Shown here piece after piece: positions 1 through 64,000 of a DNA stretch of 64,000 bases (positions are counted from its first letter, which is position 1; every line of letters starts with the position of its first letter). This DNA is from Bacteroidota bacterium (GTDB lineage: Bacteria; Bacteroidota; Bacteroidia; Flavobacteriales; Flavobacteriaceae), in NCBI GenBank assembly GCA_024279425.1, contig JAJRRO010000018.1, positions 62,001 to 126,000 on the forward strand. The letters run 5' to 3'. Under the pieces are notes generated by a model. The model saw nothing but the letters and a program-made list of their open reading frames with translations, searched no databases and was not told the origin of the DNA. The position numbers were made by a program, and so were the translations under genes.

Positions 1-303
1 GATGGTGGATTATGCCAGTACCTCGCCGAAATAACCACTTTAGTAAAATACAATATGCCAGTGAAATTGATTGTCTTGAACAATCATGAATTAGGGAAAA
101 TATCCAAAGAACAAAGAGCGGGCGAATTCGATGTATGGAAAACATCGCTTTCAAACCCTAATTTTTCTGAATACGCCATTTCATGTGGAGCTTGGGGTAA
201 ACGTGTTGAAAAAGAAAAAGATATACAAACTTCAATGAAAGAATTATTTAATCATTCAGGCCCAGGTTTATTGGAATTTATTGCCGATGTAAGCCTTATT
301 TAA
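1..303 (+). CDS. Thiamine-diphosphate-dependent enzyme (pyruvate oxidase-like), C-terminal part
   Basis: This is the 3' end of a gene that begins before the window; the reading frame is open from base 1. The first residues read DGGLCQYLAEITT and LNN follows about 25 residues later. This is the GDG-(x~25)-NN signature that binds Mg2+ and the diphosphate of thiamine diphosphate in the C-terminal domain of the acetolactate synthase / pyruvate oxidase (PoxB) family. The sequence NHELGKISKEQ after it is typical of PoxB-like oxidases. The stop codon overlaps the start of the K+ channel gene by one base, so the two are probably co-transcribed. Only about 100 residues are visible, so the substrate (pyruvate is likely) is inferred. 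Confidence 0.8.
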   Translation, partial: DGGLCQYLAEITTLVKYNMPVKLIVLNNHELGKISKEQRAGEFDVWKTSLSNPNFSEYAISCGAWGKRVEKEKDIQTSMKELFNHSGPGLLEFIADVSLI

Positions 304-956
304 TGAAGCAGAAAATAAACACCAGCCTAATAGATTATAAATATGTAATCGCATTGATCAGTGTGTTTAATTTTTTACTGACACCAATTCACATTGCAAT
401 AAGTGGGTTTGACTCAGCATATGTGGTGGTAATCAATTTCACCATAGTTATTTTAGGCAGCTCATTAATAGCGTCAACAAAAATAGCAAAGTCAATTACC
501 TATGTTCTTGGATCAGTAGTCTTATTCTTTATATGGTTGGAGTTTTCTAATGGCGATAACAGAGCCATTATGTTTACCAGGTTGGTTGTTTCCCTAGCTC
601 TTTTTATCAATTTCTGTATGCTGTTACTCAAACAGCTTCGGAAAATCAAAAAAGTAAACCTTCAATTTATTCTAATGCCAATTTTAGGTTTTTTGTATTT
701 GGGAATCATTGGAGGCATTCTTTTTGAAGTGATGCACTTTTTTGATTCCAGCTCGTTTACTCGTATTCAGGGATTTTCCGGTTTCAGTTTTTACTACTTC
801 AGTTTTATAAGTATTACCACGGTTGGTTATGGTGACATTACGCCTTTAACCTCACCAGCACAGTCATTAACCCTGGTTATGAATATTATTGGCCAATTTT
901 ACCTTGCCATTATAATAGCAGTCTTTGTTGGTAAATATATTAATGTAAAATCTTGA
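303..956 (+). CDS. Six-transmembrane potassium channel
   Basis: An integral membrane protein of 217 residues. Six hydrophobic segments can be seen at about residues 12-34, 38-60, 65-83, 90-110, 120-145 and 190-213. Between the last two is a pore loop with the K+ selectivity filter TTVGYGD at about residues 172-178. This is the voltage-gated-like (Kv/KcsA) pore architecture, but no arginine-rich S4 helix is obvious, so gating by voltage is doubtful. No cytoplasmic RCK domain is attached. The gene is in a tight run with an upstream thiamine enzyme (1-base overlap) and a downstream Na+/H+ antiporter (4-base gap), which suggests a role in monovalent cation homeostasis. Confidence 0.88.
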   Translation: MKQKINTSLIDYKYVIALISVFNFLLTPIHIAISGFDSAYVVVINFTIVILGSSLIASTKIAKSITYVLGSVVLFFIWLEFSNGDNRAIMFTRLVVSLALFINFCMLLLKQLRKIKKVNLQFILMPILGFLYLGIIGGILFEVMHFFDSSSFTRIQGFSGFSFYYFSFISITTVGYGDITPLTSPAQSLTLVMNIIGQFYLAIIIAVFVGKYINVKS

Positions 957-960
957 AACC

Positions 961-2202
961 ATGCTACAATCCTTCAGTATTATTTTTTCGATAGCTGCTT
1001 TTTTCAGTTTTGTAAATTACAAATGGTTAAGGCTACCGGCGACCATAGGACTCCTGTTGATGAGCTTGGTAGCGATGATCATCATTACTTTAAGTAAAAA
1101 CATCTTCCCTGAATTTTACATATTCTTTTGTGATATTGTCACGGGTTCAGATTTTAAAACATTACTCTTGGACGGAATTCTTAGTTTTTTACTTTTCGCA
1201 GGGGCTTTGCACGTAAACATTCAAGATCTGGAAAAAGAAAAATGGTCTATACTATTGTTCGCTACCCTTAGTGTATTGATATCAACATTTATGGTCGGTG
1301 GGTTGATTTTTGGAGCGTCAATGCTTATAGGAGTTGAACTGCCATTTGTCCATGCTTTATTATTCGGAGCTCTAATCTCCCCTACCGATCCCATTGCTGT
1401 GATGTCCATCCTTAAAAAAGCGAACATATCTAAAAGCTTGGGCATTAAAATTGAAGGTGAATCCCTATTTAATGATGGCATTGGTGTGGTTGTTTTCTCA
1501 GGAATACTTATTGTGGCCGGTATTGGAGAACATACAGCTGAAAACTCATTAGGTGTTCAGATAGGAAAATTGTTTTTGGAAGAAGCAGTGGGAGGAATAG
1601 TATATGGAGTATTATTAGGGGTTATCGGTTACGCCTTAATAAAGTCGGTAAAAGAAAATCCTCAACTAGCTGTAATGATAAGTCTTGCCATTGTGATGGG
1701 TGGATATGCCCTTGCCTCCATTATCCATGTTTCAGGTCCCTTGGCAATGGTGGTATCTGGAATGATTATAGGGAATAGATTGCATTTAGCAACCGGTAAG
1801 GGGGCCACAAGAAAAATGCTCAATGAGATATGGGAGGTATTGGATGATGTTTTCAACGGCATTCTGTTTGTCCTCATCGGACTGTCCATTCACCTTTTGA
1901 AATTTGATATGAATTATTTAACCTTAGGTCTTTTGGCCATATTCATTGTACTAATAGCCCGTTTTATATCCGTACTATTACCCTACTCCCTCCTAAAACA
2001 TGCTGAAGACACACCCTTTAAAACAGTCTCCATCCTAACATGGGGTGGATTAAGGGGAGGTATCTCAGTCGCATTGGCATTGAGCCTAACGGATAATACT
2101 TCCTCAGAAATAATACTCTATATTACATATACTATTGTCTTGTTTTCAATACTAGTCCAAGGATTGAGTATTGGGGCTTTCGCAAAAAAAATATATTCAT
2201 AA
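961..2202 (+). CDS. Na+/H+ antiporter, CPA1 (NhaP/NHE) family
   Basis: A 413-residue polytopic inner-membrane protein with about 12 hydrophobic segments. It has the two CPA1 hallmarks: ALISPTDPIAV near residue 140, with the Asp in the unwound helix, and EGESLFNDGIGVVVF near residue 170, with the paired Asn-Asp of electroneutral exchangers. A conserved GGLRGGISVALAL lies near residue 365. It exchanges Na+ (or K+) for protons and supports pH and salt homeostasis. There is no long cytoplasmic tail. It starts 4 bases after the K+ channel and is followed after one base by an outer-membrane protein gene. Confidence 0.92.
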   Translation: MLQSFSIIFSIAAFFSFVNYKWLRLPATIGLLLMSLVAMIIITLSKNIFPEFYIFFCDIVTGSDFKTLLLDGILSFLLFAGALHVNIQDLEKEKWSILLFATLSVLISTFMVGGLIFGASMLIGVELPFVHALLFGALISPTDPIAVMSILKKANISKSLGIKIEGESLFNDGIGVVVFSGILIVAGIGEHTAENSLGVQIGKLFLEEAVGGIVYGVLLGVIGYALIKSVKENPQLAVMISLAIVMGGYALASIIHVSGPLAMVVSGMIIGNRLHLATGKGATRKMLNEIWEVLDDVFNGILFVLIGLSIHLLKFDMNYLTLGLLAIFIVLIARFISVLLPYSLLKHAEDTPFKTVSILTWGGLRGGISVALALSLTDNTSSEIILYITYTIVLFSILVQGLSIGAFAKKIYS

Positions 2203-2203
2203 C

Positions 2204-3106
2204 ATGATAAAACAAAATTGGATATCCCCCAAAAAAATCTGCAGTCTTCTGGTCCTATTCCATTTTTCGATAATTGGGCACACACAATTATCAGACCTGG
2301 CCAAGATAGATTATACGAAACTACCCAAAGGGATTTCCAATGTCGGCTATGATAGATTAAGAGGACTGTTTAACTTTCCTATTAAAGCAAAGGATGAGAA
2401 TTTCTTCCTGATTGGGTTGGATTACAGCAAAATAGAATTATCCTTTGATGATGGAATTGATGCCTTTGAAATTAATGCTATAGAAGATTTTCAATTATTG
2501 GATTTAAACATTGGGTATACCTTCAAAATGAACGAAAATTGGAGATTTGGAGCTAGGATTACGCCAGGTATCAGTTCCAATCTTGTTAGGGAACTGTCTT
2601 TTGAAGACGTAGTTTTTTCAGGAGACATTGTTTTTATTAAGAATAAAAAAAACGATAAGAATGTTGAAAAACCCTATCAACTCATCTTAGGAATCTCTTA
2701 TTCTGGCAATAGGGGAATTCCCTTCCCCCTTCCTTTTATAAGTTACTACAAAAAGTTTCATCCCAATTGGTCCTACAAGCTTGGTATTCCAAAATCCAAT
2801 TTACAATACCACCTTTCCGAAAGATCCCGATTTAAGTTAATTGCTGAACTAGACGGGTTTACTTCCCATATTCAAGGAGGTTTGGTGGTCAATGGGGATA
2901 AATTGGCAGATAAAGCGAATATGTCAATTATCATTGCTGGGTTGCGTTATGAATACAAATTCACAAAGCATATAGAACTCTATTTCAATGTTGCCAACAT
3001 TATAAGTAGTAGTGCCAAATTAAAAGATAGAAAGAACAATACCGTCATTTCGGTAAGCAAAAACAACACCCTTTATCTTAGGACAGGAATTCGTTTGAAA
3101 ATATAG
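2204..3106 (+). CDS. Putative outer-membrane beta-barrel protein (DUF6268-like)
   Basis: The ATG at 2204 is one base after the antiporter stop. An in-frame codon at 2171 would lie inside the antiporter gene and is rejected. The product is about 300 residues. An N-terminal signal peptide ends near HTQLSDLAKIDY, and alternating polar/aromatic strands such as NIGYTFKMNENWRFGARITPG and LRYEYKFTKHIELYFNVAN fill the rest, ending in RTGIRLKI as expected for a barrel. It resembles the DUF6268 outer-membrane proteins of Bacteroidota, but that assignment is from memory of the family pattern. Its role is unknown. Position in the ion-transport run suggests an envelope function linked to osmotic or ionic conditions. 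Confidence 0.6.
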   Translation: MIKQNWISPKKICSLLVLFHFSIIGHTQLSDLAKIDYTKLPKGISNVGYDRLRGLFNFPIKAKDENFFLIGLDYSKIELSFDDGIDAFEINAIEDFQLLDLNIGYTFKMNENWRFGARITPGISSNLVRELSFEDVVFSGDIVFIKNKKNDKNVEKPYQLILGISYSGNRGIPFPLPFISYYKKFHPNWSYKLGIPKSNLQYHLSERSRFKLIAELDGFTSHIQGGLVVNGDKLADKANMSIIIAGLRYEYKFTKHIELYFNVANIISSSAKLKDRKNNTVISVSKNNTLYLRTGIRLKI

Positions 3107-3139
3107 AAGGAAAAACCTTTACATCCAAAAAATATTAAA

Positions 3140-3754
3140 ATGAATGATAAAAAAACAGAAAAACTACAAGATGCGTATTTAACCGAAGAGTTGAATATAA
3201 ACAGAGATGAACTAAAGGCCCTGAAGAAAAAATTGGCGAAGGTTGAACCTCGTTCTGAGCGGGGCGCAGAAACCTTGTTTCGATTGGTTTCAAAAAATCA
3301 ATATACGCTTAATGCTATGATCGACCGTAAGTCCAATATTCTTATATCTGTTAATGCCTTAATATTATCTATAATTATCGGAACCGTATATTCCCAGATG
3401 GATAATGACCCTCATCTCATTTATCCAGTCATTATGATTTTGGTTACCAATCTTATTTCAATTGCCTATGCAATCTTTGCCACTGGACCAGAATTGGAAC
3501 ATGGAGAAAGAAAATCCGGAAATTTGATGTTCTATGGGAATTCCCATGAAATGGAAGAAGAGGAATATGTACAAGGGATAACTGAATTAATGTATAAAGG
3601 AGACGAACTTTATAAAACCATTGCTAAAGATACCTTTCATTTAGGTAAAATAATTAATGAAAAATTTAAGTTTTTACGCACTTCTTTTCACGTTTTCCTT
3701 ATTGGAATTGTGGTCTCTGTAATTACTTTTATTGCTTGTCATATGATGTTTTAA
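3140..3754 (+). CDS. Pycsar effector-like transmembrane protein (PycTM / DUF5706)
   Basis: A 204-residue protein. A charged, probably helical N-terminus (residues 1-60) is followed by IDRKSNILISVNALILSI, which matches the signature of the Pycsar transmembrane effector domain (formerly DUF5706). Membrane helices are at about 67-85 and 94-115. The family segment NLMFYGNSHEM lies between the second helix and a helical region, and a third membrane helix is at the C-terminus (about 182-202). In Pycsar phage defence such proteins are activated by cCMP or cUMP and damage the membrane. Here no nucleotide cyclase lies beside it, and it follows a K+ channel, an antiporter and a barrel protein. It is also shorter than the HD-domain fusions common in Bacteroidota. 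A defence role is therefore only possible; a housekeeping membrane role is equally open. Confidence 0.72.
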   Translation: MNDKKTEKLQDAYLTEELNINRDELKALKKKLAKVEPRSERGAETLFRLVSKNQYTLNAMIDRKSNILISVNALILSIIIGTVYSQMDNDPHLIYPVIMILVTNLISIAYAIFATGPELEHGERKSGNLMFYGNSHEMEEEEYVQGITELMYKGDELYKTIAKDTFHLGKIINEKFKFLRTSFHVFLIGIVVSVITFIACHMMF

Positions 3755-3834
3755 AGCTATATATGCCAAAACACCATTTTAAATAAGAATAAAAAAGTCT
3801 TTTTATTATCTTTTGCAGTGAATTGAGCATTCTT

Positions 3835-4279
3835 ATGCTACCAACGCTTGCGAATATGCCATTCGTTCTATGTTCTATTTGGCCATACACGCTGAGGGCA
3901 CTAAAAAAATAGGTGTCAAGAAAGTTACGGAAGAACTGAAGACACCTCAACCTTTTTTAGCCAAATTATTACAACAATTACATAGAGCTAAACTGGTGTC
4001 TCCTATGAAAGGACCAAATGGCAGGTTTTTTCTTAATGAATAGAATAAAGAAAACTCGGTTTGGGATATCGTTGTGAGCATAGATGGTGTTGCGAAATTC
4101 AATCAATGTTTTTTAGGATTATCAAAATGCAGTGATGAAAACCCATACCCTGTACATTACATCTCATTTCCTTTTAAACAAAGAATTCTGGAAGATTTTA
4201 GGGATAAGACGATTGTTCAATGGTAGGGGAAATCAAAAACTCAGTGAAAGTGATTTCTTTAAAGGGTTTAGAAGTATAG
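3835..4279 (+). pseudogene. Rrf2-family transcriptional regulator, broken
   Basis: Conceptual translation after one frame correction near 3841 gives NACEYAIRSMFYLAIHAEG, then KKIGVKKVTEELKTPQPFL and LVSPMKGPNGRFFLNE, the winged-helix start of Rrf2/NsrR-type regulators. Lesions seen directly are a missing base just after the ATG (3835), an in-frame TAG at 4041-4043, and a TAG at 4224-4226 after which the C-terminus (GEIKNSVKVI) continues in another frame to a stop at 4277-4279. The total length of about 148 codons fits the family. The CFLGLSKCSDENPYPVH region keeps the cysteines used for an Fe-S cluster, although the third usual cysteine position reads Tyr. It converges on a membrane 4Fe-4S protein that it may once have regulated. 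Confidence 0.85.
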
Positions 4280-4298
4280 CAAAGCTATTTTTCAGGTT

Positions 4299-5381
4299 TT
4301 ATCCTTTATTCTTGCCATAGGAGTATTTTCCGAAATTCATTCCCTCTGTGGCGTATGCAGGCCTAATTACCCAGCTGATCTTGCGTTGTTTGCTAAGTAC
4401 GATCCACCAAAAAAAGAAAAGGGTGAGGGCCACCACCAAAGCCATTATGGACCATTCTGGTACTACTCTCGTTAAATCAATAAGGGTACCATCCCCTGGA
4501 GAACTGCCAAATCCAAATAAGGCAGGTATCCTAAACCAATAATAGCAGGAAACTGCAGCAGCTGAAAAAATAGTGATCAAGGATTTCTCCTTTATGAACT
4601 TCTTTAAAATCAAAAACAGAATCCCCGTGACGAGCAATCCCAACATAGGTGATTTATAAATAGTAATAAGTTGTTCTAAAGTGGTTATTCCATCATAATC
4701 AGGAACCTGAAACCATCCCCAGACAAATCCCGGAAAAGCACCTACCATCAGAAATCCGGCTATTTTATTTGACATTGTTTTCTTAGTTGTAAGTGGATTT
4801 ATCCCAGGGGTTTTATCGGGACAAGGAGTAACACAACGATGGCATGAGCCACAATGCGCATTTGGTAATTTCAATTTATTATTTAATCCATATAACTTTT
4901 CCACGGGATGAACAGGGCAGAGGCCTGAGCACCAAGCACTTTTCCATTCATAGCGCAACCCCATGACAACCGCTATCAAAGCCAATGACAGAATCAATAC
5001 CGCAGTGGCTGGGCCATTCAAATCAAATATCGCGTGCCGTAGCGGTACCAACACAAATAAGGCCAATACGGATATAAGATTGAGTTTCCCCATCCCCTCC
5101 ACGGTTATTTTTTTTCTTTTTGACAAACCCATATGCCTTGGAAAAAGTGCAGTTGAGGCCATAGGACAAATATTCCGCCATAAACCCGTCGCAACTACGA
5201 GCAATAAAGGAGCAATTGGAATCAATATATTCCAAAAAAGATGAATACCTAGGGTTGGGTAAAAAATCAAACTGAAAACAATCACCACACCCAGCAACCA
5301 AACCGATATTTGAGCTATTCGCCAGATTAGAATTGATTTGGGTGATAACCTATCCCCAGGCCTAAGTTTACTATTGATCAT
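4299..5381 (-). CDS. Membrane-bound 4Fe-4S protein (NosR/NapH-like)
   Basis: A 360-residue protein with about eight hydrophobic segments. It carries CxxxCP motifs (CSGLCPVHPVE near residue 150) and a cysteine cluster CGSCHRCVTPCP near residue 178, the polyferredoxin-like arrangement of NosR/NapH/CcoG-type membrane electron carriers. A further NICPMAS sits near residue 70. It probably moves electrons across or along the inner membrane. The exact partner cannot be told: no nitrous oxide, nitric oxide or nitrate reductase gene is in the window. It converges with the broken Rrf2 regulator. The gene starts with ATG and is not overlapped by a neighbour. Confidence 0.75.
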   Translation of the reverse strand: MINSKLRPGDRLSPKSILIWRIAQISVWLLGVVIVFSLIFYPTLGIHLFWNILIPIAPLLLVVATGLWRNICPMASTALFPRHMGLSKRKKITVEGMGKLNLISVLALFVLVPLRHAIFDLNGPATAVLILSLALIAVVMGLRYEWKSAWCSGLCPVHPVEKLYGLNNKLKLPNAHCGSCHRCVTPCPDKTPGINPLTTKKTMSNKIAGFLMVGAFPGFVWGWFQVPDYDGITTLEQLITIYKSPMLGLLVTGILFLILKKFIKEKSLITIFSAAAVSCYYWFRIPALFGFGSSPGDGTLIDLTRVVPEWSIMALVVALTLFFFWWIVLSKQRKISWVIRPAYATEGMNFGKYSYGKNKG

Positions 5382-5812
5382 ACCCTGTCATTTGTTCTAC
5401 CATTCCATTTCTAAACTTGATATAAGCCTTCTTCACTGCTTTACATATGATTTGGTCAGTGAAAAATGCCAAGAAACCAATTCAGCATGACAAATTAAAC
5501 ATATTTTTTAATATATTAAGACTATATGGTCTTTTATTGTTTAAAAGAGAAGATATCCATTCCAGTTAATTCAGGGCTATCGTTTCAGGATTATGCCGAA
5601 GGTGAAATCAAAGAATTTTATGATAAAGTGGATGAGCGCCTAGATTTTAATTCAAATAGCAAAAAGTCTTCAATACCAAGAGCGGATAATACAGGCTCAA
5701 ATTCTTTTTATTTATGAATCTCCCCATGAATTGAATAATTACAATTACTGGCTAATTATCAATATGTACAATTACAACCAACTCATTATTAGATAGTTGT
5801 AGTTTTCAATTG
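5382..5812. other. Intergenic stretch with one unrecognised short ORF
   Basis: This 431-bp AT-rich stretch lies between the 4Fe-4S gene start and tRNA-Arg. It contains a 63-codon ORF at 5526-5717 (+) with an acidic, helical-looking middle (DYAEGEIKEFYDKVDERL). I recognise no family and see no clear promoter or ribosome-binding context, so it may be a remnant or a chance ORF. No RNA gene other than the tRNA is visible. Confidence 0.4.
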
Positions 5813-5886
5813 TGACCCCGGAGGGATTCAAACCCCCAACCCTCAGAGCCGAAATCTGATGCGCTATTCAGTTGCGCCACGGGGCC
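5813..5886 (-). tRNA. tRNA-Arg (anticodon TCG)
   Basis: A 74-nt cloverleaf on the minus strand. The acceptor stem GGCCCCG pairs with CGGGGTC (one G-U), followed by discriminator A. The D arm reads GCGCAACTGAATAGCGC. The anticodon stem TCAGA/TCTGA encloses the loop TTTCGGC, giving anticodon TCG, which reads CGA. The T arm contains GTTTGAATC. CCA is not encoded. Confidence 0.97.
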
Positions 5887-5926
5887 TTTTTACTCCTTGC
5901 CTTTTTCGGACTCGTATTCAGCGTGC

Positions 5927-5939
5927 CCGCCTTAGGCGG
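5927..5939. repeat. Short GC-rich palindrome
   Basis: CCGCC-TTA-GGCGG is a 5-bp inverted repeat with a 3-base spacer in otherwise AT-rich DNA, between the tRNA and the DksA-like gene. Such short GC palindromes recur as dispersed repeats in flavobacterial genomes (recalled, not checked). There is no T-run, so it is not a convincing terminator. Confidence 0.4.
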
Positions 5940-5987
5940 ATTGTGTGCTATGGCGTAGTACTTTTACCCCAGATGCTTCATTATCTT

Positions 5988-6311
5988 TTAGCGAGCGCAA
6001 TTTACACAAAAAGAACTTTCTGGCGCTAATAAAATACGCTCAATTGGAATATTATTTTTGCACTTACGGCAAATTCCAAAATCATCACTTTGCAAGGTAT
6101 CCAAACTTAATTCCAAACCTCTTAAGCGTTCCTTTGCTTTTCGTAAGGCTGCATCAACAATACTCTTATTATTGATGGCATCCATTCTTGAAACTCTTCC
6201 GATAGCATTATCCGGCGATATAGGTTGAGCCAAATCCTCATACCTACTTATCTGTTCACCGGCCTTTTCGATTTCAGATTTTAATAGCTCGTGAATTTTC
6301 GCCTTATCCAT
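5988..6311 (-). CDS. TraR/DksA-type zinc-finger protein
   Basis: A 107-residue protein. A helical N-terminus (KIHELLKSEIEKAGEQI) is followed by a C4 zinc finger, CRKCKN...CVNC, at about residues 86-105. This is the layout of TraR/DksA proteins, which reach into the RNA polymerase secondary channel and alter promoter kinetics. It is shorter than E. coli DksA (151 residues), so it belongs to the short DksA-like group; whether it responds to ppGpp is unknown. It lies at the downstream end of the division cluster, 55 bases after the YqeY-type gene and on the same strand. Confidence 0.82.
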   Translation of the reverse strand: MDKAKIHELLKSEIEKAGEQISRYEDLAQPISPDNAIGRVSRMDAINNKSIVDAALRKAKERLRGLELSLDTLQSDDFGICRKCKNNIPIERILLAPESSFCVNCAR

Positions 6312-6366
6312 ACGTATGCAAACACATTTATCAACTAACGGGAATCATTCCCAGAAAAAAAGAGAT

Positions 6367-6813
6367 TTAAGACAACTTATTTTTTACGATAGTGGATATG
6401 GTTTTACCATCTGCCTGACCGGCCAATTCCTTGGAGACCATACCCATGACCTTACCCATATCCTTCATACCTTGGGCACCTATCGTAGCAATGGTCTGAA
6501 CCACTACTTTTTCAATTTCTTCCTCGGTCAGTTGTTCAGGCAAGAACTGTTCTATAATGGCTGCTTGTGCCAATTCTGGGGCTGCAAGATCTTCCCTGCT
6601 TTGTTCTGTAAATATGGCAGCACTGTCTTTTCGCTGTTTAACCAATTTTTGGACCAGTTTGGTTTCATCGGCTTCCGATAATTCCTCACCAGAACCGCTG
6701 GTCTGTGCCAATAATAATGCAGACTTGATGGCCCGCAATGATTCCAAAGCCACTGTGTCCTTGGCCTTCATTGCTGTTTTGATTTGATCCATTACCTGTT
6801 TTTGTAAGCTCAT
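6367..6813 (-). CDS. GatB/YqeY domain protein
   Basis: A 148-residue soluble protein of the YqeY family: MSLQKQVMDQIKTAMKAKD at the start, ALESLRAIKSALLLAQ next, and EQFLPEQLTEEEIEKVV in the middle. The family matches the C-terminal tRNA-recruiting domain of the GatB amidotransferase subunit, but the stand-alone proteins have no firmly known function. It lies immediately downstream of ftsZ, an arrangement I recall from other Flavobacteria. A strong terminator separates the two, so it probably has its own promoter or relies on readthrough. Confidence 0.88.
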   Translation of the reverse strand: MSLQKQVMDQIKTAMKAKDTVALESLRAIKSALLLAQTSGSGEELSEADETKLVQKLVKQRKDSAAIFTEQSREDLAAPELAQAAIIEQFLPEQLTEEEIEKVVVQTIATIGAQGMKDMGKVMGMVSKELAGQADGKTISTIVKNKLS

Positions 6814-6840
6814 AACTCCATAATTTAGGAGAACGAAGAT

Positions 6841-6878
6841 AAAAAATAAACCCGAAAATATAGGCTATTTTCGGGTTT
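6841..6878 (-). terminator. Intrinsic terminator after ftsZ
   Basis: A perfect 13-bp inverted repeat (6848-6860 with 6866-6878, arms AAACCCGAAAATA and its complement) with a 5-base loop. On the minus strand it is followed by ATTTTTT. It sits 23 bases past the ftsZ stop and ends the division cluster transcript. Confidence 0.88.
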
Positions 6879-6901
6879 AAAGCTTGCTATACAATCAGTG
6901 G

Positions 6902-8818
6902 TTAATCCACATTATCGTGCAAGAAGGAATTATTGGAACGCAACTGAATCTCATCATTACTATCCTCGCCCAATGTTGTTCTAGAAACTTTATTTTTTCC
7001 CAGATCCTCATTTAAATCAATGCCTTGGCGTTTATAGGCAGGTTCTTTTTCGATTTCGTCTATATGGTTCAGATTATTTTGAAATTTATAGTTGAAATCC
7101 TTAAGTTTTCTTCTACGTTCATCGGCCCGTTCTTTCAACAGCTCCTCGATAGGGCTGTCCATTGGGTCCACTTCCTTGTGTTGAGCCACCATAGTTTCTC
7201 CTTGGGTCATCATTGTTTTCTTTTCAAAAACCAATTCATTTTCTATGATCTTTGGCTCAAACTCCTCGGCTTTTGATTTGGCACCCGTCAGCTGGTTTTC
7301 CAACTCCATATAATCATCCAGGCTATAACGCGTCTCTCCATCCTTATTATATTCAAGAACAGGAATAACCTCTACATGCTCATTCACATCAATGTCTTTA
7401 ACCTCATCATACAAATTAAAGGTTATAACATTTGGACTTTCCTCTTCCTCCTCTTGGGTGTTCAATGGCAAATCAAAACTAATGGCAAATTGATCTTCAT
7501 CCCCTTTTTTGGAAGACACCACTTCAGGGTCAACCACTTCAATATCATTCAAATTTTCTTTGGCATCGAATATGACGAAATCGTCCTCAGAAACATTCTC
7601 AGCAATCACTTCCTCATAAAAAACATTAAAGTTCTTAATATAATTCGTAGTTGGAATTAAATCCAAACTATCCAGCTCCACGAGTTCATTTTTCAATTCA
7701 GGCTCATCGATTTCATCTTCCTCTACTAGCTGATGTACTACCTGTTTAGGAGTTAAATCTTGCTCTTCTTTTTGTTCTTCCTCAAGGGTATGGATAATCT
7801 TTTTAGACTCTGTATTTACAATATCATCTTGCTGATCAATATTAAATCCAGTGGCAATTATGGTTACAGCTATGGCCTCTCCCAAGGTTTCATCCTCGCC
7901 TACACCCATGATAATATTTGCGCCATGACCAGCCTCGGCTTGAATATGGTCATTGATCTCACCTATTTCATCAATTGTGATTTCTTGTGATCCAGAAACA
8001 ATCAACAACAATACATTCTTGGCTCCTGCGATTTTATTGTCATTCAATAGTGGGGAATCCAATGCCTTCATTATAGCTTCATTAGCTCTCGCGGAACCTG
8101 ATGCCATGGCAGAACCCATGATGGCCGTACCACTGTTTGAAAGTACAGTCTTGGCATCCCGTAAGTCAATATTCTGTGTATAATGATGGGTAATGACTTC
8201 GGCAATACCACGTGCGGCGGTAGCCAATACTTCATCGGCTTTTGAGAAACCTGCCTTGAACCCTAAGTTGCCATATACTTCCCTTAATTTATTATTGTTG
8301 ATGACTATGAGCGAGTCAACATTTTCACGTAGTTTCTCAATTCCCATTTGGGCTTGTTGGCAGCGCATTTTGCCCTCAAATCGAAAAGGCATAGTAACTA
8401 TACCAACGGTCAGAACATCCATTTCCTTAGCCTGCTTGGCAATAACGGGAGCAGCACCAGTACCTGTTCCCCCACCCATTCCTGCAGTAATGAATATCAT
8501 TTTTGTGGTGCTCCCCAGCATGGTTTTAATTTCCTCCATGCTTTCGAGGGCAGCCTGTTCCCCAACTTCTGGGTTTGCACCGGCCCCCAATCCTTCTGTA
8601 AGGGATACACCTAACTGAATTTTGTTAGGTACCGAGCTATTTTCCAAGGCTTGGGAATCTGTATTGCAGATTACAAAATCTACTCCGTTGATTCCGGCTT
8701 GGAACATATGGTTAATGGCGTTGCTACCTCCACCACCAACACCAATGACCTTAATGACATGGCTTCGATTCTTAGGTAAATCAAAAGCGATACTCTCAAT
8801 TTCAGTGTTCTTGCTCAT
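6902..8818 (-). CDS. ftsZ: Cell division GTPase FtsZ
   Basis: The tubulin-like GTPase that polymerises into the cytokinetic ring. The GTPase domain covers about residues 15-325: GVGGGGSNAINHM near 27, the tubulin signature GGGTGTGAAP near 115, and SGSQEITIDEIGEINDHI in the second domain. The protein is 638 residues against 383 in E. coli. The extra length is an acidic, low-complexity C-terminal tail of about 300 residues, rich in Glu, Asp and Val. It ends in RSNNSFLHDNVD, which I take as the Bacteroidota version of the conserved tail peptide. It lies 43 bases after ftsA and ends in a strong terminator. Confidence 0.98.
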   Translation of the reverse strand: MSKNTEIESIAFDLPKNRSHVIKVIGVGGGGSNAINHMFQAGINGVDFVICNTDSQALENSSVPNKIQLGVSLTEGLGAGANPEVGEQAALESMEEIKTMLGSTTKMIFITAGMGGGTGTGAAPVIAKQAKEMDVLTVGIVTMPFRFEGKMRCQQAQMGIEKLRENVDSLIVINNNKLREVYGNLGFKAGFSKADEVLATAARGIAEVITHHYTQNIDLRDAKTVLSNSGTAIMGSAMASGSARANEAIMKALDSPLLNDNKIAGAKNVLLLIVSGSQEITIDEIGEINDHIQAEAGHGANIIMGVGEDETLGEAIAVTIIATGFNIDQQDDIVNTESKKIIHTLEEEQKEEQDLTPKQVVHQLVEEDEIDEPELKNELVELDSLDLIPTTNYIKNFNVFYEEVIAENVSEDDFVIFDAKENLNDIEVVDPEVVSSKKGDEDQFAISFDLPLNTQEEEEESPNVITFNLYDEVKDIDVNEHVEVIPVLEYNKDGETRYSLDDYMELENQLTGAKSKAEEFEPKIIENELVFEKKTMMTQGETMVAQHKEVDPMDSPIEELLKERADERRRKLKDFNYKFQNNLNHIDEIEKEPAYKRQGIDLNEDLGKNKVSRTTLGEDSNDEIQLRSNNSFLHDNVD

Positions 8819-8861
8819 ACTGTTTATATTACTGGTTTTTTATGTGTTTATATGTTATTCG

Positions 8862-10181
8862 CTACTCCGCGTTATCCAAAAAGTCTTTTAGTTTCTCAGA
8901 CCATTTATCAAATACCGATTTACGTTCCCCACTTGATTTTTTTTCTCCCCCGGCCCCCTCATGTTCGGCATAAACCATTTCCTCTTGAACCTCACCCTCC
9001 TGCGAAGTCATTTCCTTATCACCATCTTTAACGGCATTCATCAGCAGGCCAACGGCAGTTGCATATAACGGACTTGTTAATTCTTCATCTGTATCACCTG
9101 CCAAATGCTCGTTGGGATATCCTATTCTGGTGTCCATTCCTGTAATGTATTCCACCAACTGCTTTAGATGCTTTAGTTGACTACCTCCACCAGTCAATAC
9201 GATGCCTGCAATCAATTTCCTTTTTTGCTCTTCATGACCATAGTTCTTAATTTCAACATATACCTGTTCTATAATCTCAACAACCCGGGCATGAATGATT
9301 TTGGAAAGGTTTTTAAGCGAAATTTCCTTGGGCTCCCGCCCCCTTAATCCAGGTATTGAAACTATTTCATTGTCTTTATTTTCCCCTGGCCATGCAGAAC
9401 CAAATTTAATCTTCAACAATTCGGCCTGTTTCTCAATAATGGAGCAACCTTCTTTTATATCCTCAGTAATTATACCACCTCCGAAAGGAATCACTGCAGT
9501 ATGCCTGATAATGCCATCTTTAAAAATCGCCAAATCGGTGGTTCCGCCTCCTATATCTATCAAGGCCACACCTGCCTCTTTTTCTTCGGTACTTAATACC
9601 GCATCGGAGGATGCCAGTGGTTCAAGTGTGATCTTGCCCAAATTCAGGCCGGCGCTTTTAATACACCTTCCAACATTTTTGATAGAAGATACTTGACCAA
9701 CAACCACATGGAAATAAGCTTCCAATCGTCCTCCATACATACCTATGGGCTGCTTAATTTCAGCTTGGCCATCTATTTTATATTCTTGGGGCAATACATG
9801 TATTATCTCCTCACCCGGTAGCATTACCAGCTTATAGACTTGATTGCAAAGCTTGTCAAGATCTTCATCATTGATCACCTCTTCAGAGTCGGCCCTTGTT
9901 ATATAATCACTGTGCTGTAAACTTCTGATATGTTGACCTGCTATACCCACTACGACCGGACCTATCTTTAATCCGGAGTTTACTTCGGCCTCCTCAACGG
10001 CTTGTTGAATGGATTGTATTGTTTGGGTAATGTTATTTACAACACCGCGGTGAACCCCTAGGCTTTTTGATCGACCAATACCTAGTACCTCAATTTTGCC
10101 ATATTCATTTTCCTTACCAATAATAGCAACGATCTTCGTAGTCCCGATATCTAAACCAACTGAATATTTATCCTGTTCCAT
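8862..10181 (-). CDS. ftsA: Cell division protein FtsA
   Basis: An actin-like ATPase that tethers FtsZ to the membrane. The phosphate-1 motif VGLDIGTTKIVAIIG is near residue 8, the SHS2 region includes VVVGIAGQHIRSLQH, the phosphate-2 motif ALIDIGGGTTDLAIF is near 205, and GIVLTGGGSQLKHL is near 325. The C-terminus ends in a basic amphipathic stretch (SVFDKWSEKLKDFLDNAE) that fits the membrane-targeting helix. Between 385 and 420 is an acidic linker. It lies 8 bases after ftsQ and before ftsZ in the usual order. Confidence 0.97.
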   Translation of the reverse strand: MEQDKYSVGLDIGTTKIVAIIGKENEYGKIEVLGIGRSKSLGVHRGVVNNITQTIQSIQQAVEEAEVNSGLKIGPVVVGIAGQHIRSLQHSDYITRADSEEVINDEDLDKLCNQVYKLVMLPGEEIIHVLPQEYKIDGQAEIKQPIGMYGGRLEAYFHVVVGQVSSIKNVGRCIKSAGLNLGKITLEPLASSDAVLSTEEKEAGVALIDIGGGTTDLAIFKDGIIRHTAVIPFGGGIITEDIKEGCSIIEKQAELLKIKFGSAWPGENKDNEIVSIPGLRGREPKEISLKNLSKIIHARVVEIIEQVYVEIKNYGHEEQKRKLIAGIVLTGGGSQLKHLKQLVEYITGMDTRIGYPNEHLAGDTDEELTSPLYATAVGLLMNAVKDGDKEMTSQEGEVQEEMVYAEHEGAGGEKKSSGERKSVFDKWSEKLKDFLDNAE

Positions 10182-10189
10182 TTTCTATA

Positions 10190-10909
10190 TTATATTTTGG
10201 TGCACACTACTTGATTCTTAAACTCTAAGCTTACCATATTATAAGCTTCCAAGGTTTTATCTTTGTTCGCTTTGGTATAAAATGCCTTGAAGTTGTTGAA
10301 TTTCCCTTCTAGATTATCAACCCCTCCCAAATTCACCACAAACTGATCCATCCTAAACTTCAATTGGTATTTTTCTTCATCGGCTATATGAATACCAATC
10401 ACATTTTTTCGCAAGAAATCGTCTTGGTTTATGTACTTTAAAATCTTATAAACATCTTCAAGACCCTTCCCTGTTATCTTACCTGTGATTATCGGAACCC
10501 TAGCAGAATGACTCATGGATAAAGGCATTCGTTTTCCTTCATCATCTAGATAAAACTTAGAATTTCCCTCAATTCGTCCGATTGGCCTGCGCTGAATAAT
10601 CTTTGACGTAAGCTCACCATTCACAGTAAGATAAACTTGGGCGCTTTTCACCATTTCATTGGTCTCAATAACCTCCTCTATAGTATTCAAAGCTAATTTT
10701 TCTTTGGGCACATTTGTAAGTGGCCCATAATTTTGTATTAACAATTTATTAACCATACCTTCTGTAATGTAAAGGTTCTGATTTCCAACGAATTCTATGT
10801 TCAACCTTTGTACTATTCTACGCTGGCTTCGATGATTGGAAAATGCGTAAAGCCCTGTAACTACAAGAAACAAAGCTATTATCTTAATATAGTTCCAGTT
10901 AATTCGCAT
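10190..10909 (-). CDS. ftsQ: Cell division protein FtsQ
   Basis: The start is the ATG at 10909 (MRINWNYIKII); a TTG at 10915 is also in frame. A short cytoplasmic end is followed by one membrane helix (IIALFLVVTGLYAFSNH) and a periplasmic POTRA region starting at LNIEFVGNQNLYITEGMVNKL, the layout of FtsQ/DivIB. It links the FtsZ ring to the septal synthase. It overlaps the 3' end of murC by 11 bases, consistent with translational coupling. Sequence conservation in this family is low; position and topology carry the call. Confidence 0.93.
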   Translation of the reverse strand: MRINWNYIKIIALFLVVTGLYAFSNHRSQRRIVQRLNIEFVGNQNLYITEGMVNKLLIQNYGPLTNVPKEKLALNTIEEVIETNEMVKSAQVYLTVNGELTSKIIQRRPIGRIEGNSKFYLDDEGKRMPLSMSHSARVPIITGKITGKGLEDVYKILKYINQDDFLRKNVIGIHIADEEKYQLKFRMDQFVVNLGGVDNLEGKFNNFKAFYTKANKDKTLEAYNMVSLEFKNQVVCTKI

Positions 10910-12251
10910 ATTCAAATTCTTTTTTGATTTTCGATATTTCCAAACCTATATCACCAGCACCCATGGTTACTAAAACGTCCGGTTTCCGTGCTTTTATTTC
11001 GTTGATTATCCCTGACTTTTCAATTAATCCTTTACTCGGGTTTTCAATTTTATCCAAGAGCCATGAAGAGGTGATCCCTTTCATTGGCTTTTCTCTGGCT
11101 GGGTAAATATCCAGTAACAGAATACTGTCAAATTTTGATAGACTTTCCGCAAAATCATCTGCAAAATCCTTCGTCCTTGAATATAAGTGCGGTTGAAAAA
11201 TGGCCAATACTTTTTTATTGGGATGCATTTCTGAAATAGCATCATAAACTGCATTTATCTCAGTAGGGTGATGGGCATAATCATCTATAAAAATAAAATC
11301 ATCTTTTTTTATTTTGTATGAGAATCTCCGTTGCACTCCCTTAAATGTCTCCAATGCCTTAGCAAGACGGTAGGGTGGGGAACCCGCTTCTATAGCCATT
11401 GCAAAGGCTACCAACCCATTGAGCAAATTATGCCTTCCAGGCTTGTTGAATTTAACCTCTGTTAGGGTAGTGTCGGGGGTTCCCAAATCAAAAATGTAGG
11501 TGCCATGTTCTATTTTCAAATTTCGGATACAATAATCCGAATCATCTTCGATGCCGTATGTTGTGCCCTTTAAGGGCAAGCCGTTTCTAACGAATAGTTT
11601 TCCTTCTGGTTTGATACGTCTTACGAAATCATTGAATGACCTGATAAGTTCATCACGATTCCCGTAAATGTCCAAATGATCGGTATCCATCGAAGTTACA
11701 CAAGCCACATTGGGGTGCAGACGTAGAAATGAACGATCAAACTCATCAGCCTCCACAACTGAATAATCCGATCCCTCAAACAAAAAATTGCTATTAAAGT
11801 TTTCTGAAATACCACCTAAAAATGCTGTAAGGGGGGTTCCTGTTTCTTTGAGTAAGTGGGCCAGAATACTAGAAGTTGTCGTCTTTCCATGGGTTCCAGC
11901 CACCGCAAAGCAAAAGGTGTCCTTTGTTATTATCCCCAATACTTCCGATCGTTTTTTTACTGCAAATCCCTGTTCTAGAAAAAACCTATACTCCGAATGA
12001 CTACTAGGCACTGCAGGGGTATAAACCACTAAAGTGTTTTTGGGGTCTTTAAACATCCCATCAATTGCGTTTAAATCATCTTCGTAGTGAATATCCAAAC
12101 CCAAGCCAGCCAATTCGAGTGTTAATGGTGTTTTTGTCTTATCGTAACCAGCTACATTCTTGCCCATGAGTTTAAAATAACGGGCCAAGGCAGACATACC
12201 TATACCTCCTATACCCACAAAATAAACGTTATGTATTTCTTTTAAATCCAT
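10899..12251 (-). CDS. murC: UDP-N-acetylmuramate-L-alanine ligase MurC
   Basis: A cytoplasmic ATP-dependent ligase adding L-Ala to UDP-MurNAc. The N-terminal Rossmann motif VYFVGIGGIGMSALARY binds the UDP substrate. The ATP P-loop is AGTHGKTTTSSIL near residue 117. YAHHPTEINAV and the C-terminal domain (FQPHLYSRTKDF) are as in the family, as is the length of 450 residues. It starts one base before the murG stop region, 2 bases apart, inside the dcw cluster. Confidence 0.97.
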   Translation of the reverse strand: MDLKEIHNVYFVGIGGIGMSALARYFKLMGKNVAGYDKTKTPLTLELAGLGLDIHYEDDLNAIDGMFKDPKNTLVVYTPAVPSSHSEYRFFLEQGFAVKKRSEVLGIITKDTFCFAVAGTHGKTTTSSILAHLLKETGTPLTAFLGGISENFNSNFLFEGSDYSVVEADEFDRSFLRLHPNVACVTSMDTDHLDIYGNRDELIRSFNDFVRRIKPEGKLFVRNGLPLKGTTYGIEDDSDYCIRNLKIEHGTYIFDLGTPDTTLTEVKFNKPGRHNLLNGLVAFAMAIEAGSPPYRLAKALETFKGVQRRFSYKIKKDDFIFIDDYAHHPTEINAVYDAISEMHPNKKVLAIFQPHLYSRTKDFADDFAESLSKFDSILLLDIYPAREKPMKGITSSWLLDKIENPSKGLIEKSGIINEIKARKPDVLVTMGAGDIGLEISKIKKEFEYAN

Positions 12252-12252
12252 G

Positions 12253-13344
12253 CTAATGCACTACCAATTTTTCTATCTCATCAACAATATGTTTTGTTGC
12301 ATTTGGCATTGCCAATTTTTTAATATTTACCTTTAATTCTTCTTGCTTTGGTACGGATTGAAATAGGTTCGAAAAAACAGGTTCAAATTCATTGTCCAAA
12401 TCTTTTTCCATGACTATCAAGGCCGCATGCTCCTTCACCAATGCCATTGCGTTTTTGGTCTGATGATCTTCCGCAACGTTCGGGGATGGTATAAATAGCA
12501 CTGGTTTCCCCACAATACACAACTCGGAGACTGAACCTGCGCCAGCTCTGGATATGATAAAATCCGCTGAGGTATAGGCATAATCCATTCGATTCATAAA
12601 ATCCATTACCTTAACCGAATCTGAATTGTATTTTTTATATTCCTTATAATAGAGTTTACCACATTGCCAGATCAACTGAATACCCAATCTTTCGAAATAG
12701 TCCAAATTTTGTTCGATAAGCTGATTTATTCGTCTAGCGCCTAAACTTCCGCCCAGAATCAATAGTATTGGTTTTGAAGCCTCCAAAGTGAAAAAATGGA
12801 GCGCTTCACTTCTATCACTTGTCAATTCCTCCAAATCCTCTCGTACGGGATTACCTGTCTTGATTATTTTTTGGGATGGAAAGAAAGCTTCCATTCCGTC
12901 ATAGGCTACACAAATTTTGGCTACTTTATCCTTCAATAGTCTATTGGTAATCCCAGCATAGGAGTTTTGCTCCTGTAATACGCAGGGTATTCCCCTGCCC
13001 GAGGCAATCTTCAATAATGGTCCACTGGCAAACCCCCCCGTACCTACTACTACATGAGGTTTAAATTTAGATACTATTTTACCTGCTTTGATCAAACTAC
13101 TTATCAGTTTAAATGGGAACATTAAATTTCTCAGAGTCAGTTTCCTTTGTAACCCGGAAATCCACAATCCTTCTATTTTATATCCTGCCAGTGGTACTTT
13201 TTCCATCTCCATTCTATCTCTGGCGCCCACAAACAGGAACTCAGCTTCTGGATATCTTTTTTTTAACTCGTTGGCTATGGCAATTGCAGGATAAATATGC
13301 CCTCCTGTACCACCTCCCGATAGTATGAACCTATAATTGCCCAC
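12253..13344 (-). CDS. murG: Lipid II synthase MurG
   Basis: A peripheral membrane glycosyltransferase that adds GlcNAc to lipid I. It has the N-terminal G loop [20 protein letters not shown], a second G loop [12 protein letters not shown] near residue 103, and the donor site [12 protein letters not shown] and [12 protein letters not shown] in the C-terminal half. It starts with GTG at 13344, inside the last 14 bases of ftsW; no ATG is available before the G loop. The length of 363 is typical. Confidence 0.97.
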
Positions 13345-14527
13345 TCAACACTTCTAACGGGTTCGTATCATCGATTTCAGCAACCTTTCTTTCTGAAACC
13401 TCTCTTTTTGCACTTACGCTTAATATTATACCGATGGCCAAACAAGTCATCCAGATAGATGTTCCCCCACTACTTATAAGTGGTAATGTCTGTCCAGTAA
13501 CGGGAAACAATTCGACGGCAACCGCCATATTGATCAAAGCTTGAAAGACTATAGGAATACCTACACCCAATACCAGGAGTTTTCCAAAAATGGTCTGGCT
13601 CCCGTTAGCGACTACCACAATCCTAAACAGTAAAAGCAGGTAGAAAAACATAAGAACGAAACCACCTACCAATCCGTATTCTTCGACTATTATTGCATAT
13701 ATGAAATCCGATGAACTTTGTGGCAAGAAATTCTTTTGAACACTTTTCCCCGCTCCTTTCCCAACAATTCCGCCGGTTGCTATAGCTATTTTGGCCCTTT
13801 CGATTTGATAATCGGCCTCAGTATCCTCAGGGTTTGAGAAGTTCTCTATTCTACTGACCCATGTATCGACCCTATTAGGAAACAAATCAGGCATTGCTTT
13901 TGCCATAAGTATGAAAATGGTCAAACATAGCATTCCCACACCCACAATTCCCAACAAATACTTTATGGGGTATCCTCCTAAAAAACACAATAAGAGCACC
14001 ATTGAAAAAATGATGGCAGCTGTCGAGAAATTAGCCGGTAAAATAAGTGCAATCACCAGAAATACCGGAAGCCAAAGCGGAAGGATACTTTCTTTAAAAG
14101 TTATAACATCTTCCTTGATCTTGGTCAAATACCGTGCGACATAAATCATCAAAACCACTGCGGCCAAATTTGATGTTTGAAATGAAAAGCCCACCAAAGG
14201 AATACGTATCCACCTGCTTGCATTAGCCCCATCTATCGTAGTTCCCTGCGCCAGTGTAAAGACCAATAGCACCAAAACAATTGGCATTGCAATCAAAGAA
14301 AGACCTTTAAAGAAATGTGATGGGATTTTATGAACACCGTAAATAATACCAAAGCCTAAAAACAGCAATAGTGCATGTTTTATAAGATGACCAGTAGTAG
14401 TACCATTACCAACTACGTATACCAAATTACTACTTGCACTATAAACGGGCAAAAACGAAAATAAGGCCAAAAGTGCAACCACGGCCCAAATAGCTTTATC
14501 CCCTTGAATATTATTAAAAAGTCCCAT
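13331..14527 (-). CDS. ftsW: Lipid II polymerase FtsW
   Basis: A SEDS-family septal peptidoglycan glycosyltransferase with about ten membrane helices. Diagnostic parts are [19 protein letters not shown] (loop before the helix with the conserved Pro), [20 protein letters not shown], and the C-terminal [17 protein letters not shown]. The start chosen is the ATG at 14527; two GTG codons at 14533 and 14530 are in frame and would overlap the murD stop. The partner transpeptidase, ftsI, is in the same cluster. Confidence 0.96.
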
Positions 14528-14532
14528 CACCA

Positions 14533-15867
14533 CTAAAGGTTTTTAATAGCTTCTTTAAATTGATTACCCCTATCCTCATAATTCTTAAATAAGTCAAAAC
14601 TTGCGCAAGCAGGTGACAGCAATACTATATCACCACGATCTGCAATTTTGTAAGCGACCTTTACCGCTTCCTCCATGGCATAAGTTTCAACCATTAAATC
14701 AACCACATTACCAAAGGCATCCTTTATTTTGGAATTGTCCAACCCTAGACAAATAATCGCTTTTACCTTTTCACGGACCAAGGGCATTAATTCTTTATAG
14801 TCGTTGCCCTTATCCACTCCCCCTACTATCCATACTGTCGGCGCACTCATACTATCCAAGGCAAAGTAAGTTGCATTCACGTTGGTTGCCTTTGAATCAT
14901 TGATATATTGTACGTGTTGAATTTTTAGCACTTTTTCAAGTCTATGGGGGGCACCATGAAAATTGGCAATACTTGCCCGAATAGTCTCTTTGCGAATCCC
15001 TACAAGTTTGGCTGCCGTAGCGGCCGCCATAGTATTCTTTAAATTATGTTTACCCTCAAGTGCCAGTGTGCTTACCATCATTTCCAAAGTCTCGTTATTT
15101 ACTTTAATTATTATTTTCCCGTTTCTTAAAAATGCCCCTTGAATCAATTCCTTCTCAATTGAAAAAGGCATTAAATTGGATTTAACCGGGTTCATCTTCA
15201 ACCATTCCGTAATCACTTTATCATCAGCATCATAGATAAGGTAATCCTCTTCAGTTTGGTTCTTTGCAATCCTGAATTTCGAAGCCACATAATTCTCAAA
15301 CTTATACTCATAGCGATCTAAATGATCTGGAGTGATGTTGGTTATGATGGCGATGCATGGTTTAAAATCAACGATACCATCCAATTGAAAACTGCTAATC
15401 TCCAAAACATAAAGGTCCTGGTCTCTCTCTGCTACCATTTTAGCAAAACTGTCACCAATATTACCTGCCATACCTACATTTACCCCGGCCTGCCTTATAA
15501 TATGGTTTGTAAGCATTGTCGTTGTGGTCTTACCATTGCTTCCAGTAATTCCAATTACCTTGGCATCGGTATATTTCGACACAAATTCAATCTCAGAAAT
15601 TACCGGAATACCTTTTTCCCTTAGCTTGACCACCAATGGAACGGTGTCCGGTATCCCAGGACTTTTCATAACCATATTTGCATCCAGAATCTTCTCTTCA
15701 GAATGTTTTTCTTCTTCCCAATTAATCCCAATATGTTCAAGAACGTCTTTATATTTTTCCTTAATCTTCCCATTATCCGAAACAAATACCTCGAACCCTT
15801 TTTGCAATCCCAAGATGGCAGTACCAACGCCGCTTTCACCTCCACCTAGGATAACCAACCTCGCCAT
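14533..15867 (-). CDS. murD: UDP-N-acetylmuramoylalanine-D-glutamate ligase MurD
   Basis: Adds D-Glu to UDP-MurNAc-L-Ala. The N-terminal domain begins MARLVILGGGESGVGTAILG. The ATP P-loop GITGSNGKTTTTML is near residue 110. NDSKATNVNATYFAL near 320 and LLSPACASFDLF near 420 are characteristic of MurD. The length of 444 matches the family. It abuts the mraY stop with no gap. Confidence 0.97.
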   Translation of the reverse strand: MARLVILGGGESGVGTAILGLQKGFEVFVSDNGKIKEKYKDVLEHIGINWEEEKHSEEKILDANMVMKSPGIPDTVPLVVKLREKGIPVISEIEFVSKYTDAKVIGITGSNGKTTTTMLTNHIIRQAGVNVGMAGNIGDSFAKMVAERDQDLYVLEISSFQLDGIVDFKPCIAIITNITPDHLDRYEYKFENYVASKFRIAKNQTEEDYLIYDADDKVITEWLKMNPVKSNLMPFSIEKELIQGAFLRNGKIIIKVNNETLEMMVSTLALEGKHNLKNTMAAATAAKLVGIRKETIRASIANFHGAPHRLEKVLKIQHVQYINDSKATNVNATYFALDSMSAPTVWIVGGVDKGNDYKELMPLVREKVKAIICLGLDNSKIKDAFGNVVDLMVETYAMEEAVKVAYKIADRGDIVLLSPACASFDLFKNYEDRGNQFKEAIKNL

Positions 15868-17088
15868 TTATCTTACCTTTAATGTCACAATCGTTATAAT
15901 CGCCAACATTATTCCTATAATCCAAAAACGCGTGACTATTTTGCTTTCATGATATCCTTTCTTCTGATAGTGATGGTGCAAGGGCGCCATTAAAAAAATA
16001 CGTTTTCCTACTCCCTCCTTTCTCCTGGTATATTTAAAATACCCTACCTGTACCATGACCGAAATAATCTCTGCGAAGAATATTCCGCATAAAATGGGAA
16101 TCAATATTTCTTTTCGTACAATTATGGCAATTACCGCAATTACACCTCCTATAGCCAAACTTCCGGTATCCCCCATGAATATCTGCGCTGGGAACGCATT
16201 GTACCACAGAAACCCAACCAAGGCCCCAACGAATGCAGCTATAAAAACAACTATTTCTCCAGTGCCCGGGATGTACATAATATCCAAGTAATCGGAAAAG
16301 ATTATATTATCGGAAACCCAGGCAAAAATACCAAGGGTAAGAACAATAATGGCCGATGTGCCCGCCGCCAAACCATCAATGCCATCGGTAAGATTTGCCC
16401 CATTCGAAACTGCACTGACTATTAGAATAATCATTGGAATGAATACTAACCAGACGTAATCTTTTGCCCCATCACCAGCCCATGATATAAGGTCGCCATA
16501 ATCAAACTCATTATTTTTGAAAAAGGGAACCGTGGTCATGGTCGATTTTATCTCTTCCCCTTTAATCTTCTCAATGGTATATTGTTCGGTAATAATCGTT
16601 TTGTTACGCTCTCGCATGGTAACCTCTGGGTGGAAATACAGGGTAGCACCTACAATCAAGCCCAAAATCACTTGGCCCAAAATCTTAAACCTCCCCTTGA
16701 GTCCTTTTTTGTCTTTTTTGAATATTTTGATATAATCATCAATAAAACCAATAATCCCCATCCAAATAATGGTAACAATTAACAGGATTACATAGATATT
16801 AAGAATATCCGCAAACAATACTACCGGAATCAAGGTGGACATGATGATGATCAATCCTCCCATGGTCGGAGTTCCTGCCTTCTTTTCCTGACCTTCCAGT
16901 CCCAAATCACGGATACTTTCCCCTATTTGTTTGCGCTGAAGAAAAAGAATGATTTTTTTGCCGTAAACCGTTGCTAAAATCAAAGAGAGTAATACTGCCA
17001 TTGCCGCCCGAAAGGTGATAAACCCGAAAAGACTCGCCCCGGGAACTTGATATTGTTTCTCTAAATAATCAAATAGATAGTATAGCAT
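15868..17088 (-). CDS. mraY: Phospho-N-acetylmuramoyl-pentapeptide transferase MraY
   Basis: A polytopic membrane enzyme making lipid I from UDP-MurNAc-pentapeptide and undecaprenyl phosphate. About ten helices are visible. The cytoplasmic loops carry [18 protein letters not shown] (catalytic Asp pair), [23 protein letters not shown] and the substrate loop [11 protein letters not shown]. It is about 45 residues longer than E. coli MraY because of an insert near residues 160-205 ([11 protein letters not shown] onward), which I recall as usual in Bacteroidota. A 43-base gap separates it from murE. Confidence 0.97.
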
Positions 17089-17131
17089 AATACGTATTAA
17101 TCCCTACTCCCTTTTAAGAGAAAGGAATTGG

Positions 17132-18595
17132 TCATTTGTTCAAACTTTTCAATAAATCCTTTACAATTTTGAAATCATCAAAATCAATGCGTTTTCCGTT
17201 GGTTTCCTGGTAGGCCTCATGTCCTTTGCCCGCAACCAGGATAATATCATTGGCAATAGCCAATTGGCAAGCCGTTTTAATGGCTTTCTTACGGTTTTCA
17301 ATCGACAGTGTTTTTTTTACATTTTGGGGTTCAACACCAGCTTCCATCTCTTCAATTATCCCTGACGGGGATTCCGTACGAGGATTATCCGATGTAAAAA
17401 TGGCCTTAGTGCTCATTTGCGAAGCGATATTGCCCATGACCGGACGCTTAGACTTGTCTCTATCGCCACCACACCCCACAACGGTGATGACGTTTTCATT
17501 TCCAGTCCTCAATGTGTTGATTGTATCAAGCACATTTTTCAAGGCGTCCGGCGTATGGGCATAATCGACTATAGCCGTAATTTTTTCTTTTGATATATAA
17601 TATTGAAATCTTCCATCAACATTTTCCAATTCACTAAGCAAACGAAGGGTCTCTAATTTCTCAAGCCCAAAAAGGTGGGCAGTAGCATAGATCGCCAATA
17701 CATTATAGGCGTTAAAATGGCCTATAAGTTTGGTCCACAACTCATCGTCACCAATCTTCAACAATTGACCATCAAATTGACTTTCCAATATTTGGGTTTT
17801 ATAATCCGCGTATGATTTTAGGGCATAGGTGAATTTCTTGGCCTTGGTGTTCTGCAACATAATCAGACCATTCTTGTCGTCTACGTTGGTAAGTGCAAAT
17901 GCCCTTTTAGACAGATTGTCGAACAATGATTTTTTGGTATCCCGATAGTCGGCAAAGGTTTTATGGTAATCCAAATGATCGTGTGATAAATTGGTGAAAA
18001 TGGCCCCTTCAAAAACCAAACCCTCGGTTCTTTTTTGGTGAATTCCATGTGAGCTGACCTCCATAAAACAGAATTCCACTCCTTCTTCGTTCATTAAGTC
18101 TAAATGCTTATTTATGGTCAGAGCATCAGGTGTGGTATGACTTGTTTTATATGTCTTTTCGTCGACCATAATCTTAATGGTAGATATAAGGCCCACTTTA
18201 TATCCCGCATTTTTGAACAATTGATACAAAAGACTACTTATAGTGGTCTTACCATTGGTCCCCGTTATTCCAACAAGCTTTAAATTTTTTGACGGATTAC
18301 CATAGAAGTTTGAGGCCATTATGGCCAAAGCTTTATTCCCATCATCTACTTCGATGTAGGCGATACCATTTACCAGTTGATCTGGGAGCTCTTCACATAC
18401 AATACTTATTGCTCCAGAATCAATGGCTTTTTCAATAAACTTGTGACCATCGGTCAGCGTTCCTTTGATAGCAATGAACACATCATCCAATCCCACATTT
18501 CTGGAATCAAAACACAACGTATTTACCATAACATTGGTAGACCCACTTACAGCAGTAAGACCAACACCATATAATATGTCCTTCAATAGCTTCAT
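17132..18595 (-). CDS. murE: UDP-MurNAc-tripeptide synthetase MurE (meso-DAP type)
   Basis: Adds the third amino acid to the stem peptide. The ATP P-loop GITGTNGKTTISSLLYQ is near residue 107. DNPRTESP near 405 is the DNPR motif of meso-diaminopimelate-adding enzymes, so a DAP-type (A1gamma) peptidoglycan is expected. It overlaps the ftsI stop by four bases (ATGA). No murF or ddl follows, so the next ligase is encoded elsewhere. Confidence 0.97.
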   Translation of the reverse strand: MKLLKDILYGVGLTAVSGSTNVMVNTLCFDSRNVGLDDVFIAIKGTLTDGHKFIEKAIDSGAISIVCEELPDQLVNGIAYIEVDDGNKALAIMASNFYGNPSKNLKLVGITGTNGKTTISSLLYQLFKNAGYKVGLISTIKIMVDEKTYKTSHTTPDALTINKHLDLMNEEGVEFCFMEVSSHGIHQKRTEGLVFEGAIFTNLSHDHLDYHKTFADYRDTKKSLFDNLSKRAFALTNVDDKNGLIMLQNTKAKKFTYALKSYADYKTQILESQFDGQLLKIGDDELWTKLIGHFNAYNVLAIYATAHLFGLEKLETLRLLSELENVDGRFQYYISKEKITAIVDYAHTPDALKNVLDTINTLRTGNENVITVVGCGGDRDKSKRPVMGNIASQMSTKAIFTSDNPRTESPSGIIEEMEAGVEPQNVKKTLSIENRKKAIKTACQLAIANDIILVAGKGHEAYQETNGKRIDFDDFKIVKDLLKSLNK

Positions 18596-20598
18596 GAAAG
18601 TTCCAAAACGATTTTATCTACCTTATTGATATCTGTGCCATGGGAAATTGACTGCTCCCTAACCTTTCCATTTCCCCTTACCTCTACCTTAATTCCCAAA
18701 TTTTCCAGAATTGAAATAGCATCCATACCACTCATTCCTTTAACATTGGGAACCTTATTGTATTTCTTCTGGGCTTCTGCATAATACCTTTGATAGGAAT
18801 CATCCAATGCTTCATCTTGGGCATTCATCATATCCACCTCATCTATCAAAGGATTATTCGCATACACTTTTTGCGCTACTGATTTAAAAACAGGGCCCGA
18901 CACATCAGCTCCATAGTAGCCAACGCTATCATCAGGCTCATGAATGACCACAATACAGGAATATTTAGGGTCATCGGCAGGAAAATAACCAGCGAATGTT
19001 GATATATATTTTAATTTATCTGGATCTTTAGACACGTAATTTTTTTGTGCTGTACCAGTCTTACCTGCCATCGAAAAGTTTTTGGAATACAATCTATGAC
19101 CTGTCCCATGTTTCTTTTCAACCACATTCTTTAAAAGTTGTTGCACCTGAATGGCGGTCTCTTTCGAACAGATCGATGGGTTAATCACCTCTTTTTGAAA
19201 TTTTCGAATAGTCCTGTTCCATTCTTTTACTTCTTTGATCATTCTAGGCTTTACCATCTCTCCGTCGTTCGCAATAGCATTGTAGAAGGTCAGTATTTGC
19301 AATGGTGTCATGGAAACCTCATAACCATAGGCCATTTGTGCCAATGAAAGGCCCGACCAACCTTCATCACCTGGAAAACGGATCACTGGTTTTCCCTCTC
19401 CTTTAATAGGAAGCCCTAGTTCTGTACCAAGGCCCATATCCATAAGGCGGTTTACATATCTTGAAGGGTTCTCCTTATATCCGTTATGAATAGTTTTTGC
19501 AAATGCCGTATTTGAAGACACCTCAAATGCCTTTGCCATTGAAATTTTGCCATAGCCACCACGCTTGGAATCTTTTATTCTGTGATTATAGATTCGCCAG
19601 TACCCTTTTTTTGTGTCAATTACAGAGCTCGTGTCAATGACCTTATCCTCCAAGGCAGCAACCATACTCATTAATTTAAAGGTAGAACCGGGCTCGTGAG
19701 ATTCGCCAATCGCATAGTTGAGTCGCTCATAGTACTTGCCTTCTTTGGTCATTCCCAAGTTGGCGATAGCCTTGATCTCTCCTGTTTTGGTTTCCATTAC
19801 TATTACAGTGCCATGATCAGCCTTGTATTTCTCCAATTGCCCCAATAAAGCGTGATGCGCAATGTCCTGCATGTTAACATCAATCGTCGAATACACATCA
19901 TAACCGTCTTTCGGCTCTACAATATTCTCTTGACCTAGAGGTTTCCATTGGCCTTTAGCTATCTTTTGTTTTAAACGCTTCCCCTCTACGCCTCTTAGAT
20001 ACCGACCAAAAGCTCCTTCGAGCCCTACTCGGGTATAATATCCGTTTTCATCCTTTCGTTCATAGCCAACACTCCGTTCGGCAATTTTACCTAAGGGATG
20101 CTCCCTGACTGTTTTTTGCTCAACTATTAACCCCCCTTTGTATGGCCCTTTATTCAAAAGCGGAAAATTCTTGACGGCCATATAGTCCGAATAATCCAAA
20201 TTCCTAACCAATAGGGTATATCTATTTTTATTGCTCTTGGCCTTTCTTAAAAGCTGCTGATAATAGGACGATGTTTTACCTGTGAGTTTTGCAAGAGCTT
20301 CGGAAAGTGGTTTTACATTTTCTTTGAAATTGGCATCACTTACGGTAACCGCATCAAAACGAATAGTATATCTCGACACGGATGTGGCCAATAAACTACC
20401 ATCATCAGAATACAAGTTTCCACGATTTGGAGCAATCGTAAACACCTTTTCGGTGCGCTTCATGGCCAACGCTTTGTACTTATCGCCATGTACCATTTGA
20501 ATACTCGTCAATTTAAAAAGAACCGCTCCCGCAAACAGGAAAAGACAGCCTGCCACTATATACAACTTTGTTAATATGCTCTTTTCCGTTACTGGCAT
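18592..20598 (-). CDS. ftsI: Septal transpeptidase FtsI (PBP3) with PASTA domain
   Basis: A class B penicillin-binding protein of 668 residues. A short cytoplasmic end and one membrane helix (IVAGCLFLFAGAVLFKL) are followed by a dimerisation domain and the transpeptidase domain, with EPGSTFKLM (SxxK), SSNTAFAK (SxN) and AGKTGTAQ (KTG). The C-terminus carries one PASTA repeat (KVPNVKGMSGMDAISILE to the end), absent from E. coli PBP3 but common in this phylum. It works with FtsW. It overlaps its neighbours by 1 base (ftsL) and 4 bases (murE). Confidence 0.97.
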   Translation of the reverse strand: MPVTEKSILTKLYIVAGCLFLFAGAVLFKLTSIQMVHGDKYKALAMKRTEKVFTIAPNRGNLYSDDGSLLATSVSRYTIRFDAVTVSDANFKENVKPLSEALAKLTGKTSSYYQQLLRKAKSNKNRYTLLVRNLDYSDYMAVKNFPLLNKGPYKGGLIVEQKTVREHPLGKIAERSVGYERKDENGYYTRVGLEGAFGRYLRGVEGKRLKQKIAKGQWKPLGQENIVEPKDGYDVYSTIDVNMQDIAHHALLGQLEKYKADHGTVIVMETKTGEIKAIANLGMTKEGKYYERLNYAIGESHEPGSTFKLMSMVAALEDKVIDTSSVIDTKKGYWRIYNHRIKDSKRGGYGKISMAKAFEVSSNTAFAKTIHNGYKENPSRYVNRLMDMGLGTELGLPIKGEGKPVIRFPGDEGWSGLSLAQMAYGYEVSMTPLQILTFYNAIANDGEMVKPRMIKEVKEWNRTIRKFQKEVINPSICSKETAIQVQQLLKNVVEKKHGTGHRLYSKNFSMAGKTGTAQKNYVSKDPDKLKYISTFAGYFPADDPKYSCIVVIHEPDDSVGYYGADVSGPVFKSVAQKVYANNPLIDEVDMMNAQDEALDDSYQRYYAEAQKKYNKVPNVKGMSGMDAISILENLGIKVEVRGNGKVREQSISHGTDINKVDKIVLELS

Positions 20599-20918
20599 TA
20601 CTCTTTAATTGATTTTACCATTATCTTCTTGGGTGGGGTATCCGATGGAAACAAATCTTTGCTTTCCACTATTTTTGTTATTGTCGATTCCAATTTCAAT
20701 CGTTGAATGTCTGATCTCAGGTCTACAAATTGACTACGCAAGGCCTTTACATCTTCATTTAAAGCCGCAATTTGATGTACTTTTTTATCCGCACTATGCG
20801 AGCTACCAATCATAACCGTTGCCAAAAAGGAGATGAAAATTATAAATAGCCAATTTTTGGGAGCATCTCCGCTGACCAAAAACTTACCTCTAAGCACGTC
20901 TAAAATCCCTTTTTTCAT
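20598..20918 (-). CDS. ftsL: FtsL-like cell division protein
   Basis: A small bitopic protein. The start is set at the ATG at 20918 (MKKGILDVLRGKFLVSG), just past the rsmH stop; an upstream in-frame codon at 20957 would overlap rsmH by 32 bases. A cytoplasmic segment is followed by one membrane helix (WLFIIFISFLATVMIGSS) and a coiled-coil periplasmic part (IAALNEDVKALRSQFVDLR). The topology and place between rsmH and ftsI identify it as the Bacteroidota FtsL counterpart; sequence identity to E. coli FtsL is not expected. Confidence 0.88.
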   Translation of the reverse strand: MKKGILDVLRGKFLVSGDAPKNWLFIIFISFLATVMIGSSHSADKKVHQIAALNEDVKALRSQFVDLRSDIQRLKLESTITKIVESKDLFPSDTPPKKIMVKSIKE

Positions 20919-20925
20919 TATATGT

Positions 20926-21825
20926 TCAAATTCGTTGGGCAATTCTAAGTTTCGCACTTCTTGCCCTATTGTTCGCAGTTATTTCTTCTTTTGATGGTAC
21001 TAATAAACTCCCCACTTTTTTTAAGGGAACGTCGATGTTTCCATACAAATCCTTTTCTGGCTCTCCTTCAAATAATCCTGCCCTGATATACCTTTTCACG
21101 AGGCGGTCTTCCAAGGAGTGATAACTGATAACACTTAATCTACCTCCAACATTTAGCAATTCGGGTACTTGTTCCAATAATTCTTTTATCACCTGAATTT
21201 CCTGATTCACCTCAATACGAATAGCCTGATAAATCTGGGCCAAAATCTTGTGTTCCTTATGTTTTGGCAAAAACTGCTGTAAAACCATTTTCAATTGGGC
21301 CGATGTTTTTATCGGAGCCTCTTCCCTACTTGAAATAATCTTTCCTGCAATTGCATTCGCATTTCGCAAATCACCATATTTAAACAATACTTTTCGCAAA
21401 TCCTCATAGGCATATGCGTTCACTACATTAAAGGCCGAAACTGAGTTCTTCTTACTCATTCTCATATCCAAATCGGCATCGAAACGGGTTGAGAACCCCC
21501 GTTCTGCTATATCGAATTGATGCGACGAAACCCCAAAATCAGCCAAGATCCCATCTACTTTGCGAATGCCATAGAACTTTAAAAACTGTCTTATATATCT
21601 AAAGTTTTCATTGACCAATATGAATCTTTCGTCATCGATTGAATTGCCCAAAGCGTCCTCATCTTGGTCAAAGGCCAATAATTTACCCTTTGGACCCAAT
21701 CTTTTCAGTATTTCATTTGAATGCCCACCTCCACCAAAGGTCACATCCACGTAAATTCCATCTTCCCTAATATTGAGGCCATCAACAGACTCTTTTAGGA
21801 GAACAGGATTATGATACATCGTCAT
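20926..21825 (-). CDS. rsmH: 16S rRNA (cytosine-1402-N4)-methyltransferase RsmH
   Basis: Formerly MraW. The ATG at 21825 gives MTMYHNPVLLKESV, the standard start; a TTG at 21840 is also in frame but gives an unlikely extension. AdoMet-binding parts are DVTFGGGGHSNEIL near residue 30 and GILADFGVSSHQFD near 100. SYHSLEDRLVKR lies near 225. It methylates C1402 of 16S rRNA. It overlaps mraZ by 17 bases. Confidence 0.97.
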   Translation of the reverse strand: MTMYHNPVLLKESVDGLNIREDGIYVDVTFGGGGHSNEILKRLGPKGKLLAFDQDEDALGNSIDDERFILVNENFRYIRQFLKFYGIRKVDGILADFGVSSHQFDIAERGFSTRFDADLDMRMSKKNSVSAFNVVNAYAYEDLRKVLFKYGDLRNANAIAGKIISSREEAPIKTSAQLKMVLQQFLPKHKEHKILAQIYQAIRIEVNQEIQVIKELLEQVPELLNVGGRLSVISYHSLEDRLVKRYIRAGLFEGEPEKDLYGNIDVPLKKVGSLLVPSKEEITANNRARSAKLRIAQRI

Positions 21826-22282
21826 GGGGCTTTTCAGCAAACTTTACTTCATAGGCCAATTGCTCGCGTTCCTCTGGAGTGGATTCCAAATTTTTATCGT
21901 ACGATGCCCTGTTCCATATTTCAATATGTTTGTCCATTGGCGCCAGCACAACTTCCTTTTTAATGTCAACCAGACCGATGATATCCTTTGGAATCAACAA
22001 TCTACCCGTTGCGTCAATTTCTACTTGCCTTAAACCTGAAGTAAATTTTCTTTTAAATTCTCGATCTTTCCTACTATCCCCTAACTTTGCATTTAAGTTT
22101 GCCATTATCGCATTCCATTCGTAGGAAGGATAAAGTTCCAAGCATTCATCGTAATAGGATTTTTTAATGAAAAACCCATCTTTTATTGTAGGTGTAACTT
22201 GATTTCTGAGGGCAACAGGTAGCATTACCCTGCCCTTGGCATCGGCTTTACAATAAAATGTGCCTATGAAATAGATGTCCAA
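21809..22282 (-). CDS. mraZ: Transcriptional regulator MraZ
   Basis: The first gene of the division cluster. Two AbrB-like DNA-binding repeats are visible: GTFYCKADAKGRVMLP near residue 8 and QVEIDATGRLLIPKDI near 85, each with the DxxGR core. The start is set at TTG 22282, giving a 157-residue protein of normal family length. The only earlier in-frame start, GTG at 22342, adds 20 atypical residues and lies upstream of the likely promoter element at 22309-22316. MraZ represses its own cluster in other bacteria by binding repeats upstream; no clear repeat array was seen here. Confidence 0.92.
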   Translation of the reverse strand: MDIYFIGTFYCKADAKGRVMLPVALRNQVTPTIKDGFFIKKSYYDECLELYPSYEWNAIMANLNAKLGDSRKDREFKRKFTSGLRQVEIDATGRLLIPKDIIGLVDIKKEVVLAPMDKHIEIWNRASYDKNLESTPEEREQLAYEVKFAEKPHDDVS

Positions 22283-22308
22283 AACTGGTCGGTTTTTCTT
22301 ATATAACT

Positions 22309-22316
22309 CAAATATA
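22309..22316 (-). promoter_or_regulatory. mraZ: Putative -7 promoter element for the division cluster
   Basis: TATATTTG on the minus strand matches the Bacteroidota TAnnTTTG -7 consensus. A TTTG that could serve as the -33 element lies 25 bases further upstream (22342-22345), a little beyond the usual spacing. Transcription would start near 22302, leaving about 20 untranslated bases before the TTG start of mraZ. Confidence 0.45.
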
Positions 22317-22499
22317 TAAATATTATTACCACATTTTACCACAAAAAAACACTTTGTTAATAAAAATCAATGTTTTTTATAACAATTGGCCTAAAAAGTG
22401 ACTAAAACTTGATTTCATGTTTTTTTTGAACGCGCGACCTTGGTTTTGCACATACGAAGAAAATACCATAATTTACAAATCGTTATAATCGGCTTGCAC

Positions 22500-22527
22500 T
22501 TGTATTTTAAGGAAATGCCTATATTTG
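22500..22527 (+). promoter_or_regulatory. Putative flavobacterial promoter for the alpha/beta hydrolase and engB
   Basis: TTG (22500-22502), 17 bases, then TATATTTG (22520-22527), matching the TTG-N17-23-TAnnTTTG consensus described for Flavobacterium. Transcription would start near 22534, which favours the ATG at 22553 over the in-frame TTG at 22532 as the start of the next gene. Confidence 0.55.
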
Positions 22528-22552
22528 ACGATTGAGACCAGAAGTACTCTGC

Positions 22553-23317
22553 ATGGAAGAAGAGATTATCACAGAAGACAAATTTCGGTATATTGAAAAG
22601 GGCGAGGGTCCTCCTATTATTATTCTACATGGTCTCATGGGAGGGTTGAGTAACTTCAGGGGTGTCTCCGAGCATTTTCCAAAAAAAGGGTACAAGGTCT
22701 TGATTCCTGAATTACCCATCTACACGATGCCGATGCTTAAAACCAACGTAAAGAACTTCGCAAAATATCTTGAAAAATTCATCGAATTCAAAGGTCTGAA
22801 AGATGTGATCCTCCTTGGCAATTCTTTAGGAGGCCATATTGGGTTGTTACATACCAAAATGTATCCTGAAATGGTAAAGGCCTTGGTAATTACCGGAAGT
22901 TCTGGACTTTATGAAAGCGCTATGGGCGACGGATACCCCAAACGCGGAGATTATGAGTTCATCAAGAAAAAAGCCCAAGATGTTTTTTACGATTCGTCCG
23001 TTGCGACCAAAGAAATCGTGGATGAAGTTTTTGCTACGGTAAATGACCGGGTTAAACTTGTCAAAACCTTAGCAATTGCAAAGAGCGCCATTCGTCATAA
23101 TATGTCTATCGACCTGCCTCATATGCAAACCCCTACGTGCATAATTTGGGGAGAAAATGATACAGTTACACCGCCCAAAGTCGCTAAGGAGTTTCATGAA
23201 TTATTACCTGATTCTGAGTTGTTTTGGATTAAAAAATGTGGTCATGCCCCTATGATGGAGCACCCAAATCAGTTTAATGATATTCTAGACGCCTGGTTGG
23301 AGAAAAGGAATTTCTAA
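22553..23317 (+). CDS. Alpha/beta hydrolase
   Basis: A 254-residue alpha/beta-hydrolase fold protein. The oxyanion-loop motif IILHGLMGG is near residue 22, the nucleophile elbow GNSLGG near 90 provides Ser, and the acid and base are probably Asp in WGENDTVTPP near 205 and His in KCGHAPMMEHP near 235. No signal peptide, so it is cytoplasmic. The substrate is unknown; the family includes esterases and C-C bond hydrolases. It lies 11 bases upstream of engB and shares its promoter. Confidence 0.87.
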   Translation: MEEEIITEDKFRYIEKGEGPPIIILHGLMGGLSNFRGVSEHFPKKGYKVLIPELPIYTMPMLKTNVKNFAKYLEKFIEFKGLKDVILLGNSLGGHIGLLHTKMYPEMVKALVITGSSGLYESAMGDGYPKRGDYEFIKKKAQDVFYDSSVATKEIVDEVFATVNDRVKLVKTLAIAKSAIRHNMSIDLPHMQTPTCIIWGENDTVTPPKVAKEFHELLPDSELFWIKKCGHAPMMEHPNQFNDILDAWLEKRNF

Positions 23318-23328
23318 TCTAATCACCC

Positions 23329-23943
23329 ATGAAAATAAAGTCGGCAGACTTTGTAATGAGCAATTCAGATGTTGCCAAGTGCCCAAACGAATCGCTACCC
23401 GAATACGCCTTTATAGGTAGGTCCAATGTGGGTAAGTCTTCTCTAATCAATATGTTGACCGACCGGAAGAGTCTTGCCAAGACCTCAGGAAGGCCTGGAA
23501 AAACACAGTTGATCAATCATTTTAAAATTAATAGCAATTGGTTTTTGGTCGATTTACCCGGCTATGGTTATGCGCGTGTTTCAAAAAAAAACAAAAAGAC
23601 ATTTCAAAAATATATTACCGACTATTTTGTAAAACGCAAACAATTGGTTTCAGCCTTTGTTTTGGTCGATATTCGTCATGAACCCCAAAAAATCGACATG
23701 GAGTTTATGGAGCATTTGGGAGAAAATGGGATTCCTTTCAGTATTATTTTCACTAAAGCGGATAAATTGAAACCCAAGGTCATTGAAAAGAACGTGGATT
23801 CCTATATAAAGGAATTATTGAGTGATGTCTGGGAAGAAGCTCCCAACTATTTTGTGACTTCTTCTTCAAAAAAAATAGGTAGGGACGAACTTCTTGACCA
23901 CATATACACTATTAATTCCGAATTCTTCTCAGAGAACAAATAA
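23329..23943 (+). CDS. engB: Ribosome biogenesis GTPase EngB (YsxC/YihA)
   Basis: A TRAFAC-class GTPase needed for large-subunit ribosome assembly. G1 is [12 protein letters not shown] near residue 31, G2 lies in [12 protein letters not shown]3 is [10 protein letters not shown] near 75, G4 is TKADKL near 142, and G5 is VTSSSKKIG near 180. The length of 204 is typical. It follows the hydrolase by 11 bases and converges with a small minus-strand gene. Confidence 0.96.
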
Positions 23944-23950
23944 TCTGAGT

Positions 23951-24325
23951 CTAGGCCCTCGTCCTAATCAAATCAATCAAATCCTCAGCACTCTGTAATC
24001 CATCCAATTCGGCAGTATTTATTAAAATCTCAAGATCCCCTTCCGTTTCCATCAATATTACTGGAAAAGTGGGGCAATTGCCAATCTTCGATGCATATTG
24101 TCCTTGAAATTCGTCCTTATGTAAAAATTGCATCTTCATTGCATTTTCCTTTCTGAATTTCTTCCAAACCGTATTTTCTGTAAACCTTCCATACGTGATT
24201 CCACAAAGATTGCATTCATAGGTGCTTGGGCTAAATACTTTATGGGCACCATCAATAATCTTATTGTATATGCCAGAATCTGCATTATACACAAAAATGA
24301 GCTTTTGCTTCTTTTTGGTTTCCAT
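23951..24325 (-). CDS. Conserved protein of unknown function
   Basis: A 124-residue soluble protein beginning METKKKQKLIFVYNADSGIYN. It has a CNLCGITYGRF motif near residue 39 with a single CxxC pair and a hydrophobic strand-rich second half (FPVILMETEGDLEILINT). I recall close relatives in many Flavobacteria but no tested function. The CxxC could be redox-active or bind metal; the N-terminal part looks like a small alpha/beta fold. It converges with engB with 7 bases between stops. Confidence 0.6.
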   Translation of the reverse strand: METKKKQKLIFVYNADSGIYNKIIDGAHKVFSPSTYECNLCGITYGRFTENTVWKKFRKENAMKMQFLHKDEFQGQYASKIGNCPTFPVILMETEGDLEILINTAELDGLQSAEDLIDLIRTRA

Positions 24326-24411
24326 CGTTGAAAGGTAAATTATTATTTAACACTGTATTGGTCTAATACTACTGAACCATCTTACAGATATAAGAACTCA
24401 TTTCAAATCTC

Positions 24412-24553
24412 ATGAAAAAAATTTGCCTTAGCACTTCTTAGTATAGCCTTTAATTGCTCTGAGCAGAGAAAAAAGATAGAGCAGCTTCCTTCACTACTAA
24501 TAACTTTGTCCAACATCTACACTTTTGCATTCAATTTAGCAGAACGGAGCTGA
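24412..24553 (+). pseudogene. Lipoprotein gene remnant with a frameshift in a poly-A tract
   Basis: From the ATG at 24412 the first frame stops after nine codons. If one A is removed from the run of seven A at 24415-24421, the frame reads MKKFALALLSIAFNCSEQ, a lipoprotein signal with lipobox Cys, then RKKIEQLPSLL to a stop at 24551-24553. Only about 46 codons remain, so the gene is also cut short. The 282-bp gap 24326-24607 holds nothing else that I recognise. Confidence 0.5.
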
Positions 24554-24607
24554 TAACTCTATGGGTGTCAATAATCTGTAGGTGACCTTCAAAGTGGGAT
24601 GAACAAT

Positions 24608-25936
24608 TTAGTACATCTTAAATGGTTGGCCCGTACTTTCTAAAGTAGAAAACCAGAATCCACCTTCCATATTGATTTTTTTACGTTTATTGACCACAGC
24701 AGAAATGGGCAAATAAACATATTGGTTGTTCACCCTTCCTACCACGAATTGGGTCTTCCCGGACATTGCGCCATGAACAGCGTGATAAGCAAGTCCACTA
24801 CAAAACACACTATCGCCAGGGTTAGCAGGTGCACTTCTAATAATATAGCTTGGATCTATATATTTAATTGTCACTTCATAATTACGCTCTTTGAAAAAAT
24901 CAGCAATTCTTTTCTTGAGAAAAAGCCCAATATCCTTATGCTGAATGTTACCTGAGGCATCTGTAATCTGGCCCTCTTCGTTCTTTTTGAAAAGATTCTG
25001 CCCAGCTCCCTCCGCAACAACAATTACGGCATGTTGTTTGGCGTCCAGTCTTTTTTTCAAGATTTCCAAAAATCCTTTCTCGCCATCAAGTTCAAAATGC
25101 ATTTCAGGTATTAAAACAAAGTTGACAACAGGCATTGAAATTGCCGCCGAAGCTGCAATAAACCCACTATCACGGCCCATTAACTTTACGATGGCGATTC
25201 CGTTATATGCTCCAGTAGCCTCGTTGTGGGCATCTCTGATTATTGGGTTTGCAACATTGTATGCCGTTTCAAATCCAAACGATTTATCAATTAGGTCTAT
25301 GTCATTATCAATTGTTTTAGGGATTCCTATAACCGAAATATCCAACCCACGCCTTTTAATTTCCTCGCCAATTGCATTGGCACCCTTCAATGTACCATCT
25401 CCGCCAATGGTAAATAAAATATCAATCCCATTCTTTTCCAAGGTGTTTACCATTTCACCTACGTCCTGCCCGCCTCTTGACGACCCCAGTATGGTGCCTC
25501 CAAATTCATGAATATCCTTTACATAATCTGGAGTTAGGTTTACAAATTCATGACCAAACGCAGGAATCAACCCTTGATATCCATAACGAATACCTAATAT
25601 TCCCTTAACGCCATAAAAATAATGAAGCCCCATCACCAAACTTCGTATAACATTGTTGATGCCTGGACAGAGCCCCCCACAGGTAACAATTGCAGCAGTG
25701 GTTTCTTTTGTATCAAAGAAAATATTCTCACGAGGACCCGCTTTTTCCAAGGCTAGGGGCTCTTTATCATTTTTCAAACAGCTCTCGAATTCGTCCAAAG
25801 AGATATCCTTGAGCACTTTGTCGTTTTCCTTAACGAAGTTGAAAGTTTTATGCCCTTTTTCTTTACTTAAACCTAGTGGTGAATTAAATGCAGCATCACC
25901 CAAAACATGTATATCGAAATTTAATTCGCTCCCCAT
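24608..25936 (-). CDS. 6-phosphofructokinase (plant/spirochaete-like ATP group)
   Basis: A glycolytic enzyme phosphorylating fructose 6-phosphate. Motifs are VTCGGLCPGINNVIRSL near residue 88, GGDGTLKGANAIG near 180, GIPKTIDNDIDLIDKSFGF near 210 and LMGRDSGFIA near 265. It has Gly in GGDGT (ATP-type) together with Lys in PKTIDND, a combination I recall from plant-type ATP-PFKs and related bacterial enzymes; PPi use is less likely but not excluded. The start is ATG 25936 (MGSELNFDIHVLGD). An in-frame ATG at 26029 would add 31 basic residues not expected in the family. It is about 440 residues, longer than E. coli PfkA (320). Confidence 0.88.
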   Translation of the reverse strand: MGSELNFDIHVLGDAAFNSPLGLSKEKGHKTFNFVKENDKVLKDISLDEFESCLKNDKEPLALEKAGPRENIFFDTKETTAAIVTCGGLCPGINNVIRSLVMGLHYFYGVKGILGIRYGYQGLIPAFGHEFVNLTPDYVKDIHEFGGTILGSSRGGQDVGEMVNTLEKNGIDILFTIGGDGTLKGANAIGEEIKRRGLDISVIGIPKTIDNDIDLIDKSFGFETAYNVANPIIRDAHNEATGAYNGIAIVKLMGRDSGFIAASAAISMPVVNFVLIPEMHFELDGEKGFLEILKKRLDAKQHAVIVVAEGAGQNLFKKNEEGQITDASGNIQHKDIGLFLKKRIADFFKERNYEVTIKYIDPSYIIRSAPANPGDSVFCSGLAYHAVHGAMSGKTQFVVGRVNNQYVYLPISAVVNKRKKINMEGGFWFSTLESTGQPFKMY

Positions 25937-26294
25937 TGTTGTTTTATTTTTTTTGCAATGTATTTCAAAAACCAAGAGACTGTTTTGAATTCTATCAATT
26001 GATTTTCTATGACTCTTTTTGCGCACCATTTTGCTAAAATCTCTTCAAGTAGCCCTGCTATTATCATCTATTTTATCTGATGTTGCATCAAAAATGGCCT
26101 GTACAAATTCCAATCATAAAATTCAAAACAGTCTCTAACTTTAAAATTAATACTTCTCCCTAAAAGACAAGTCGTTTTTTGTATTCAATATGGGATTAAT
26201 ATTAAATCATGAACACAGATGACCAAATAGTTCGATTTCGGCAATGAAGTCATAATCATACAGCCATTTTAGAGGCCAAGAGAAAAATCAACTT
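25937..26294. other. Intergenic stretch, nothing recognised
   Basis: 358 AT-rich bases between gldC and the phosphofructokinase gene. There are only very short ORFs, and I see no RNA gene, hairpin with a T-run, or gene remnant that I can name. It presumably carries the phosphofructokinase promoter. Confidence 0.4.
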
Positions 26295-26630
26295 TTAACC
26301 TTTCAGCTCTAGTTTTTCAGCAAAATAGTCGCAGAAATCTTTCATGGTAGCCGTCATTTTTTCATCCTGTGTAGCCTTCATAAATGTATCTGATAGCGAC
26401 ACCAAGGTTTGATGAAAGAAAACTTTCATTTCATCTACGGGCATATCTTTGGTCCATAAATCAATTTTTAAGGATTCTTGGTTCCTCCCATCCCAAACAG
26501 ACAAAAGCATTGCCTTTGCTTCTTCATTCTTAATACCCCCATCTTCTGCTGACCATGTAAGGGTTTCAGGAACTCGATTTTCGTCCAAGCCTACTTTCAA
26601 TGTTATAAGCGATGTATGCAACTTTGCCAT
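26295..26630 (-). CDS. gldC: Gliding motility protein GldC
   Basis: A 111-residue soluble protein. The sequence VGLDENRVPETLTWSAEDGG, KAMLLSVWDG, LRIDLWTKDMPVDEMKVFF-like central part and CDYFAEKLELKG end match GldC of gliding Flavobacteria. In Flavobacterium johnsoniae it supports gliding and is coded next to GldB, as here: the gldB stop and the gldC ATG are two bases apart. Its biochemical role is not established. Confidence 0.93.
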   Translation of the reverse strand: MAKLHTSLITLKVGLDENRVPETLTWSAEDGGIKNEEAKAMLLSVWDGRNQESLKIDLWTKDMPVDEMKVFFHQTLVSLSDTFMKATQDEKMTATMKDFCDYFAEKLELKG

Positions 26631-26631
26631 T

Positions 26632-27585
26632 TTATTTGTTTGGTTTGTAGTTAGCTTTTTTAAAGATTTCCTCAGCGGGCAATCCCATTAAGTGTTGTAT
26701 TGAAACATCATTTCTCTCCATAAAGGACCTTACGATTTGCCAACCCATATATCGGCCAAGTCGTCCAGGCGATTCGCTATCCAATTCCAATCCAAACTTT
26801 GAAAAAGGTGCAGGATCTATAAAGCGTTGAGATAACTTGTTATCCGTACTATACAATAGTTCGCGTTCAATAAAATGTCTCCAAATGGGTTCTTCATGGG
26901 CTTGGGCCCATGCCAATTCGTCTTCTGTATACGTGATCTTTTTGTTATCGGCCTGAAATGGCATTACTATATCCTTTAAATACAACACCTTACCGGCATA
27001 AACAATCCTAGATAGAAATGACCTATCCTTTGGCCCAGGAACTAATTTATTGGCAAAGGCACTGGCTATATTGCTCACCATAAAATCCCGGTTCATCCCA
27101 GCTGCTATATAATTCTGCATACCTGAATAATACCTATGATCGGCGCCTAAATAATTATCCAAACCAATAAGCAACAGGCTATCAGCCAAAATAACACGAT
27201 TATTGTAGTCCACATTATTGGTTACTGTAATAACTTTGGGGGTCCTGAATTTTGGGAAATAGTACTTTACATGCTTAAACAGCAATTCAATGTCCTCTAT
27301 CTCTTTGAACTCCATGAATTCCCGTTTCACTTCGGTCCTCAGTTCTATTTGAAGGGAATCTTGCAACTTAGCGACCCAAATACTATCAGGTGCGGGAAAC
27401 AAATAAGGGTACTCCTTCCTTAACTTGGGAATGTCAGTTGGCTCTGCACTGGCAAATTCAATATCAAATCGGGCTACTCTTAAATCCACTTCTATCTTAT
27501 TGATTTCCTCAACGGATTTATTGTCCTCGCTACACCCGCCAAACACCAAAACTGAAAGCATGATCCAATAAAGTGACTTCTTCAT
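26632..27585 (-). CDS. gldB: Gliding motility lipoprotein GldB
   Basis: A 317-residue lipoprotein. The signal MKKSLYWIMLSVLVFGGC ends in a lipobox Cys at 18. The family region begins EINKIEVDLRVARFD, and the central AAGMNRDFMVSNIASAFANKLV and C-terminal RFIDPAPFSKFGLELDSESPGRLGRYMGWQIV follow the GldB pattern. GldB is needed for gliding and for the stability of the type IX secretion-linked motor in F. johnsoniae. It is divergent from nadE, with 90 bases between the starts. Confidence 0.94.
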   Translation of the reverse strand: MKKSLYWIMLSVLVFGGCSEDNKSVEEINKIEVDLRVARFDIEFASAEPTDIPKLRKEYPYLFPAPDSIWVAKLQDSLQIELRTEVKREFMEFKEIEDIELLFKHVKYYFPKFRTPKVITVTNNVDYNNRVILADSLLLIGLDNYLGADHRYYSGMQNYIAAGMNRDFMVSNIASAFANKLVPGPKDRSFLSRIVYAGKVLYLKDIVMPFQADNKKITYTEDELAWAQAHEEPIWRHFIERELLYSTDNKLSQRFIDPAPFSKFGLELDSESPGRLGRYMGWQIVRSFMERNDVSIQHLMGLPAEEIFKKANYKPNK

Positions 27586-27675
27586 AAAAGTTATTTCCTT
27601 TTAATTTTAATCTTTAGCTACAAGGCTTTATTTTTATCGGGCAAAGTTAGTTGTTTTAACCTAATAAAATCCCGC

Positions 27676-28464
27676 ATGCAAACCGAAAAAGTAATCGACC
27701 ACATTATCAACTGGCTAAGGGACTATGCCAATAAAGCTGGGGTGAAAGGTTTTGTGATTGGTGTTTCAGGGGGAATAGACTCTGCTGTCACATCTACTCT
27801 TTGTGCAAAGACCGGTTTGGATCTTCTTTGTCTGGAAATGCCCATCCACCAGTTTGAAAATCAGAAAACAAGAGCAGAAAACCATATCAAGTGGTTAATG
27901 CATAATTTTACCAAGGTCAAAAAACAGCCTATAACCCTTACCCCTGTCTTTGATAGTTTAGTTGCTGCCTTACCACCTATCAACGATGAAGAAGAGCGAT
28001 TTATGTCTCTTGCCAATACAAGGGCGAGACTGCGAATGACCACATTATACTATTTTGCTGCGCTGAATGGATACCTCGTTGCCGGCACTGGCAATAAGGT
28101 AGAAGATTTCGGGGTAGGTTTTTATACTAAGTACGGAGATGGAGGAGTTGATTTAAGCCCTATTGCAGACCTCCTGAAAACCGAGGTCTATGAAGTGGCC
28201 AACGTACTGGGAATCAATCTGGAAATAATGGATGCGGCCCCAACAGATGGGCTGTGGGGAGATGATAGGACCGATGAAGACCAGATAGGGGCATCGTACC
28301 CGGAATTGGAGTGGGCCATGTCACAAAATGACCAAGGAAAAATGATTAAGGATTTTTCTGGCCGTGAAAAACAAGTTTTTACTATCTTTAAAAAATTAAA
28401 TTTGGTGAATCAGCATAAAATGTTACCGATTCCGATTTGTGAAATACCTGACAAGTTGAAATGA
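27676..28464 (+). CDS. nadE: NAD+ synthase NadE
   Basis: Makes NAD+ from deamido-NAD+, ATP and an amino group donor. The PP-loop GVSGGIDSAV is near residue 28 and GTGNKVEDFGVGFYTKYGDGGVD near 136. DAAPTDGLWGDDRTDEDQIG near 192 binds ATP and substrate. The protein has 262 residues and no nitrilase domain, so it is the ammonia-dependent short form. The gldC-gldB/nadE neighbourhood is one I recall as conserved in Flavobacteria. Confidence 0.95.
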   Translation: MQTEKVIDHIINWLRDYANKAGVKGFVIGVSGGIDSAVTSTLCAKTGLDLLCLEMPIHQFENQKTRAENHIKWLMHNFTKVKKQPITLTPVFDSLVAALPPINDEEERFMSLANTRARLRMTTLYYFAALNGYLVAGTGNKVEDFGVGFYTKYGDGGVDLSPIADLLKTEVYEVANVLGINLEIMDAAPTDGLWGDDRTDEDQIGASYPELEWAMSQNDQGKMIKDFSGREKQVFTIFKKLNLVNQHKMLPIPICEIPDKLK

Positions 28465-28621
28465 CCATTCAACTAATAATCAGGATCATAAAACGAATTT
28501 AATATGAAGTTTGAATAAATTAATTGATTTTTGCCAACCAATTTAGATAATTTAGCCTTACATTGTATGTCAGTCTTTAAAGACGGGTAAGATTAAATTT
28601 TCTAGAAAAAAACTTAACAAA

Positions 28622-29251
28622 ATGATTAAAGTGTTAATTGCGGACAACCATTCTATTGTTAGATTGGGGGTTAAACAAGTATTGAACAATGCGAGTGGAT
28701 TTGAGGTTGTAGGTGATGTTTCAACTACTTCCGAGCTTTTCAGAAAGCTGGAAACGACCAGCCCTGATGTCGTAATGTTAGAAATGGACATTCCGGAGAT
28801 CAATGGTATCGCCACTTTGAGGAGGATGAAAAAAGAATATCCTGATGTGAGGGTGTTAATGTACAGTGGGCAATCTGAAGATGTCTACGCGCTCAGTACC
28901 ATAAGGGCCGGTGCATTTGGCTACCTTTCTAAAGCATCGGATGTTGATTATATCATCTCTGCTGTTCAGAAGGTAAGTGAAGGAAACATGTTCATTACAA
29001 ATGAACTTGCACAACGATTGGCTTTTGATGAGGGAACTCAGAAACCACGTAGATTCTTTAGAAAATTATCTACAAGGGAGGTTGAAGTTCTTAAACTATT
29101 GGCTAGCGGAAAGAGAAACAAGGATGTTGCTTTGGGATTAAACCTAAACGAAAAGACGGTTAGCACCTACAAAGCACGTTTAATGAAAAAGTTGAATGTG
29201 GATAATATGGTTGATTTGCTTCAGCAAGCCAAAGCATTGGAACTGTATTGA
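28622..29251 (+). CDS. NarL/LuxR-type response regulator with Glu at the phosphorylation site
   Basis: A 209-residue regulator. The receiver domain covers residues 1-120 (IKVLIADNHSIVRLG) and the LuxR-type helix-turn-helix about 145-205 (LSTREVEVLKLLASGKRNKDVA, EKTVSTYKARLMKKL). The phospho-accepting position is Glu54 in DVVMLEMDIPEINGI where Asp is normal, and the acidic pocket is Asp8-Asn9 rather than Asp-Asp. The switch Ser (VLMYSGQ) and Lys (GYLSKAS) are kept. Glu at this site often mimics the phosphorylated state, so it may be constitutively active or controlled another way. No histidine kinase is next to it. A terminator follows. Confidence 0.92.
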   Translation: MIKVLIADNHSIVRLGVKQVLNNASGFEVVGDVSTTSELFRKLETTSPDVVMLEMDIPEINGIATLRRMKKEYPDVRVLMYSGQSEDVYALSTIRAGAFGYLSKASDVDYIISAVQKVSEGNMFITNELAQRLAFDEGTQKPRRFFRKLSTREVEVLKLLASGKRNKDVALGLNLNEKTVSTYKARLMKKLNVDNMVDLLQQAKALELY

Positions 29252-29274
29252 TCCTAAGAGTTTAAAAATTAAAG

Positions 29275-29300
29275 ACCCTGGCAATGCCGGGGTTTTTATT
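29275..29300 (+). terminator. Intrinsic terminator after the response regulator
   Basis: ACCCTGGC (29275-29282) pairs with GCCGGGGT (29286-29293) around a 3-base loop, with one T-G pair, and is followed by TTTTATTT. It begins 23 bases past the response regulator stop, on the plus strand. Confidence 0.85.
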
Positions 29301-29340
29301 TGCAATAAACTAGGGGTTCTAAAATCATCCCCTTTTTTAA

Positions 29341-31320
29341 TCAAGAAAGTACCCTATTCAGTTTTTTATTTAATAGCTTGTTCAGCTGTAGATAATTCAT
29401 GATTTCTTCAAGGGTCTCACTATTATCCTCAATGCTTTCCTCTGTACTATTTTGAAGAGTCTCCATTCTTTTTTTGATCAGATAGCAGCGTAATGTCAAA
29501 ATGGTCTCACTAACCAATTGGGCCACCCCCTTTTTTTTGTCTTTGGGATAAATATCCTTACTCTCCCAATTATGAAGAATATACTTCTCCTCTTCCATTA
29601 AAATCGAGGAAATTTCAGCAACAATTTCTTGATCAAGGTCTGCCATAAAAGTGTTAATGGCAAAATCTTCCTTTTGATTGAGTTCTTCGATCAACTTGTA
29701 ATAAATGCTTTTGAAATGTTGATTGGTCAATTCAATTTCATCTTCCTGAAGATCCAAATATATTTTTTCGTACACTTTAGCTTCCAAGGATTCGGGTTCT
29801 AAAATTAAATCTCCTTCCTCATTTTCCTTCAAAACCAAATCCTCGAATTTTTCAAGTTCGTTACCATATAACAATAAAAGCTCTATAATCTTGCGCTCTA
29901 ATTCATATTGAACATCTATTTTTTCAGGTAAAGTCTCACTTTTTACAACATCAAAGGCTTTTTGTTTCGGTTTTGTTTTCTTATTTGCATCGGCTACTTC
30001 TTTTTTACCGATCTGGGCCAAGGTATTGAACAAGACCGCTTCAGAAATGTTCATGATCTGGGCACATTCCTGGATGTAAATCTCCATTTTTATTCTATCC
30101 GGAATTTTAGAAATACTATTAACAATATCCCTGACCGTATCTGCTCTTTTAATGGGGTCATTTGCTGCTTCCTCAACCAATAAAGAAGCCTTGAACTGAA
30201 TAAAATCCTTTGAATTACGCTGCAAATATTCTGTAACATCCTCAAGCTCATTGTTCTTGGCAAAACTATCCGGATCTTCACCTTCAGGGAAGGTGCAGAC
30301 CTTAACATTCATACCCTGTTCCAAGATCATGTCTATACCGCGAAGCGACGCCCGGAGGCCCGCAGCATCACCGTCAAACAAAACGGTAATATTCTTGGTA
30401 AGACGATTAATGAGGCGAATCTGCTCAGGAGTCAATGCCGTACCACTTGAAGCCACAACATTCCGTATTCCCTTTTGATAAAATTGAATAACATCAGTAT
30501 AACCTTCTACCAAATAACAATTATCCTCTTTGGCAATGGCTTGTTTCGCAAAATAAATACCATAAAGTACTTTACTCTTATGGTAGATATCGCTCTCCGG
30601 AGAGTTCAAATATTTTGCCGCCCTCTTGTCAATAGTCAAAATACGGCCGCCAAAACCCAAAACACGGCCACTCATTGAATGGATTGGAAACATTACTCTC
30701 CCCTTGAACCTATCAAACTTTTTTGGGTTATTCGGATTATTGACATTCTCTTTAATAATGGTAAGCCCCGTTTTTTGGAGATAATCCAATTTGTAGCCTT
30801 TATCCAATGCTGCCGTCGTAAAACCATCCCATTGATCTAAACAATACCCTAGGCTAAACTTTTTAATGGTTTCATCTCCAAAACCGCGCTCTTTAAAATA
30901 AGACAACCCAATAGCCTTTCCTAGTTCGGAGTCCCATAACATCCCTGAAAAATGGGCCTGCGCAAATTCTGAAACCAGATACATACTTTCACGCTCGTTG
31001 GCCTCTTCTTTTTGTTCATCGGTACGTTCAGTTTCCTCAACCTCAATATTGTATTTTTTGGCCAAGTATTTTATGGCTTCGGGATAGGTAAAATGCTCAT
31101 GTTCCATTAAAAAGGCCACAACATTGCCTCCTTTACCACTACTGAAATCCTTCCAAATCTGTTTTACAGGAGACACCATGAAGCTTGGCGTTCGCTCATC
31201 AGAAAAAGGGCTCAATCCCTTGAAGTTTGAACCTGACTTTTTTAATTGTACGAAATCCCCAATGACCTCCTCCAGCCGGGCGGTCTCATATACTTGATCT
31301 ATGGTCGATTTTGAAATCAA
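29341..31320 (-). CDS. dnaG: DNA primase DnaG
   Basis: A 659-residue primase. The N-terminal region aligns with the CHC2 zinc-binding domain (FKGLSPFSDERTPSFMVSP, IWKDFSSGKGGNVVAFL), but all zinc ligands are replaced by Ser or Asp. The catalytic core keeps TOPRIM motifs VEGYTDVIQFYQKG near 265 and VLFDGDAAGLRASLRGID near 318, with PEGEDPDSF after. The helicase-binding C-terminal part is helical and poorly conserved. The start is TTG at 31320; no ATG or GTG fits. It makes RNA primers for replication. It is divergent from a zinc-ribbon gene. Confidence 0.95.
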   Translation of the reverse strand: MISKSTIDQVYETARLEEVIGDFVQLKKSGSNFKGLSPFSDERTPSFMVSPVKQIWKDFSSGKGGNVVAFLMEHEHFTYPEAIKYLAKKYNIEVEETERTDEQKEEANERESMYLVSEFAQAHFSGMLWDSELGKAIGLSYFKERGFGDETIKKFSLGYCLDQWDGFTTAALDKGYKLDYLQKTGLTIIKENVNNPNNPKKFDRFKGRVMFPIHSMSGRVLGFGGRILTIDKRAAKYLNSPESDIYHKSKVLYGIYFAKQAIAKEDNCYLVEGYTDVIQFYQKGIRNVVASSGTALTPEQIRLINRLTKNITVLFDGDAAGLRASLRGIDMILEQGMNVKVCTFPEGEDPDSFAKNNELEDVTEYLQRNSKDFIQFKASLLVEEAANDPIKRADTVRDIVNSISKIPDRIKMEIYIQECAQIMNISEAVLFNTLAQIGKKEVADANKKTKPKQKAFDVVKSETLPEKIDVQYELERKIIELLLLYGNELEKFEDLVLKENEEGDLILEPESLEAKVYEKIYLDLQEDEIELTNQHFKSIYYKLIEELNQKEDFAINTFMADLDQEIVAEISSILMEEEKYILHNWESKDIYPKDKKKGVAQLVSETILTLRCYLIKKRMETLQNSTEESIEDNSETLEEIMNYLQLNKLLNKKLNRVLS

Positions 31321-31442
31321 AATAAAACTGTTAGGATTGCTAAATGTAGCAAATAGTATTGCGTTTGAAAAGAAAATTGTTACTTGGGCAATTTCGTTTA
31401 CAATTACAAAATAAGTAGTTTTATCTTCTTATATCCTATAAA

Positions 31443-31682
31443 ATGATTCTATTTCTTGGAACACGTCCTGGAAAAACCAGATTAAGAAAGCTAGCGGGCG
31501 TTTCTTGTCCTTATTGCAATCAAACAGATAGTCTAACGGCAAATTCAAATTATTTTCATCTATTTTGGATCAAGCTTTTTAAAATTGGCACAACCAAAGT
31601 CATCGAGTGTTCCCATTGTAAAAGGGTTTATTATAAGGATGAATTTACCGAGGAAATGCAGGAGGCACTACAAAGCTCATAG
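31443..31682 (+). CDS. Small zinc-ribbon protein
   Basis: A 79-residue protein with two CxxC pairs, CPYCNQ near residue 22 and CSHCKR near 57, which can form one zinc ribbon. Between them is a hydrophobic stretch (FHLFWIKLFKIG). This resembles the short zinc-ribbon proteins of Bacteroidota; the function is unknown. It is divergent from dnaG and converges with the next minus-strand gene, 13 bases apart. Confidence 0.7.
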   Translation: MILFLGTRPGKTRLRKLAGVSCPYCNQTDSLTANSNYFHLFWIKLFKIGTTKVIECSHCKRVYYKDEFTEEMQEALQSS

Positions 31683-31695
31683 AAAATGTGATAAA

Positions 31696-32781
31696 TCACA
31701 AATCAAACCGAAGGCCCAACGAAATATTATTTTGTTCGATTGGAGCATCTTTAAAAATGGGGTCTAAATCGTATTTCATGTACAACAAAGTACCATCAAA
31801 CCCAACATACGCACTTAAGCCGTAAACCAACTCATTTGTATTATAACCTCTTTTAAGTTTGTCCTCTACCTTTTCACCGTTGCGGTCATATTTCAATTTT
31901 TGATGGGTCCCCATATTGAAACCACCATACGCCCCTATTCCTAATCGGAATTGATTAGTTAACGAGTATCGCATGGTCTTATCAGTCTTATGCAGTTTAG
32001 ACGGTCCAAATTCTAAATGAACAGGAAACACCAGATTATCCATTCTTAACTTCGATTTTCTTAAATCGTATTCAAATTCTTGTAATTCAACTTGTCCATT
32101 TTCGACTGCAAAATATTGGTTGTCTTTGGGTTTTAGGCCATTGAATTGAAAAGAAAAGCCATAGTTCAACCGTACAAAGTTAGTGTTCTCAAAAATCCTT
32201 GTTCTCCATGACCAGCCCATTTCAAAAAACCTGCTGCCTCCAATCTTATATGGTGAATCATTTATTGATTGACCATCTATCAAGGCATTATTCAAACCAA
32301 TGGCCATGACAAAATCAGAATAGGTTCTTCGGTCATATTTTAATTCTTTATTCAATCTTCTACTTTTTTCCCAAAGTATTGATGAACCGTCTGCCCTTTT
32401 AAGATCTATATTGATTTCCAAAGCAGAAATCCCAGTACTATCCATGGCTTCGACATTCAGAACATCTCCGTTATTACGCTCTAGAAGAAGAATTTCATTT
32501 TCGATAATAGCGATTCGGTTCTCAATATTCAAGGCTCTTTTTTTGGCTGCGGACTCCTTTAGAACCTTTGACTCTTCACAGTTTATCTGGTTCTTCTCGT
32601 ACCGCTTGTTTATTTCCTCGACTTCAATTTTAAGGGCTTCTTTCTCCTGTTCACTAATTCGTTCTTTTCGCTTTTTCAGCTGTTCAACCTTTTGTTGATA
32701 ATCTTTGTTTTCCTGAGCGGATACATTTTGAACAGCAAATGAAACGAACAATACTACTAGATAAATGGCAATAATTCTCAT
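31696..32781 (-). CDS. Outer-membrane protein with N-terminal coiled coil
   Basis: A 361-residue protein. A signal peptide ends at VSAQENKD; residues about 25-105 form a highly charged coiled coil (KVEQLKKRKERISEQEKEAL, ENRIAIIENEILLLE). The rest is rich in alternating aromatic/polar strands (NFVRLNYGFSFQFNGLK, LGIGAYGGFNMGT) and ends LGLRFDL, a typical barrel terminus with final hydrophobic residue. It is the last gene of an ECF sigma / membrane protein / barrel trio on the minus strand. It may be a target or sensor of that sigma system; its function is unknown. Confidence 0.6.
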   Translation of the reverse strand: MRIIAIYLVVLFVSFAVQNVSAQENKDYQQKVEQLKKRKERISEQEKEALKIEVEEINKRYEKNQINCEESKVLKESAAKKRALNIENRIAIIENEILLLERNNGDVLNVEAMDSTGISALEINIDLKRADGSSILWEKSRRLNKELKYDRRTYSDFVMAIGLNNALIDGQSINDSPYKIGGSRFFEMGWSWRTRIFENTNFVRLNYGFSFQFNGLKPKDNQYFAVENGQVELQEFEYDLRKSKLRMDNLVFPVHLEFGPSKLHKTDKTMRYSLTNQFRLGIGAYGGFNMGTHQKLKYDRNGEKVEDKLKRGYNTNELVYGLSAYVGFDGTLLYMKYDLDPIFKDAPIEQNNISLGLRFDL

Positions 32782-32797
32782 ACCAATTTGTTTAAAG

Positions 32798-32840
32798 ACC
32801 TTCTACCCCCCTCCCTAAAAGAGGGGAGGGATAAGAAGGT
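32798..32840. repeat. Interrupted palindromic repeat between trio genes
   Basis: The outer arms ACCTTCT (32798-32804) and AGAAGGT (32834-32840) flank a G/C-rich inner inverted repeat (CCCTCCCT-type arm against AGGGGAGGG) around AAAA. The transcript could fold into a hairpin of about 16 pairs. There is no T-run, so it looks like a dispersed palindromic element or an mRNA stability hairpin rather than a terminator. Confidence 0.6.
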
Positions 32841-32860
32841 TGATGTTTGATTGATGAATA

Positions 32861-33601
32861 TTAATTGTTACGATCAGCGATCGCAGTTCTTACTTTTAGG
32901 AAACCTGTTTTTAAGGATTCGAAAATCTGTTCTCTAAACGATTTATCTAATTCACCTTCGACTTCATTCAACAAGGCCATAGCATCAACTTTACCCTCTC
33001 GATTAAATAATTTATCGGCTAAAAGTTCTTCTTGGGCATTTCTCAACAATGAATCAACTTCAGCATCCGAAACCGGGAGATTGTTCTTCTCCAAAAAATC
33101 AATCTGGGCCACAACCTCGGCTATCTTCATATCAATAATCTTTTCAGATTCCGATATAATTGTCACCTTTTCCTTAACACCCATATTTTTTTCCGCCACA
33201 ACAATTTGGAAACCGAAAACCTGTTCCAAATCAACCTCTTTCTTGGGTTTTGCATTTTCTTTAGTTACCCTTTCTTCGGACATCACGAGCCCCTCTTCCC
33301 TAGTGTTCCCTTCTATTTTCTTCACTTCTTGTTCTGAGTCATTAATAATGGGTTCTGAGTGCGTTTCAACAACCTCAAACTTAGTTTGAACTGGTGTTTT
33401 TTGATTTTTGAAATAGATTGTAGCCACAATCAAAACACCAACAAAACTTGCCGCAACACCGTACCAAACGATTCTATTAGTCTTTTTCCGAACAGGGGCT
33501 TTCAACTGGCTAAAAACCTTATTCCAAGCTTTGGCAGAGGGCTTTATTTCTCGTTCCATTAGCTTGTATTTGATATGTTTTTCAAATTTATCTGGTTCCA
33601 T
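32861..33601 (-). CDS. Putative membrane anti-sigma factor
   Basis: A 246-residue bitopic protein. A cytoplasmic N-terminus of about 43 residues (MEPDKFEKHIKYKLMEREIKP) has the length and charge of Bacteroidota anti-sigma domains. One membrane helix follows (IVWYGVAASFVGVLIVATIYF, about 44-64), then a charged periplasmic part with predicted coils (EKIIDMKIAEVVAQIDFLEKN). Its 5' end overlaps the 3' end of the ECF sigma gene by 14 bases, the usual sigma/anti-sigma arrangement. No recognised anti-sigma motif such as HxxxCxxC is present, so the role rests on context. Confidence 0.6.
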   Translation of the reverse strand: MEPDKFEKHIKYKLMEREIKPSAKAWNKVFSQLKAPVRKKTNRIVWYGVAASFVGVLIVATIYFKNQKTPVQTKFEVVETHSEPIINDSEQEVKKIEGNTREEGLVMSEERVTKENAKPKKEVDLEQVFGFQIVVAEKNMGVKEKVTIISESEKIIDMKIAEVVAQIDFLEKNNLPVSDAEVDSLLRNAQEELLADKLFNREGKVDAMALLNEVEGELDKSFREQIFESLKTGFLKVRTAIADRNN

Positions 33602-34151
33602 AACCTATGGTATTTTGTTTTTTTAATTTTTCCTGTAACACCTTTCTGGCTTTAAACAATTGTGATTTGGATGTGCTCTCTGAAATCCGTAATAATTTTG
33701 CTATTTCCCGGTGTTTATACCCTTCTATAACATACAATACAAAGACAACTTTATAACCTTCCGGCAAACCATCAATCAACATTTGTATGAATTCAACATC
33801 GAGATCAGATGAAATCGAAATTGAATCCACTTCATTCCGTTCATATATATCATTATCATAGACCACGAATTGTTGTTTTCGTATATGGGAGATACTTTCT
33901 CGAACCATTATTTTTCGAATCCACCCCTCAAAACTTCCTTTGAAACCAAAAGAGTCGAGATTCGTAAAAACCTTTAAAAACCCCCTGACCATAACGTCTT
34001 CGGCAAATTGTAAATCCTTGATATATTGCCTGCAAATGCCCAGCATTTTTGGAGCGTGCTTCTCATACATCTGTTTTTGGGCCTCGGGATTTCCCGCCTT
34101 TGCCTTTTTTATGAGTTGTTTTTCGTTATTATAAATCGAAATGATTTTCAA
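33588..34151 (-). CDS. ECF RNA polymerase sigma factor
   Basis: A 187-residue sigma-70 family protein with region 2 (YEKHAPKMLGICRQYIKDLQFAEDVMVRGFLKVF, split here by reading only part) and region 4 (LIDGLPEGYKVVFVLYVIEGYKHREIAKLLRIS), but no regions 1.1 or 3. This is the extracytoplasmic-function layout. The start is a TTG at 34151 (MKIISIYNNEKQLI); no ATG lies upstream of region 2. It overlaps a putative anti-sigma gene by 14 bases, so release from that protein is the likely control. Confidence 0.88.
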   Translation of the reverse strand: MKIISIYNNEKQLIKKAKAGNPEAQKQMYEKHAPKMLGICRQYIKDLQFAEDVMVRGFLKVFTNLDSFGFKGSFEGWIRKIMVRESISHIRKQQFVVYDNDIYERNEVDSISISSDLDVEFIQMLIDGLPEGYKVVFVLYVIEGYKHREIAKLLRISESTSKSQLFKARKVLQEKLKKQNTIGYGTR

Positions 34152-34264
34152 GGCTTTATATTGTTTCTATAAAGATAGACGCAATTCAATCGAAGAAAGT
34201 TGCCTGAAGAAGAAATAATCGCAAGTATGTTTTATAAGCTATTGAAATTTAGTCAATTACAAAA

Positions 34265-35242
34265 TTATTTTTTGCGATCAACTACGTAATTCACCATAAG
34301 CTCCAAGGAGTCTCTATAGGGTGATTTTGGATAGGTTTGCAACAGCTCTAAAGCTTCTTTTTTAAATGCATGCATTTTAGATTCAGCATAGGTCAAGCCG
34401 CCTTGTTTTTTAACAAAATCAATAACTTCTTTGACTCTCTTTTTATCTCTATTGTAATTTTTTACTGAATTGATCAACCAACCTTTCTCGGATTTTGTGC
34501 AATTATTGAGAACATATATTAAGGGCAAGGTCATTTTCTGTTCTTTAATATCAATACCTGTTGGCTTCCCTATTTTCCGCTCGCCATAGTCAAAAAGGTC
34601 ATCTTTGATTTGAAAGGCCATTCCACAGTATTCTCCAAATTTACGAAAGACTTCGACCTCTTTAGAATCAGGTCTTACTGAGCAAGCCCCCATACTGCAA
34701 CAGGCAGCGATCAATGTTGCTGTTTTTTGGCGAATGATTTCATAATAGACTTTTTCGTCAATATCCAATCGTCTCGCTTTTTCAATTTGCAGGAGTTCTC
34801 CCTCGCTCATTTCACGGACTGCAACAGAAATAATCCTAAGTAGGTCAAAATCATCATTGTCGATAGATAGCAATAATCCTTTGGAAAATAAATAATCCCC
34901 AACCAAAACGGCAATTTTATTCTTCCATAATGCATTTATCGAGAAAAATCCACGGCGTTTGTTACTTTCATCTACCACATCGTCATGCACCAAACTGGCT
35001 GTATGGATAAGCTCAATGATCGAAGCCCCCCTATAAGTGCGTTCATTGACCTCACCATTGTTCAACAATTTTGCCGTTAAAAAAACGAACATGGGGCGCA
35101 TTTGCTTCCCCTTGCGATTTACGATGTAGTAGGTAATGCGGTTGAGTAGAGCAACTTTGGAAGACATTGATTCCCGAAACTTAGTTTCAAAAAGTTCCAT
35201 TTCCTGATTTACAGGTTCCTTTATTTGCGATACAACTTTCAA
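34265..35242 (-). CDS. Polyprenyl diphosphate synthase
   Basis: A trans-isoprenyl diphosphate synthase of 325 residues, making the long chain used for menaquinone (or a related quinone). The first aspartate-rich motif is LVHDDVVDESNKRRG near residue 88, and the second is QIKDDLFDYGERKIGKPTG near 212; GKQMRPMFVFLTAKL near 45 binds the allylic or IPP diphosphate. Chain length cannot be fixed by eye. The start is TTG at 35242 (MKVVSQIKEPV). It lies downstream of rlmN on the same strand. Confidence 0.92.
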   Translation of the reverse strand: MKVVSQIKEPVNQEMELFETKFRESMSSKVALLNRITYYIVNRKGKQMRPMFVFLTAKLLNNGEVNERTYRGASIIELIHTASLVHDDVVDESNKRRGFFSINALWKNKIAVLVGDYLFSKGLLLSIDNDDFDLLRIISVAVREMSEGELLQIEKARRLDIDEKVYYEIIRQKTATLIAACCSMGACSVRPDSKEVEVFRKFGEYCGMAFQIKDDLFDYGERKIGKPTGIDIKEQKMTLPLIYVLNNCTKSEKGWLINSVKNYNRDKKRVKEVIDFVKKQGGLTYAESKMHAFKKEALELLQTYPKSPYRDSLELMVNYVVDRKK

Positions 35243-35334
35243 ATAGTTTATTTTCAGTCTTAATTGGTATGGTCAATAAATTTAGGGAAAATATAGAGGA
35301 GAATTTGGAATTAAGAAGCTAGAGTTCGGCAACA

Positions 35335-36381
35335 TTAGGATTTATTCGCCAATTGACCACAAGCGGCATCAATGTCCTTACCGCGCGAACGGCGTACAGT
35401 TACTATTACCCCTTTACGTTCCAAGGTTTTTACATACATATCAATGGCCCTATTATCGGCCTGTTGAAACACTCCATCATCAATGGGATTATATTCTATT
35501 AAATTAACTTTTGAAGGTGCAAATCTGCAAAAGTCAACTAGGGCATCGGCGTCTTTTTGAGTATCATTGACCCCTTCCCATACCACATATTCATAAGTGA
35601 TTCGACTTTTGGTCTTCACATACCAATATTGAAGTGCCTCTCGTAAATCTTTTAAGGTGAAAGTAGCATTAAATGGCATAATCGAGGTTCTAATCTCATC
35701 TATCGCAGAATGCAACGATACCGCCAATTTAAATTTGACTTCACCATCGGCCATTTTTCGAATCATTTTTGGCACCCCTGAAGTGGATACCGTAATTCGT
35801 TTTGGAGACATTCCCAACCCCTTGGCCGAAGTGATCATATCAATAGCCTTTAAAACGTTATTATAGTTCATTAGCGGCTCTCCCATACCCATAAAAACGA
35901 TATTACTTAAAGGTCTACCAAAATACAGCCGACTTTCATTGTCAATAGCAACAACCTGATCATAGATTTCATCTGGATTGAGATTACGCATTCGTTTTAA
36001 TCGTGCCGTTGCGCAAAACTTACAGTCCAAACTGCAACCTACCTGACTTGATACGCAAGCCGTGGTTCTTGTACTAGTAGGTATCAATACAGATTCAACC
36101 ACCAAATCGTCATACAAGCGCACCGCATTTTTTATAGTACCATCCTTACTGCGTTGCATTTGGTCGACCTTTATATGGTTGATTACAAAATTTGCAGTCA
36201 AAAGATCTCGGGTCTCCTTTGAAATATTGGTCATGACATCAAAGGAATGGGCTGATTTATGCCAAAGCCATTCATAGACCTGGTTACCCCTGAAAGCTTT
36301 ATCACCATTAGTTGTAAAAAACTCCCGTAGTTGTTCCAGGGTCAGCGCCCTAACGTCCTTTTTTTTTATGCTCCCCTCCAT
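35335..36381 (-). CDS. rlmN: 23S rRNA A2503 / tRNA A37 C2-methyltransferase RlmN
   Basis: A radical-SAM methyltransferase of 348 residues. The cluster motif is CSLDCKFCATA (CxxxCxxC) near residue 117, the SAM-binding GMGEPLMNYNNVLKAI near 167, and the C-terminal catalytic Cys in DAACGQLANKS. A second catalytic Cys sits in ACVSSQVGC. It methylates A2503 of 23S rRNA and A37 in some tRNAs. The queA terminator lies just upstream, so rlmN likely has its own promoter. Confidence 0.96.
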   Translation of the reverse strand: MEGSIKKKDVRALTLEQLREFFTTNGDKAFRGNQVYEWLWHKSAHSFDVMTNISKETRDLLTANFVINHIKVDQMQRSKDGTIKNAVRLYDDLVVESVLIPTSTRTTACVSSQVGCSLDCKFCATARLKRMRNLNPDEIYDQVVAIDNESRLYFGRPLSNIVFMGMGEPLMNYNNVLKAIDMITSAKGLGMSPKRITVSTSGVPKMIRKMADGEVKFKLAVSLHSAIDEIRTSIMPFNATFTLKDLREALQYWYVKTKSRITYEYVVWEGVNDTQKDADALVDFCRFAPSKVNLIEYNPIDDGVFQQADNRAIDMYVKTLERKGVIVTVRRSRGKDIDAACGQLANKS

Positions 36382-36386
36382 CCAAA

Positions 36387-36435
36387 AGAAAAAAATCCTG
36401 CCCGTCTAAACTATTGTTTTAGGAAAGGCAGGATT
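36387..36435 (-). terminator. Intrinsic terminator after queA
   Basis: AATCCTGCC (36394-36402) pairs with GGCAGGATT (36427-36435); the loop contains a second small stem (CTAAA/TTTAG). On the minus strand it is followed by TTTTTCTTTT. It ends the queA transcript 22 bases past the stop codon and lies just before the rlmN start. Confidence 0.85.
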
Positions 36436-36456
36436 TTCAAATATTGTTTTATAATC

Positions 36457-37506
36457 CTAAACAATCAACATGGCATCGCCATAAGAATAAAATCTATAGC
36501 CTTCCAAGATTGCCTCTTTGTATGCTCTCTTCATTAAATCATGACCAATGAAGGCAGATACCATCATCAACAATGTTGATTTTGGCAAGTGAAAATTAGT
36601 TATCATACAATTCGCAATACTAAAATCATAAGGTGGAAAAACAAATTTGTTTGTCCACCCATCAAAGGTGTTCAAAGTATGTACTGAAGAAACCGCGCTC
36701 TCCAATCCGCGCATAGCGGTAGTACCCACAGCACAAACTTTACGCTTGTTTCTTTTTGCTGCGTTTACGACTTCTGTAGCTTTTTCATCAATGATCAATT
36801 CTTCACTATCCATTTTGTGTTTGGATAGATCTTCGACCTCAACCGGATTGAATGTTCCTAAACCTACATGCAAGGTCACCTCGGCAAAGTCTATCCCTTT
36901 TATTTCCAATCGCTTTAATAAATGTTTTGAAAAGTGGAGTCCAGCAGTAGGCGCTGCAACCGCACCTTCATGCTTTGCATAAATGGTTTGGTAACGATCC
37001 TCATCTTCCGGTTCAACCTCTCTCTTAATATATTTAGGCAATGGTGTTTCGCCAAGATCTCGCAATTTTCTCCTAAAATCGATATAAGAGCCATCATATA
37101 AGAACCGTAGTGTTCTTCCTCTCGATGTTGTATTATCAATGACTTCGGCAACTACACTTTCGTCATCACCAAAATATAATTTGTTACCTATACGAATCTT
37201 ACGGGCAGGATCTACAAGAACATCCCAAAGTCTTTGTTCTTCATTCAGCTCTCGAAGTAAAAACACCTCTATTCTTGCCCCCGTTTTTTCTTTATTGCCA
37301 TACAGCCTAGCAGGAAACACCTTGGTATTGTTCAATACCATGACATCACCTTCATCAAAATACTCGATAAGATCCTTGAACATTCTATGCTCGATTTTAC
37401 CAGTATCCCTATGTACAACCATTAATTTGGACTCATCCCTATTTTCTGCAGGGTATTCGGCCAATAAATCTTTTGGAAGCTCAAAATTGAAGTGAGATAA
37501 TTTCAT
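36457..37506 (-). CDS. queA: tRNA preQ1(34) S-adenosylmethionine ribosyltransferase-isomerase QueA
   Basis: Transfers and isomerises the ribosyl part of AdoMet onto preQ1 in tRNA, giving epoxyqueuosine. The N-terminus [35 protein letters not shown] near residue 58, [10 protein letters not shown] near 190 and [12 protein letters not shown] near 215 are diagnostic. The length of 349 is typical. No preQ1 riboswitch is visible upstream (37507-37602). It follows aroA by 96 bases. Confidence 0.96.
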
Positions 37507-37602
37507 ATGACGGTTATTCTAATTTAAAATAGTAATTTTTGCGGCTGCAAATATACAACTGCAACATAGGGGTTGTCAAGTAAATCAGCAATTAAATGCT
37601 AA

Positions 37603-38832
37603 TTATGATGATTGAATATCAAATCCCAGTTTTTTAAGATCCTCCCAAAAGTCAGGATATGACTTGGAAACCACTTCGGCATCATTGATTTTTAAGGTTG
37701 TTTTAATGGCCAATGGGCCAAATGCCATAGCCATCCTATGATCATTATAGGTATCAATGGAAACATCCGGGATTATTTCCTTAGTTGGTTCAAGAGTCAA
37801 GGATTTATCGGTCACCATAACTTTAGCTCCTAATTTGGAAAGCTCCATGTGCATCGCCTCCAACCTATCGGTCTCTTTGATTTTAAGAGTATGCAGACCT
37901 GTTAATTCACAACCAACTCCTAACCCGAAGCAGGTGACTGCAATGGTTTGGGCTATGTCTGGTGCATTGGCCAAATCGCAAGTGATTATTTGCAATTTTC
38001 GATTTTCGATTTTTCTTAAAACAATCTCATTTTCAAAAAATGTGGTTTTAACCCCAAAATCTTGATAAATCTTTGAAAGCACACTATCTCCTTGTAAGCT
38101 ATGCTTTTTATAGGCACTTAATTTTATTTCGGTTCCTATTTCGCAAAGCGCCACTACACTATAGAAATATGATGCTGAACTCCAATCAGATTCAACTACC
38201 AATTCCGCTGGTCTTACATCTGTTTTTTTTGAAACGCTTATCTTATTTCCTTGGAAAGAAGTCTCTACCCCAATTTGATTTAACAATCCCAATGTCATTT
38301 CAATATAGGGTACTGAGGTAATTTCACCAATCAATTCAAGTTCCAAACCATTCTCTAAACTCGGGGCAATCAACAATAAGGACGAGATATATTGACTGCT
38401 AATATTGGCAGGCAGGCTAACTTCATTTTTCGTGAGTTTCTTACCTTTTATTTTTATTGGGGGGTAACCTTCATTAGTTACATATTCTATATCGGCACCT
38501 AAACCCCTTAAAGCTTCTACCAACACTTTTACCGGGCGCTCTGTCATTCGCTGGGAGCCTGTAAGAACGATCTCTTTACCTTCTTGGGAAGCAAAATAGC
38601 CTGTTAAAAAACGCATTGCTGTTCCCGCATGATGTATGTCAACTTCCCCATTGGAAATTTTAAGGCCTTTTTGCATCACCTCTGCATCATCAGAGTTAGA
38701 AAGATTACTGATTGAAATTTTCGGGAACAATGCCTGCAGCAATAATGACCGATTAGACTCACTTTTTGAGCCCGTTATTTGAATACTGGATTTTATTTGA
38801 TTTTTGGCTGGGCCAGATAGGTGTAATTTCAA
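37603..38832 (-). CDS. aroA: 3-phosphoshikimate 1-carboxyvinyltransferase (EPSP synthase) AroA
   Basis: The sixth step of the shikimate pathway, joining shikimate 3-phosphate and phosphoenolpyruvate. Active-site parts visible are GSKSESNRSLLLQAL near residue 21 (Lys, Ser, Arg), GTAMRFLTGYF near 66, ANAPDIAQTIA near 290 (catalytic Asp), KETDRLEAMHMEL near 322 (Glu, Arg) and TYNDHRMAMAFGPL near 363. The start is TTG at 38832 (MKLHLSGPAK). It belongs to the aromatic amino acid stretch that begins with pheA, with rsgA, dtd and DUF3857 genes in between. Confidence 0.96.
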   Translation of the reverse strand: MKLHLSGPAKNQIKSSIQITGSKSESNRSLLLQALFPKISISNLSNSDDAEVMQKGLKISNGEVDIHHAGTAMRFLTGYFASQEGKEIVLTGSQRMTERPVKVLVEALRGLGADIEYVTNEGYPPIKIKGKKLTKNEVSLPANISSQYISSLLLIAPSLENGLELELIGEITSVPYIEMTLGLLNQIGVETSFQGNKISVSKKTDVRPAELVVESDWSSASYFYSVVALCEIGTEIKLSAYKKHSLQGDSVLSKIYQDFGVKTTFFENEIVLRKIENRKLQIITCDLANAPDIAQTIAVTCFGLGVGCELTGLHTLKIKETDRLEAMHMELSKLGAKVMVTDKSLTLEPTKEIIPDVSIDTYNDHRMAMAFGPLAIKTTLKINDAEVVSKSYPDFWEDLKKLGFDIQSS

Positions 38833-38869
38833 ATCAGAGTAGGTTTAAAAACGAAACGCAAATATACTA

Positions 38870-39196
38870 CTATTTGAGCTTTTCATTGTTTTGGTGCCTA
38901 TCATGGTCTCTTTTGGTTTTTATCTCCAACTTTTTATCAAAGGATTTTTGCAAATCGATCCCCGTCTGATTGGCTAAACACAATACCACAAAGAGTACAT
39001 CTGCCAACTCTTCGCCCAAATCCTTGTTCTTATCCGATTCCTTTTCACTCTGCTCGCCATATCGGCGTGCGATAATGCGTGCTACCTCCCCAACTTCCTC
39101 GGTAAGTTGGGCCATATTGGTAAGCTCATTGAAATAACGAACACCATGGTTCTTTATCCAATTATCTACTTCCTGCTGCGCTTTTTGAATCCCCAT
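38870..39196 (-). CDS. MazG-like nucleotide pyrophosphohydrolase
   Basis: A 108-residue all-alpha NTP pyrophosphohydrolase. The motif NMAQLTEEVGEVARIIARRYG near residue 27 carries the ExxE pair, and DLGEELADVLFVVLCLANQTGID near 61 carries the ExxD pair that bind Mg2+. It hydrolyses (d)NTPs or related nucleotides in house-cleaning; the exact substrate is unknown. Its start overlaps the end of the upstream DUF3857 gene by 35 bases, larger than most overlaps here, and aroA follows after 37 bases. Confidence 0.87.
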   Translation of the reverse strand: MGIQKAQQEVDNWIKNHGVRYFNELTNMAQLTEEVGEVARIIARRYGEQSEKESDKNKDLGEELADVLFVVLCLANQTGIDLQKSFDKKLEIKTKRDHDRHQNNEKLK

Positions 39197-41216
39197 TACT
39201 CGATATTTTAGACAAAACTACTTTTTCTGCCTGTTTTTCTATAACGGTTTTATAGAATTCTTTTAGCCCTTGATAGTTTATCGAAGGAATTACCGCATGA
39301 TTCATTTTTAAATCCGATGTAATTTGAATACTTTGTGAACCAACCGCTACTACATTGAAGAGAAATGTCCCCACTTTTCCCTCCATTGCTATATTCATTT
39401 TTTCAGGTACGGATTCTACCTCATAGCCTTCGGGGATTTTCAGGACAATATTATATTTATACTGCCATGGATAGGTATAATCAATAGGGTAATCCCTATT
39501 TTCCAATTGAAAAGGATTTTCTGATATGGTAAACCAAAATAAAGGAGACAAATACATTTTGTCTCCGATAATATCAACTACATCCTGTTTTAAAAATCCA
39601 AAATTCTCTTTGACCGGTCTACCAATCGTATATTTATTTTTAATGCTGTAATCCGATATTTCCAATCCACCATAGGATTCCTCCATTTCCTCCAAATAAC
39701 TTTCTTCTTCCATATTCGCGTAGTTATTTCTATAGGAATAGGCCTTATAGTCCTTCCTTGTTCTTCTTACTTTACCTTGCAGTTCTCCTTCTGGAGAAAG
39801 TTCCGCACTTAACATAACAACTTCTTGTGAAACATAGGGAGGAATCAAAGAAACGGGGGCAGAGCCGCTACCTTCTTTTACAATTCTACCCGCCCAATTT
39901 ATGGTCATAGAAGGCAACATATTTGGCTTACTAAATTTATTGGTGGCATCCAAGAAAACATTTTCTCCGTTTAAATTTACAACTGCCGCCACATAGTTAA
40001 ACCCTCTCATAGTAGGAAACAATGGAACTCCGTGACTTCTTGTACTTATAAGGACTGGATCTGCTTTTAATCCAGCAGCACGAAGCATACTAACCAACAT
40101 TAGATTTATATCCGCAATATTTCCAGTTTTGAGGTCATAGGCTTTTTTAACGCCTTCATCTATAGTATATCCGTAAATGCCATTCCAGTGCATTCTATTT
40201 TGCACAAATTGAAAAACCGCACTCATTTTCTCGATATTGGAGCTTTTTCCTTGTAAGATAGTTGGTAAATCATCTTTAAAATAACGCTTACTATCCAATT
40301 GATATCCAAAACCTTCGCTCTCATAAATGGTTTTAACAACTTTCTCCCATGAGCTGGTATAATCCTTCATAATTGAATTTGGAAACTTGACGTATTGCAA
40401 CTCATATACGATTGCACTTCTGTAATTATCCATATTATTTACAAAAGGTTCTTCTTTTAAGGCTGGTGTATCCAGTATTTCCAATGTCGAAATGTTTATC
40501 TTATAATCTAGATTTCCATTATTGATCGAATTCTGTTGCCCCCAGGTTCCGCCTGGCCTATTGAAGGAGGAAAAATTAATTTTGGCACTAGCTACATCAT
40601 GTTCCAACTCAACAAAAAGATAGCCTTTCACTTGTGACTTAAAAACAAAATACTCGGGGATATTCACTTTTATTTCTTGTTTTGCTATTGGAATGTCGTA
40701 TTGCAAATCAATCTTGTCCAAACTATGGGAAAATGGTGAGCTTATATTATACGTGTATTCAATAACACAACCCTCCTTTAAATTGGGCATGGTAAATTTC
40801 TTTTTTGACCAATACTTTGAAGTCTCTTCAGAAAAAACATCTGAACCCTTCAGTTTGCTCTTTTCTATTTCCTCTCCAACCCAATTATAGGTAAAAGCCT
40901 TAATCCCGACTACATCTTCCTCATTACTATCGTTTCTATACAAACTTTCGCTAATAGTGCCATATTCAAATCCCTTTTTGGTATAAATCTTTACACGTTC
41001 ATGAACCTTAGTATTAACTTGAAAACCTCGATCCCTAATATAGGTATACGAAACATGAACATTCCTATATAATACTAAAGCATCCGCAGTGGAATCCTTG
41101 GAGTAATGTGTTTGGGTCAATTCTTTTTTGGAGACTTTTCCGAATTTAAAATCTTGGGAATAGATCATAGGTCCAAAAAGAAGTAGTAATACCATAAGTT
41201 GTAAAAAGTGTTTCAT
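39162..41216 (-). CDS. DUF3857/transglutaminase-like protein, catalytic residues missing
   Basis: A 684-residue exported protein. The signal peptide MKHFLQLMVLLLLFGPMIYSQ is followed by the DUF3857 beta domain (about 50-230) and a transglutaminase-like core (about 300-420). In the core the usual GDC position reads TGNIADINLML, so the catalytic Cys is gone. The His position reads FNYVAAVV (Tyr), while Asp in VFLDATNKF is kept. It therefore looks like a non-catalytic member. A C-terminal beta domain follows. Located in periplasm or at the cell surface. It is the second of a tandem pair; its sister at 41253-43130 keeps the triad. Confidence 0.85.
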   Translation of the reverse strand: MKHFLQLMVLLLLFGPMIYSQDFKFGKVSKKELTQTHYSKDSTADALVLYRNVHVSYTYIRDRGFQVNTKVHERVKIYTKKGFEYGTISESLYRNDSNEEDVVGIKAFTYNWVGEEIEKSKLKGSDVFSEETSKYWSKKKFTMPNLKEGCVIEYTYNISSPFSHSLDKIDLQYDIPIAKQEIKVNIPEYFVFKSQVKGYLFVELEHDVASAKINFSSFNRPGGTWGQQNSINNGNLDYKINISTLEILDTPALKEEPFVNNMDNYRSAIVYELQYVKFPNSIMKDYTSSWEKVVKTIYESEGFGYQLDSKRYFKDDLPTILQGKSSNIEKMSAVFQFVQNRMHWNGIYGYTIDEGVKKAYDLKTGNIADINLMLVSMLRAAGLKADPVLISTRSHGVPLFPTMRGFNYVAAVVNLNGENVFLDATNKFSKPNMLPSMTINWAGRIVKEGSGSAPVSLIPPYVSQEVVMLSAELSPEGELQGKVRRTRKDYKAYSYRNNYANMEEESYLEEMEESYGGLEISDYSIKNKYTIGRPVKENFGFLKQDVVDIIGDKMYLSPLFWFTISENPFQLENRDYPIDYTYPWQYKYNIVLKIPEGYEVESVPEKMNIAMEGKVGTFLFNVVAVGSQSIQITSDLKMNHAVIPSINYQGLKEFYKTVIEKQAEKVVLSKISSNGDSKSAAGSR

Positions 41217-41252
41217 GTTATTAGGTTTATTATTTTTCCAATCAAAACGTGT

Positions 41253-43130
41253 TTAGCTTCTTAGAAGGACCACTTTTGCGTTTTCATACTTGGCAATTTC
41301 TTTTCTAAAAGATCTATAAGAATCATATTTTTCCTTAGGATACTCCCCTGATTTTAGAAAAAATGTCCGTTGATAGTTTAATTGACCATCTTCCTTTTGG
41401 GATATGGAAAGTGAATATTCCCCAAACTCTGAGTTTATTTTTTTAGATTCTGGCATGGCTTCAATAGCAAACCCTTCAGGCAGATAAATACTATAGCTGT
41501 CTTCATCATAAAAACCTCTTTGTATCTCAAAAGGTAGTTTTCTAACCCTATGTCGTTTGGGAACAAAAGTATTCCTGTTGAAGGCATTGGGCACAAAAAG
41601 AAGTCGGTTTCCTGATGCCGTAGCGTAGTTTTGCGCACTAATAGTAACACTTTCAGTAAAAACAACCTCTTCTTTGTTATTCTTAAATGTATAGGCATCC
41701 AGAGATAAGTTATTTATAAAGGACAAAGACCCTTGATACTTTTCAAGCACTTCATCCTTGTTAAAGTCTTGAATTTGAAATCGATTGTCGTACTGAATTC
41801 CCCTGGTTTCGATATTAGCGCTAGCCTTAATCCCTCCCTCTGACCCAAGTTCAATTCTTGCTTCAATTTTTTGTGAATTATCTTTCTCTAGGTAAGATTC
41901 TGTAGTCACAACCTCTCCTCCGTCCGGTTTTATTACAAAAACCTTTCTGCCATCCGTAAAATCCCCAATAAATCCGAAGGGATGAACCTGCGAAGTACAG
42001 TCAATCCATTTAAAACCTTCCTCATAGGGTATGGCCAAAATTGCATGGTTCCCTTGGGCCAGTGTCGCAAAATCATATTCAAAATCGACTTTATCGGCCC
42101 CAGCCTCAACATGTGTGTAGTAACTCTCCACACCAGCTGCTTTAAGCAATGCCTGGGTATAATTCGAAAGCCCTTTACAATCCCCATACTTCACTCTATC
42201 CACATCTAGGGCCGTTATGGGTTGAATCCCTCCTATTCCCACTTGCACACTAATATATCTGGTACGTTCCTGTACATACTCATATACGATCTTTGCCTTT
42301 ACCAAATTGCCATCTACACCTTTGACCAAATCAATTATTTCTTGCTTTACTTGGTTTGACAATTGATCTCTTCCCGAAAGAAGATTGTTATACATCCAAC
42401 TACCTAATTGATTCCAATTAGAAGCTTTTCCAGTATAACCTTCATAATAAAAATTATCTAATCTTAATATTAATCTAGGAGCTAATTTACCAAAGGACGG
42501 ACTCAATTCCTCACTTTTTATAGCCTCAATATTATCCCCTTTGTACGTAATGGAGGTGGCAGTCTCCTCCTTTTCAATCTTGTACCCTTGGATGTTTTTC
42601 TCCTTAATACTGGGTTTAAGGGTTCCATTTGGAAAGTTTACGGTAAATGAACTGTTTTCCACACTGACCAGAAAACTGTCCAGAAAATACCAATCTGGTA
42701 TAAACGCAGTATTCTTTGTCTGTACCACTTTCTCAAAAACAATAGTGTACGGATATTGCGTTGGAGTATATTCCAAGTATTTCACTCTGGAATCTGAGTA
42801 AAGCGTACCTCCCGAAACGGCACTTACATCTCTAAAATCTTTTTCCTTAATTTTTTTGATTGCCTTTCCCAATCTGTCATAGACTGTTGCCCGGACACTT
42901 TTAACCCTTCTAGAGTTGTCATATCCCGCAAATGCCTGAACATGTTTATTCCCATGCTTATTAAGTACCGTCACAATCCGCTTAGAAGTGATGAGCATAT
43001 TTTCTTGGGACAGAATATCTACCTTCATTTCATCAAGCCGAACAACGGCATTAGCGTTTTTGGTTAAATCTTCATCTAGAACAATAGATTGATAGTTTGT
43101 ATCTTGTGCCTGGGTAAGTAACAATGCCAT
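41253..43130 (-). CDS. DUF3857/transglutaminase-like protein with intact Cys-His-Asp
   Basis: A protein of about 625 residues with an N-terminal DUF3857 domain and a transglutaminase-like core. The triad is visible as Cys in VKYGDCKGLSNYTQALLKAAG, His in AQGNHAILAIPY and Asp in FKWIDCTSQ, so it may be an active protease or cross-linking enzyme outside the cytoplasm. The annotated ATG (43130) gives MALLLTQAQD, only half a signal peptide. The frame is open upstream and encodes NALIFFISAFMALLL, a full hydrophobic core, but lacks ATG, GTG or TTG; the codon at 43163 is ACG. The true start is unclear. Confidence 0.83.
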   Translation of the reverse strand: MALLLTQAQDTNYQSIVLDEDLTKNANAVVRLDEMKVDILSQENMLITSKRIVTVLNKHGNKHVQAFAGYDNSRRVKSVRATVYDRLGKAIKKIKEKDFRDVSAVSGGTLYSDSRVKYLEYTPTQYPYTIVFEKVVQTKNTAFIPDWYFLDSFLVSVENSSFTVNFPNGTLKPSIKEKNIQGYKIEKEETATSITYKGDNIEAIKSEELSPSFGKLAPRLILRLDNFYYEGYTGKASNWNQLGSWMYNNLLSGRDQLSNQVKQEIIDLVKGVDGNLVKAKIVYEYVQERTRYISVQVGIGGIQPITALDVDRVKYGDCKGLSNYTQALLKAAGVESYYTHVEAGADKVDFEYDFATLAQGNHAILAIPYEEGFKWIDCTSQVHPFGFIGDFTDGRKVFVIKPDGGEVVTTESYLEKDNSQKIEARIELGSEGGIKASANIETRGIQYDNRFQIQDFNKDEVLEKYQGSLSFINNLSLDAYTFKNNKEEVVFTESVTISAQNYATASGNRLLFVPNAFNRNTFVPKRHRVRKLPFEIQRGFYDEDSYSIYLPEGFAIEAMPESKKINSEFGEYSLSISQKEDGQLNYQRTFFLKSGEYPKEKYDSYRSFRKEIAKYENAKVVLLRS

Positions 43131-43239
43131 AAAGGCGGAAATAAAAAAAATAAGCGCATTCGTTAGGTTTGGTTGGAGAACTATAACGTTAAAATACCTA
43201 ATTTTCTTACGTGTGGAAAGGGAAAAATAGAATTATTTC

Positions 43240-43692
43240 CTACTCTTTGTTCTTTGTATCCATTGTGATGGTCACTGGACCATCATTTAGTAGTTCAACT
43301 TTCATGTCGGCACCAAAAATACCGGTCCCCACTTTTTTACCCAGTTCATTTTCGAATTGCCTCACGAATTTTTCGTAAGTGGGAATTGCAAAATCTGGCT
43401 TAGCCGCTTTTATGTAGGAAGGTCTGTTCCCTTTTTTTGTCGAGGCATGTAAAGTAAATTGGCTCACCACAATGGCCTCTCCGCCCATTTCCAATAGTGA
43501 CTTGTTCATCACTCCATTTTCGTCATTGAAAATGCGAAGGTTCGCAATTTTACGTGAAAGCCATTGAATATCATCATTTGAATCTTCATTCTCAATTCCG
43601 AGCAAAATCAAAAGTCCATTTTCTATTTTAGAAACAACAAGACCATCAACCGTCACACTTGCCTTTGAAACTCTTTGAATTACAGCCTTCAT
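43240..43692 (-). CDS. dtd: D-aminoacyl-tRNA deacylase Dtd
   Basis: A 150-residue proofreading enzyme that removes D-amino acids from tRNA. The start MKAVIQRVSKASVTVDG, the SQFTLHASTKKGNRPSY motif near residue 78 (Ser-Gln-x-Thr active site) and the C-terminal NDGPVTITMDT with the cross-subunit Gly-Pro are diagnostic. It starts one base after the rsgA stop, so the two are co-transcribed. Confidence 0.96.
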   Translation of the reverse strand: MKAVIQRVSKASVTVDGLVVSKIENGLLILLGIENEDSNDDIQWLSRKIANLRIFNDENGVMNKSLLEMGGEAIVVSQFTLHASTKKGNRPSYIKAAKPDFAIPTYEKFVRQFENELGKKVGTGIFGADMKVELLNDGPVTITMDTKNKE

Positions 43693-44628
43693 TTATCGTG
43701 TTCTATGGTTATCTTCTTCTCCTGTGATCATTTGAACATAGCTATTGTACCTGCCCCACGCTACTTTTTCATCATCCAAAGCATCTTTTACCGCACATTT
43801 GGGCTCATCTAAATGAAGACAATTATTGAATTTACATTCACCTTTCAGTTTGAAAAATTCAGGGAAATAATCCCCAATCTCATCTTTGTCCATATCTACC
43901 ATTCCAAAACCTTTGATACCCGGGGTGTCAATAATCCTGGCATCAAACTCAAGATCGAACATTTCTGCAAAAGTCGTGGTATGCTGTCCTTGAAGATGTT
44001 GTTCTGAAATCTCGGTGGTCTTTATATTTAAAGAAGGTTCCAAGGCATTGATCAACGTAGATTTTCCAACTCCTGAATTGCCCGAGAACATACTGGTCTT
44101 ACCAAGCATCAATTCTTTTACCTTATCTACGTTCTTACCTGATTTGGCCGAAATACCAATACAGGTGTATCCTATATCTCGATATATGGAAGCCAAATAT
44201 TTTACTTCTAACAATTCATCCTCATCATAAGTGTCAATCTTATTAAAAAGCAAAACAGCAGGGATATCATAGGCCTCTGCCGCTACTAAAAATCGGTCAA
44301 TAAAAATAGAATAGGTTTTGGGATTGTTCAAGGTTATCATCAAGAAGACTTGATCCAAATTCGAGGCAATGATATGTGTTTGCTTTGAAAGCTTTACCGA
44401 CTTTCGGATGATATAGTTTTTTCTATCCTCGATATCTGAAATCACACCTATAGTTTCATCTCCTATCGTATCAATCTCAAAGACCACACTATCACCAACT
44501 GCAATGGGATTCGTACTTTTAATACCTTTTAGCCTAAATCTGCCTTTAATACGGCATTCAAAAAAATTACCGTCAGTAGCCCTGACCGTGTACCAGCTTC
44601 CCGTAGACTTGTAAACCGTACCATGCAT
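43693..44628 (-). CDS. rsgA: Ribosome small-subunit GTPase RsgA
   Basis: A circularly permuted GTPase aiding 30S maturation. Order of parts: an OB-fold N-terminus (GTVYKSTGSWYTVRATDG), G4 NKID near residue 123, G5 ISAKSGKN, then G1 GNSGVGKSTLINAL near 180 and G3 DTPGIKGFG near 233. The C-terminal zinc domain is C-x4-C-x-H-x5-C (CKFNNCLHLDEPKC). The length of 311 is typical. It is divergent from a small secreted-protein gene at 44721. Confidence 0.96.
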   Translation of the reverse strand: MHGTVYKSTGSWYTVRATDGNFFECRIKGRFRLKGIKSTNPIAVGDSVVFEIDTIGDETIGVISDIEDRKNYIIRKSVKLSKQTHIIASNLDQVFLMITLNNPKTYSIFIDRFLVAAEAYDIPAVLLFNKIDTYDEDELLEVKYLASIYRDIGYTCIGISAKSGKNVDKVKELMLGKTSMFSGNSGVGKSTLINALEPSLNIKTTEISEQHLQGQHTTTFAEMFDLEFDARIIDTPGIKGFGMVDMDKDEIGDYFPEFFKLKGECKFNNCLHLDEPKCAVKDALDDEKVAWGRYNSYVQMITGEEDNHRTR

Positions 44629-44720
44629 TGGTTATTTTTCACAAAGAAACAATATCATTTATTTTTAGCCGTTATCTTTTTTGTAAATAATCAATAAAAC
44701 TTTAATCAAGCTCGTTAATT

Positions 44721-45161
44721 ATGAAAAAAGTCTTTTTTATTTTATGTCTTATCGTTGTGTTTTCGATAGACATAAATGCCCAAGAATACAAGGTAATCAC
44801 CAGTGTAGAGTCAATAGTACCCAATGGACTGGGTAGATCAAGAATTATAAGTGCCCTAGAGGATAAGGATTATAAAGAATATTCAAGTATTCAAACTGAT
44901 GAGGATAACACTCGAAACAAATCTAAAAGACAAGCTATCCGTGTTAAGAATTTTGAGGAAACAAAATTATTGAACTTTTATAATATCGCAGGGATTCGTT
45001 TTCAAAACATCGCGGCCAATGACGCTCTAATTACTTCCAAAATCAATACTATGGTATCTGAAGGATGGGAATTAGCTTTTGTAACCAGTGGGGTAGAAAG
45101 CGAAGCTGGTAAAGGAGATGGTAAAGGTATATTCATTACCCGATATATCTTTAAACGATAA
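44721..45161 (+). CDS. Small exported protein of unknown function (DUF4177-like end)
   Basis: A 146-residue protein with a clear signal peptide (MKKVFFILCLIVVFSIDINAQ). The C-terminal half contains INTMVSEGWELAFVTSG and GIFITRYIFKR, which resembles the short DUF4177 fold seen in exported Bacteroidota proteins; the match is weak and by eye. No catalytic motif is visible. It is divergent from rsgA and ends at a bidirectional terminator. Confidence 0.6.
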   Translation: MKKVFFILCLIVVFSIDINAQEYKVITSVESIVPNGLGRSRIISALEDKDYKEYSSIQTDEDNTRNKSKRQAIRVKNFEETKLLNFYNIAGIRFQNIAANDALITSKINTMVSEGWELAFVTSGVESEAGKGDGKGIFITRYIFKR

Positions 45162-45167
45162 AACTAT

Positions 45168-45195
45168 AATCCCGGCCAAGGCCGGGATTTATTTT
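45168..45195. terminator. Bidirectional intrinsic terminator
   Basis: AATCCCGGCC pairs with GGCCGGGATT around AA/AG, a 9-10 bp hairpin with T-rich DNA on the plus side (TTTATTTT) and TTATAGTTTTA on the minus side. It lies between two converging genes and probably serves both. Confidence 0.85.
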
Positions 45196-45197
45196 AA

Positions 45198-45869
45198 TTA
45201 ATCCTTAATATAGACCCTCCCCCCGGCCAATGTCTTTTTATTGACATTTTTAGGGTTACCATACACATAAACATCGCCCCCGGCCTTTACATTTATATCC
45301 ACCTTATCCGAAGCGAATACCTCCGCCTCTCCTGCAGCGGTAATTTTCACATCGGTATTTGCAGTTTTAAGCTCTCGACCCTTAAAAACACCGCCTGTAT
45401 TCAGGACTACCCATTGGTTATTGGCCAAACCGGAAGCTTCAACAACACCTCCTGTTACAGCGCGAACCTCCAAATTTATTACATTTAAGCCTACTTTTAT
45501 CTTCGCACCCTCCTGAGCCTTTAATTCAATATGATCTTGTTTTAATAACTCATTACTAACAATTTTTGCCCCTTCGTTAGCATCAATCACATCTAAATAT
45601 TTATAGTAGACCTCAATAAATGTATCCTCTCCCTGAAACTTTTTGTCCAATTGCATTTTTAATTTTAAAGTGCCATTGGTGTTGACAACTTTAATCTCAT
45701 GGACATTTTTCCCTTTGATCATCACCTTATTTTCGTCGGCTTTTATAAGATTTACTTCAATGAGATCAAATACTTTTATTTTATTAAAATCCCCGACTTC
45801 TTTATCAACAATTTGAGCAAACGTGTTTGCCGAAACCAATGCTAAAAGCAAAATCAATAGTTTTTTCAT
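45198..45869 (-). CDS. Head GIN domain (DUF2807) exported protein
   Basis: A 223-residue protein with a signal peptide (MKKLLILLLALVSANTFAQ). The remainder is a single-stranded right-handed beta-helix-like head GIN domain: VGDFNKIKVFDLIEVNLIKAD at the start and repeated short strands (GGVVEASGLANNQWVVLNTGG, then ELKTANTDVKITAAGEAEV). Such proteins are probably extracellular or periplasmic adhesin-like scaffolds; no enzymatic residues are apparent. A second, divergent head GIN protein, a lipoprotein, is at 54840-55685. Confidence 0.85.
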   Translation of the reverse strand: MKKLLILLLALVSANTFAQIVDKEVGDFNKIKVFDLIEVNLIKADENKVMIKGKNVHEIKVVNTNGTLKLKMQLDKKFQGEDTFIEVYYKYLDVIDANEGAKIVSNELLKQDHIELKAQEGAKIKVGLNVINLEVRAVTGGVVEASGLANNQWVVLNTGGVFKGRELKTANTDVKITAAGEAEVFASDKVDINVKAGGDVYVYGNPKNVNKKTLAGGRVYIKD

Positions 45870-45933
45870 TGTATGTCCTTTATTTATTCTATTTAAGGAT
45901 GACCTAAAAACTCGATTGTTACACTTTAAAAAT

Positions 45934-45965
45934 AAAAAAACCCGACTGTTTCGCCGGGATTTTTT
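45934..45965 (-). terminator. Intrinsic terminator ending the pheA operon
   Basis: On the minus strand CCCGGC (45953-45958) pairs with GTCGGG (45941-45946) around GAAACA, with flanking A/T runs extending the stem, then TTTTTTTATTTTT. It directly follows the stop of the DAHP synthase gene, so it ends the pheA-to-DAHP synthase transcript. Confidence 0.88.
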
Positions 45966-47048
45966 TTAACCATTAATTATTTTTTCCTGATGGTTAATCG
46001 ACTCTTGGTGAATCGCCTTGAACAATCGAAGAACAAATTCCTCACTCAAGCCTTTTGATTCTCCTTCAAGAATCATGGCTCCAAGAATTTGATTCCATCT
46101 ATTGCTTTGAAGCACAGCCACATTCTTCTGTTTTTTCAATGTACCTATACCGTCAGAAATCTTCATGCGCTTACCAAGGGCATCGATCAATTGGCTATCG
46201 ATAATATCAATTTGTGCCCTAAGATTACTTAATTGATTTTTATATTCAGCTTCCTCATTTGATTCTTTTCGAATTTGCAGATCTTTCATAATCTGAATTA
46301 AGACTCTCGGTGTTACTTGCTGTGCGGCATCACTCCAAGCGTTATCAGGGTCATAATGTGTCTCAATAATCAGTCCATCAAAGTTGAGGTCCAAGGCCGT
46401 TTGAGAAACATCGAAAATCATATCTCTATTTCCTGTAATATGCGATGGGTCATTTATTATCGGCAAATCAGGGAACTTGGTCTGTAATTCAATAGGTAAT
46501 TGCCATTCGGGAATATTCCTATATTTTGATTTCTCATAGGTAGAAAAACCTCTATGTATTACCCCAAGTTTTTTGATATTGGCAGTACTTAGTCTTTCAA
46601 CAGCACCTAACCACAACGACAAATCTGGGTTTACCGGGTTCTTGACCAGCACTATTTGATCAGTGCCTTGCAACGCATCGGCTATTTCCTGTACAATAAA
46701 TGGACTAACCGTAGAACGAGCTCCGATCCATAGTAAATCTATATCATGTTCCAAAGCCAATTCAACATGGGCCCTATTTGCTACTTCGGTTGCAGTTTTC
46801 AAACCTGTTTCTTCCTTTACTTTTTGTAGCCATTTAAGGCCTAAAGCGCCAACACCCTCAAAGTTACCAGGACGTGTTCTTGGTTTCCAGATACCAGCTC
46901 GGAAATAGTTTACATCAGTATCTTTTAATTCGTGCGCTATCTTCAACACCTGATCTTCAGTTTCTGCACTACATGGTCCTGCGATTACCAACGGATGATC
47001 TAATCCTAAATCGTCCAACCATGTTCTCATTTGTTTTGAATTCTCCAT
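45966..47048 (-). CDS. Bifunctional DAHP synthase / chorismate mutase
   Basis: A 360-residue fusion. The N-terminal DAHP synthase (about 1-265, small AroAbeta/KDO8P-like type) shows PLVIAGPCSAETEDQVL, FRAGIWKPRTRPGNFEGVG and NDPSHITGNRDMIFD. The C-terminal chorismate mutase of the AroQ type (about 270-355) shows NLRAQIDIIDSQLIDALGKR. It makes the first committed intermediate of the shikimate pathway and converts chorismate to prephenate, the substrate for the tyrA and pheA products coded just upstream. It is the last gene of the operon under the Phe/Tyr-rich leader. The fused mutase may also serve as an allosteric sensor. Confidence 0.95.
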   Translation of the reverse strand: MENSKQMRTWLDDLGLDHPLVIAGPCSAETEDQVLKIAHELKDTDVNYFRAGIWKPRTRPGNFEGVGALGLKWLQKVKEETGLKTATEVANRAHVELALEHDIDLLWIGARSTVSPFIVQEIADALQGTDQIVLVKNPVNPDLSLWLGAVERLSTANIKKLGVIHRGFSTYEKSKYRNIPEWQLPIELQTKFPDLPIINDPSHITGNRDMIFDVSQTALDLNFDGLIIETHYDPDNAWSDAAQQVTPRVLIQIMKDLQIRKESNEEAEYKNQLSNLRAQIDIIDSQLIDALGKRMKISDGIGTLKKQKNVAVLQSNRWNQILGAMILEGESKGLSEEFVLRLFKAIHQESINHQEKIING

Positions 47049-47061
47049 TTTTAGTGTACTA

Positions 47062-47919
47062 TTATTTGTTAAGTGGTATCCCTTTTAATATTCCCTTTAT
47101 TTTATTGGTATTGTTCATTTCATTATAAATGCCCTCATAATCTTCATTAAGTAGCAACTTTTTAAAGTCTTGTAAATTCTCAATATACTCTTCAAGGGTT
47201 TCAATCACGTTCTCCTTGTTCTGTTCGAAAATAGGAGTCCACATAGCGGGTGAACTTTTTGCCAAACGCACTGTGCTTTCGAACCCACTACCCGCCATGT
47301 CAAAGATATCGCGTTCATTTTTCTCTTTCTCAATAACCGTTTTCCCTAACATAAACGAACTTATGTGTGATAAATGGGATACATAGGCAATGTGTTTGTC
47401 ATGTGCCTCTGGGTTCATATACCTAATACGCATTCCCATTTTTTGAAAAAGTTCGAGTGCTATTTCTTGAAGTTTGAACGCCGTCTTTTCTACTTCACAG
47501 ATAATATTGGTCTTTCCTTCATACAATCTTTCGATAGCCGCTGAAGGGCCTGAAAATTCCGTACCTGCTATTGGGTGGCAGGCCAAGAAGTTTCTCCTTT
47601 TGGAATGATCAGCCAAGCTTTTGCAAAGGGCGAACTTGGTAGAACCGGCGTCAATCACGAGGCAATCATCATTTACGGCATCTAATATTATGGGTAGCTC
47701 TGTCAGCATAACATCAACAGGAATACTTACAATCACAATATTGGCCAAATGCAATTCGTCATAACCAGATTTGATATCTATAAGGCCTAATGCCAATGCC
47801 TCATCCAAATGCTGTGGGTCATTGTCCACACCATATATTTTTGCATTGGGATCAAGCCTTTTTATGTCTTTGGCCATTGAACCCCCAATTAATCCGATAC
47901 CGATTACAAATACGTTCAT
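47062..47919 (-). CDS. tyrA: Prephenate dehydrogenase TyrA
   Basis: A 285-residue NAD(P)-dependent enzyme of tyrosine synthesis. The dinucleotide-binding motif is VFVIGIGLIGGSMAKDIK at residues 3-20. SKR/HPIAGTEFSGP near 113 contains the catalytic His region (FLACHPIAGTEF). There is no mutase or ACT domain, so feedback control is not obvious in the protein. It starts 1 base after the aminotransferase stop and is followed after 13 bases by the DAHP synthase gene. Confidence 0.94.
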   Translation of the reverse strand: MNVFVIGIGLIGGSMAKDIKRLDPNAKIYGVDNDPQHLDEALALGLIDIKSGYDELHLANIVIVSIPVDVMLTELPIILDAVNDDCLVIDAGSTKFALCKSLADHSKRRNFLACHPIAGTEFSGPSAAIERLYEGKTNIICEVEKTAFKLQEIALELFQKMGMRIRYMNPEAHDKHIAYVSHLSHISSFMLGKTVIEKEKNERDIFDMAGSGFESTVRLAKSSPAMWTPIFEQNKENVIETLEEYIENLQDFKKLLLNEDYEGIYNEMNNTNKIKGILKGIPLNK

Positions 47920-47920
47920 T

Positions 47921-49066
47921 TTAAAATCTATCTAATGCTTCTTTTATTTTTTCTTCTTTCACACACAATGAAAACCGGATGTAACCTTCTCCGTTACTTC
48001 CGAAGATAGTTCCTGGTGCAATAAAAACATCCTTATCGGCAAGCACATTATCTATGAATTCTTCCGAACCTTGTACACCTGTAGGTAGTTTGGCCCAAAT
48101 GAACATCCCCACTGCATTACGATCGTATGTGCAATTTAGTTTATCAGCCAAAGCAAATATCAATTCCCTTCGTGCTGTGTAAACCTCATCCAAGGAGTTG
48201 AACCAGTCCTGTCCGCTGGCCAAAGCCGCTATGGCCCCTTTTTGAATGCCATAGAACATACCGGAATCCATATTGCTTTTCACCTTTAAAATTGCATTGA
48301 TATGTGCTGCATTTCCCAAAACCATTCCTACACGCCAACCGGCCATATTAAAGGTTTTACTCAAAGAGTTAAGCTCTAATGCCGTTTTTTTGGCCTCCGG
48401 AACACCTAAAATACTTATGGCGTCATTGTTCAGAACAAAACTATAAGGATTGTCATTCACCAATAATATTTGGTTTGCTTTTGCAAACTGTACCAATTGC
48501 TGAAGTTGTATTTTACTAGCAGTCGCACCCGTTGGCATATGCGGATAACTCACCCACATTAGCTTAACTTTGGACAGGTCTTGCTTTTGCAACTTCTCTA
48601 AATCTGGGAACCAGCCGTTTTCTGCATATAGATCATATTGTCTGGGAACTGCTCCCACAAGCTTGGTAACCGATGTATATGTGGGATACCCCGGATTTGG
48701 AATCAATGCTTCATCTCCCGGATTTAAAAAGGCCATGCTTATATGCATTATCCCTTCTTTGGAACCCATTAATGGTAATATTTCTGTATTGGGATCTGCA
48801 ATTACACCAAATTTCGATGCATAAAACTCAGCAATTGACTCCCGAAGCTCTGGTAATCCCTGATAACTCTGATATTGATGCGCGCCAACATCCATAATGG
48901 ATTGTTGGATGGATTTGATAACATCTTTAGAAGGAATTAGGTCAGGACTACCAATCCCCATATTAATGATGGGCCTACCCTTAGCAATAAGCCCACGTAC
49001 CTCTCTCAATTTTTTAGAGAAATAATATTCTTCTACGGTTTTTAATCTATCTGCGGTACGAATCAT
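47921..49066 (-). CDS. PLP-dependent class I/II aminotransferase
   Basis: A 381-residue fold-type I aminotransferase. The Schiff-base Lys is in LNSLSKTFNMAGWRVG near residue 230; NPGYPTYTSV near 115 and NDNPYSF near 195 hold the cofactor, and IRFSLC near the C-terminus supplies the carboxylate-binding Arg. Set between pheA and tyrA, it most likely aminates phenylpyruvate and 4-hydroxyphenylpyruvate (or prephenate). That substrate is inferred from position; an aspartate or LL-DAP aminotransferase role cannot be ruled out. It overlaps the pheA stop by four bases (ATGA). Confidence 0.9.
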   Translation of the reverse strand: MIRTADRLKTVEEYYFSKKLREVRGLIAKGRPIINMGIGSPDLIPSKDVIKSIQQSIMDVGAHQYQSYQGLPELRESIAEFYASKFGVIADPNTEILPLMGSKEGIMHISMAFLNPGDEALIPNPGYPTYTSVTKLVGAVPRQYDLYAENGWFPDLEKLQKQDLSKVKLMWVSYPHMPTGATASKIQLQQLVQFAKANQILLVNDNPYSFVLNNDAISILGVPEAKKTALELNSLSKTFNMAGWRVGMVLGNAAHINAILKVKSNMDSGMFYGIQKGAIAALASGQDWFNSLDEVYTARRELIFALADKLNCTYDRNAVGMFIWAKLPTGVQGSEEFIDNVLADKDVFIAPGTIFGSNGEGYIRFSLCVKEEKIKEALDRF

Positions 49067-49890
49067 ATTCTGGCATTTTTATATTCGCCTAAAACCCTGA
49101 AATCCTCCGACATTATTTTCAAAAGAGATTTTGCCTTGGCAAAATTATCATATTTGTCAAAGGTAACATCAACAAAAAAGGCATATTTCCAAGGAGATTC
49201 AATAATCGGCAAGGACTGTATTTTGGTCAGGTTAAGATTGCAATCGCTCATGACGTTCAAAACCGTGGCCAAACTTCCCCTTTTATGGTCAGTAACAAAT
49301 CGCAAAGATGCCTTGTTGATCTCCTCTTTGGGCAATTCCTTATTTTGGGTCTTTATAATGATAAATCGGGTTGAATTGTTCTTGATGGTCTGAATCTCAG
49401 GGGCAATAATTTCCAAATCATACAAATCTGCCGCAACAGAGGGTGCTATGGCAGCAATACCCTTTAATTGCTTGTCATGAATTTGTTTGGCAGTTTTAGC
49501 AGTATCGACATCCTCTACCATTTTAATATGCGGTTTGGTCTTCAAAAATTCACGGCATTGCAACAAAGCCATGGGGTGGGAACGCACTTCGGTAATTTCA
49601 TCGACCGTTTGTTCCTTTAATGCCATCAAATTATGATGGATGTTCAAATAGTGTTCGCCGATAATGTGTAAATTATTGTCATAGACCAAAGCATAATTTG
49701 GGATTATTGAGCCCGCTATCGAATTCTCAATGGCCATAACCGCTTTATCAGCCGTGGAATCAAGCAAATCATCGACCAGACCGTGAAAGGACATACATTC
49801 GACCAAATCTATATCATCATCAAAATACTCCCGTACTACTTGATGATGATTAGAACCCTTTATTCCCTGTATGGCTATTTTTAAACCCAT
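49063..49890 (-). CDS. pheA: Prephenate dehydratase PheA (monofunctional, with ACT domain)
   Basis: A 275-residue enzyme converting prephenate to phenylpyruvate. The PDT domain (about 1-185) has AVMAIENSIAGSIIPNYAL and the active-site NNSTRFIII. The ACT domain (about 195-270) reads ASLRFVTDHKRGSLATVLN and IQSLPIIESPWKYAFF; in this family ESP binds Phe for feedback inhibition. Unlike E. coli PheA there is no mutase domain; that activity is fused to the DAHP synthase at the far end of the operon. It is the first structural gene after a Phe/Tyr leader and attenuator. Confidence 0.95.
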   Translation of the reverse strand: MGLKIAIQGIKGSNHHQVVREYFDDDIDLVECMSFHGLVDDLLDSTADKAVMAIENSIAGSIIPNYALVYDNNLHIIGEHYLNIHHNLMALKEQTVDEITEVRSHPMALLQCREFLKTKPHIKMVEDVDTAKTAKQIHDKQLKGIAAIAPSVAADLYDLEIIAPEIQTIKNNSTRFIIIKTQNKELPKEEINKASLRFVTDHKRGSLATVLNVMSDCNLNLTKIQSLPIIESPWKYAFFVDVTFDKYDNFAKAKSLLKIMSEDFRVLGEYKNARI

Positions 49891-49929
49891 TACTTTATTT
49901 TTCGTAAGCTAATACCTAATCTTTTTAAC

Positions 49930-49956
49930 AAAAAAAGTCCCGTTTTTCACGGGACT
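49930..49956 (-). terminator. Attenuator terminator before pheA
   Basis: A perfect 8-bp stem, AGTCCCGT with ACGGGACT, loop GAAAA, followed on the minus strand by six T. It lies 40 bases upstream of the pheA start and in the same direction, so it would stop transcription before the operon. Confidence 0.92.
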
Positions 49957-49982
49957 CAATGTTATATTTTGTTTGCATTACA

Positions 49983-50054
49983 CTACAACAGTCCCGTTTC
50001 TTTCCTAAAAAAGAAGAAAAAATAAAAACTGTTATAGAAATACTGCTTTGTCAT
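49983..50054 (-). CDS. pheL: Phe/Tyr-rich leader peptide
   Basis: A 23-residue ORF beginning ATG at 50054 after an A-rich AATAAA context and ending TAG at 49983-49985. It has seven Phe and three Tyr: MTKQYFYNSFYFFFFF covers the first sixteen residues, with five consecutive Phe codons at positions 12-16. Its codon content matches the products of the operon it precedes, pheA and tyrA. Too short for standard ORF callers. Confidence 0.88.
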   Translation of the reverse strand: MTKQYFYNSFYFFFFFRKETGLL

Positions 50055-50099
50055 TTTATTGCAAAATCTTCCGCTAAGGTAATTATTAAATTTAAAAAT

Positions 50100-50135
50100 C
50101 AAATTTTATACCTGTCTTTTTTTGTTTTTCTCAAA
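50100..50135 (-). promoter_or_regulatory. Possible promoter of the pheA leader
   Basis: On the minus strand TTTG (50132-50135) is followed after 21 bases by TATAAAATTTG (50100-50110), close to the TTTG / TAnnTTTG pattern but with one extra base in the -7 box. Transcription starting near 50093 would give a leader of about 40 bases before the leader ORF. Confidence 0.35.
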
Positions 50136-50142
50136 TAATGCC

Positions 50143-50160
50143 GAATTCTTTAAAGAATTC
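50143..50160. repeat. Perfect 18-bp palindrome upstream of the pheA promoter
   Basis: GAATTCTTTAAAGAATTC is a perfect palindrome without a spacer, 8 bases upstream of the possible -33 box. CTTTAAA recurs just beside it (50160-50167). It could be an operator for a dimeric regulator, but AT-rich palindromes also arise by chance. Confidence 0.45.
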
Positions 50161-50275
50161 CTTTAAAAAAAGACTTTTTATTGGGAATAGCAGAGTCAAT
50201 GCCAGATTTGACCTTGTTCTAAAAAGAATATATGGAATTTAAATTTAGCATAGCGTACTGCTAAAACGTATGATT

Positions 50276-53200
50276 CTATTCCAAATGTTCAACGCCTCCA
50301 TCAAAAAAATAACTGAACCTATCAACATAACGGTTGAATACCATATTTTCTTCTTCGGAAAGTTTCATATCACTATTTAAAACAAGAATATCTACAATTC
50401 TTTTGTAAGCAGATATATCTCCTATAATATTCTCAAATTTTTCGTACTGTTCATTTCGTGGAATGTTAGCATAGTAAATCAACCTTTCTTGATATATCAG
50501 TTTAAGTTGATTAAACAATTCTCGAGCTTTGTCTATTTCCCCGACTTTATAGTACCCATTAATAAAGGGTTCGACGAACGTAAAATATCCGAAAAATTCC
50601 AAGGGCATATTTTTCATAGCGATTTCAAGAACCTCCTTCGCTCGTTCTAACTTGCCCTCATTAATCAATGCCTCTATTAAACGAGTGAGACTAATACGAA
50701 AAGAAATGCCTTGTCTTCTAGTTTGCGGGTCATGATATATATTCGCATCACCAGAATTACCCCATTGCCATTTCTTAACAATATCATACAATAAATCCGA
50801 ATCAATCCTGCCTTTATCAAAAATGCTTTGATTCTTGGTTCTTATTGGCACGAGTTTGTATGCAAGTCCATCCAGTTGCAGATAATCACTCATCCAGATA
50901 TATTCTTCCTCATCAAAGCTACCTCCTGAAAAATATATGGGTCTTTCCCAATCGTTATCGGCAATAATGTCGAGCATCATTAATCTACTTTTGCTGATTC
51001 CAGTTTTTGGTAAGTCAATATCAATAAAATCTACAATCTTATCTGAATCCTTCAAAGCAACCAAACCTGTTTCCAAAACCTTTTTTTTGTCAACTGGTAT
51101 TCTTATCTTATTTGTAGGATAAAAAACAGCGTCCAAATAGTTTTTGGAATAATCATCAATGTTCTTACCCTGTTTTTGAATAAGGCTTTTGAGTTTCGTT
51201 CGAGGCTCATCACTTCCTACCCACTTTATAAAGTCTTTTATTACCCAGCGATTAGATGTTAACGGGGCATAATAGATATAATCACGAGAACCATAGGTGT
51301 ACAAATCGTGTGTCAATTGTGAAGGAATCGGTTCGCTTTTATATGCCTTTCGCTTCATCTGGTCGATATACCAAGGGAAATGAAGATACGTCGAAATTAT
51401 AATCCTTGTATCAGTGCGGTAGTTTTCAATATCCTGGGCATACCAAAGAGGAAAAGTATCTATATCTCCAATAGTAAAAAGGATGGCATTGGCATTTTCT
51501 TGAGTGGAATCTAAATATGCCTTTGCCATTGAAAGTGCTGTAAACCTATTGGATCGGTCATGATCATCCCAATTTTGGCCGGCCATTACTCCTGGTACAG
51601 TAACTAGACATGTGAGGATTACCAAAGGGCTTAAAATTTGAGGAGCAATCAGCTTTCGGAGCACATCAAATAAGCCGTAAACCCCTATGCCTATCCATAC
51701 TGCGAAAACGTAAAAAGATCCAACCAATGAATAATCTCTTTCCCGTGGCTGAAAAATTGTCGGATTGGTATAAAATTGTATGGCAATTCCGGTAAAGACA
51801 AAGAAAACAAAGAGTACCCAAAATTGTTTTGGGTTTTTTCTGGCCTGATATATCAAACCTATGACGCCTAAGATTAAGGGTAAAAAGAAATAGGTATTAC
51901 GTCCTTTATTATTTTTAATCTCACTTGGTAGCTTTGCCAAGCTTCCAAGTCTCAGTTCATCTATGAAATCAATACCACTAATCCAATTACCATGATTATT
52001 GTATTGACCTTGTACATCATCTTGCTTCCCAACAAAATTCCACATAAGGTACCGCCAGTACATATATCCAAACTGAAAACTGAACATATAATCTAGGTTC
52101 TGAAATACGCTAGGTGACTCGACATCTATATACTCCTTGAATTCGTTCAAAAATTCAACATAGTCCTCAATGTTTATATCCCCTAGGGTATAATCCTCTT
52201 TGAATTGGCTTATTGTTGTTTTCAATTCTTCACTTGATCTATATACTGATTTTATCTTAAATTTCAATACCCCAAAATATCGCATGTAATTCTCAGCATT
52301 CTGATTGCTCCACATTCGCGGCAAGATACCTACATGCTTTTTATTGTGTCCTCGTAAAGCGTCTTTATAATGGTTGACAATAACATACCTGCCTAGTTTT
52401 AAATCCTTTACATATTTAGGTCTCTCATCCTCAGTTTCTTCAGAGGAAGCAAAGGCGTCTGAATAATAAGCTCCGTAAAATGGACTGTCGGTACTTGGAT
52501 ATTGCTCTCTATTGTAATAGGCCAATAATGAAAGGGCCTCTGAGGGGTCATTTTCATTAATCACGACCTTAGAGCTGGCACGTATGGGTAGCATGAGCCA
52601 AGAAGAAAATCCAAGCAGTATAAACAGCATACTGAGAATAACGGTATTGGTCTTCTTCATGTTCCTTTTTCGGGTGTGTCGCAATGCAATATAAAAGATA
52701 GAAATAAATAAAATTACCATGATGATAGTACCCGAATTAAATGGCAGTCCGAAGGTATTCACAAAAAATATTTCGCTCCATCCAAACAATTTAAGCACGT
52801 AGGTCAATGAGAATTTAAAGATGAGCATCAAAATTGTCACCGCTACTACATTCGCGACCAAAAAGTTCTTTATAGTTATAGTTTTATAGCATTTAAAATA
52901 ATAGAGAAGCCCTATCGAAGGTATGATCAAAAAACCCATAAACTGAATACCAAAGGTCAAACCCACTACAAAAGATATCAGAATGACCCATCTATTGCCT
53001 CTAGAAGTATCCAATTCGTCCGTCCATTGTATTCCCAGCCACAATAAAAATGCCATGATAAAACTGGCCATAGCATACACCTCTGTTTCTACGGCATTGA
53101 ACCAAAAACTGTCTGAAAAGATAAAAGCTGTAGAACCAATGCATCCACTTCCTAAAATTACTACTAAGCTGCTACCAGTAATCTTGTCTTTTTGCGAGAT

Positions 53201-53524
53201 AAGCTTTTTAGTCAAGTTGGTAATCGTCCAAAACATGAAAAGAATAGTGAATGCACTGGATACTACTGATACGTAATTGATCATTTTGGCAATCTGATCA
53301 GACTCCGTGGCAAATATTGCAAAAAAAACCCCAATCATTTGCAATAAAGGTGCTCCAGGAGGGTGGGCAACTTGAAGCTTAGCAGATGTTGCAATATATT
53401 CGCCAGCATCCCAAAAACTTACAGTGGGCTCAATGGTAAGACTGTATGTAATGAAAGCTATAGCGAAGACAACCCATCCTAAAACAAGATTCCACTTCCT
53501 AAATATCTTTACGGTCATTTGCAT
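50276..53524 (-). CDS. DUF2723 large membrane protein (protein O-mannosyltransferase-like)
   Basis: A 1082-residue protein. The N-terminal half has about ten to twelve membrane helices. An early acidic motif, SFWDAGEYIATSAKLQVAHPPGAPLLQMIG (residues 36-65, quoted in part as WDAGEYIATS and HPPGAPLLQ), matches the DUF2723 / GT-C-like fold in which Asp/Glu bind a lipid-linked sugar. A soluble periplasmic half follows from about 600, and the C-terminus has helical repeats (LIEALINEGKLERAKEVLE, TPR-like). It probably transfers sugars to exported proteins, as suggested for the family in Bacteroidota. This is inference. It is divergent from nothing; the pheA leader lies downstream. Confidence 0.88.
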   Translation of the reverse strand: MQMTVKIFRKWNLVLGWVVFAIAFITYSLTIEPTVSFWDAGEYIATSAKLQVAHPPGAPLLQMIGVFFAIFATESDQIAKMINYVSVVSSAFTILFMFWTITNLTKKLISQKDKITGSSLVVILGSGCIGSTAFIFSDSFWFNAVETEVYAMASFIMAFLLWLGIQWTDELDTSRGNRWVILISFVVGLTFGIQFMGFLIIPSIGLLYYFKCYKTITIKNFLVANVVAVTILMLIFKFSLTYVLKLFGWSEIFFVNTFGLPFNSGTIIMVILFISIFYIALRHTRKRNMKKTNTVILSMLFILLGFSSWLMLPIRASSKVVINENDPSEALSLLAYYNREQYPSTDSPFYGAYYSDAFASSEETEDERPKYVKDLKLGRYVIVNHYKDALRGHNKKHVGILPRMWSNQNAENYMRYFGVLKFKIKSVYRSSEELKTTISQFKEDYTLGDINIEDYVEFLNEFKEYIDVESPSVFQNLDYMFSFQFGYMYWRYLMWNFVGKQDDVQGQYNNHGNWISGIDFIDELRLGSLAKLPSEIKNNKGRNTYFFLPLILGVIGLIYQARKNPKQFWVLFVFFVFTGIAIQFYTNPTIFQPRERDYSLVGSFYVFAVWIGIGVYGLFDVLRKLIAPQILSPLVILTCLVTVPGVMAGQNWDDHDRSNRFTALSMAKAYLDSTQENANAILFTIGDIDTFPLWYAQDIENYRTDTRIIISTYLHFPWYIDQMKRKAYKSEPIPSQLTHDLYTYGSRDYIYYAPLTSNRWVIKDFIKWVGSDEPRTKLKSLIQKQGKNIDDYSKNYLDAVFYPTNKIRIPVDKKKVLETGLVALKDSDKIVDFIDIDLPKTGISKSRLMMLDIIADNDWERPIYFSGGSFDEEEYIWMSDYLQLDGLAYKLVPIRTKNQSIFDKGRIDSDLLYDIVKKWQWGNSGDANIYHDPQTRRQGISFRISLTRLIEALINEGKLERAKEVLEIAMKNMPLEFFGYFTFVEPFINGYYKVGEIDKARELFNQLKLIYQERLIYYANIPRNEQYEKFENIIGDISAYKRIVDILVLNSDMKLSEEENMVFNRYVDRFSYFFDGGVEHLE

Positions 53525-53603
53525 AGATTACCCTACACAAATAACCCTAAGAAAAGTATATAATGGAATTTTTAAAGGTCGGATTTAAGTACTAGCACCA
53601 GTA

Positions 53604-53876
53604 CTAATTCCGAATTCCTTGAAATAACTCTTGGCGGCTTGAAACCTTCAACTTGCTATAAATACTTGTAATATGGGTCTTAACCGTACTTAGACTAATG
53701 AAAAGTTTATTGGCAATCTCTTTGTTGCTCTTTCCTGCAAGAATAAGAGCATGAACATTCTTTTCTTGCTTGCTCAAATCAACAATACTATGAGTTTTTT
53801 TTCTTTTTAGAGCAATAACAAAAAACACAAGGCCCGCAATAACGATTCCTGACAGGATATTAACAGCTTTACTAAA
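53604..53876 (-). pseudogene. C-terminal part of a split LuxR-type membrane regulator
   Basis: After the TAA at 53877-53879 the same frame continues FSKAVNILSGIVIAGLVFF, a membrane helix, then KKTHSIVDLSKQEKNVHALI and a LuxR-type helix-turn-helix (LAGKSNKEIANKLFISLSTV, HITSIYSKLKV) to a stop at 53604. A GTG at 53828 could start a 74-residue piece, but it would begin inside the membrane helix. It is best read as the end of the upstream gene after a nonsense mutation. Expression as a free fragment is possible. Confidence 0.8.
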
Positions 53877-54563
53877 TTAATATTTTTTTTCAACCACATC
53901 TTGGGTCAGATATGCTAATTTCCTTTCCAGAAAAAAGTATTCCGTGCGGTCAAGTTCACTTTCCATCAACTCCTCCAAAAGAGCCAAATAGTAATTAGGA
54001 TACTTTGTAATAGCCTTTTCCAGCAGATTTTTGTTTTCCAATTGTTTAATTCCAATGAGTTTGACCATTAAGATTTGAACGGAATCTTTGGAATAGTTTT
54101 TTATCTGGGTCACAAATGCACTTGAATCATTTTTATTTTCGTAATTCTTTTTTAGACTGTTTTCAAATTTCAGTAAACGTCGCCATTCTGCATCGGCAAG
54201 ATTAGAATTTTCATACCCTGAAAATAAATCAGCCCCTTTTGTGAAATGAACACTATCCTTTTTAGATAAAATAAAAATCTTATCATTGATAAGGGTATCG
54301 CTAATGATTTCTTGGATACGTTTCACATATATACGATACATTGTATTCCTATCGGAAATATGTTTATTGTGGAATGCAAAGGAGCCATCGTCATTAATTT
54401 GGACTGTTGCAACCGGAGTTTCCGTTTCGCCAATTTTCGTTAGATGCACTTTCTGCTCCCATACATCCAAATGCTCTATTTCGATATGACCTGATATGGC
54501 ATTTTGACTATAAAGACCTGATATGCCTAAATAAAACAGGATAAAAAGAACTTTTTTTGCCAT
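53877..54563 (-). CDS. N-terminal part of the split LuxR-type regulator (extracytoplasmic sensor)
   Basis: A 228-residue exported product. The signal peptide MAKKVLFILFYLGISGLYSQ is followed by a beta-rich segment (ISGHIEIEHLDVWEQKVHLTKI, residues about 22-110) and a helical segment (SKDSVQILMVKLIGIKQLEN, about 150-225) ending VVEKKY. I recall this organisation from flavobacterial regulators in which the periplasmic sensor is joined through one membrane helix to a cytoplasmic LuxR domain. Here TAA replaces the next codon. The downstream frame carries the missing helix and DNA-binding domain, so the gene is probably inactive as a regulator, or relies on readthrough. Confidence 0.78.
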   Translation of the reverse strand: MAKKVLFILFYLGISGLYSQNAISGHIEIEHLDVWEQKVHLTKIGETETPVATVQINDDGSFAFHNKHISDRNTMYRIYVKRIQEIISDTLINDKIFILSKKDSVHFTKGADLFSGYENSNLADAEWRRLLKFENSLKKNYENKNDSSAFVTQIKNYSKDSVQILMVKLIGIKQLENKNLLEKAITKYPNYYLALLEELMESELDRTEYFFLERKLAYLTQDVVEKKY

Positions 54564-54646
54564 GCTCTTACATTTAATAATCTTTACACAAGTTAGTTGT
54601 TTCCCAGTATAAAATCAACCATGAAACTCTTTCCCTGATTTTCTTT

Positions 54647-54811
54647 TCAAAAAATCAATATATCAATTACTTCATCCAACACATCCTGCACTTTTGGGTG
54701 AGTATAGTTCACCAAAATCGAGAATACCATTTGTTCCTTGGGGCATATAAAAAGATTTGAATACCCGCCACCAGCCAATTTATAGAAATTGTTAACTGGT
54801 ATGGCTTTTCT
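54647..54811 (-). pseudogene. Short C-terminal remnant, serine-hydrolase-like
   Basis: The frame between stops 54812 and 54647 reads KAIPVNNFYKLAGGGYSNLF then ICPKEQMVFSILVNYTHPKV to the end, 54 codons with no start codon in a useful place. The GGG-YSNLF-PKE-LVN pattern resembles the last strands of beta-lactamase-family (serine hydrolase) proteins. The match is weak and the rest of such a gene is missing. The remaining bases of 54564-54839 hold nothing else I recognise. Confidence 0.3.
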
Positions 54812-54839
54812 TTAACCAAGGAAAGGTGCTTATGCAAAA

Positions 54840-55685
54840 TCAATCTTTAAAAATAAGTCTTCCCGTATACAATTCTTCAACATCTATAGAAGTTGGCCGG
54901 TTAAAGCTTATAGCATCTCCCGTTCCCCGAATGACACCGAAAATCGATAGTTGGGGATTTATCTGGACATCATTTGTGCCTCTATGGTTAAGACTTATGG
55001 AATTGGCTATTAGGTTTTCTGCCTCTATCCTAGAATCCCCGGCCGCTATTGTAATGTTGAAACTCTCAGCATTCCCCCCTAATTTAAAAAAGGCAATACC
55101 ATTAACTACCACCGCCAAGTTTTCCACATTTAACTCCAAATCAAACTCACCATCTGTTGTTTCTGCTTCGGGTTCAACAAAACTTTCGGAAAGTAGTCGT
55201 AAACTTGGATATTGCAAAACACCATCACTCGATATCTGTAAACCTGTACTACTTCTTATTTCCGAAATGTTTGGTGAAGTCACATAGACCGTAGTCAAGC
55301 CGTATTCTCGAAATAAATTACACCCATTTTCATTGCGCAATACCAACCGATCTTCTTCTACACTCGCGGAGACTTCGTTAATAAGAAATTCTCCTGTCTC
55401 TATCTCGACCTTTTGCACATCTCCTTGCTTTAAAATCAGTGCGACTTTTTCAAAGACGATGATTTTCGAAAAATCATTGACTACAACTTCTTGGCGAATG
55501 ATTTTCCCAGCATCTTGAAAACAATCTAGGGCATTTTCATTTGTACAAGAAATAAAGAACACAAAATATAGGGAAACGCAGGGTGCCTTCCATAGCTTAA
55601 AAAAAGCTCCTAACCCTTCGACTGCGCTCAGGGTGACGTCCCTGAGGAGATATTTGCGGCTATTTAATTTAACTTCCCAACCCAT
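54840..55685 (-). CDS. Head GIN domain (DUF2807) lipoprotein with a repeat in its signal region
   Basis: A 281-residue protein. The hydrophobic segment [10 protein letters not shown] ends in a lipobox Cys near residue 48, followed by the head GIN domain ([20 protein letters not shown], then short repeated strands such as [20 protein letters not shown]). The only start in frame is the ATG at 55685, which puts an unusual basic leader with [10 protein letters not shown] in front of the signal. That octet is encoded by a 24-bp dispersed repeat (55614-55637). The original start may have been displaced by the repeat. It probably forms a surface scaffold; no active site is visible. Confidence 0.72.
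55614..55637. repeat. 24-bp dispersed repeat, copy 1
   Basis: Identical over 24 bases to 58578-58601. On the minus strand it encodes VTLSAVEG; the ends form a short inverted repeat (ACCCT/AGGGT). Here it lies in the signal-peptide region of a head GIN lipoprotein gene. Confidence 0.85.
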
Positions 55686-55697
55686 TTAAATCTTGTT

Positions 55698-56801
55698 TTA
55701 AAGCCGAACTCCTATTCCAAATTCAACCCCTTCGGCTTTTGCCCCATGTGATTTTAGGGTAATTGTACCAAAAAGTTTATTCCCAAAATAACGCTTTAAT
55801 CCTAGCCTATTATACACTTGACCCTCAAAATCAAAAGGATAATATATATAATACCCCAATTGTGTTATAATCGACATTTTATTGATGAACAATTCGTGAC
55901 CCACAAATATTCCAATGCGTTTATAATCATCATCCGCAGATACTCCATTTTCTGGAAATGAAATGGATTGAAATTCAATCAGTTCTTTTAAAAAGTTCGA
56001 GAAAAACATATCGGCCCCTAACTGTATTGCACTTTTTCGGCCTACTCGTTTGTCTACGTGGGCAGAAATAATATAAAAAGGAAACTGTCCCGAATCAATT
56101 ACATCGCTTTCATTCAATCCTGTCCTTAATACAAAGTTATATTTTAAAGGTTCTGATTTTTTTTCTTTCGGGCCACTTTTCAGGTAATCAATGTTCTCAC
56201 CTCCATCCAGATCATAAACAAGTCCGGCATTCAGAGCAAAGGTATTGGTAGAGGTATTAGGAGCTTTAAAATTCGCATTGGAATAGTGTATAACCGAAAT
56301 GCCAGCTTTAAATCCCAGCCCCTTAAATACATTTTCCTTGTGATAGTTCAACATCAAATAGGTAGAGCTCAAAAAATGAGACCCATAGGCATTGTTCCTA
56401 AAATTATTGTACTTGTCATACGGGTTTGTGTTGTAGGCTATTCCTTGACCCATCCGAAATTGCATATATCTCTTGAAAAAGTAGAAATTGTAATGGGCAT
56501 ACAATCCAAAATTGTGACCAAGGGTTGCGTTGTTCATGTCTTGATACACAAAGGAATACCCTACATCTGGATAATTAAAGTCTTGCTCCCATTCATTCTG
56601 GCCATAGGTTTTTTTATTATAGGCAAGTATCAACCCTGCGGGATGATTGGATATTAAATGTGAAACATCAGGGTTATGCAATAGTACGGAACCATAGTAT
56701 TGGTTAAGATCCAAGGTGTGTTTTGAAACCTCGTGGTCATTGACCTGAGAGAAACAAAAAGTCACTGCCAAAAGAAGCCCAATAAAGCAATTTACCTTCA
56801 T
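55698..56801 (-). CDS. PagL-like lipid A deacylase / acyloxyacyl hydrolase family protein
   Basis: A 367-residue outer-membrane protein. The start is ATG 56801 (MKVNCFIGLLLAVTFCFSQ); an in-frame TTG at 56810 is rejected. After the signal peptide come strands of a barrel (DVGYSFVYQDMNN, FGLYAHYNFYFFKRYMQFRMG). The motif VIHYSNANFKAPNTSTN near residue 185 matches the His-Ser-Asn pattern around the catalytic His/Ser of PagL. It may remove an acyl chain from lipid A. The family is diverse in Bacteroidota, so activity is a guess. It ends GVEFGIGVRL, a normal barrel end. It precedes the head GIN gene by 12 bases. Confidence 0.7.
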   Translation of the reverse strand: MKVNCFIGLLLAVTFCFSQVNDHEVSKHTLDLNQYYGSVLLHNPDVSHLISNHPAGLILAYNKKTYGQNEWEQDFNYPDVGYSFVYQDMNNATLGHNFGLYAHYNFYFFKRYMQFRMGQGIAYNTNPYDKYNNFRNNAYGSHFLSSTYLMLNYHKENVFKGLGFKAGISVIHYSNANFKAPNTSTNTFALNAGLVYDLDGGENIDYLKSGPKEKKSEPLKYNFVLRTGLNESDVIDSGQFPFYIISAHVDKRVGRKSAIQLGADMFFSNFLKELIEFQSISFPENGVSADDDYKRIGIFVGHELFINKMSIITQLGYYIYYPFDFEGQVYNRLGLKRYFGNKLFGTITLKSHGAKAEGVEFGIGVRL

Positions 56802-56867
56802 GGTGGGCAAAAGTAGGAAAAAGTAATCAAGAGGGCATTAACCGTTCCAAATGAATACATTCCTTTA

Positions 56868-57821
56868 TTAAAAAACCTCCTTCGCGATAGCTCTGATATT
56901 GTCAGATTTACCCATAGAATAGTAATGCAAGACAGGTACACCAGCTTCTTTTAATTCTTTGGATTGTTTAATGGCCCATTCAATACCAACTTGACGAACC
57001 GCTTTATTATTTTCACAGGCATCCACTGCATCGATTAAATCTTGGGGTAGATCAATTCGAAATACTTGGGGCAACAATTGTAAATGTCGCTTTACCGCCA
57101 TAGGCTTTATTCCCGGAATGATTGGAATGTCAATCCCAATATCCCTTGCCGCATCTACGAACTCAAAGAATTTTTGATTATCAAAAAACATCTGGGTCAC
57201 TACGTAGTCAGCCCCTGCATCTACTTTTTCCTTGAGTCGTTTTAAATCTGATTTCAATGAAGGTGCTTCCAAATGCTTTTCAGGATATCCAGCCACACCA
57301 ATGCAAAATTGATCACTATGGTCCGTTTCAATAACCTCATGCAAATATTTGCCTTGATTTAGATTTTGAATCTGCTCCACTAAGTCAACCGCATACTGAT
57401 GTCCTCCTTTTGTGGGCTGAAAGTATTTTTCTTCCCGCATTGCGTCTCCGCGTAACGCCATCACATTATCAATCCCTAAATAATGACAGTCAACCAAAAC
57501 ATACTCCGTTTCCTCCTTGGTAAAACCTCCACACAGTATATGGGGAACAGTATCTACCTTGTACTTATGTTTTATTGAGGCACAAATCCCCACAGTGCCC
57601 GGTCTCATTCGTGTCACCTTCTTATCCAATAAACCCTCTTTGTCTATATAAACATATTCTTCCCTTGAAGTGGTAACATCAATAAACGGTGGATCAAATT
57701 CCATCAAAGGATCTATATTGTTATAGAGTTCTTGTATGTTTCGACCCTTTACAGGTGGAATCAATTCAAAGGAAAACAAAGTTTTGCCTTTCGCATTTTT
57801 TAAGTGGTCAGTAACTTTCAT
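56868..57821 (-). CDS. metF: 5,10-methylenetetrahydrofolate reductase MetF
   Basis: A 317-residue flavoenzyme making 5-methyltetrahydrofolate for methionine synthase. The start KTLFSFELIPPVKGRNI contains the catalytic Glu; DVTTSREEY near 50, CGGFTKEE near 99, NVMALRGD near 120 and GADYVVTQMFFDNQKFF near 205 are typical. It closes the SAM-riboswitch operon: metH first half, four-helix-bundle gene, metH second half, metF. A 129-base gap with a palindrome separates it from metH. Confidence 0.96.
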   Translation of the reverse strand: MKVTDHLKNAKGKTLFSFELIPPVKGRNIQELYNNIDPLMEFDPPFIDVTTSREEYVYIDKEGLLDKKVTRMRPGTVGICASIKHKYKVDTVPHILCGGFTKEETEYVLVDCHYLGIDNVMALRGDAMREEKYFQPTKGGHQYAVDLVEQIQNLNQGKYLHEVIETDHSDQFCIGVAGYPEKHLEAPSLKSDLKRLKEKVDAGADYVVTQMFFDNQKFFEFVDAARDIGIDIPIIPGIKPMAVKRHLQLLPQVFRIDLPQDLIDAVDACENNKAVRQVGIEWAIKQSKELKEAGVPVLHYYSMGKSDNIRAIAKEVF

Positions 57822-57907
57822 TTTATTCTACATCCCTTCTTGAAGAAAGAGAACTTATTTACCATTTGAATTTATTTTTGGCATCTTTTCCATCTACCCA
57901 TCTTTTG

Positions 57908-57929
57908 CATTCCTGCCTTCGCAGGAATG
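57908..57929. repeat. Palindromic repeat between metH and metF
   Basis: CATTCCTGC and GCAGGAATG form a perfect 9-bp stem around CTTC. No T-run follows, so it is more like a dispersed REP-type element, or an mRNA hairpin between two co-transcribed genes, than a terminator. Confidence 0.7.
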
Positions 57930-57950
57930 ACAATCAATAAACTACGGCCA

Positions 57951-60710
57951 TTAGTTATCAACTAAATTAGGTGCCAACCATTTTTTTGCCTCTTCCAAAG
58001 GTATTCCTTTTCGTTTGGCATAATCCTGAACTTGGTCTTCTTTTATTTTCCCCAACCCAAAATACCGGGCTTCTGGATTTGCAAAATAATAACCGCTTAC
58101 GCTAGCCGCTGGCCACATGGCCAAACCTTCCGTCAATTCTACTCCTATATTTTCTTTAACCCCTAAAAGTTCCCATATTGTAACTTTTTCTAAATGATCG
58201 GGACATGCGGGATATCCGGGAGCCGGACGAATACCTTTATAAGATTCTTTGATGAGTTCTTCATTGCTTAAGTTTTCACTAGAGTCATAGCCCCAATGCC
58301 CAGTCCTAATCTGCTTGTGCAAATATTCGGCAAAAGCCTCTGCCAAACGGTCTGCAAGCGCTTTGATCATAATTGAATTGTAATCATCATGGTTCTTTTC
58401 ATATTCCGAAGCCAATTCTGCAGTTCCAAATCCCGTACTCACACAAAAACAACCTAAATAATCTTGAATTCCCGTGGTTTTGGGTGCAATAAAATCGGCG
58501 AGGGCAAAATTTGGCACTCCATCGCGTTTTTTTAGTTGTTGACGGAGCGTACGGAAAATGTACTTTTCCTCCATTTTCCCTTCGACTGCGCTCAGGGTGA
58601 CATTTCGCTCCATATTTGACAAACCATCAACTTCGATATCATCATCAATGCTGTTTGCCGGGAACAATCCAAAAACGGCTTTTGCCCTTAATTGCTTTTC
58701 TCCAATAATCTTTTTGAGCATGGTTCTAGCATCTTCAAAGAGTTCCGTTGCTTGGGAACCTACAATAGTATCGTTCAAAATTTGAGGATATTTACCATGC
58801 AGCTCCCAACTTCTAAAAAATGGGGTCCAATCTATAAATTCCTCCAATTTTTGAAGCTCTAAATCCTCAATAACTTGAATTCCCAATGATTCGGGTTTTA
58901 TTATTTCTGAAGTTTTCCAACTAATTTGAAACTTATTATCTCGAGCAGCTTCAATTGATCTATATTCCTTTTGTCTTGAGCGCTTTAAAAATTTATCCCT
59001 GAATGTTTCATAGTCCAATTTAATGGATTTCTTATATCCGATGGAGCTTTCCTTCTTCAACAAATCACCAACAACCGTTACTGCGCGCGAAGCGTCATTA
59101 ACATGAACAACGGCATTTTGGTACTGTGGATCGATTTTTACCGCGGTATGAGCCTTACTGGTGGTGGCTCCCCCAATCAACAGGGGAACTCTAAAGTTTT
59201 GCCGTTCCATTTCTTTGGCCAGGAAAACCATTTCATCAAGTGAGGGTGTGATTAATCCGCTAAGACCAATAATGTCAACTTTTTCTTCTTTAGCCTTATT
59301 TATTATCTTTTCTGGAGGTACCATAACCCCTAAATCGACAATTTCATAATTGTTACATGCCAGCACAACACTAACTATATTTTTTCCAATATCGTGCACA
59401 TCTCCTTTTACCGTGGCCATAAGAATTTTTCCAGCTCCTCTGGCATCATTGGCTTGGGGGTTTTTCAATTTTTCTTCCTCAATGAAAGGCAGCAAATAGG
59501 CTACAGCTTTTTTCATTACTCTTGCAGACTTTACGACCTGTGGCAAGAACATTTTTCCGTTCCCGAATAAATCCCCGACTACATTCATTCCTGTCATCAA
59601 ATGTCCCTCAATAACTTCAATGGGTTTATCAACACTTAATCTCGCCTCTTCTATATCTTCAACGATATATTGATCTATTCCTTTTACCAAGGCCCTAGTA
59701 ATCCTATTTTGAATTGGCTCCTCCCTCCAAGATAGATCAACCTTGCTTTCTTTTGCCTTACCTACAACAGATTCAGCAATATCCAATAACCGCTCAGTGG
59801 CATCATCTCTACGGTTAAGTATTACATCCTCAACATGTTCCAATAAATTTCTAGGGATATCATCGTAAACTTCCAACATGGCTGGGTTCACAATCCCCAT
59901 GTTCATTCCTGCCTGAATAGCATGGTATAGAAAAACGGAGTGCATAGCCTCACGCACTGGATTATTACCCCTAAAGCTAAATGAAACATTACTTATTCCA
60001 CCACTGACACTGCAATGCGGAAGGTTTTCCTTAACCCATTGCGTAGCTTCAATAAAATCAAGGGCGTTTCGTTTGTGCTCCTCCATACCCGTGGCCACAG
60101 GGAATACGTTTAAATCAAAAATGATGTCTTCCGCAGGAAATCCGACTTTATCTACCAATATATCATACGAGCGTTGGGAAATTTCCAATCTTCGTTCATA
60201 ATTATCAGCCTGTCCCACTTCATCAAAGGCCATTACGATAACGGCAGCACCATACCGCTTTATTAACTTCGCCTGTTGAATAAACTGTTCTTCTCCTTCT
60301 TTTAGGCTAATGGAGTTAACCACGCATTTTCCTTGAACAACTTGTAGACCCGCCTCAATAATCTCCCATTTAGAGCTATCAATCATTATAGGTACACGTG
60401 CAATATCGGGTTCAGCAATGACCAGATTCAAGAACTTGACCATGGCTTCTTTGCCATCAATAAGTCCATCATCCATGTTGATATCTATAATCTGTGCGCC
60501 GCCCTCTACTTGGTGACGGGCAATTTCCAAAGCCTCCTCGAAATTCTCCTCTTTTATTAAGCGAAGAAATTTCTTTGAACCCGCCACGTTGGTCCGCTCA
60601 CCCACATTTATAAAATTGCTTTCGGGTGTTACCATCAATGGTTCAAGACCACTTAGTTTTAAGTATCGTTGCTCGTCACTTGTTGTCCGTTGTTCGTTGA
60701 TTTGACTCAT
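57951..60710 (-). CDS. metH: Methionine synthase MetH, folate/cobalamin/activation half
   Basis: A 919-residue protein with the folate-binding domain ([19 protein letters not shown] near residue 35), the cobalamin-binding domain ([15 protein letters not shown] near 455 with DxHxxG, and [14 protein letters not shown]) and the AdoMet activation domain ([15 protein letters not shown] near 845). The homocysteine domain is in the separate gene at 61095-62105. It methylates homocysteine using methyl-B12. Near residue 705 the activation domain carries [13 protein letters not shown], encoded by a 24-bp dispersed repeat in a loop. The first 14 residues ([14 protein letters not shown]) also look repeat-derived. 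It overlaps the gene before it by four bases. Confidence 0.96.
58578..58601. repeat. 24-bp dispersed repeat, copy 2, inside metH
   Basis: Identical over 24 bases to 55614-55637. It is in frame in metH and adds VTLSAVEG to a loop of the activation domain. 24 is a multiple of three, so the reading frame is kept. Confidence 0.88.
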
Positions 60711-61095
60711 AGCTTCTTGTGGTAATTTATAAATCCGTTCAACAATTTTTTTACCCTTTTAATCTCATCTAAAATTAAATCAGTACCCCCATCTGTAAAT
60801 CCTAAATCATTAGCTAAAATCAATTGTGTTTCCAACTCATAGAGAGAACCCCTTGAGATATGCAGGAAATGAATTGTTTCTTTGGCTGTTTGCCTACCAC
60901 AACCTTCGGCAATATTCGAAGAAACGGAAATTACACATCGTCTAACTTGCGAGGTCAATGCAAATTGCTCTTCTTTGGGGAAAGTTATGGTCAAAATATA
61001 AACGGATTTAACCAACTCCCTTGCCTGCACCCAAACATCTAATTCTTTATAATCCAAATTTCTAATCTTAATTTATACAATCGTCAACGAGCAAC
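60668..61095. repeat. Inverted 9-bp repeats flanking the four-helix-bundle gene
   Basis: GTTGCTCGT (60668-60676) and its complement ACGAGCAAC (61087-61095) flank the gene at 60707-61057. The left copy sits in a low-complexity stretch of TTG/CGT units that codes for the odd first residues of the second MetH half. The arrangement suggests that the gene arrived with its flanks as a small unit between the two metH genes. Confidence 0.5.
60707..61057 (-). CDS. Four-helix-bundle protein (23S rRNA intervening-sequence / Avd-like family)
   Basis: A 116-residue protein of the TIGR02436 type: [20 protein letters not shown] at the start, [21 protein letters not shown] in the middle and [16 protein letters not shown]. 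The family is found in 23S rRNA intervening sequences and is homologous to the Avd accessory protein of diversity-generating retroelements; its cellular role is unknown. The start is TTG at 61057. It sits between the two metH genes, and its TGA overlaps the metH ATG (ATGA). No reverse transcriptase or variable repeat is near, so no retroelement is present here. Confidence 0.9.
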
Positions 61096-62105
61096 TAATA
61101 ACGATTAACCAAAACCACTAACTCCCTCGGTTTATACTCCTTTGCCAAATCTGACATTGCCTTTATATGTTCTGGAGTCGTACCACAACACCCTCCCACT
61201 ATATTTACCAGTCCTTTATCTAGATACTCTTTAATTTGGGAAGCCATTTGTTCTGGAGTTTCATCATATTCTCCAAAGGCATTTGGTAAACCTGCGTTGG
61301 GGTGTGCTGAAACAGCGCGCTCCGTTTTGGCCGATAACACTTCTAAATGAGGTACTAACTGGTTAGCTCCCAAGGCACAATTAAATCCGACTGAAAGTAC
61401 AGGAATATGTGAAATTGAAATTAAAAAGGCCTCCGCGGTCTGCCCGGATAGGGTTCTGCCTGAGGCATCCGTTATCGTTCCACTGACCATAATAGGGACA
61501 TCCAAATCACGTTCCTCTTTGACCTCTTCGATAGCAAATAAAGCCGCTTTGGCGTTCAAGGTATCAAATATGGTCTCGACCAACAGCAAGTCGGCTCCCC
61601 CATCTAACAAAGCTTCTACTTGGAGCTTATATGCAATTCGTAATTCATCAAAAGAAACAGCTCTAAAACCGGGGTCGTTTACATCTGGTGACATACTTGC
61701 GGTTTTGTTGGTAGGACCAATACTCCCGGCTACAAATCTTGGTTTTTCCGGATTCCTCGCAGTAAATTCATCTGCAACTTTTTTTGCGATTTTGGCTGAT
61801 TCACAATTAAGCTCATAAACCAAATCTTCCATATGGTAATCCGCCATGGCAATGGTAGTGCTTGAAAAGGTATTGGTTTCAATTATATCTGCACCCGCTT
61901 CAAAAAATTTTGCGTGAATTGTAGCGATAGCCTCTGGTTGTGTAAGGGACAATAAGTCATTATTACCTTGTAAAGGGTGTGGCCATTCTTTAAAACGCTC
62001 TCCCCGAAAATCTTCCTCGGTAAACTTATGACGCTGGAGCATGGTACCCATAGCCCCGTCAAGTATCAATACCCTCTCTTGTAAAATTTGATTTATATCT
62101 TTCAT
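61095..62105 (-). CDS. Homocysteine S-methyltransferase domain (first half of MetH)
   Basis: A 336-residue protein matching the N-terminal homocysteine-binding barrel of MetH. It begins [19 protein letters not shown], has [15 protein letters not shown] near residue 70, and zinc ligands in [12 protein letters not shown] near 237 and [12 protein letters not shown] near 305. It has to act with the folate/cobalamin half at 57951-60710. Splitting MetH in two genes is known in Flavobacteria. The gene is the first one after a SAM-I riboswitch. Confidence 0.95.
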
Positions 62106-62230
62106 TCTAATTTTCTCAATTTAGCATCCTACATCAATGTAACCAGTAATAATTACTGACCAAATGACATTACAATAATCACAAATAGATATCAAGAATA
62201 GAAAAGAGGAAGACCATGGTCTACTTTTTT
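62106..62230 (-). other. Leader between the SAM riboswitch and the methyltransferase gene
   Basis: 125 bases with one 12-base palindrome, AGACCATGGTCT, near the riboswitch, and otherwise AT-rich sequence. On the minus strand the palindrome is followed by TCCTCTTTTC, not a clean T-run. Bases 62346-62426, upstream of the riboswitch, hold nothing recognisable apart from the probable promoter region. Confidence 0.4.
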
Positions 62231-62345
62231 GTTATCTGTCCCGCAAACGCGTGATAGAATGTAGCACCTTCTTTATCCCGGTAGCTATCGGAAAAAGGGT
62301 TGCCAAGGTTTCATAGGGTCTAGTCCCTCCGCCTTTCTTGATAAC
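62231..62345 (-). ncRNA. SAM-I riboswitch (S box) upstream of the methionine operon
   Basis: On the minus strand the 115-nt element begins GTTATCAAGAAAGGCGGAGG, continues GACTAGACCCTATGAAACC and TTGGCAACC, then AAGGTGCTACATTC, and ends AGATAAC. These are the conserved S-box parts. GTTATC (62340-62345) and GATAAC (62231-62236) close helix P1. It should bind S-adenosylmethionine and lower expression of the downstream genes. The 125 bases between it and the metH start (62106-62230) contain a short palindrome (AGACCATGGTCT) but no clear terminator, so the expression platform is not settled. Confidence 0.96.
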
Positions 62346-62426
62346 TGTTTCAATTTAATTATGAACTAATTGCAAAGAAACGGCACAGTTCTATTAAAAG
62401 CAAGGAATGACCTAAGTTTTAGATAT

Positions 62427-63020
62427 TCATTCCTTATTTTCATCTGCCGAATCCACCAATACTTTGGTAACTTCATTCATTCGTTCAACTTTGGTCTCAA
62501 AATTTCCTTTTATGCTTTTGCGATACATATTTAAATTTTGGACCATTTGATCAATGTTTTCGGGGATAACATCCTCAAAAAATTGACGCAGCCTTTTAGC
62601 GGTTGTGGGTGATTTACCATTCGTTGATATAGCCACCTTTATATTTCCCTTGGTTACTATTCCACCCATGTAAAAATCACAATATGGTGGGTTATCAGCA
62701 ACATTCACTAATTTATCTAATTTCCTGCAATCCTGAAACACTTGAATATTGACCTCTGGAATATTGGTTGTGGCCACTACAATATGCTTTCCCTTAAGAT
62801 ATTTTTCCTGATATATATCTGCTATCAATTCAACATTGTGCTTTTCGGCCAACGCTTTGGTCTCTCCCTTAAAAAAAGGAGACACCATAGTAATATTGGC
62901 ATCTGGACTTGATTTCGTCAAAAAATTCAATTTCTCTTCTGCAACATTTCCACCACCAACAATCAAAACGGAAAGTTCTGAGACCTTAAGGAAAATAGGA
63001 TATAGATTGTTCCGCTCCAT
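62427..63020 (-). CDS. Precorrin-2 dehydrogenase / sirohydrochlorin ferrochelatase (CysG N-terminal type)
   Basis: A protein of 197 residues from the ATG at 63020 (MERNNLYPIFLKVSELSVLI); an in-frame TTG at 63026 is less likely. The NAD-binding motif VLIVGGGNVAEEKLNFL is near residue 18. VVATTNIPEVNIQVF and NVADNPPYCDFYMGGIV near 110, with GKSPTTAKRLRQFFE, fit the siroheme synthase N-terminal domain. It oxidises precorrin-2 and can insert iron to give siroheme. It follows the methyltransferase that makes precorrin-2 by 2 bases. Confidence 0.93.
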   Translation of the reverse strand: MERNNLYPIFLKVSELSVLIVGGGNVAEEKLNFLTKSSPDANITMVSPFFKGETKALAEKHNVELIADIYQEKYLKGKHIVVATTNIPEVNIQVFQDCRKLDKLVNVADNPPYCDFYMGGIVTKGNIKVAISTNGKSPTTAKRLRQFFEDVIPENIDQMVQNLNMYRKSIKGNFETKVERMNEVTKVLVDSADENKE

Positions 63021-63022
63021 AA

Positions 63023-63790
63023 TCAAAGAGCCCCTTCTTGCTCGGTATAATTTCTTTGAATTTTCAAAATCTGTTCGCGATGTCTAACCACCTCACCAAT
63101 GATAATTATTGCGGGGTTTTTCAATTTTTCTTGTTCAACCACATTTTCGATCGATGAAATAGTCCCAATACCAATTTTTTCATTCGCATGGGTACCGTTT
63201 TGTATAATCGCAATTGGGATATTTGCCTTACCTTCTTTTTTGTAGAGCTCAACAACCGTAGGCAGCTTACTCATTCCCATAAGAATGACAACGGTCGCAT
63301 TTGATTTGGCCGCAAGCCACACGTCTTCAGATAATTTATGTTCTTTGGTAGTTCCCGTTATTACCCAAAAACTCTCCGTAGACCCTCTTTTGGTAACTGG
63401 AATATTTTGAGCAGCAGGTACAGACACCGAAGACGAAATCCCTGGAACCATTGCCACTTGCAACCCGTGGGCCGCTGCATATTGCATCTCTTCAGCTCCT
63501 CTTCCAAAGACAAAGGGGTCTCCTCCTTTAAGTCGGACTACATGTCCATGAGATTTGGCCCTACTTTCTATCAATTCATTGATTTGATCTTGTTGATACT
63601 CATAGGATCCCCGCCTCTTTCCAACAAAAATATGCTCAGCGTTCGGAGCATGGTCCAACAACTCAATATCAACCAAGGCATCATATAAAACCACATCCGC
63701 ACTGGCGAGTGCCTTGACCCCTTTTAAGGTGATTAAATCAACATCACCAGGGCCAGCTCCAACCACCGTCAATTTTGGAATCTTATACAT
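63023..63790 (-). CDS. cobA: Uroporphyrinogen-III C-methyltransferase
   Basis: A 255-residue enzyme making precorrin-2 with two AdoMet. Motifs are TVVGAGPGDVDLITLKGVKAL near residue 9, RLKGGDPFVFGRGAEE near 83, PGISSSVSVPAAQNIPVTKRG near 118 and VILMGMSKL near 170. With the next gene it forms a split siroheme synthase, normally serving sulfite or nitrite reductase. It begins inside the last 8 bases of the HEPN-type gene. Confidence 0.95.
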   Translation of the reverse strand: MYKIPKLTVVGAGPGDVDLITLKGVKALASADVVLYDALVDIELLDHAPNAEHIFVGKRRGSYEYQQDQINELIESRAKSHGHVVRLKGGDPFVFGRGAEEMQYAAAHGLQVAMVPGISSSVSVPAAQNIPVTKRGSTESFWVITGTTKEHKLSEDVWLAAKSNATVVILMGMSKLPTVVELYKKEGKANIPIAIIQNGTHANEKIGIGTISSIENVVEQEKLKNPAIIIIGEVVRHREQILKIQRNYTEQEGAL

Positions 63791-64000
63791 TTACTAAATC
63801 TAATTTTCGATATTTTTCTACAGTTTTGAGAAAATCTTTTGCATCCTCCATATAGTTTAATGCAAATTCTTCTGTAGGTTCCTTTTTGTTCAGTTGCAAT
63901 ACCAAAACCTCAAAACCCTTTTTCAATCCAATTTTATTAGATGAAACGAAAATTTCATCAAAATCTTTGATAATACCTGCATGTGTATTGGTCTTAGCTT
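63783..64000 (-). CDS. HEPN-domain-like protein, C-terminal part
   Basis: The 3' end of a gene that continues beyond the window. The visible 71 residues include AKTNTHAGIIKDFDEIFVSS, LVLQLNKKEPTEEFALNY and MEDAKDFLKTVEKYRKL. This resembles the HEPN proteins coded near sulfite reductase genes in Flavobacteria (recalled). The stop overlaps the cobA start by eight bases. The catalytic RxxxxH region, if present, is outside or not clear in the visible part. Confidence 0.55.
   Translation of the reverse strand, partial: AKTNTHAGIIKDFDEIFVSSNKIGLKKGFEVLVLQLNKKEPTEEFALNYMEDAKDFLKTVEKYRKLDLVNV

Follow-up and report, generated by a model that had tools for sequence, protein, structure and literature searches.

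A probable transcription attenuator with an aromatic leader peptide upstream of the pheA operon in Flavobacteriaceae

Among the closest described relatives of the element reported here is the pheL attenuator of Escherichia coli and other Gammaproteobacteria (Rfam RF01859), which combines a Phe-rich leader peptide, an arm 2 near the end of the leader, mutually exclusive 2:3 and 3:4 hairpins, and a terminator in front of pheA. To our knowledge, the E. coli leader contains neither Tyr nor Trp codons. Work by Lopatovskaya et al. in 2010 may extend to Bacteroidetes. In a passage of another 2010 paper, leader peptide systems had, to its authors' knowledge, been demonstrated in Proteobacteria and Actinobacteria only, to which that study added Firmicutes (PMC2965389). 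Nearer to the present locus, passages of a 2021 study of Flavobacterium psychrophilum describe a structured 5′ element ahead of pheA, present also in other Flavobacteriaceae genera and without Rfam hits, along with clues to leader-peptide attenuation upstream of amino-acid operons (PMC9723704), and a passage on Bacteroides mentions short leader-like ORFs (PMC7366714). The locus described here resembles pheL in its Phe-rich leader, the placement of arm 2, the exclusive hairpins and the pheA terminator; unlike pheL, the leaders of this group encode many Tyr codons and, in 83 of the 122 compared, Trp codons, and the operon also includes tyrA and DAHP synthase. With trpL- and hisL-type attenuators it shares control codons, an arm within the final leader codons and an intrinsic terminator. 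RF01859 gives the best sub-threshold Rfam match at the leader, but its 27.2 bits (E 0.015) fall short of the gathering score, which is 55, and the pheA leader is therefore not a member of that family by its model.

The stretch of DNA analyzed (the window, 64,000 nucleotides) carries the element on its minus strand, as are all coordinates given below. Sequence inspection and comparison of upstream regions identify a leader ORF at 49983..50054 (MTKQYFYNSFYFFFFFRKETGLL, followed by a stop codon) with 23 codons, seven of them Phe and three Tyr, including five consecutive Phe codons. Its final codons contain the 8-mer ACGGGACT (49990..49997), designated arm 2, the 5′ arm of the putative antiterminator, and the same 8-mer recurs at 49936..49943 as arm 4, the terminator 3′ arm, followed by a T run. 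Between them lies AGTCCCGT (49949..49956), arm 3, which is common to antiterminator and terminator. The terminator scan places a 9-bp intrinsic terminator hairpin at 49935..49957. A preliminary description of this DNA had reported the leader ORF, the repeated 8-mer with its partner, and a perfect terminator ahead of pheA, and all of these were found in place, save that the terminator lies 44 nt from the pheA ATG (49890) rather than 40. A feature beyond those it listed is a 13-bp hairpin in which arm 1, CTATAACAGTTTT (50025..50037), pairs with 49983-49995 in ribosome-free RNA, in both the MFE and the centroid structure, and which contains most of arm 2. When folded, the RNA that spans 50054 to 49925 reaches −42.5 kcal/mol (z −6.0; none of 200 shuffles was equally good), and the two hairpins in this fold are the terminator and 50037-50025 : 49995-49983.

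The four genes proposed earlier as the target operon were confirmed by Pfam: pheA, encoding prephenate dehydratase (49063..49890; PDT, with an ACT match below the cut-off), a class I/II aminotransferase (47921..49066; Aminotran_1_2), tyrA, encoding prephenate dehydrogenase (47062..47919; PDH_N/PDH_C), and a type I DAHP synthase-chorismate mutase fusion (45966..47048; DAHP_synth_1 and CM_2). Adjacent genes in this series are separated by at most 13 nt or overlap slightly. The closest named PheA, at 92%, comes from a Maribacter-labelled metagenome assembly.

From these features, and from the comparisons that follow, we consider it very probable that the supply of Phe and Tyr, and often also of Trp, controls the pheA operon through ribosome-mediated transcription attenuation; the promoter, leader translation, termination and the Phe/Tyr response are all parts of the scheme that we infer from sequence. 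Transcription would start approximately 15 nt upstream of the leader ATG, and a ribosome translating the leader would pass its Tyr and Phe codons. With charged tRNA-Phe and tRNA-Tyr both ample, it would reach the stop codon and cover arm 2, so that arms 3 and 4 could pair and RNA polymerase would stop upstream of pheA. Scarcity of either charged tRNA would stall the ribosome in the aromatic run and leave arm 2 free to pair with arm 3, thereby blocking the terminator and allowing transcription of pheA, the aminotransferase gene, tyrA and the DAHP synthase gene. In the genome of the window, the hairpin between arms 1 and 2 would also permit the terminator to form if the leader were wholly untranslated.

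For comparison within the family, which the named PheA matches suggest to be Flavobacteriaceae, the PheA protein was located in 130 of 149 genomes, including that of the window, and approximately 400 nt upstream of each was taken (less for two regions at contig ends), with 650 dinucleotide-shuffled regions as a control. An aromatic leader, defined by at least eight F/Y/W per 14 residues, was found in 120 of the 130 upstream regions versus 3 of 650 shuffles, a terminator in 124 versus 4, and a leader followed by a terminator in the correct order in 118 (window counted) versus none; both features also occur in six family members drawn later. A looser criterion of at least seven aromatics per 14 residues yielded the 122 regions used for the arm, codon, ribosome and promoter analyses, and the other eight were left out as having no leader-terminator pair. 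One of these eight lies at a contig end; two (L122 and L077) keep the leader, with no terminator detected by the rule used; four (L069, L111, L120 and L089) have neither feature by the rules used; and one has a terminator far upstream, with a leader possibly beyond the 400-nt cut. Leader sequences vary by clade (examples end in NYFWNGFYFYFFFKRGTGLL and YTYYNWFYFFFSKRNETLYV), while their aromatic codons persist: F, Y and W together make up 42% of residues in frame 0 versus 13% and 17% in the two remaining frames, both Phe and Tyr are present in 122 of 122 leaders, and Phe is encoded by TTT 440 times and by TTC 209 times. A covariance model of the leader had its top match at pheA in all 25 genomes searched, 17 of which had supplied sequences for the model; to see whether the switch also precedes genes other than pheA, eight of 53 weaker matches were inspected by eye, and these are terminator-like hairpins, none having an aromatic leader.

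Outside the family, a PDT domain was found in 33 of 119 genomes of the same class, and 30 of these 33 matches formed the comparison set. Eighteen of the 30 pheA upstream regions contain at least seven aromatics per 14 residues (a count made without a shuffle control), and 12 of those 18 have a terminator by the rule. Below the mark are 12 regions: the only two from the same order, four from one family (f40), two from one genus (g161) and four isolated cases scoring 4 to 6. Elsewhere in the phylum, in classes where 77 genomes had a match, none of 30 regions reached the mark and the top score was 4. Because of this difference between 18 of 30 and 0 of 30, the putative attenuator looks like an old trait inside the class.

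Signals for expression of the leader were compared across the same 122 regions. In the window, a putative −7 element, TACCTTAG (50074..50081), departs from the Bacteroidota consensus TAnnTTTG by one mismatch and is preceded, at a spacing of 18 nt, by a putative −33 element, TTTG (50100..50103). The pattern TAnnTT[T/A]G, whose T/A alternative was chosen after the window had been seen, occurs within 70 nt upstream of the leader ATG in 114 of 122 regions versus 68 of 610 shuffled ones, and its distance to the ATG is 16-19 nt in 64 of the 114. TTTG is found 18-22 nt upstream of the −7 element in 74 of the 122, at exactly 18 nt in 59. At the leader starts, position −3 is A in 78% and position −6 is A in 62%. 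In Flavobacterium johnsoniae, according to passages of PMC6847099, the −7 element lies 4-5 nt upstream of the transcription start and A at −3 is a positive start signal. Given the promoter-like element, the A at −3 and −6 and these published signals, the leader looks to be expressed from a promoter of its own, and the start context with its A at −3 suggests that it is translated.

The best duplex scores of arm 2 with its own arm 3 in each leader sum to 2058, versus a maximum of 1735 over 2000 permuted pairings; since the permutation takes no account of relatedness, a tree-based sign test was added. When the arms were anchored independently of pairing, standard pairs made up 82% of cells for 2:3 and 99% for 3:4, compared with maxima of 78% and 93% in row shuffles and of 41% and 53% in slid registers. 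By position, 2:3 pairing in the 122 leaders is 40, 81, 99, 98, 99, 98, 93 and 49%, so the helix core comprises five or six pairs, its ends being loose. The arm 3 core reads TCTCG in 68 leaders, TCCCG in 31 and TCCTG in 14; the other 9 have one or another of six rarer forms, and arm 2 mostly matches. One position is A-T in 68, G-C in 49, G-T in 3 and mismatched in 2, and the adjacent one is G-C in 106, A-T in 11, G-T in 4 and mismatched in 1. On a PheA tree built by a quick method (90 of 130 proteins taken in full, 88 rows with leaders), the two sides of the first position change 8 and 8 times and jointly 11 times, and those of the adjacent position 6 and 7 times and jointly 9 times, indicating that several changes at these two positions coincide. 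At the other 2:3 positions, either one side is far more changeable or little coupling is evident from the joint count; at the outer ones, where pairing is loose (40% and 49%) and coupling was not seen, arm 2 and arm 3 change 31 versus 14 and 28 versus 9 times. The sign test on independent pairs was not significant, its best position having five pairs (same direction 2.6, opposite 0.0, unchanged 2.4). Independent pairs never run in opposite directions at the two coupled positions, in numbers too small for significance, while opposite-direction pairs average 0.4 and 0.5 at positions 1 and 6 among the pairs listed. By this comparison, core positions of arms 2 and 3 change in a linked fashion. The preliminary description had proposed looking in relatives for conserved Phe codons and compensatory arm changes: the codons are conserved and the core arms coupled, the sign test taken alone falling short of significance.

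The placement of the codons relative to the arms was evaluated with a footprint model. RNA was folded to just beyond arm 3 with the ribosome blocking −17 to +11 nt of the first A-site base. These edges are E. coli-like values. Arm 2 was searched only from 33 nt before the leader end, and amino-acid identity played no part. In this model, the mean probability of 2:3 pairing is 0.95 with the A site at aromatic codons versus 0.02 at the stop codon; the stalled value is the higher in 122 of 122 leaders, and the two values are above 0.5 and below 0.1, respectively, in 118 of 122, while three leaders keep a probability above 0.5 with the ribosome at the stop codon. In the window, the probability stays at 0.88-0.96 between codon 4 and the final Phe codon and is 0.00 at the following codon and beyond, and the aromatic run ends 9 nt upstream of arm 2. 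We defined the limit as the last codon with a 2:3 probability of at least 0.5, which could be scored in 118 leaders, four of the 122 being left out. Aromatic codons make up 1064 of 1745 exposed codons (61%) versus 54 of 811 covered codons (7%) in these 118 leaders; by position, their frequency from −4 to −1 is 99, 99, 100 and 96%, with 34% for the limit codon itself and 1% for the codon at +1, so that the aromatic run stops within one codon of the point where the ribosome starts covering the antiterminator arm. Aromatic codons are frequent again at +7, near the end of many leaders (41 of 87, or 47%; 34 Tyr and 7 Phe). Without a ribosome, the mean 2:3 probability is 0.64 and only 31 of 122 leaders have a 1:2 pairing probability above 0.5, from which many relatives would be predicted to antiterminate with an untranslated leader. 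By this model, the design would be a full four-arm one in the window and a three-arm one in many relatives. The pheL/trpL-type logic proposed in the preliminary description thus draws support from conservation, coupled arms and footprint geometry, read from the sequences.

These results also bear on other explanations. The best surviving one, which we nevertheless regard as highly improbable, is a real upstream ORF acting in another mode, through translational coupling or reinitiation, or through TnaC-like nascent-peptide stalling with free phenylalanine. Conservation of a peptide would suit any translated upstream ORF, but here the peptides are variable except for the aromatic codons before the limit and the arm-2-encoding codons after it, the leader ends anywhere from 54 to 178 nt from the start of the PheA match (122 leaders), and an intrinsic terminator separates leader from pheA. 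There is a slighter chance still that the hairpin is the terminator of the upstream TMEM260-like gene, whose stop is at 50276, with the F/Y-rich ORF arising by chance from U-rich sequence. The region is AT-rich, and a simple scan of the 2 kb from 49000 to 51000 found one terminator-like hairpin versus 1.4 expected from shuffles, a count no higher than chance, so the terminator alone is no proof; against this, the hairpin lies approximately 320 nt beyond the TMEM260-like stop and downstream of the promoter-like element, no shuffled region reproduces the leader-terminator combination of the 118 family regions, and the aromatics are frame-specific and stop at the footprint limit. We likewise give next to no weight to a riboswitch, T-box or RNA-binding protein acting on the terminator with the leader ORF incidental. 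In its favour, the linker between leader and terminator is weakly similar among some relatives; against it, the linker is variable while codons and arms are conserved, no Rfam family attains its gathering threshold at the leader, and no T-box appears among the gathering-level matches in the window or the 15 matches with E ≤ 10 in 49800-50200.

With ribosome-mediated attenuation as the preferred reading, the Trp codons may be considered together with the distribution of DAHP synthase. Each of 25 sampled genomes contains two PF00793 proteins: one lies approximately 3 kb or less from pheA, has an open frame of 361-397 aa and reaches the TIGR01362 cut-off in none of the 25, and the other, of 273-309 aa, is above that cut-off in all 25 and is KDO8P synthase. 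Type II DAHP synthase (PF01474) was found in none of the 25. The sole DAHP synthase found in each of these genomes is a member of the pheA operon, which would account for the leader carrying Tyr and Trp codons. A further possibility is that one leader senses Phe, Tyr and Trp together and gates the only enzyme by which the cell enters the shikimate pathway, a reading we offer tentatively, with the larger share of our confidence against it. It draws on the 83 of 122 leaders with Trp, on the exposed position of all 82 Trp codons in the 118 scored leaders (Fisher p 2e-14, ignoring relatedness) and on the single DAHP synthase in the operon; it is weakened by five leaders among the 25 genomes, those of the window and of L002, L005, L009 and L014, that lack Trp even though DAHP synthase is in the operon, and by the 17 changes in Trp presence on the tree of 88.

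The F. psychrophilum element shares both gene and family with the present one and on those grounds is presumably the same, while the sequence anatomy (peptide, arms and codons) does not appear in the passages of that study (PMC9723704). The earlier remark that no description for this operon in Flavobacteriaceae was known therefore holds for the anatomy, within those passages, and fails for the structured pheA 5′ element itself. Relative to the open-licence literature, the kind of switch is classic and the element is partly known, and what is added here is the codon-level anatomy, the coupled arms, the class-wide spread and the Trp codons. The textbook E. coli mechanism is thus argued for Bacteroidia at codon resolution, on sequence grounds only. 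Bacteroidia initiate translation without Shine-Dalgarno sequences, and the mechanism, if true, would demand close coupling of transcription and translation in such a group. Should the three-amino-acid reading also be true, it would, together with Trp-, His- and Ile/Val-rich leaders, make leader-peptide attenuation a main form of amino-acid control. If the mechanism is true, this unannotated set of leader peptides (Phe/Tyr, Trp, His and perhaps Ile/Val) would be open to simple tests in a tractable flavobacterium.

Trp and His leaders found in the same 25 genomes also favour the attenuation reading: a leader containing WWW precedes trpE in all 25, with a terminator pattern in 23. In the genome of the window (G000), the trpE leader on contig 58 (L143) reads MKNEALNTWWWSNLRKTS, followed by a stop codon and a terminator, and the best partner of its end, GTCGTGA (stop included), is the terminator loop and inner 3′ arm. 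In 21 of the 23 terminator-bearing leaders, an end of TCGTGA or close variants, often including the stop codon, pairs best with CACGA and its neighbours; CACGA lies in the terminator loop and inner 3′ arm, whereas the pheA partner lies in the terminator 5′ arm. A His-rich leader and terminator were found upstream of hisG at 24 of 24 loci, the regular-expression count of 23 of 24 being approximate, with L168 and L178 among the leaders missed or misread. The hisG leader of G000 (L163, contig 135), MKNQNTHHHFYTCSQAR and a stop codon, is likewise followed by a terminator, and its end encodes an arm, CTCAAGCG, with the partner CGTTTGAG. A possible Ile/Val leader, MKTTSVIVNRILIVSQRG with its stop codon, precedes a terminator-like hairpin upstream of ilvD on contig 140 of G000 (L223); Ile/Val-rich ilvD leaders occur in several of 22 genomes, some with stronger runs than L223, in a comparison made without a chance control. 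Elsewhere in the window, a SAM riboswitch (RF00162, 62229-62347, minus strand, 67.5 bits) lies upstream of ORFs of 336 and 919 aa, which, on a reading of their sequences, look like a split methionine synthase.
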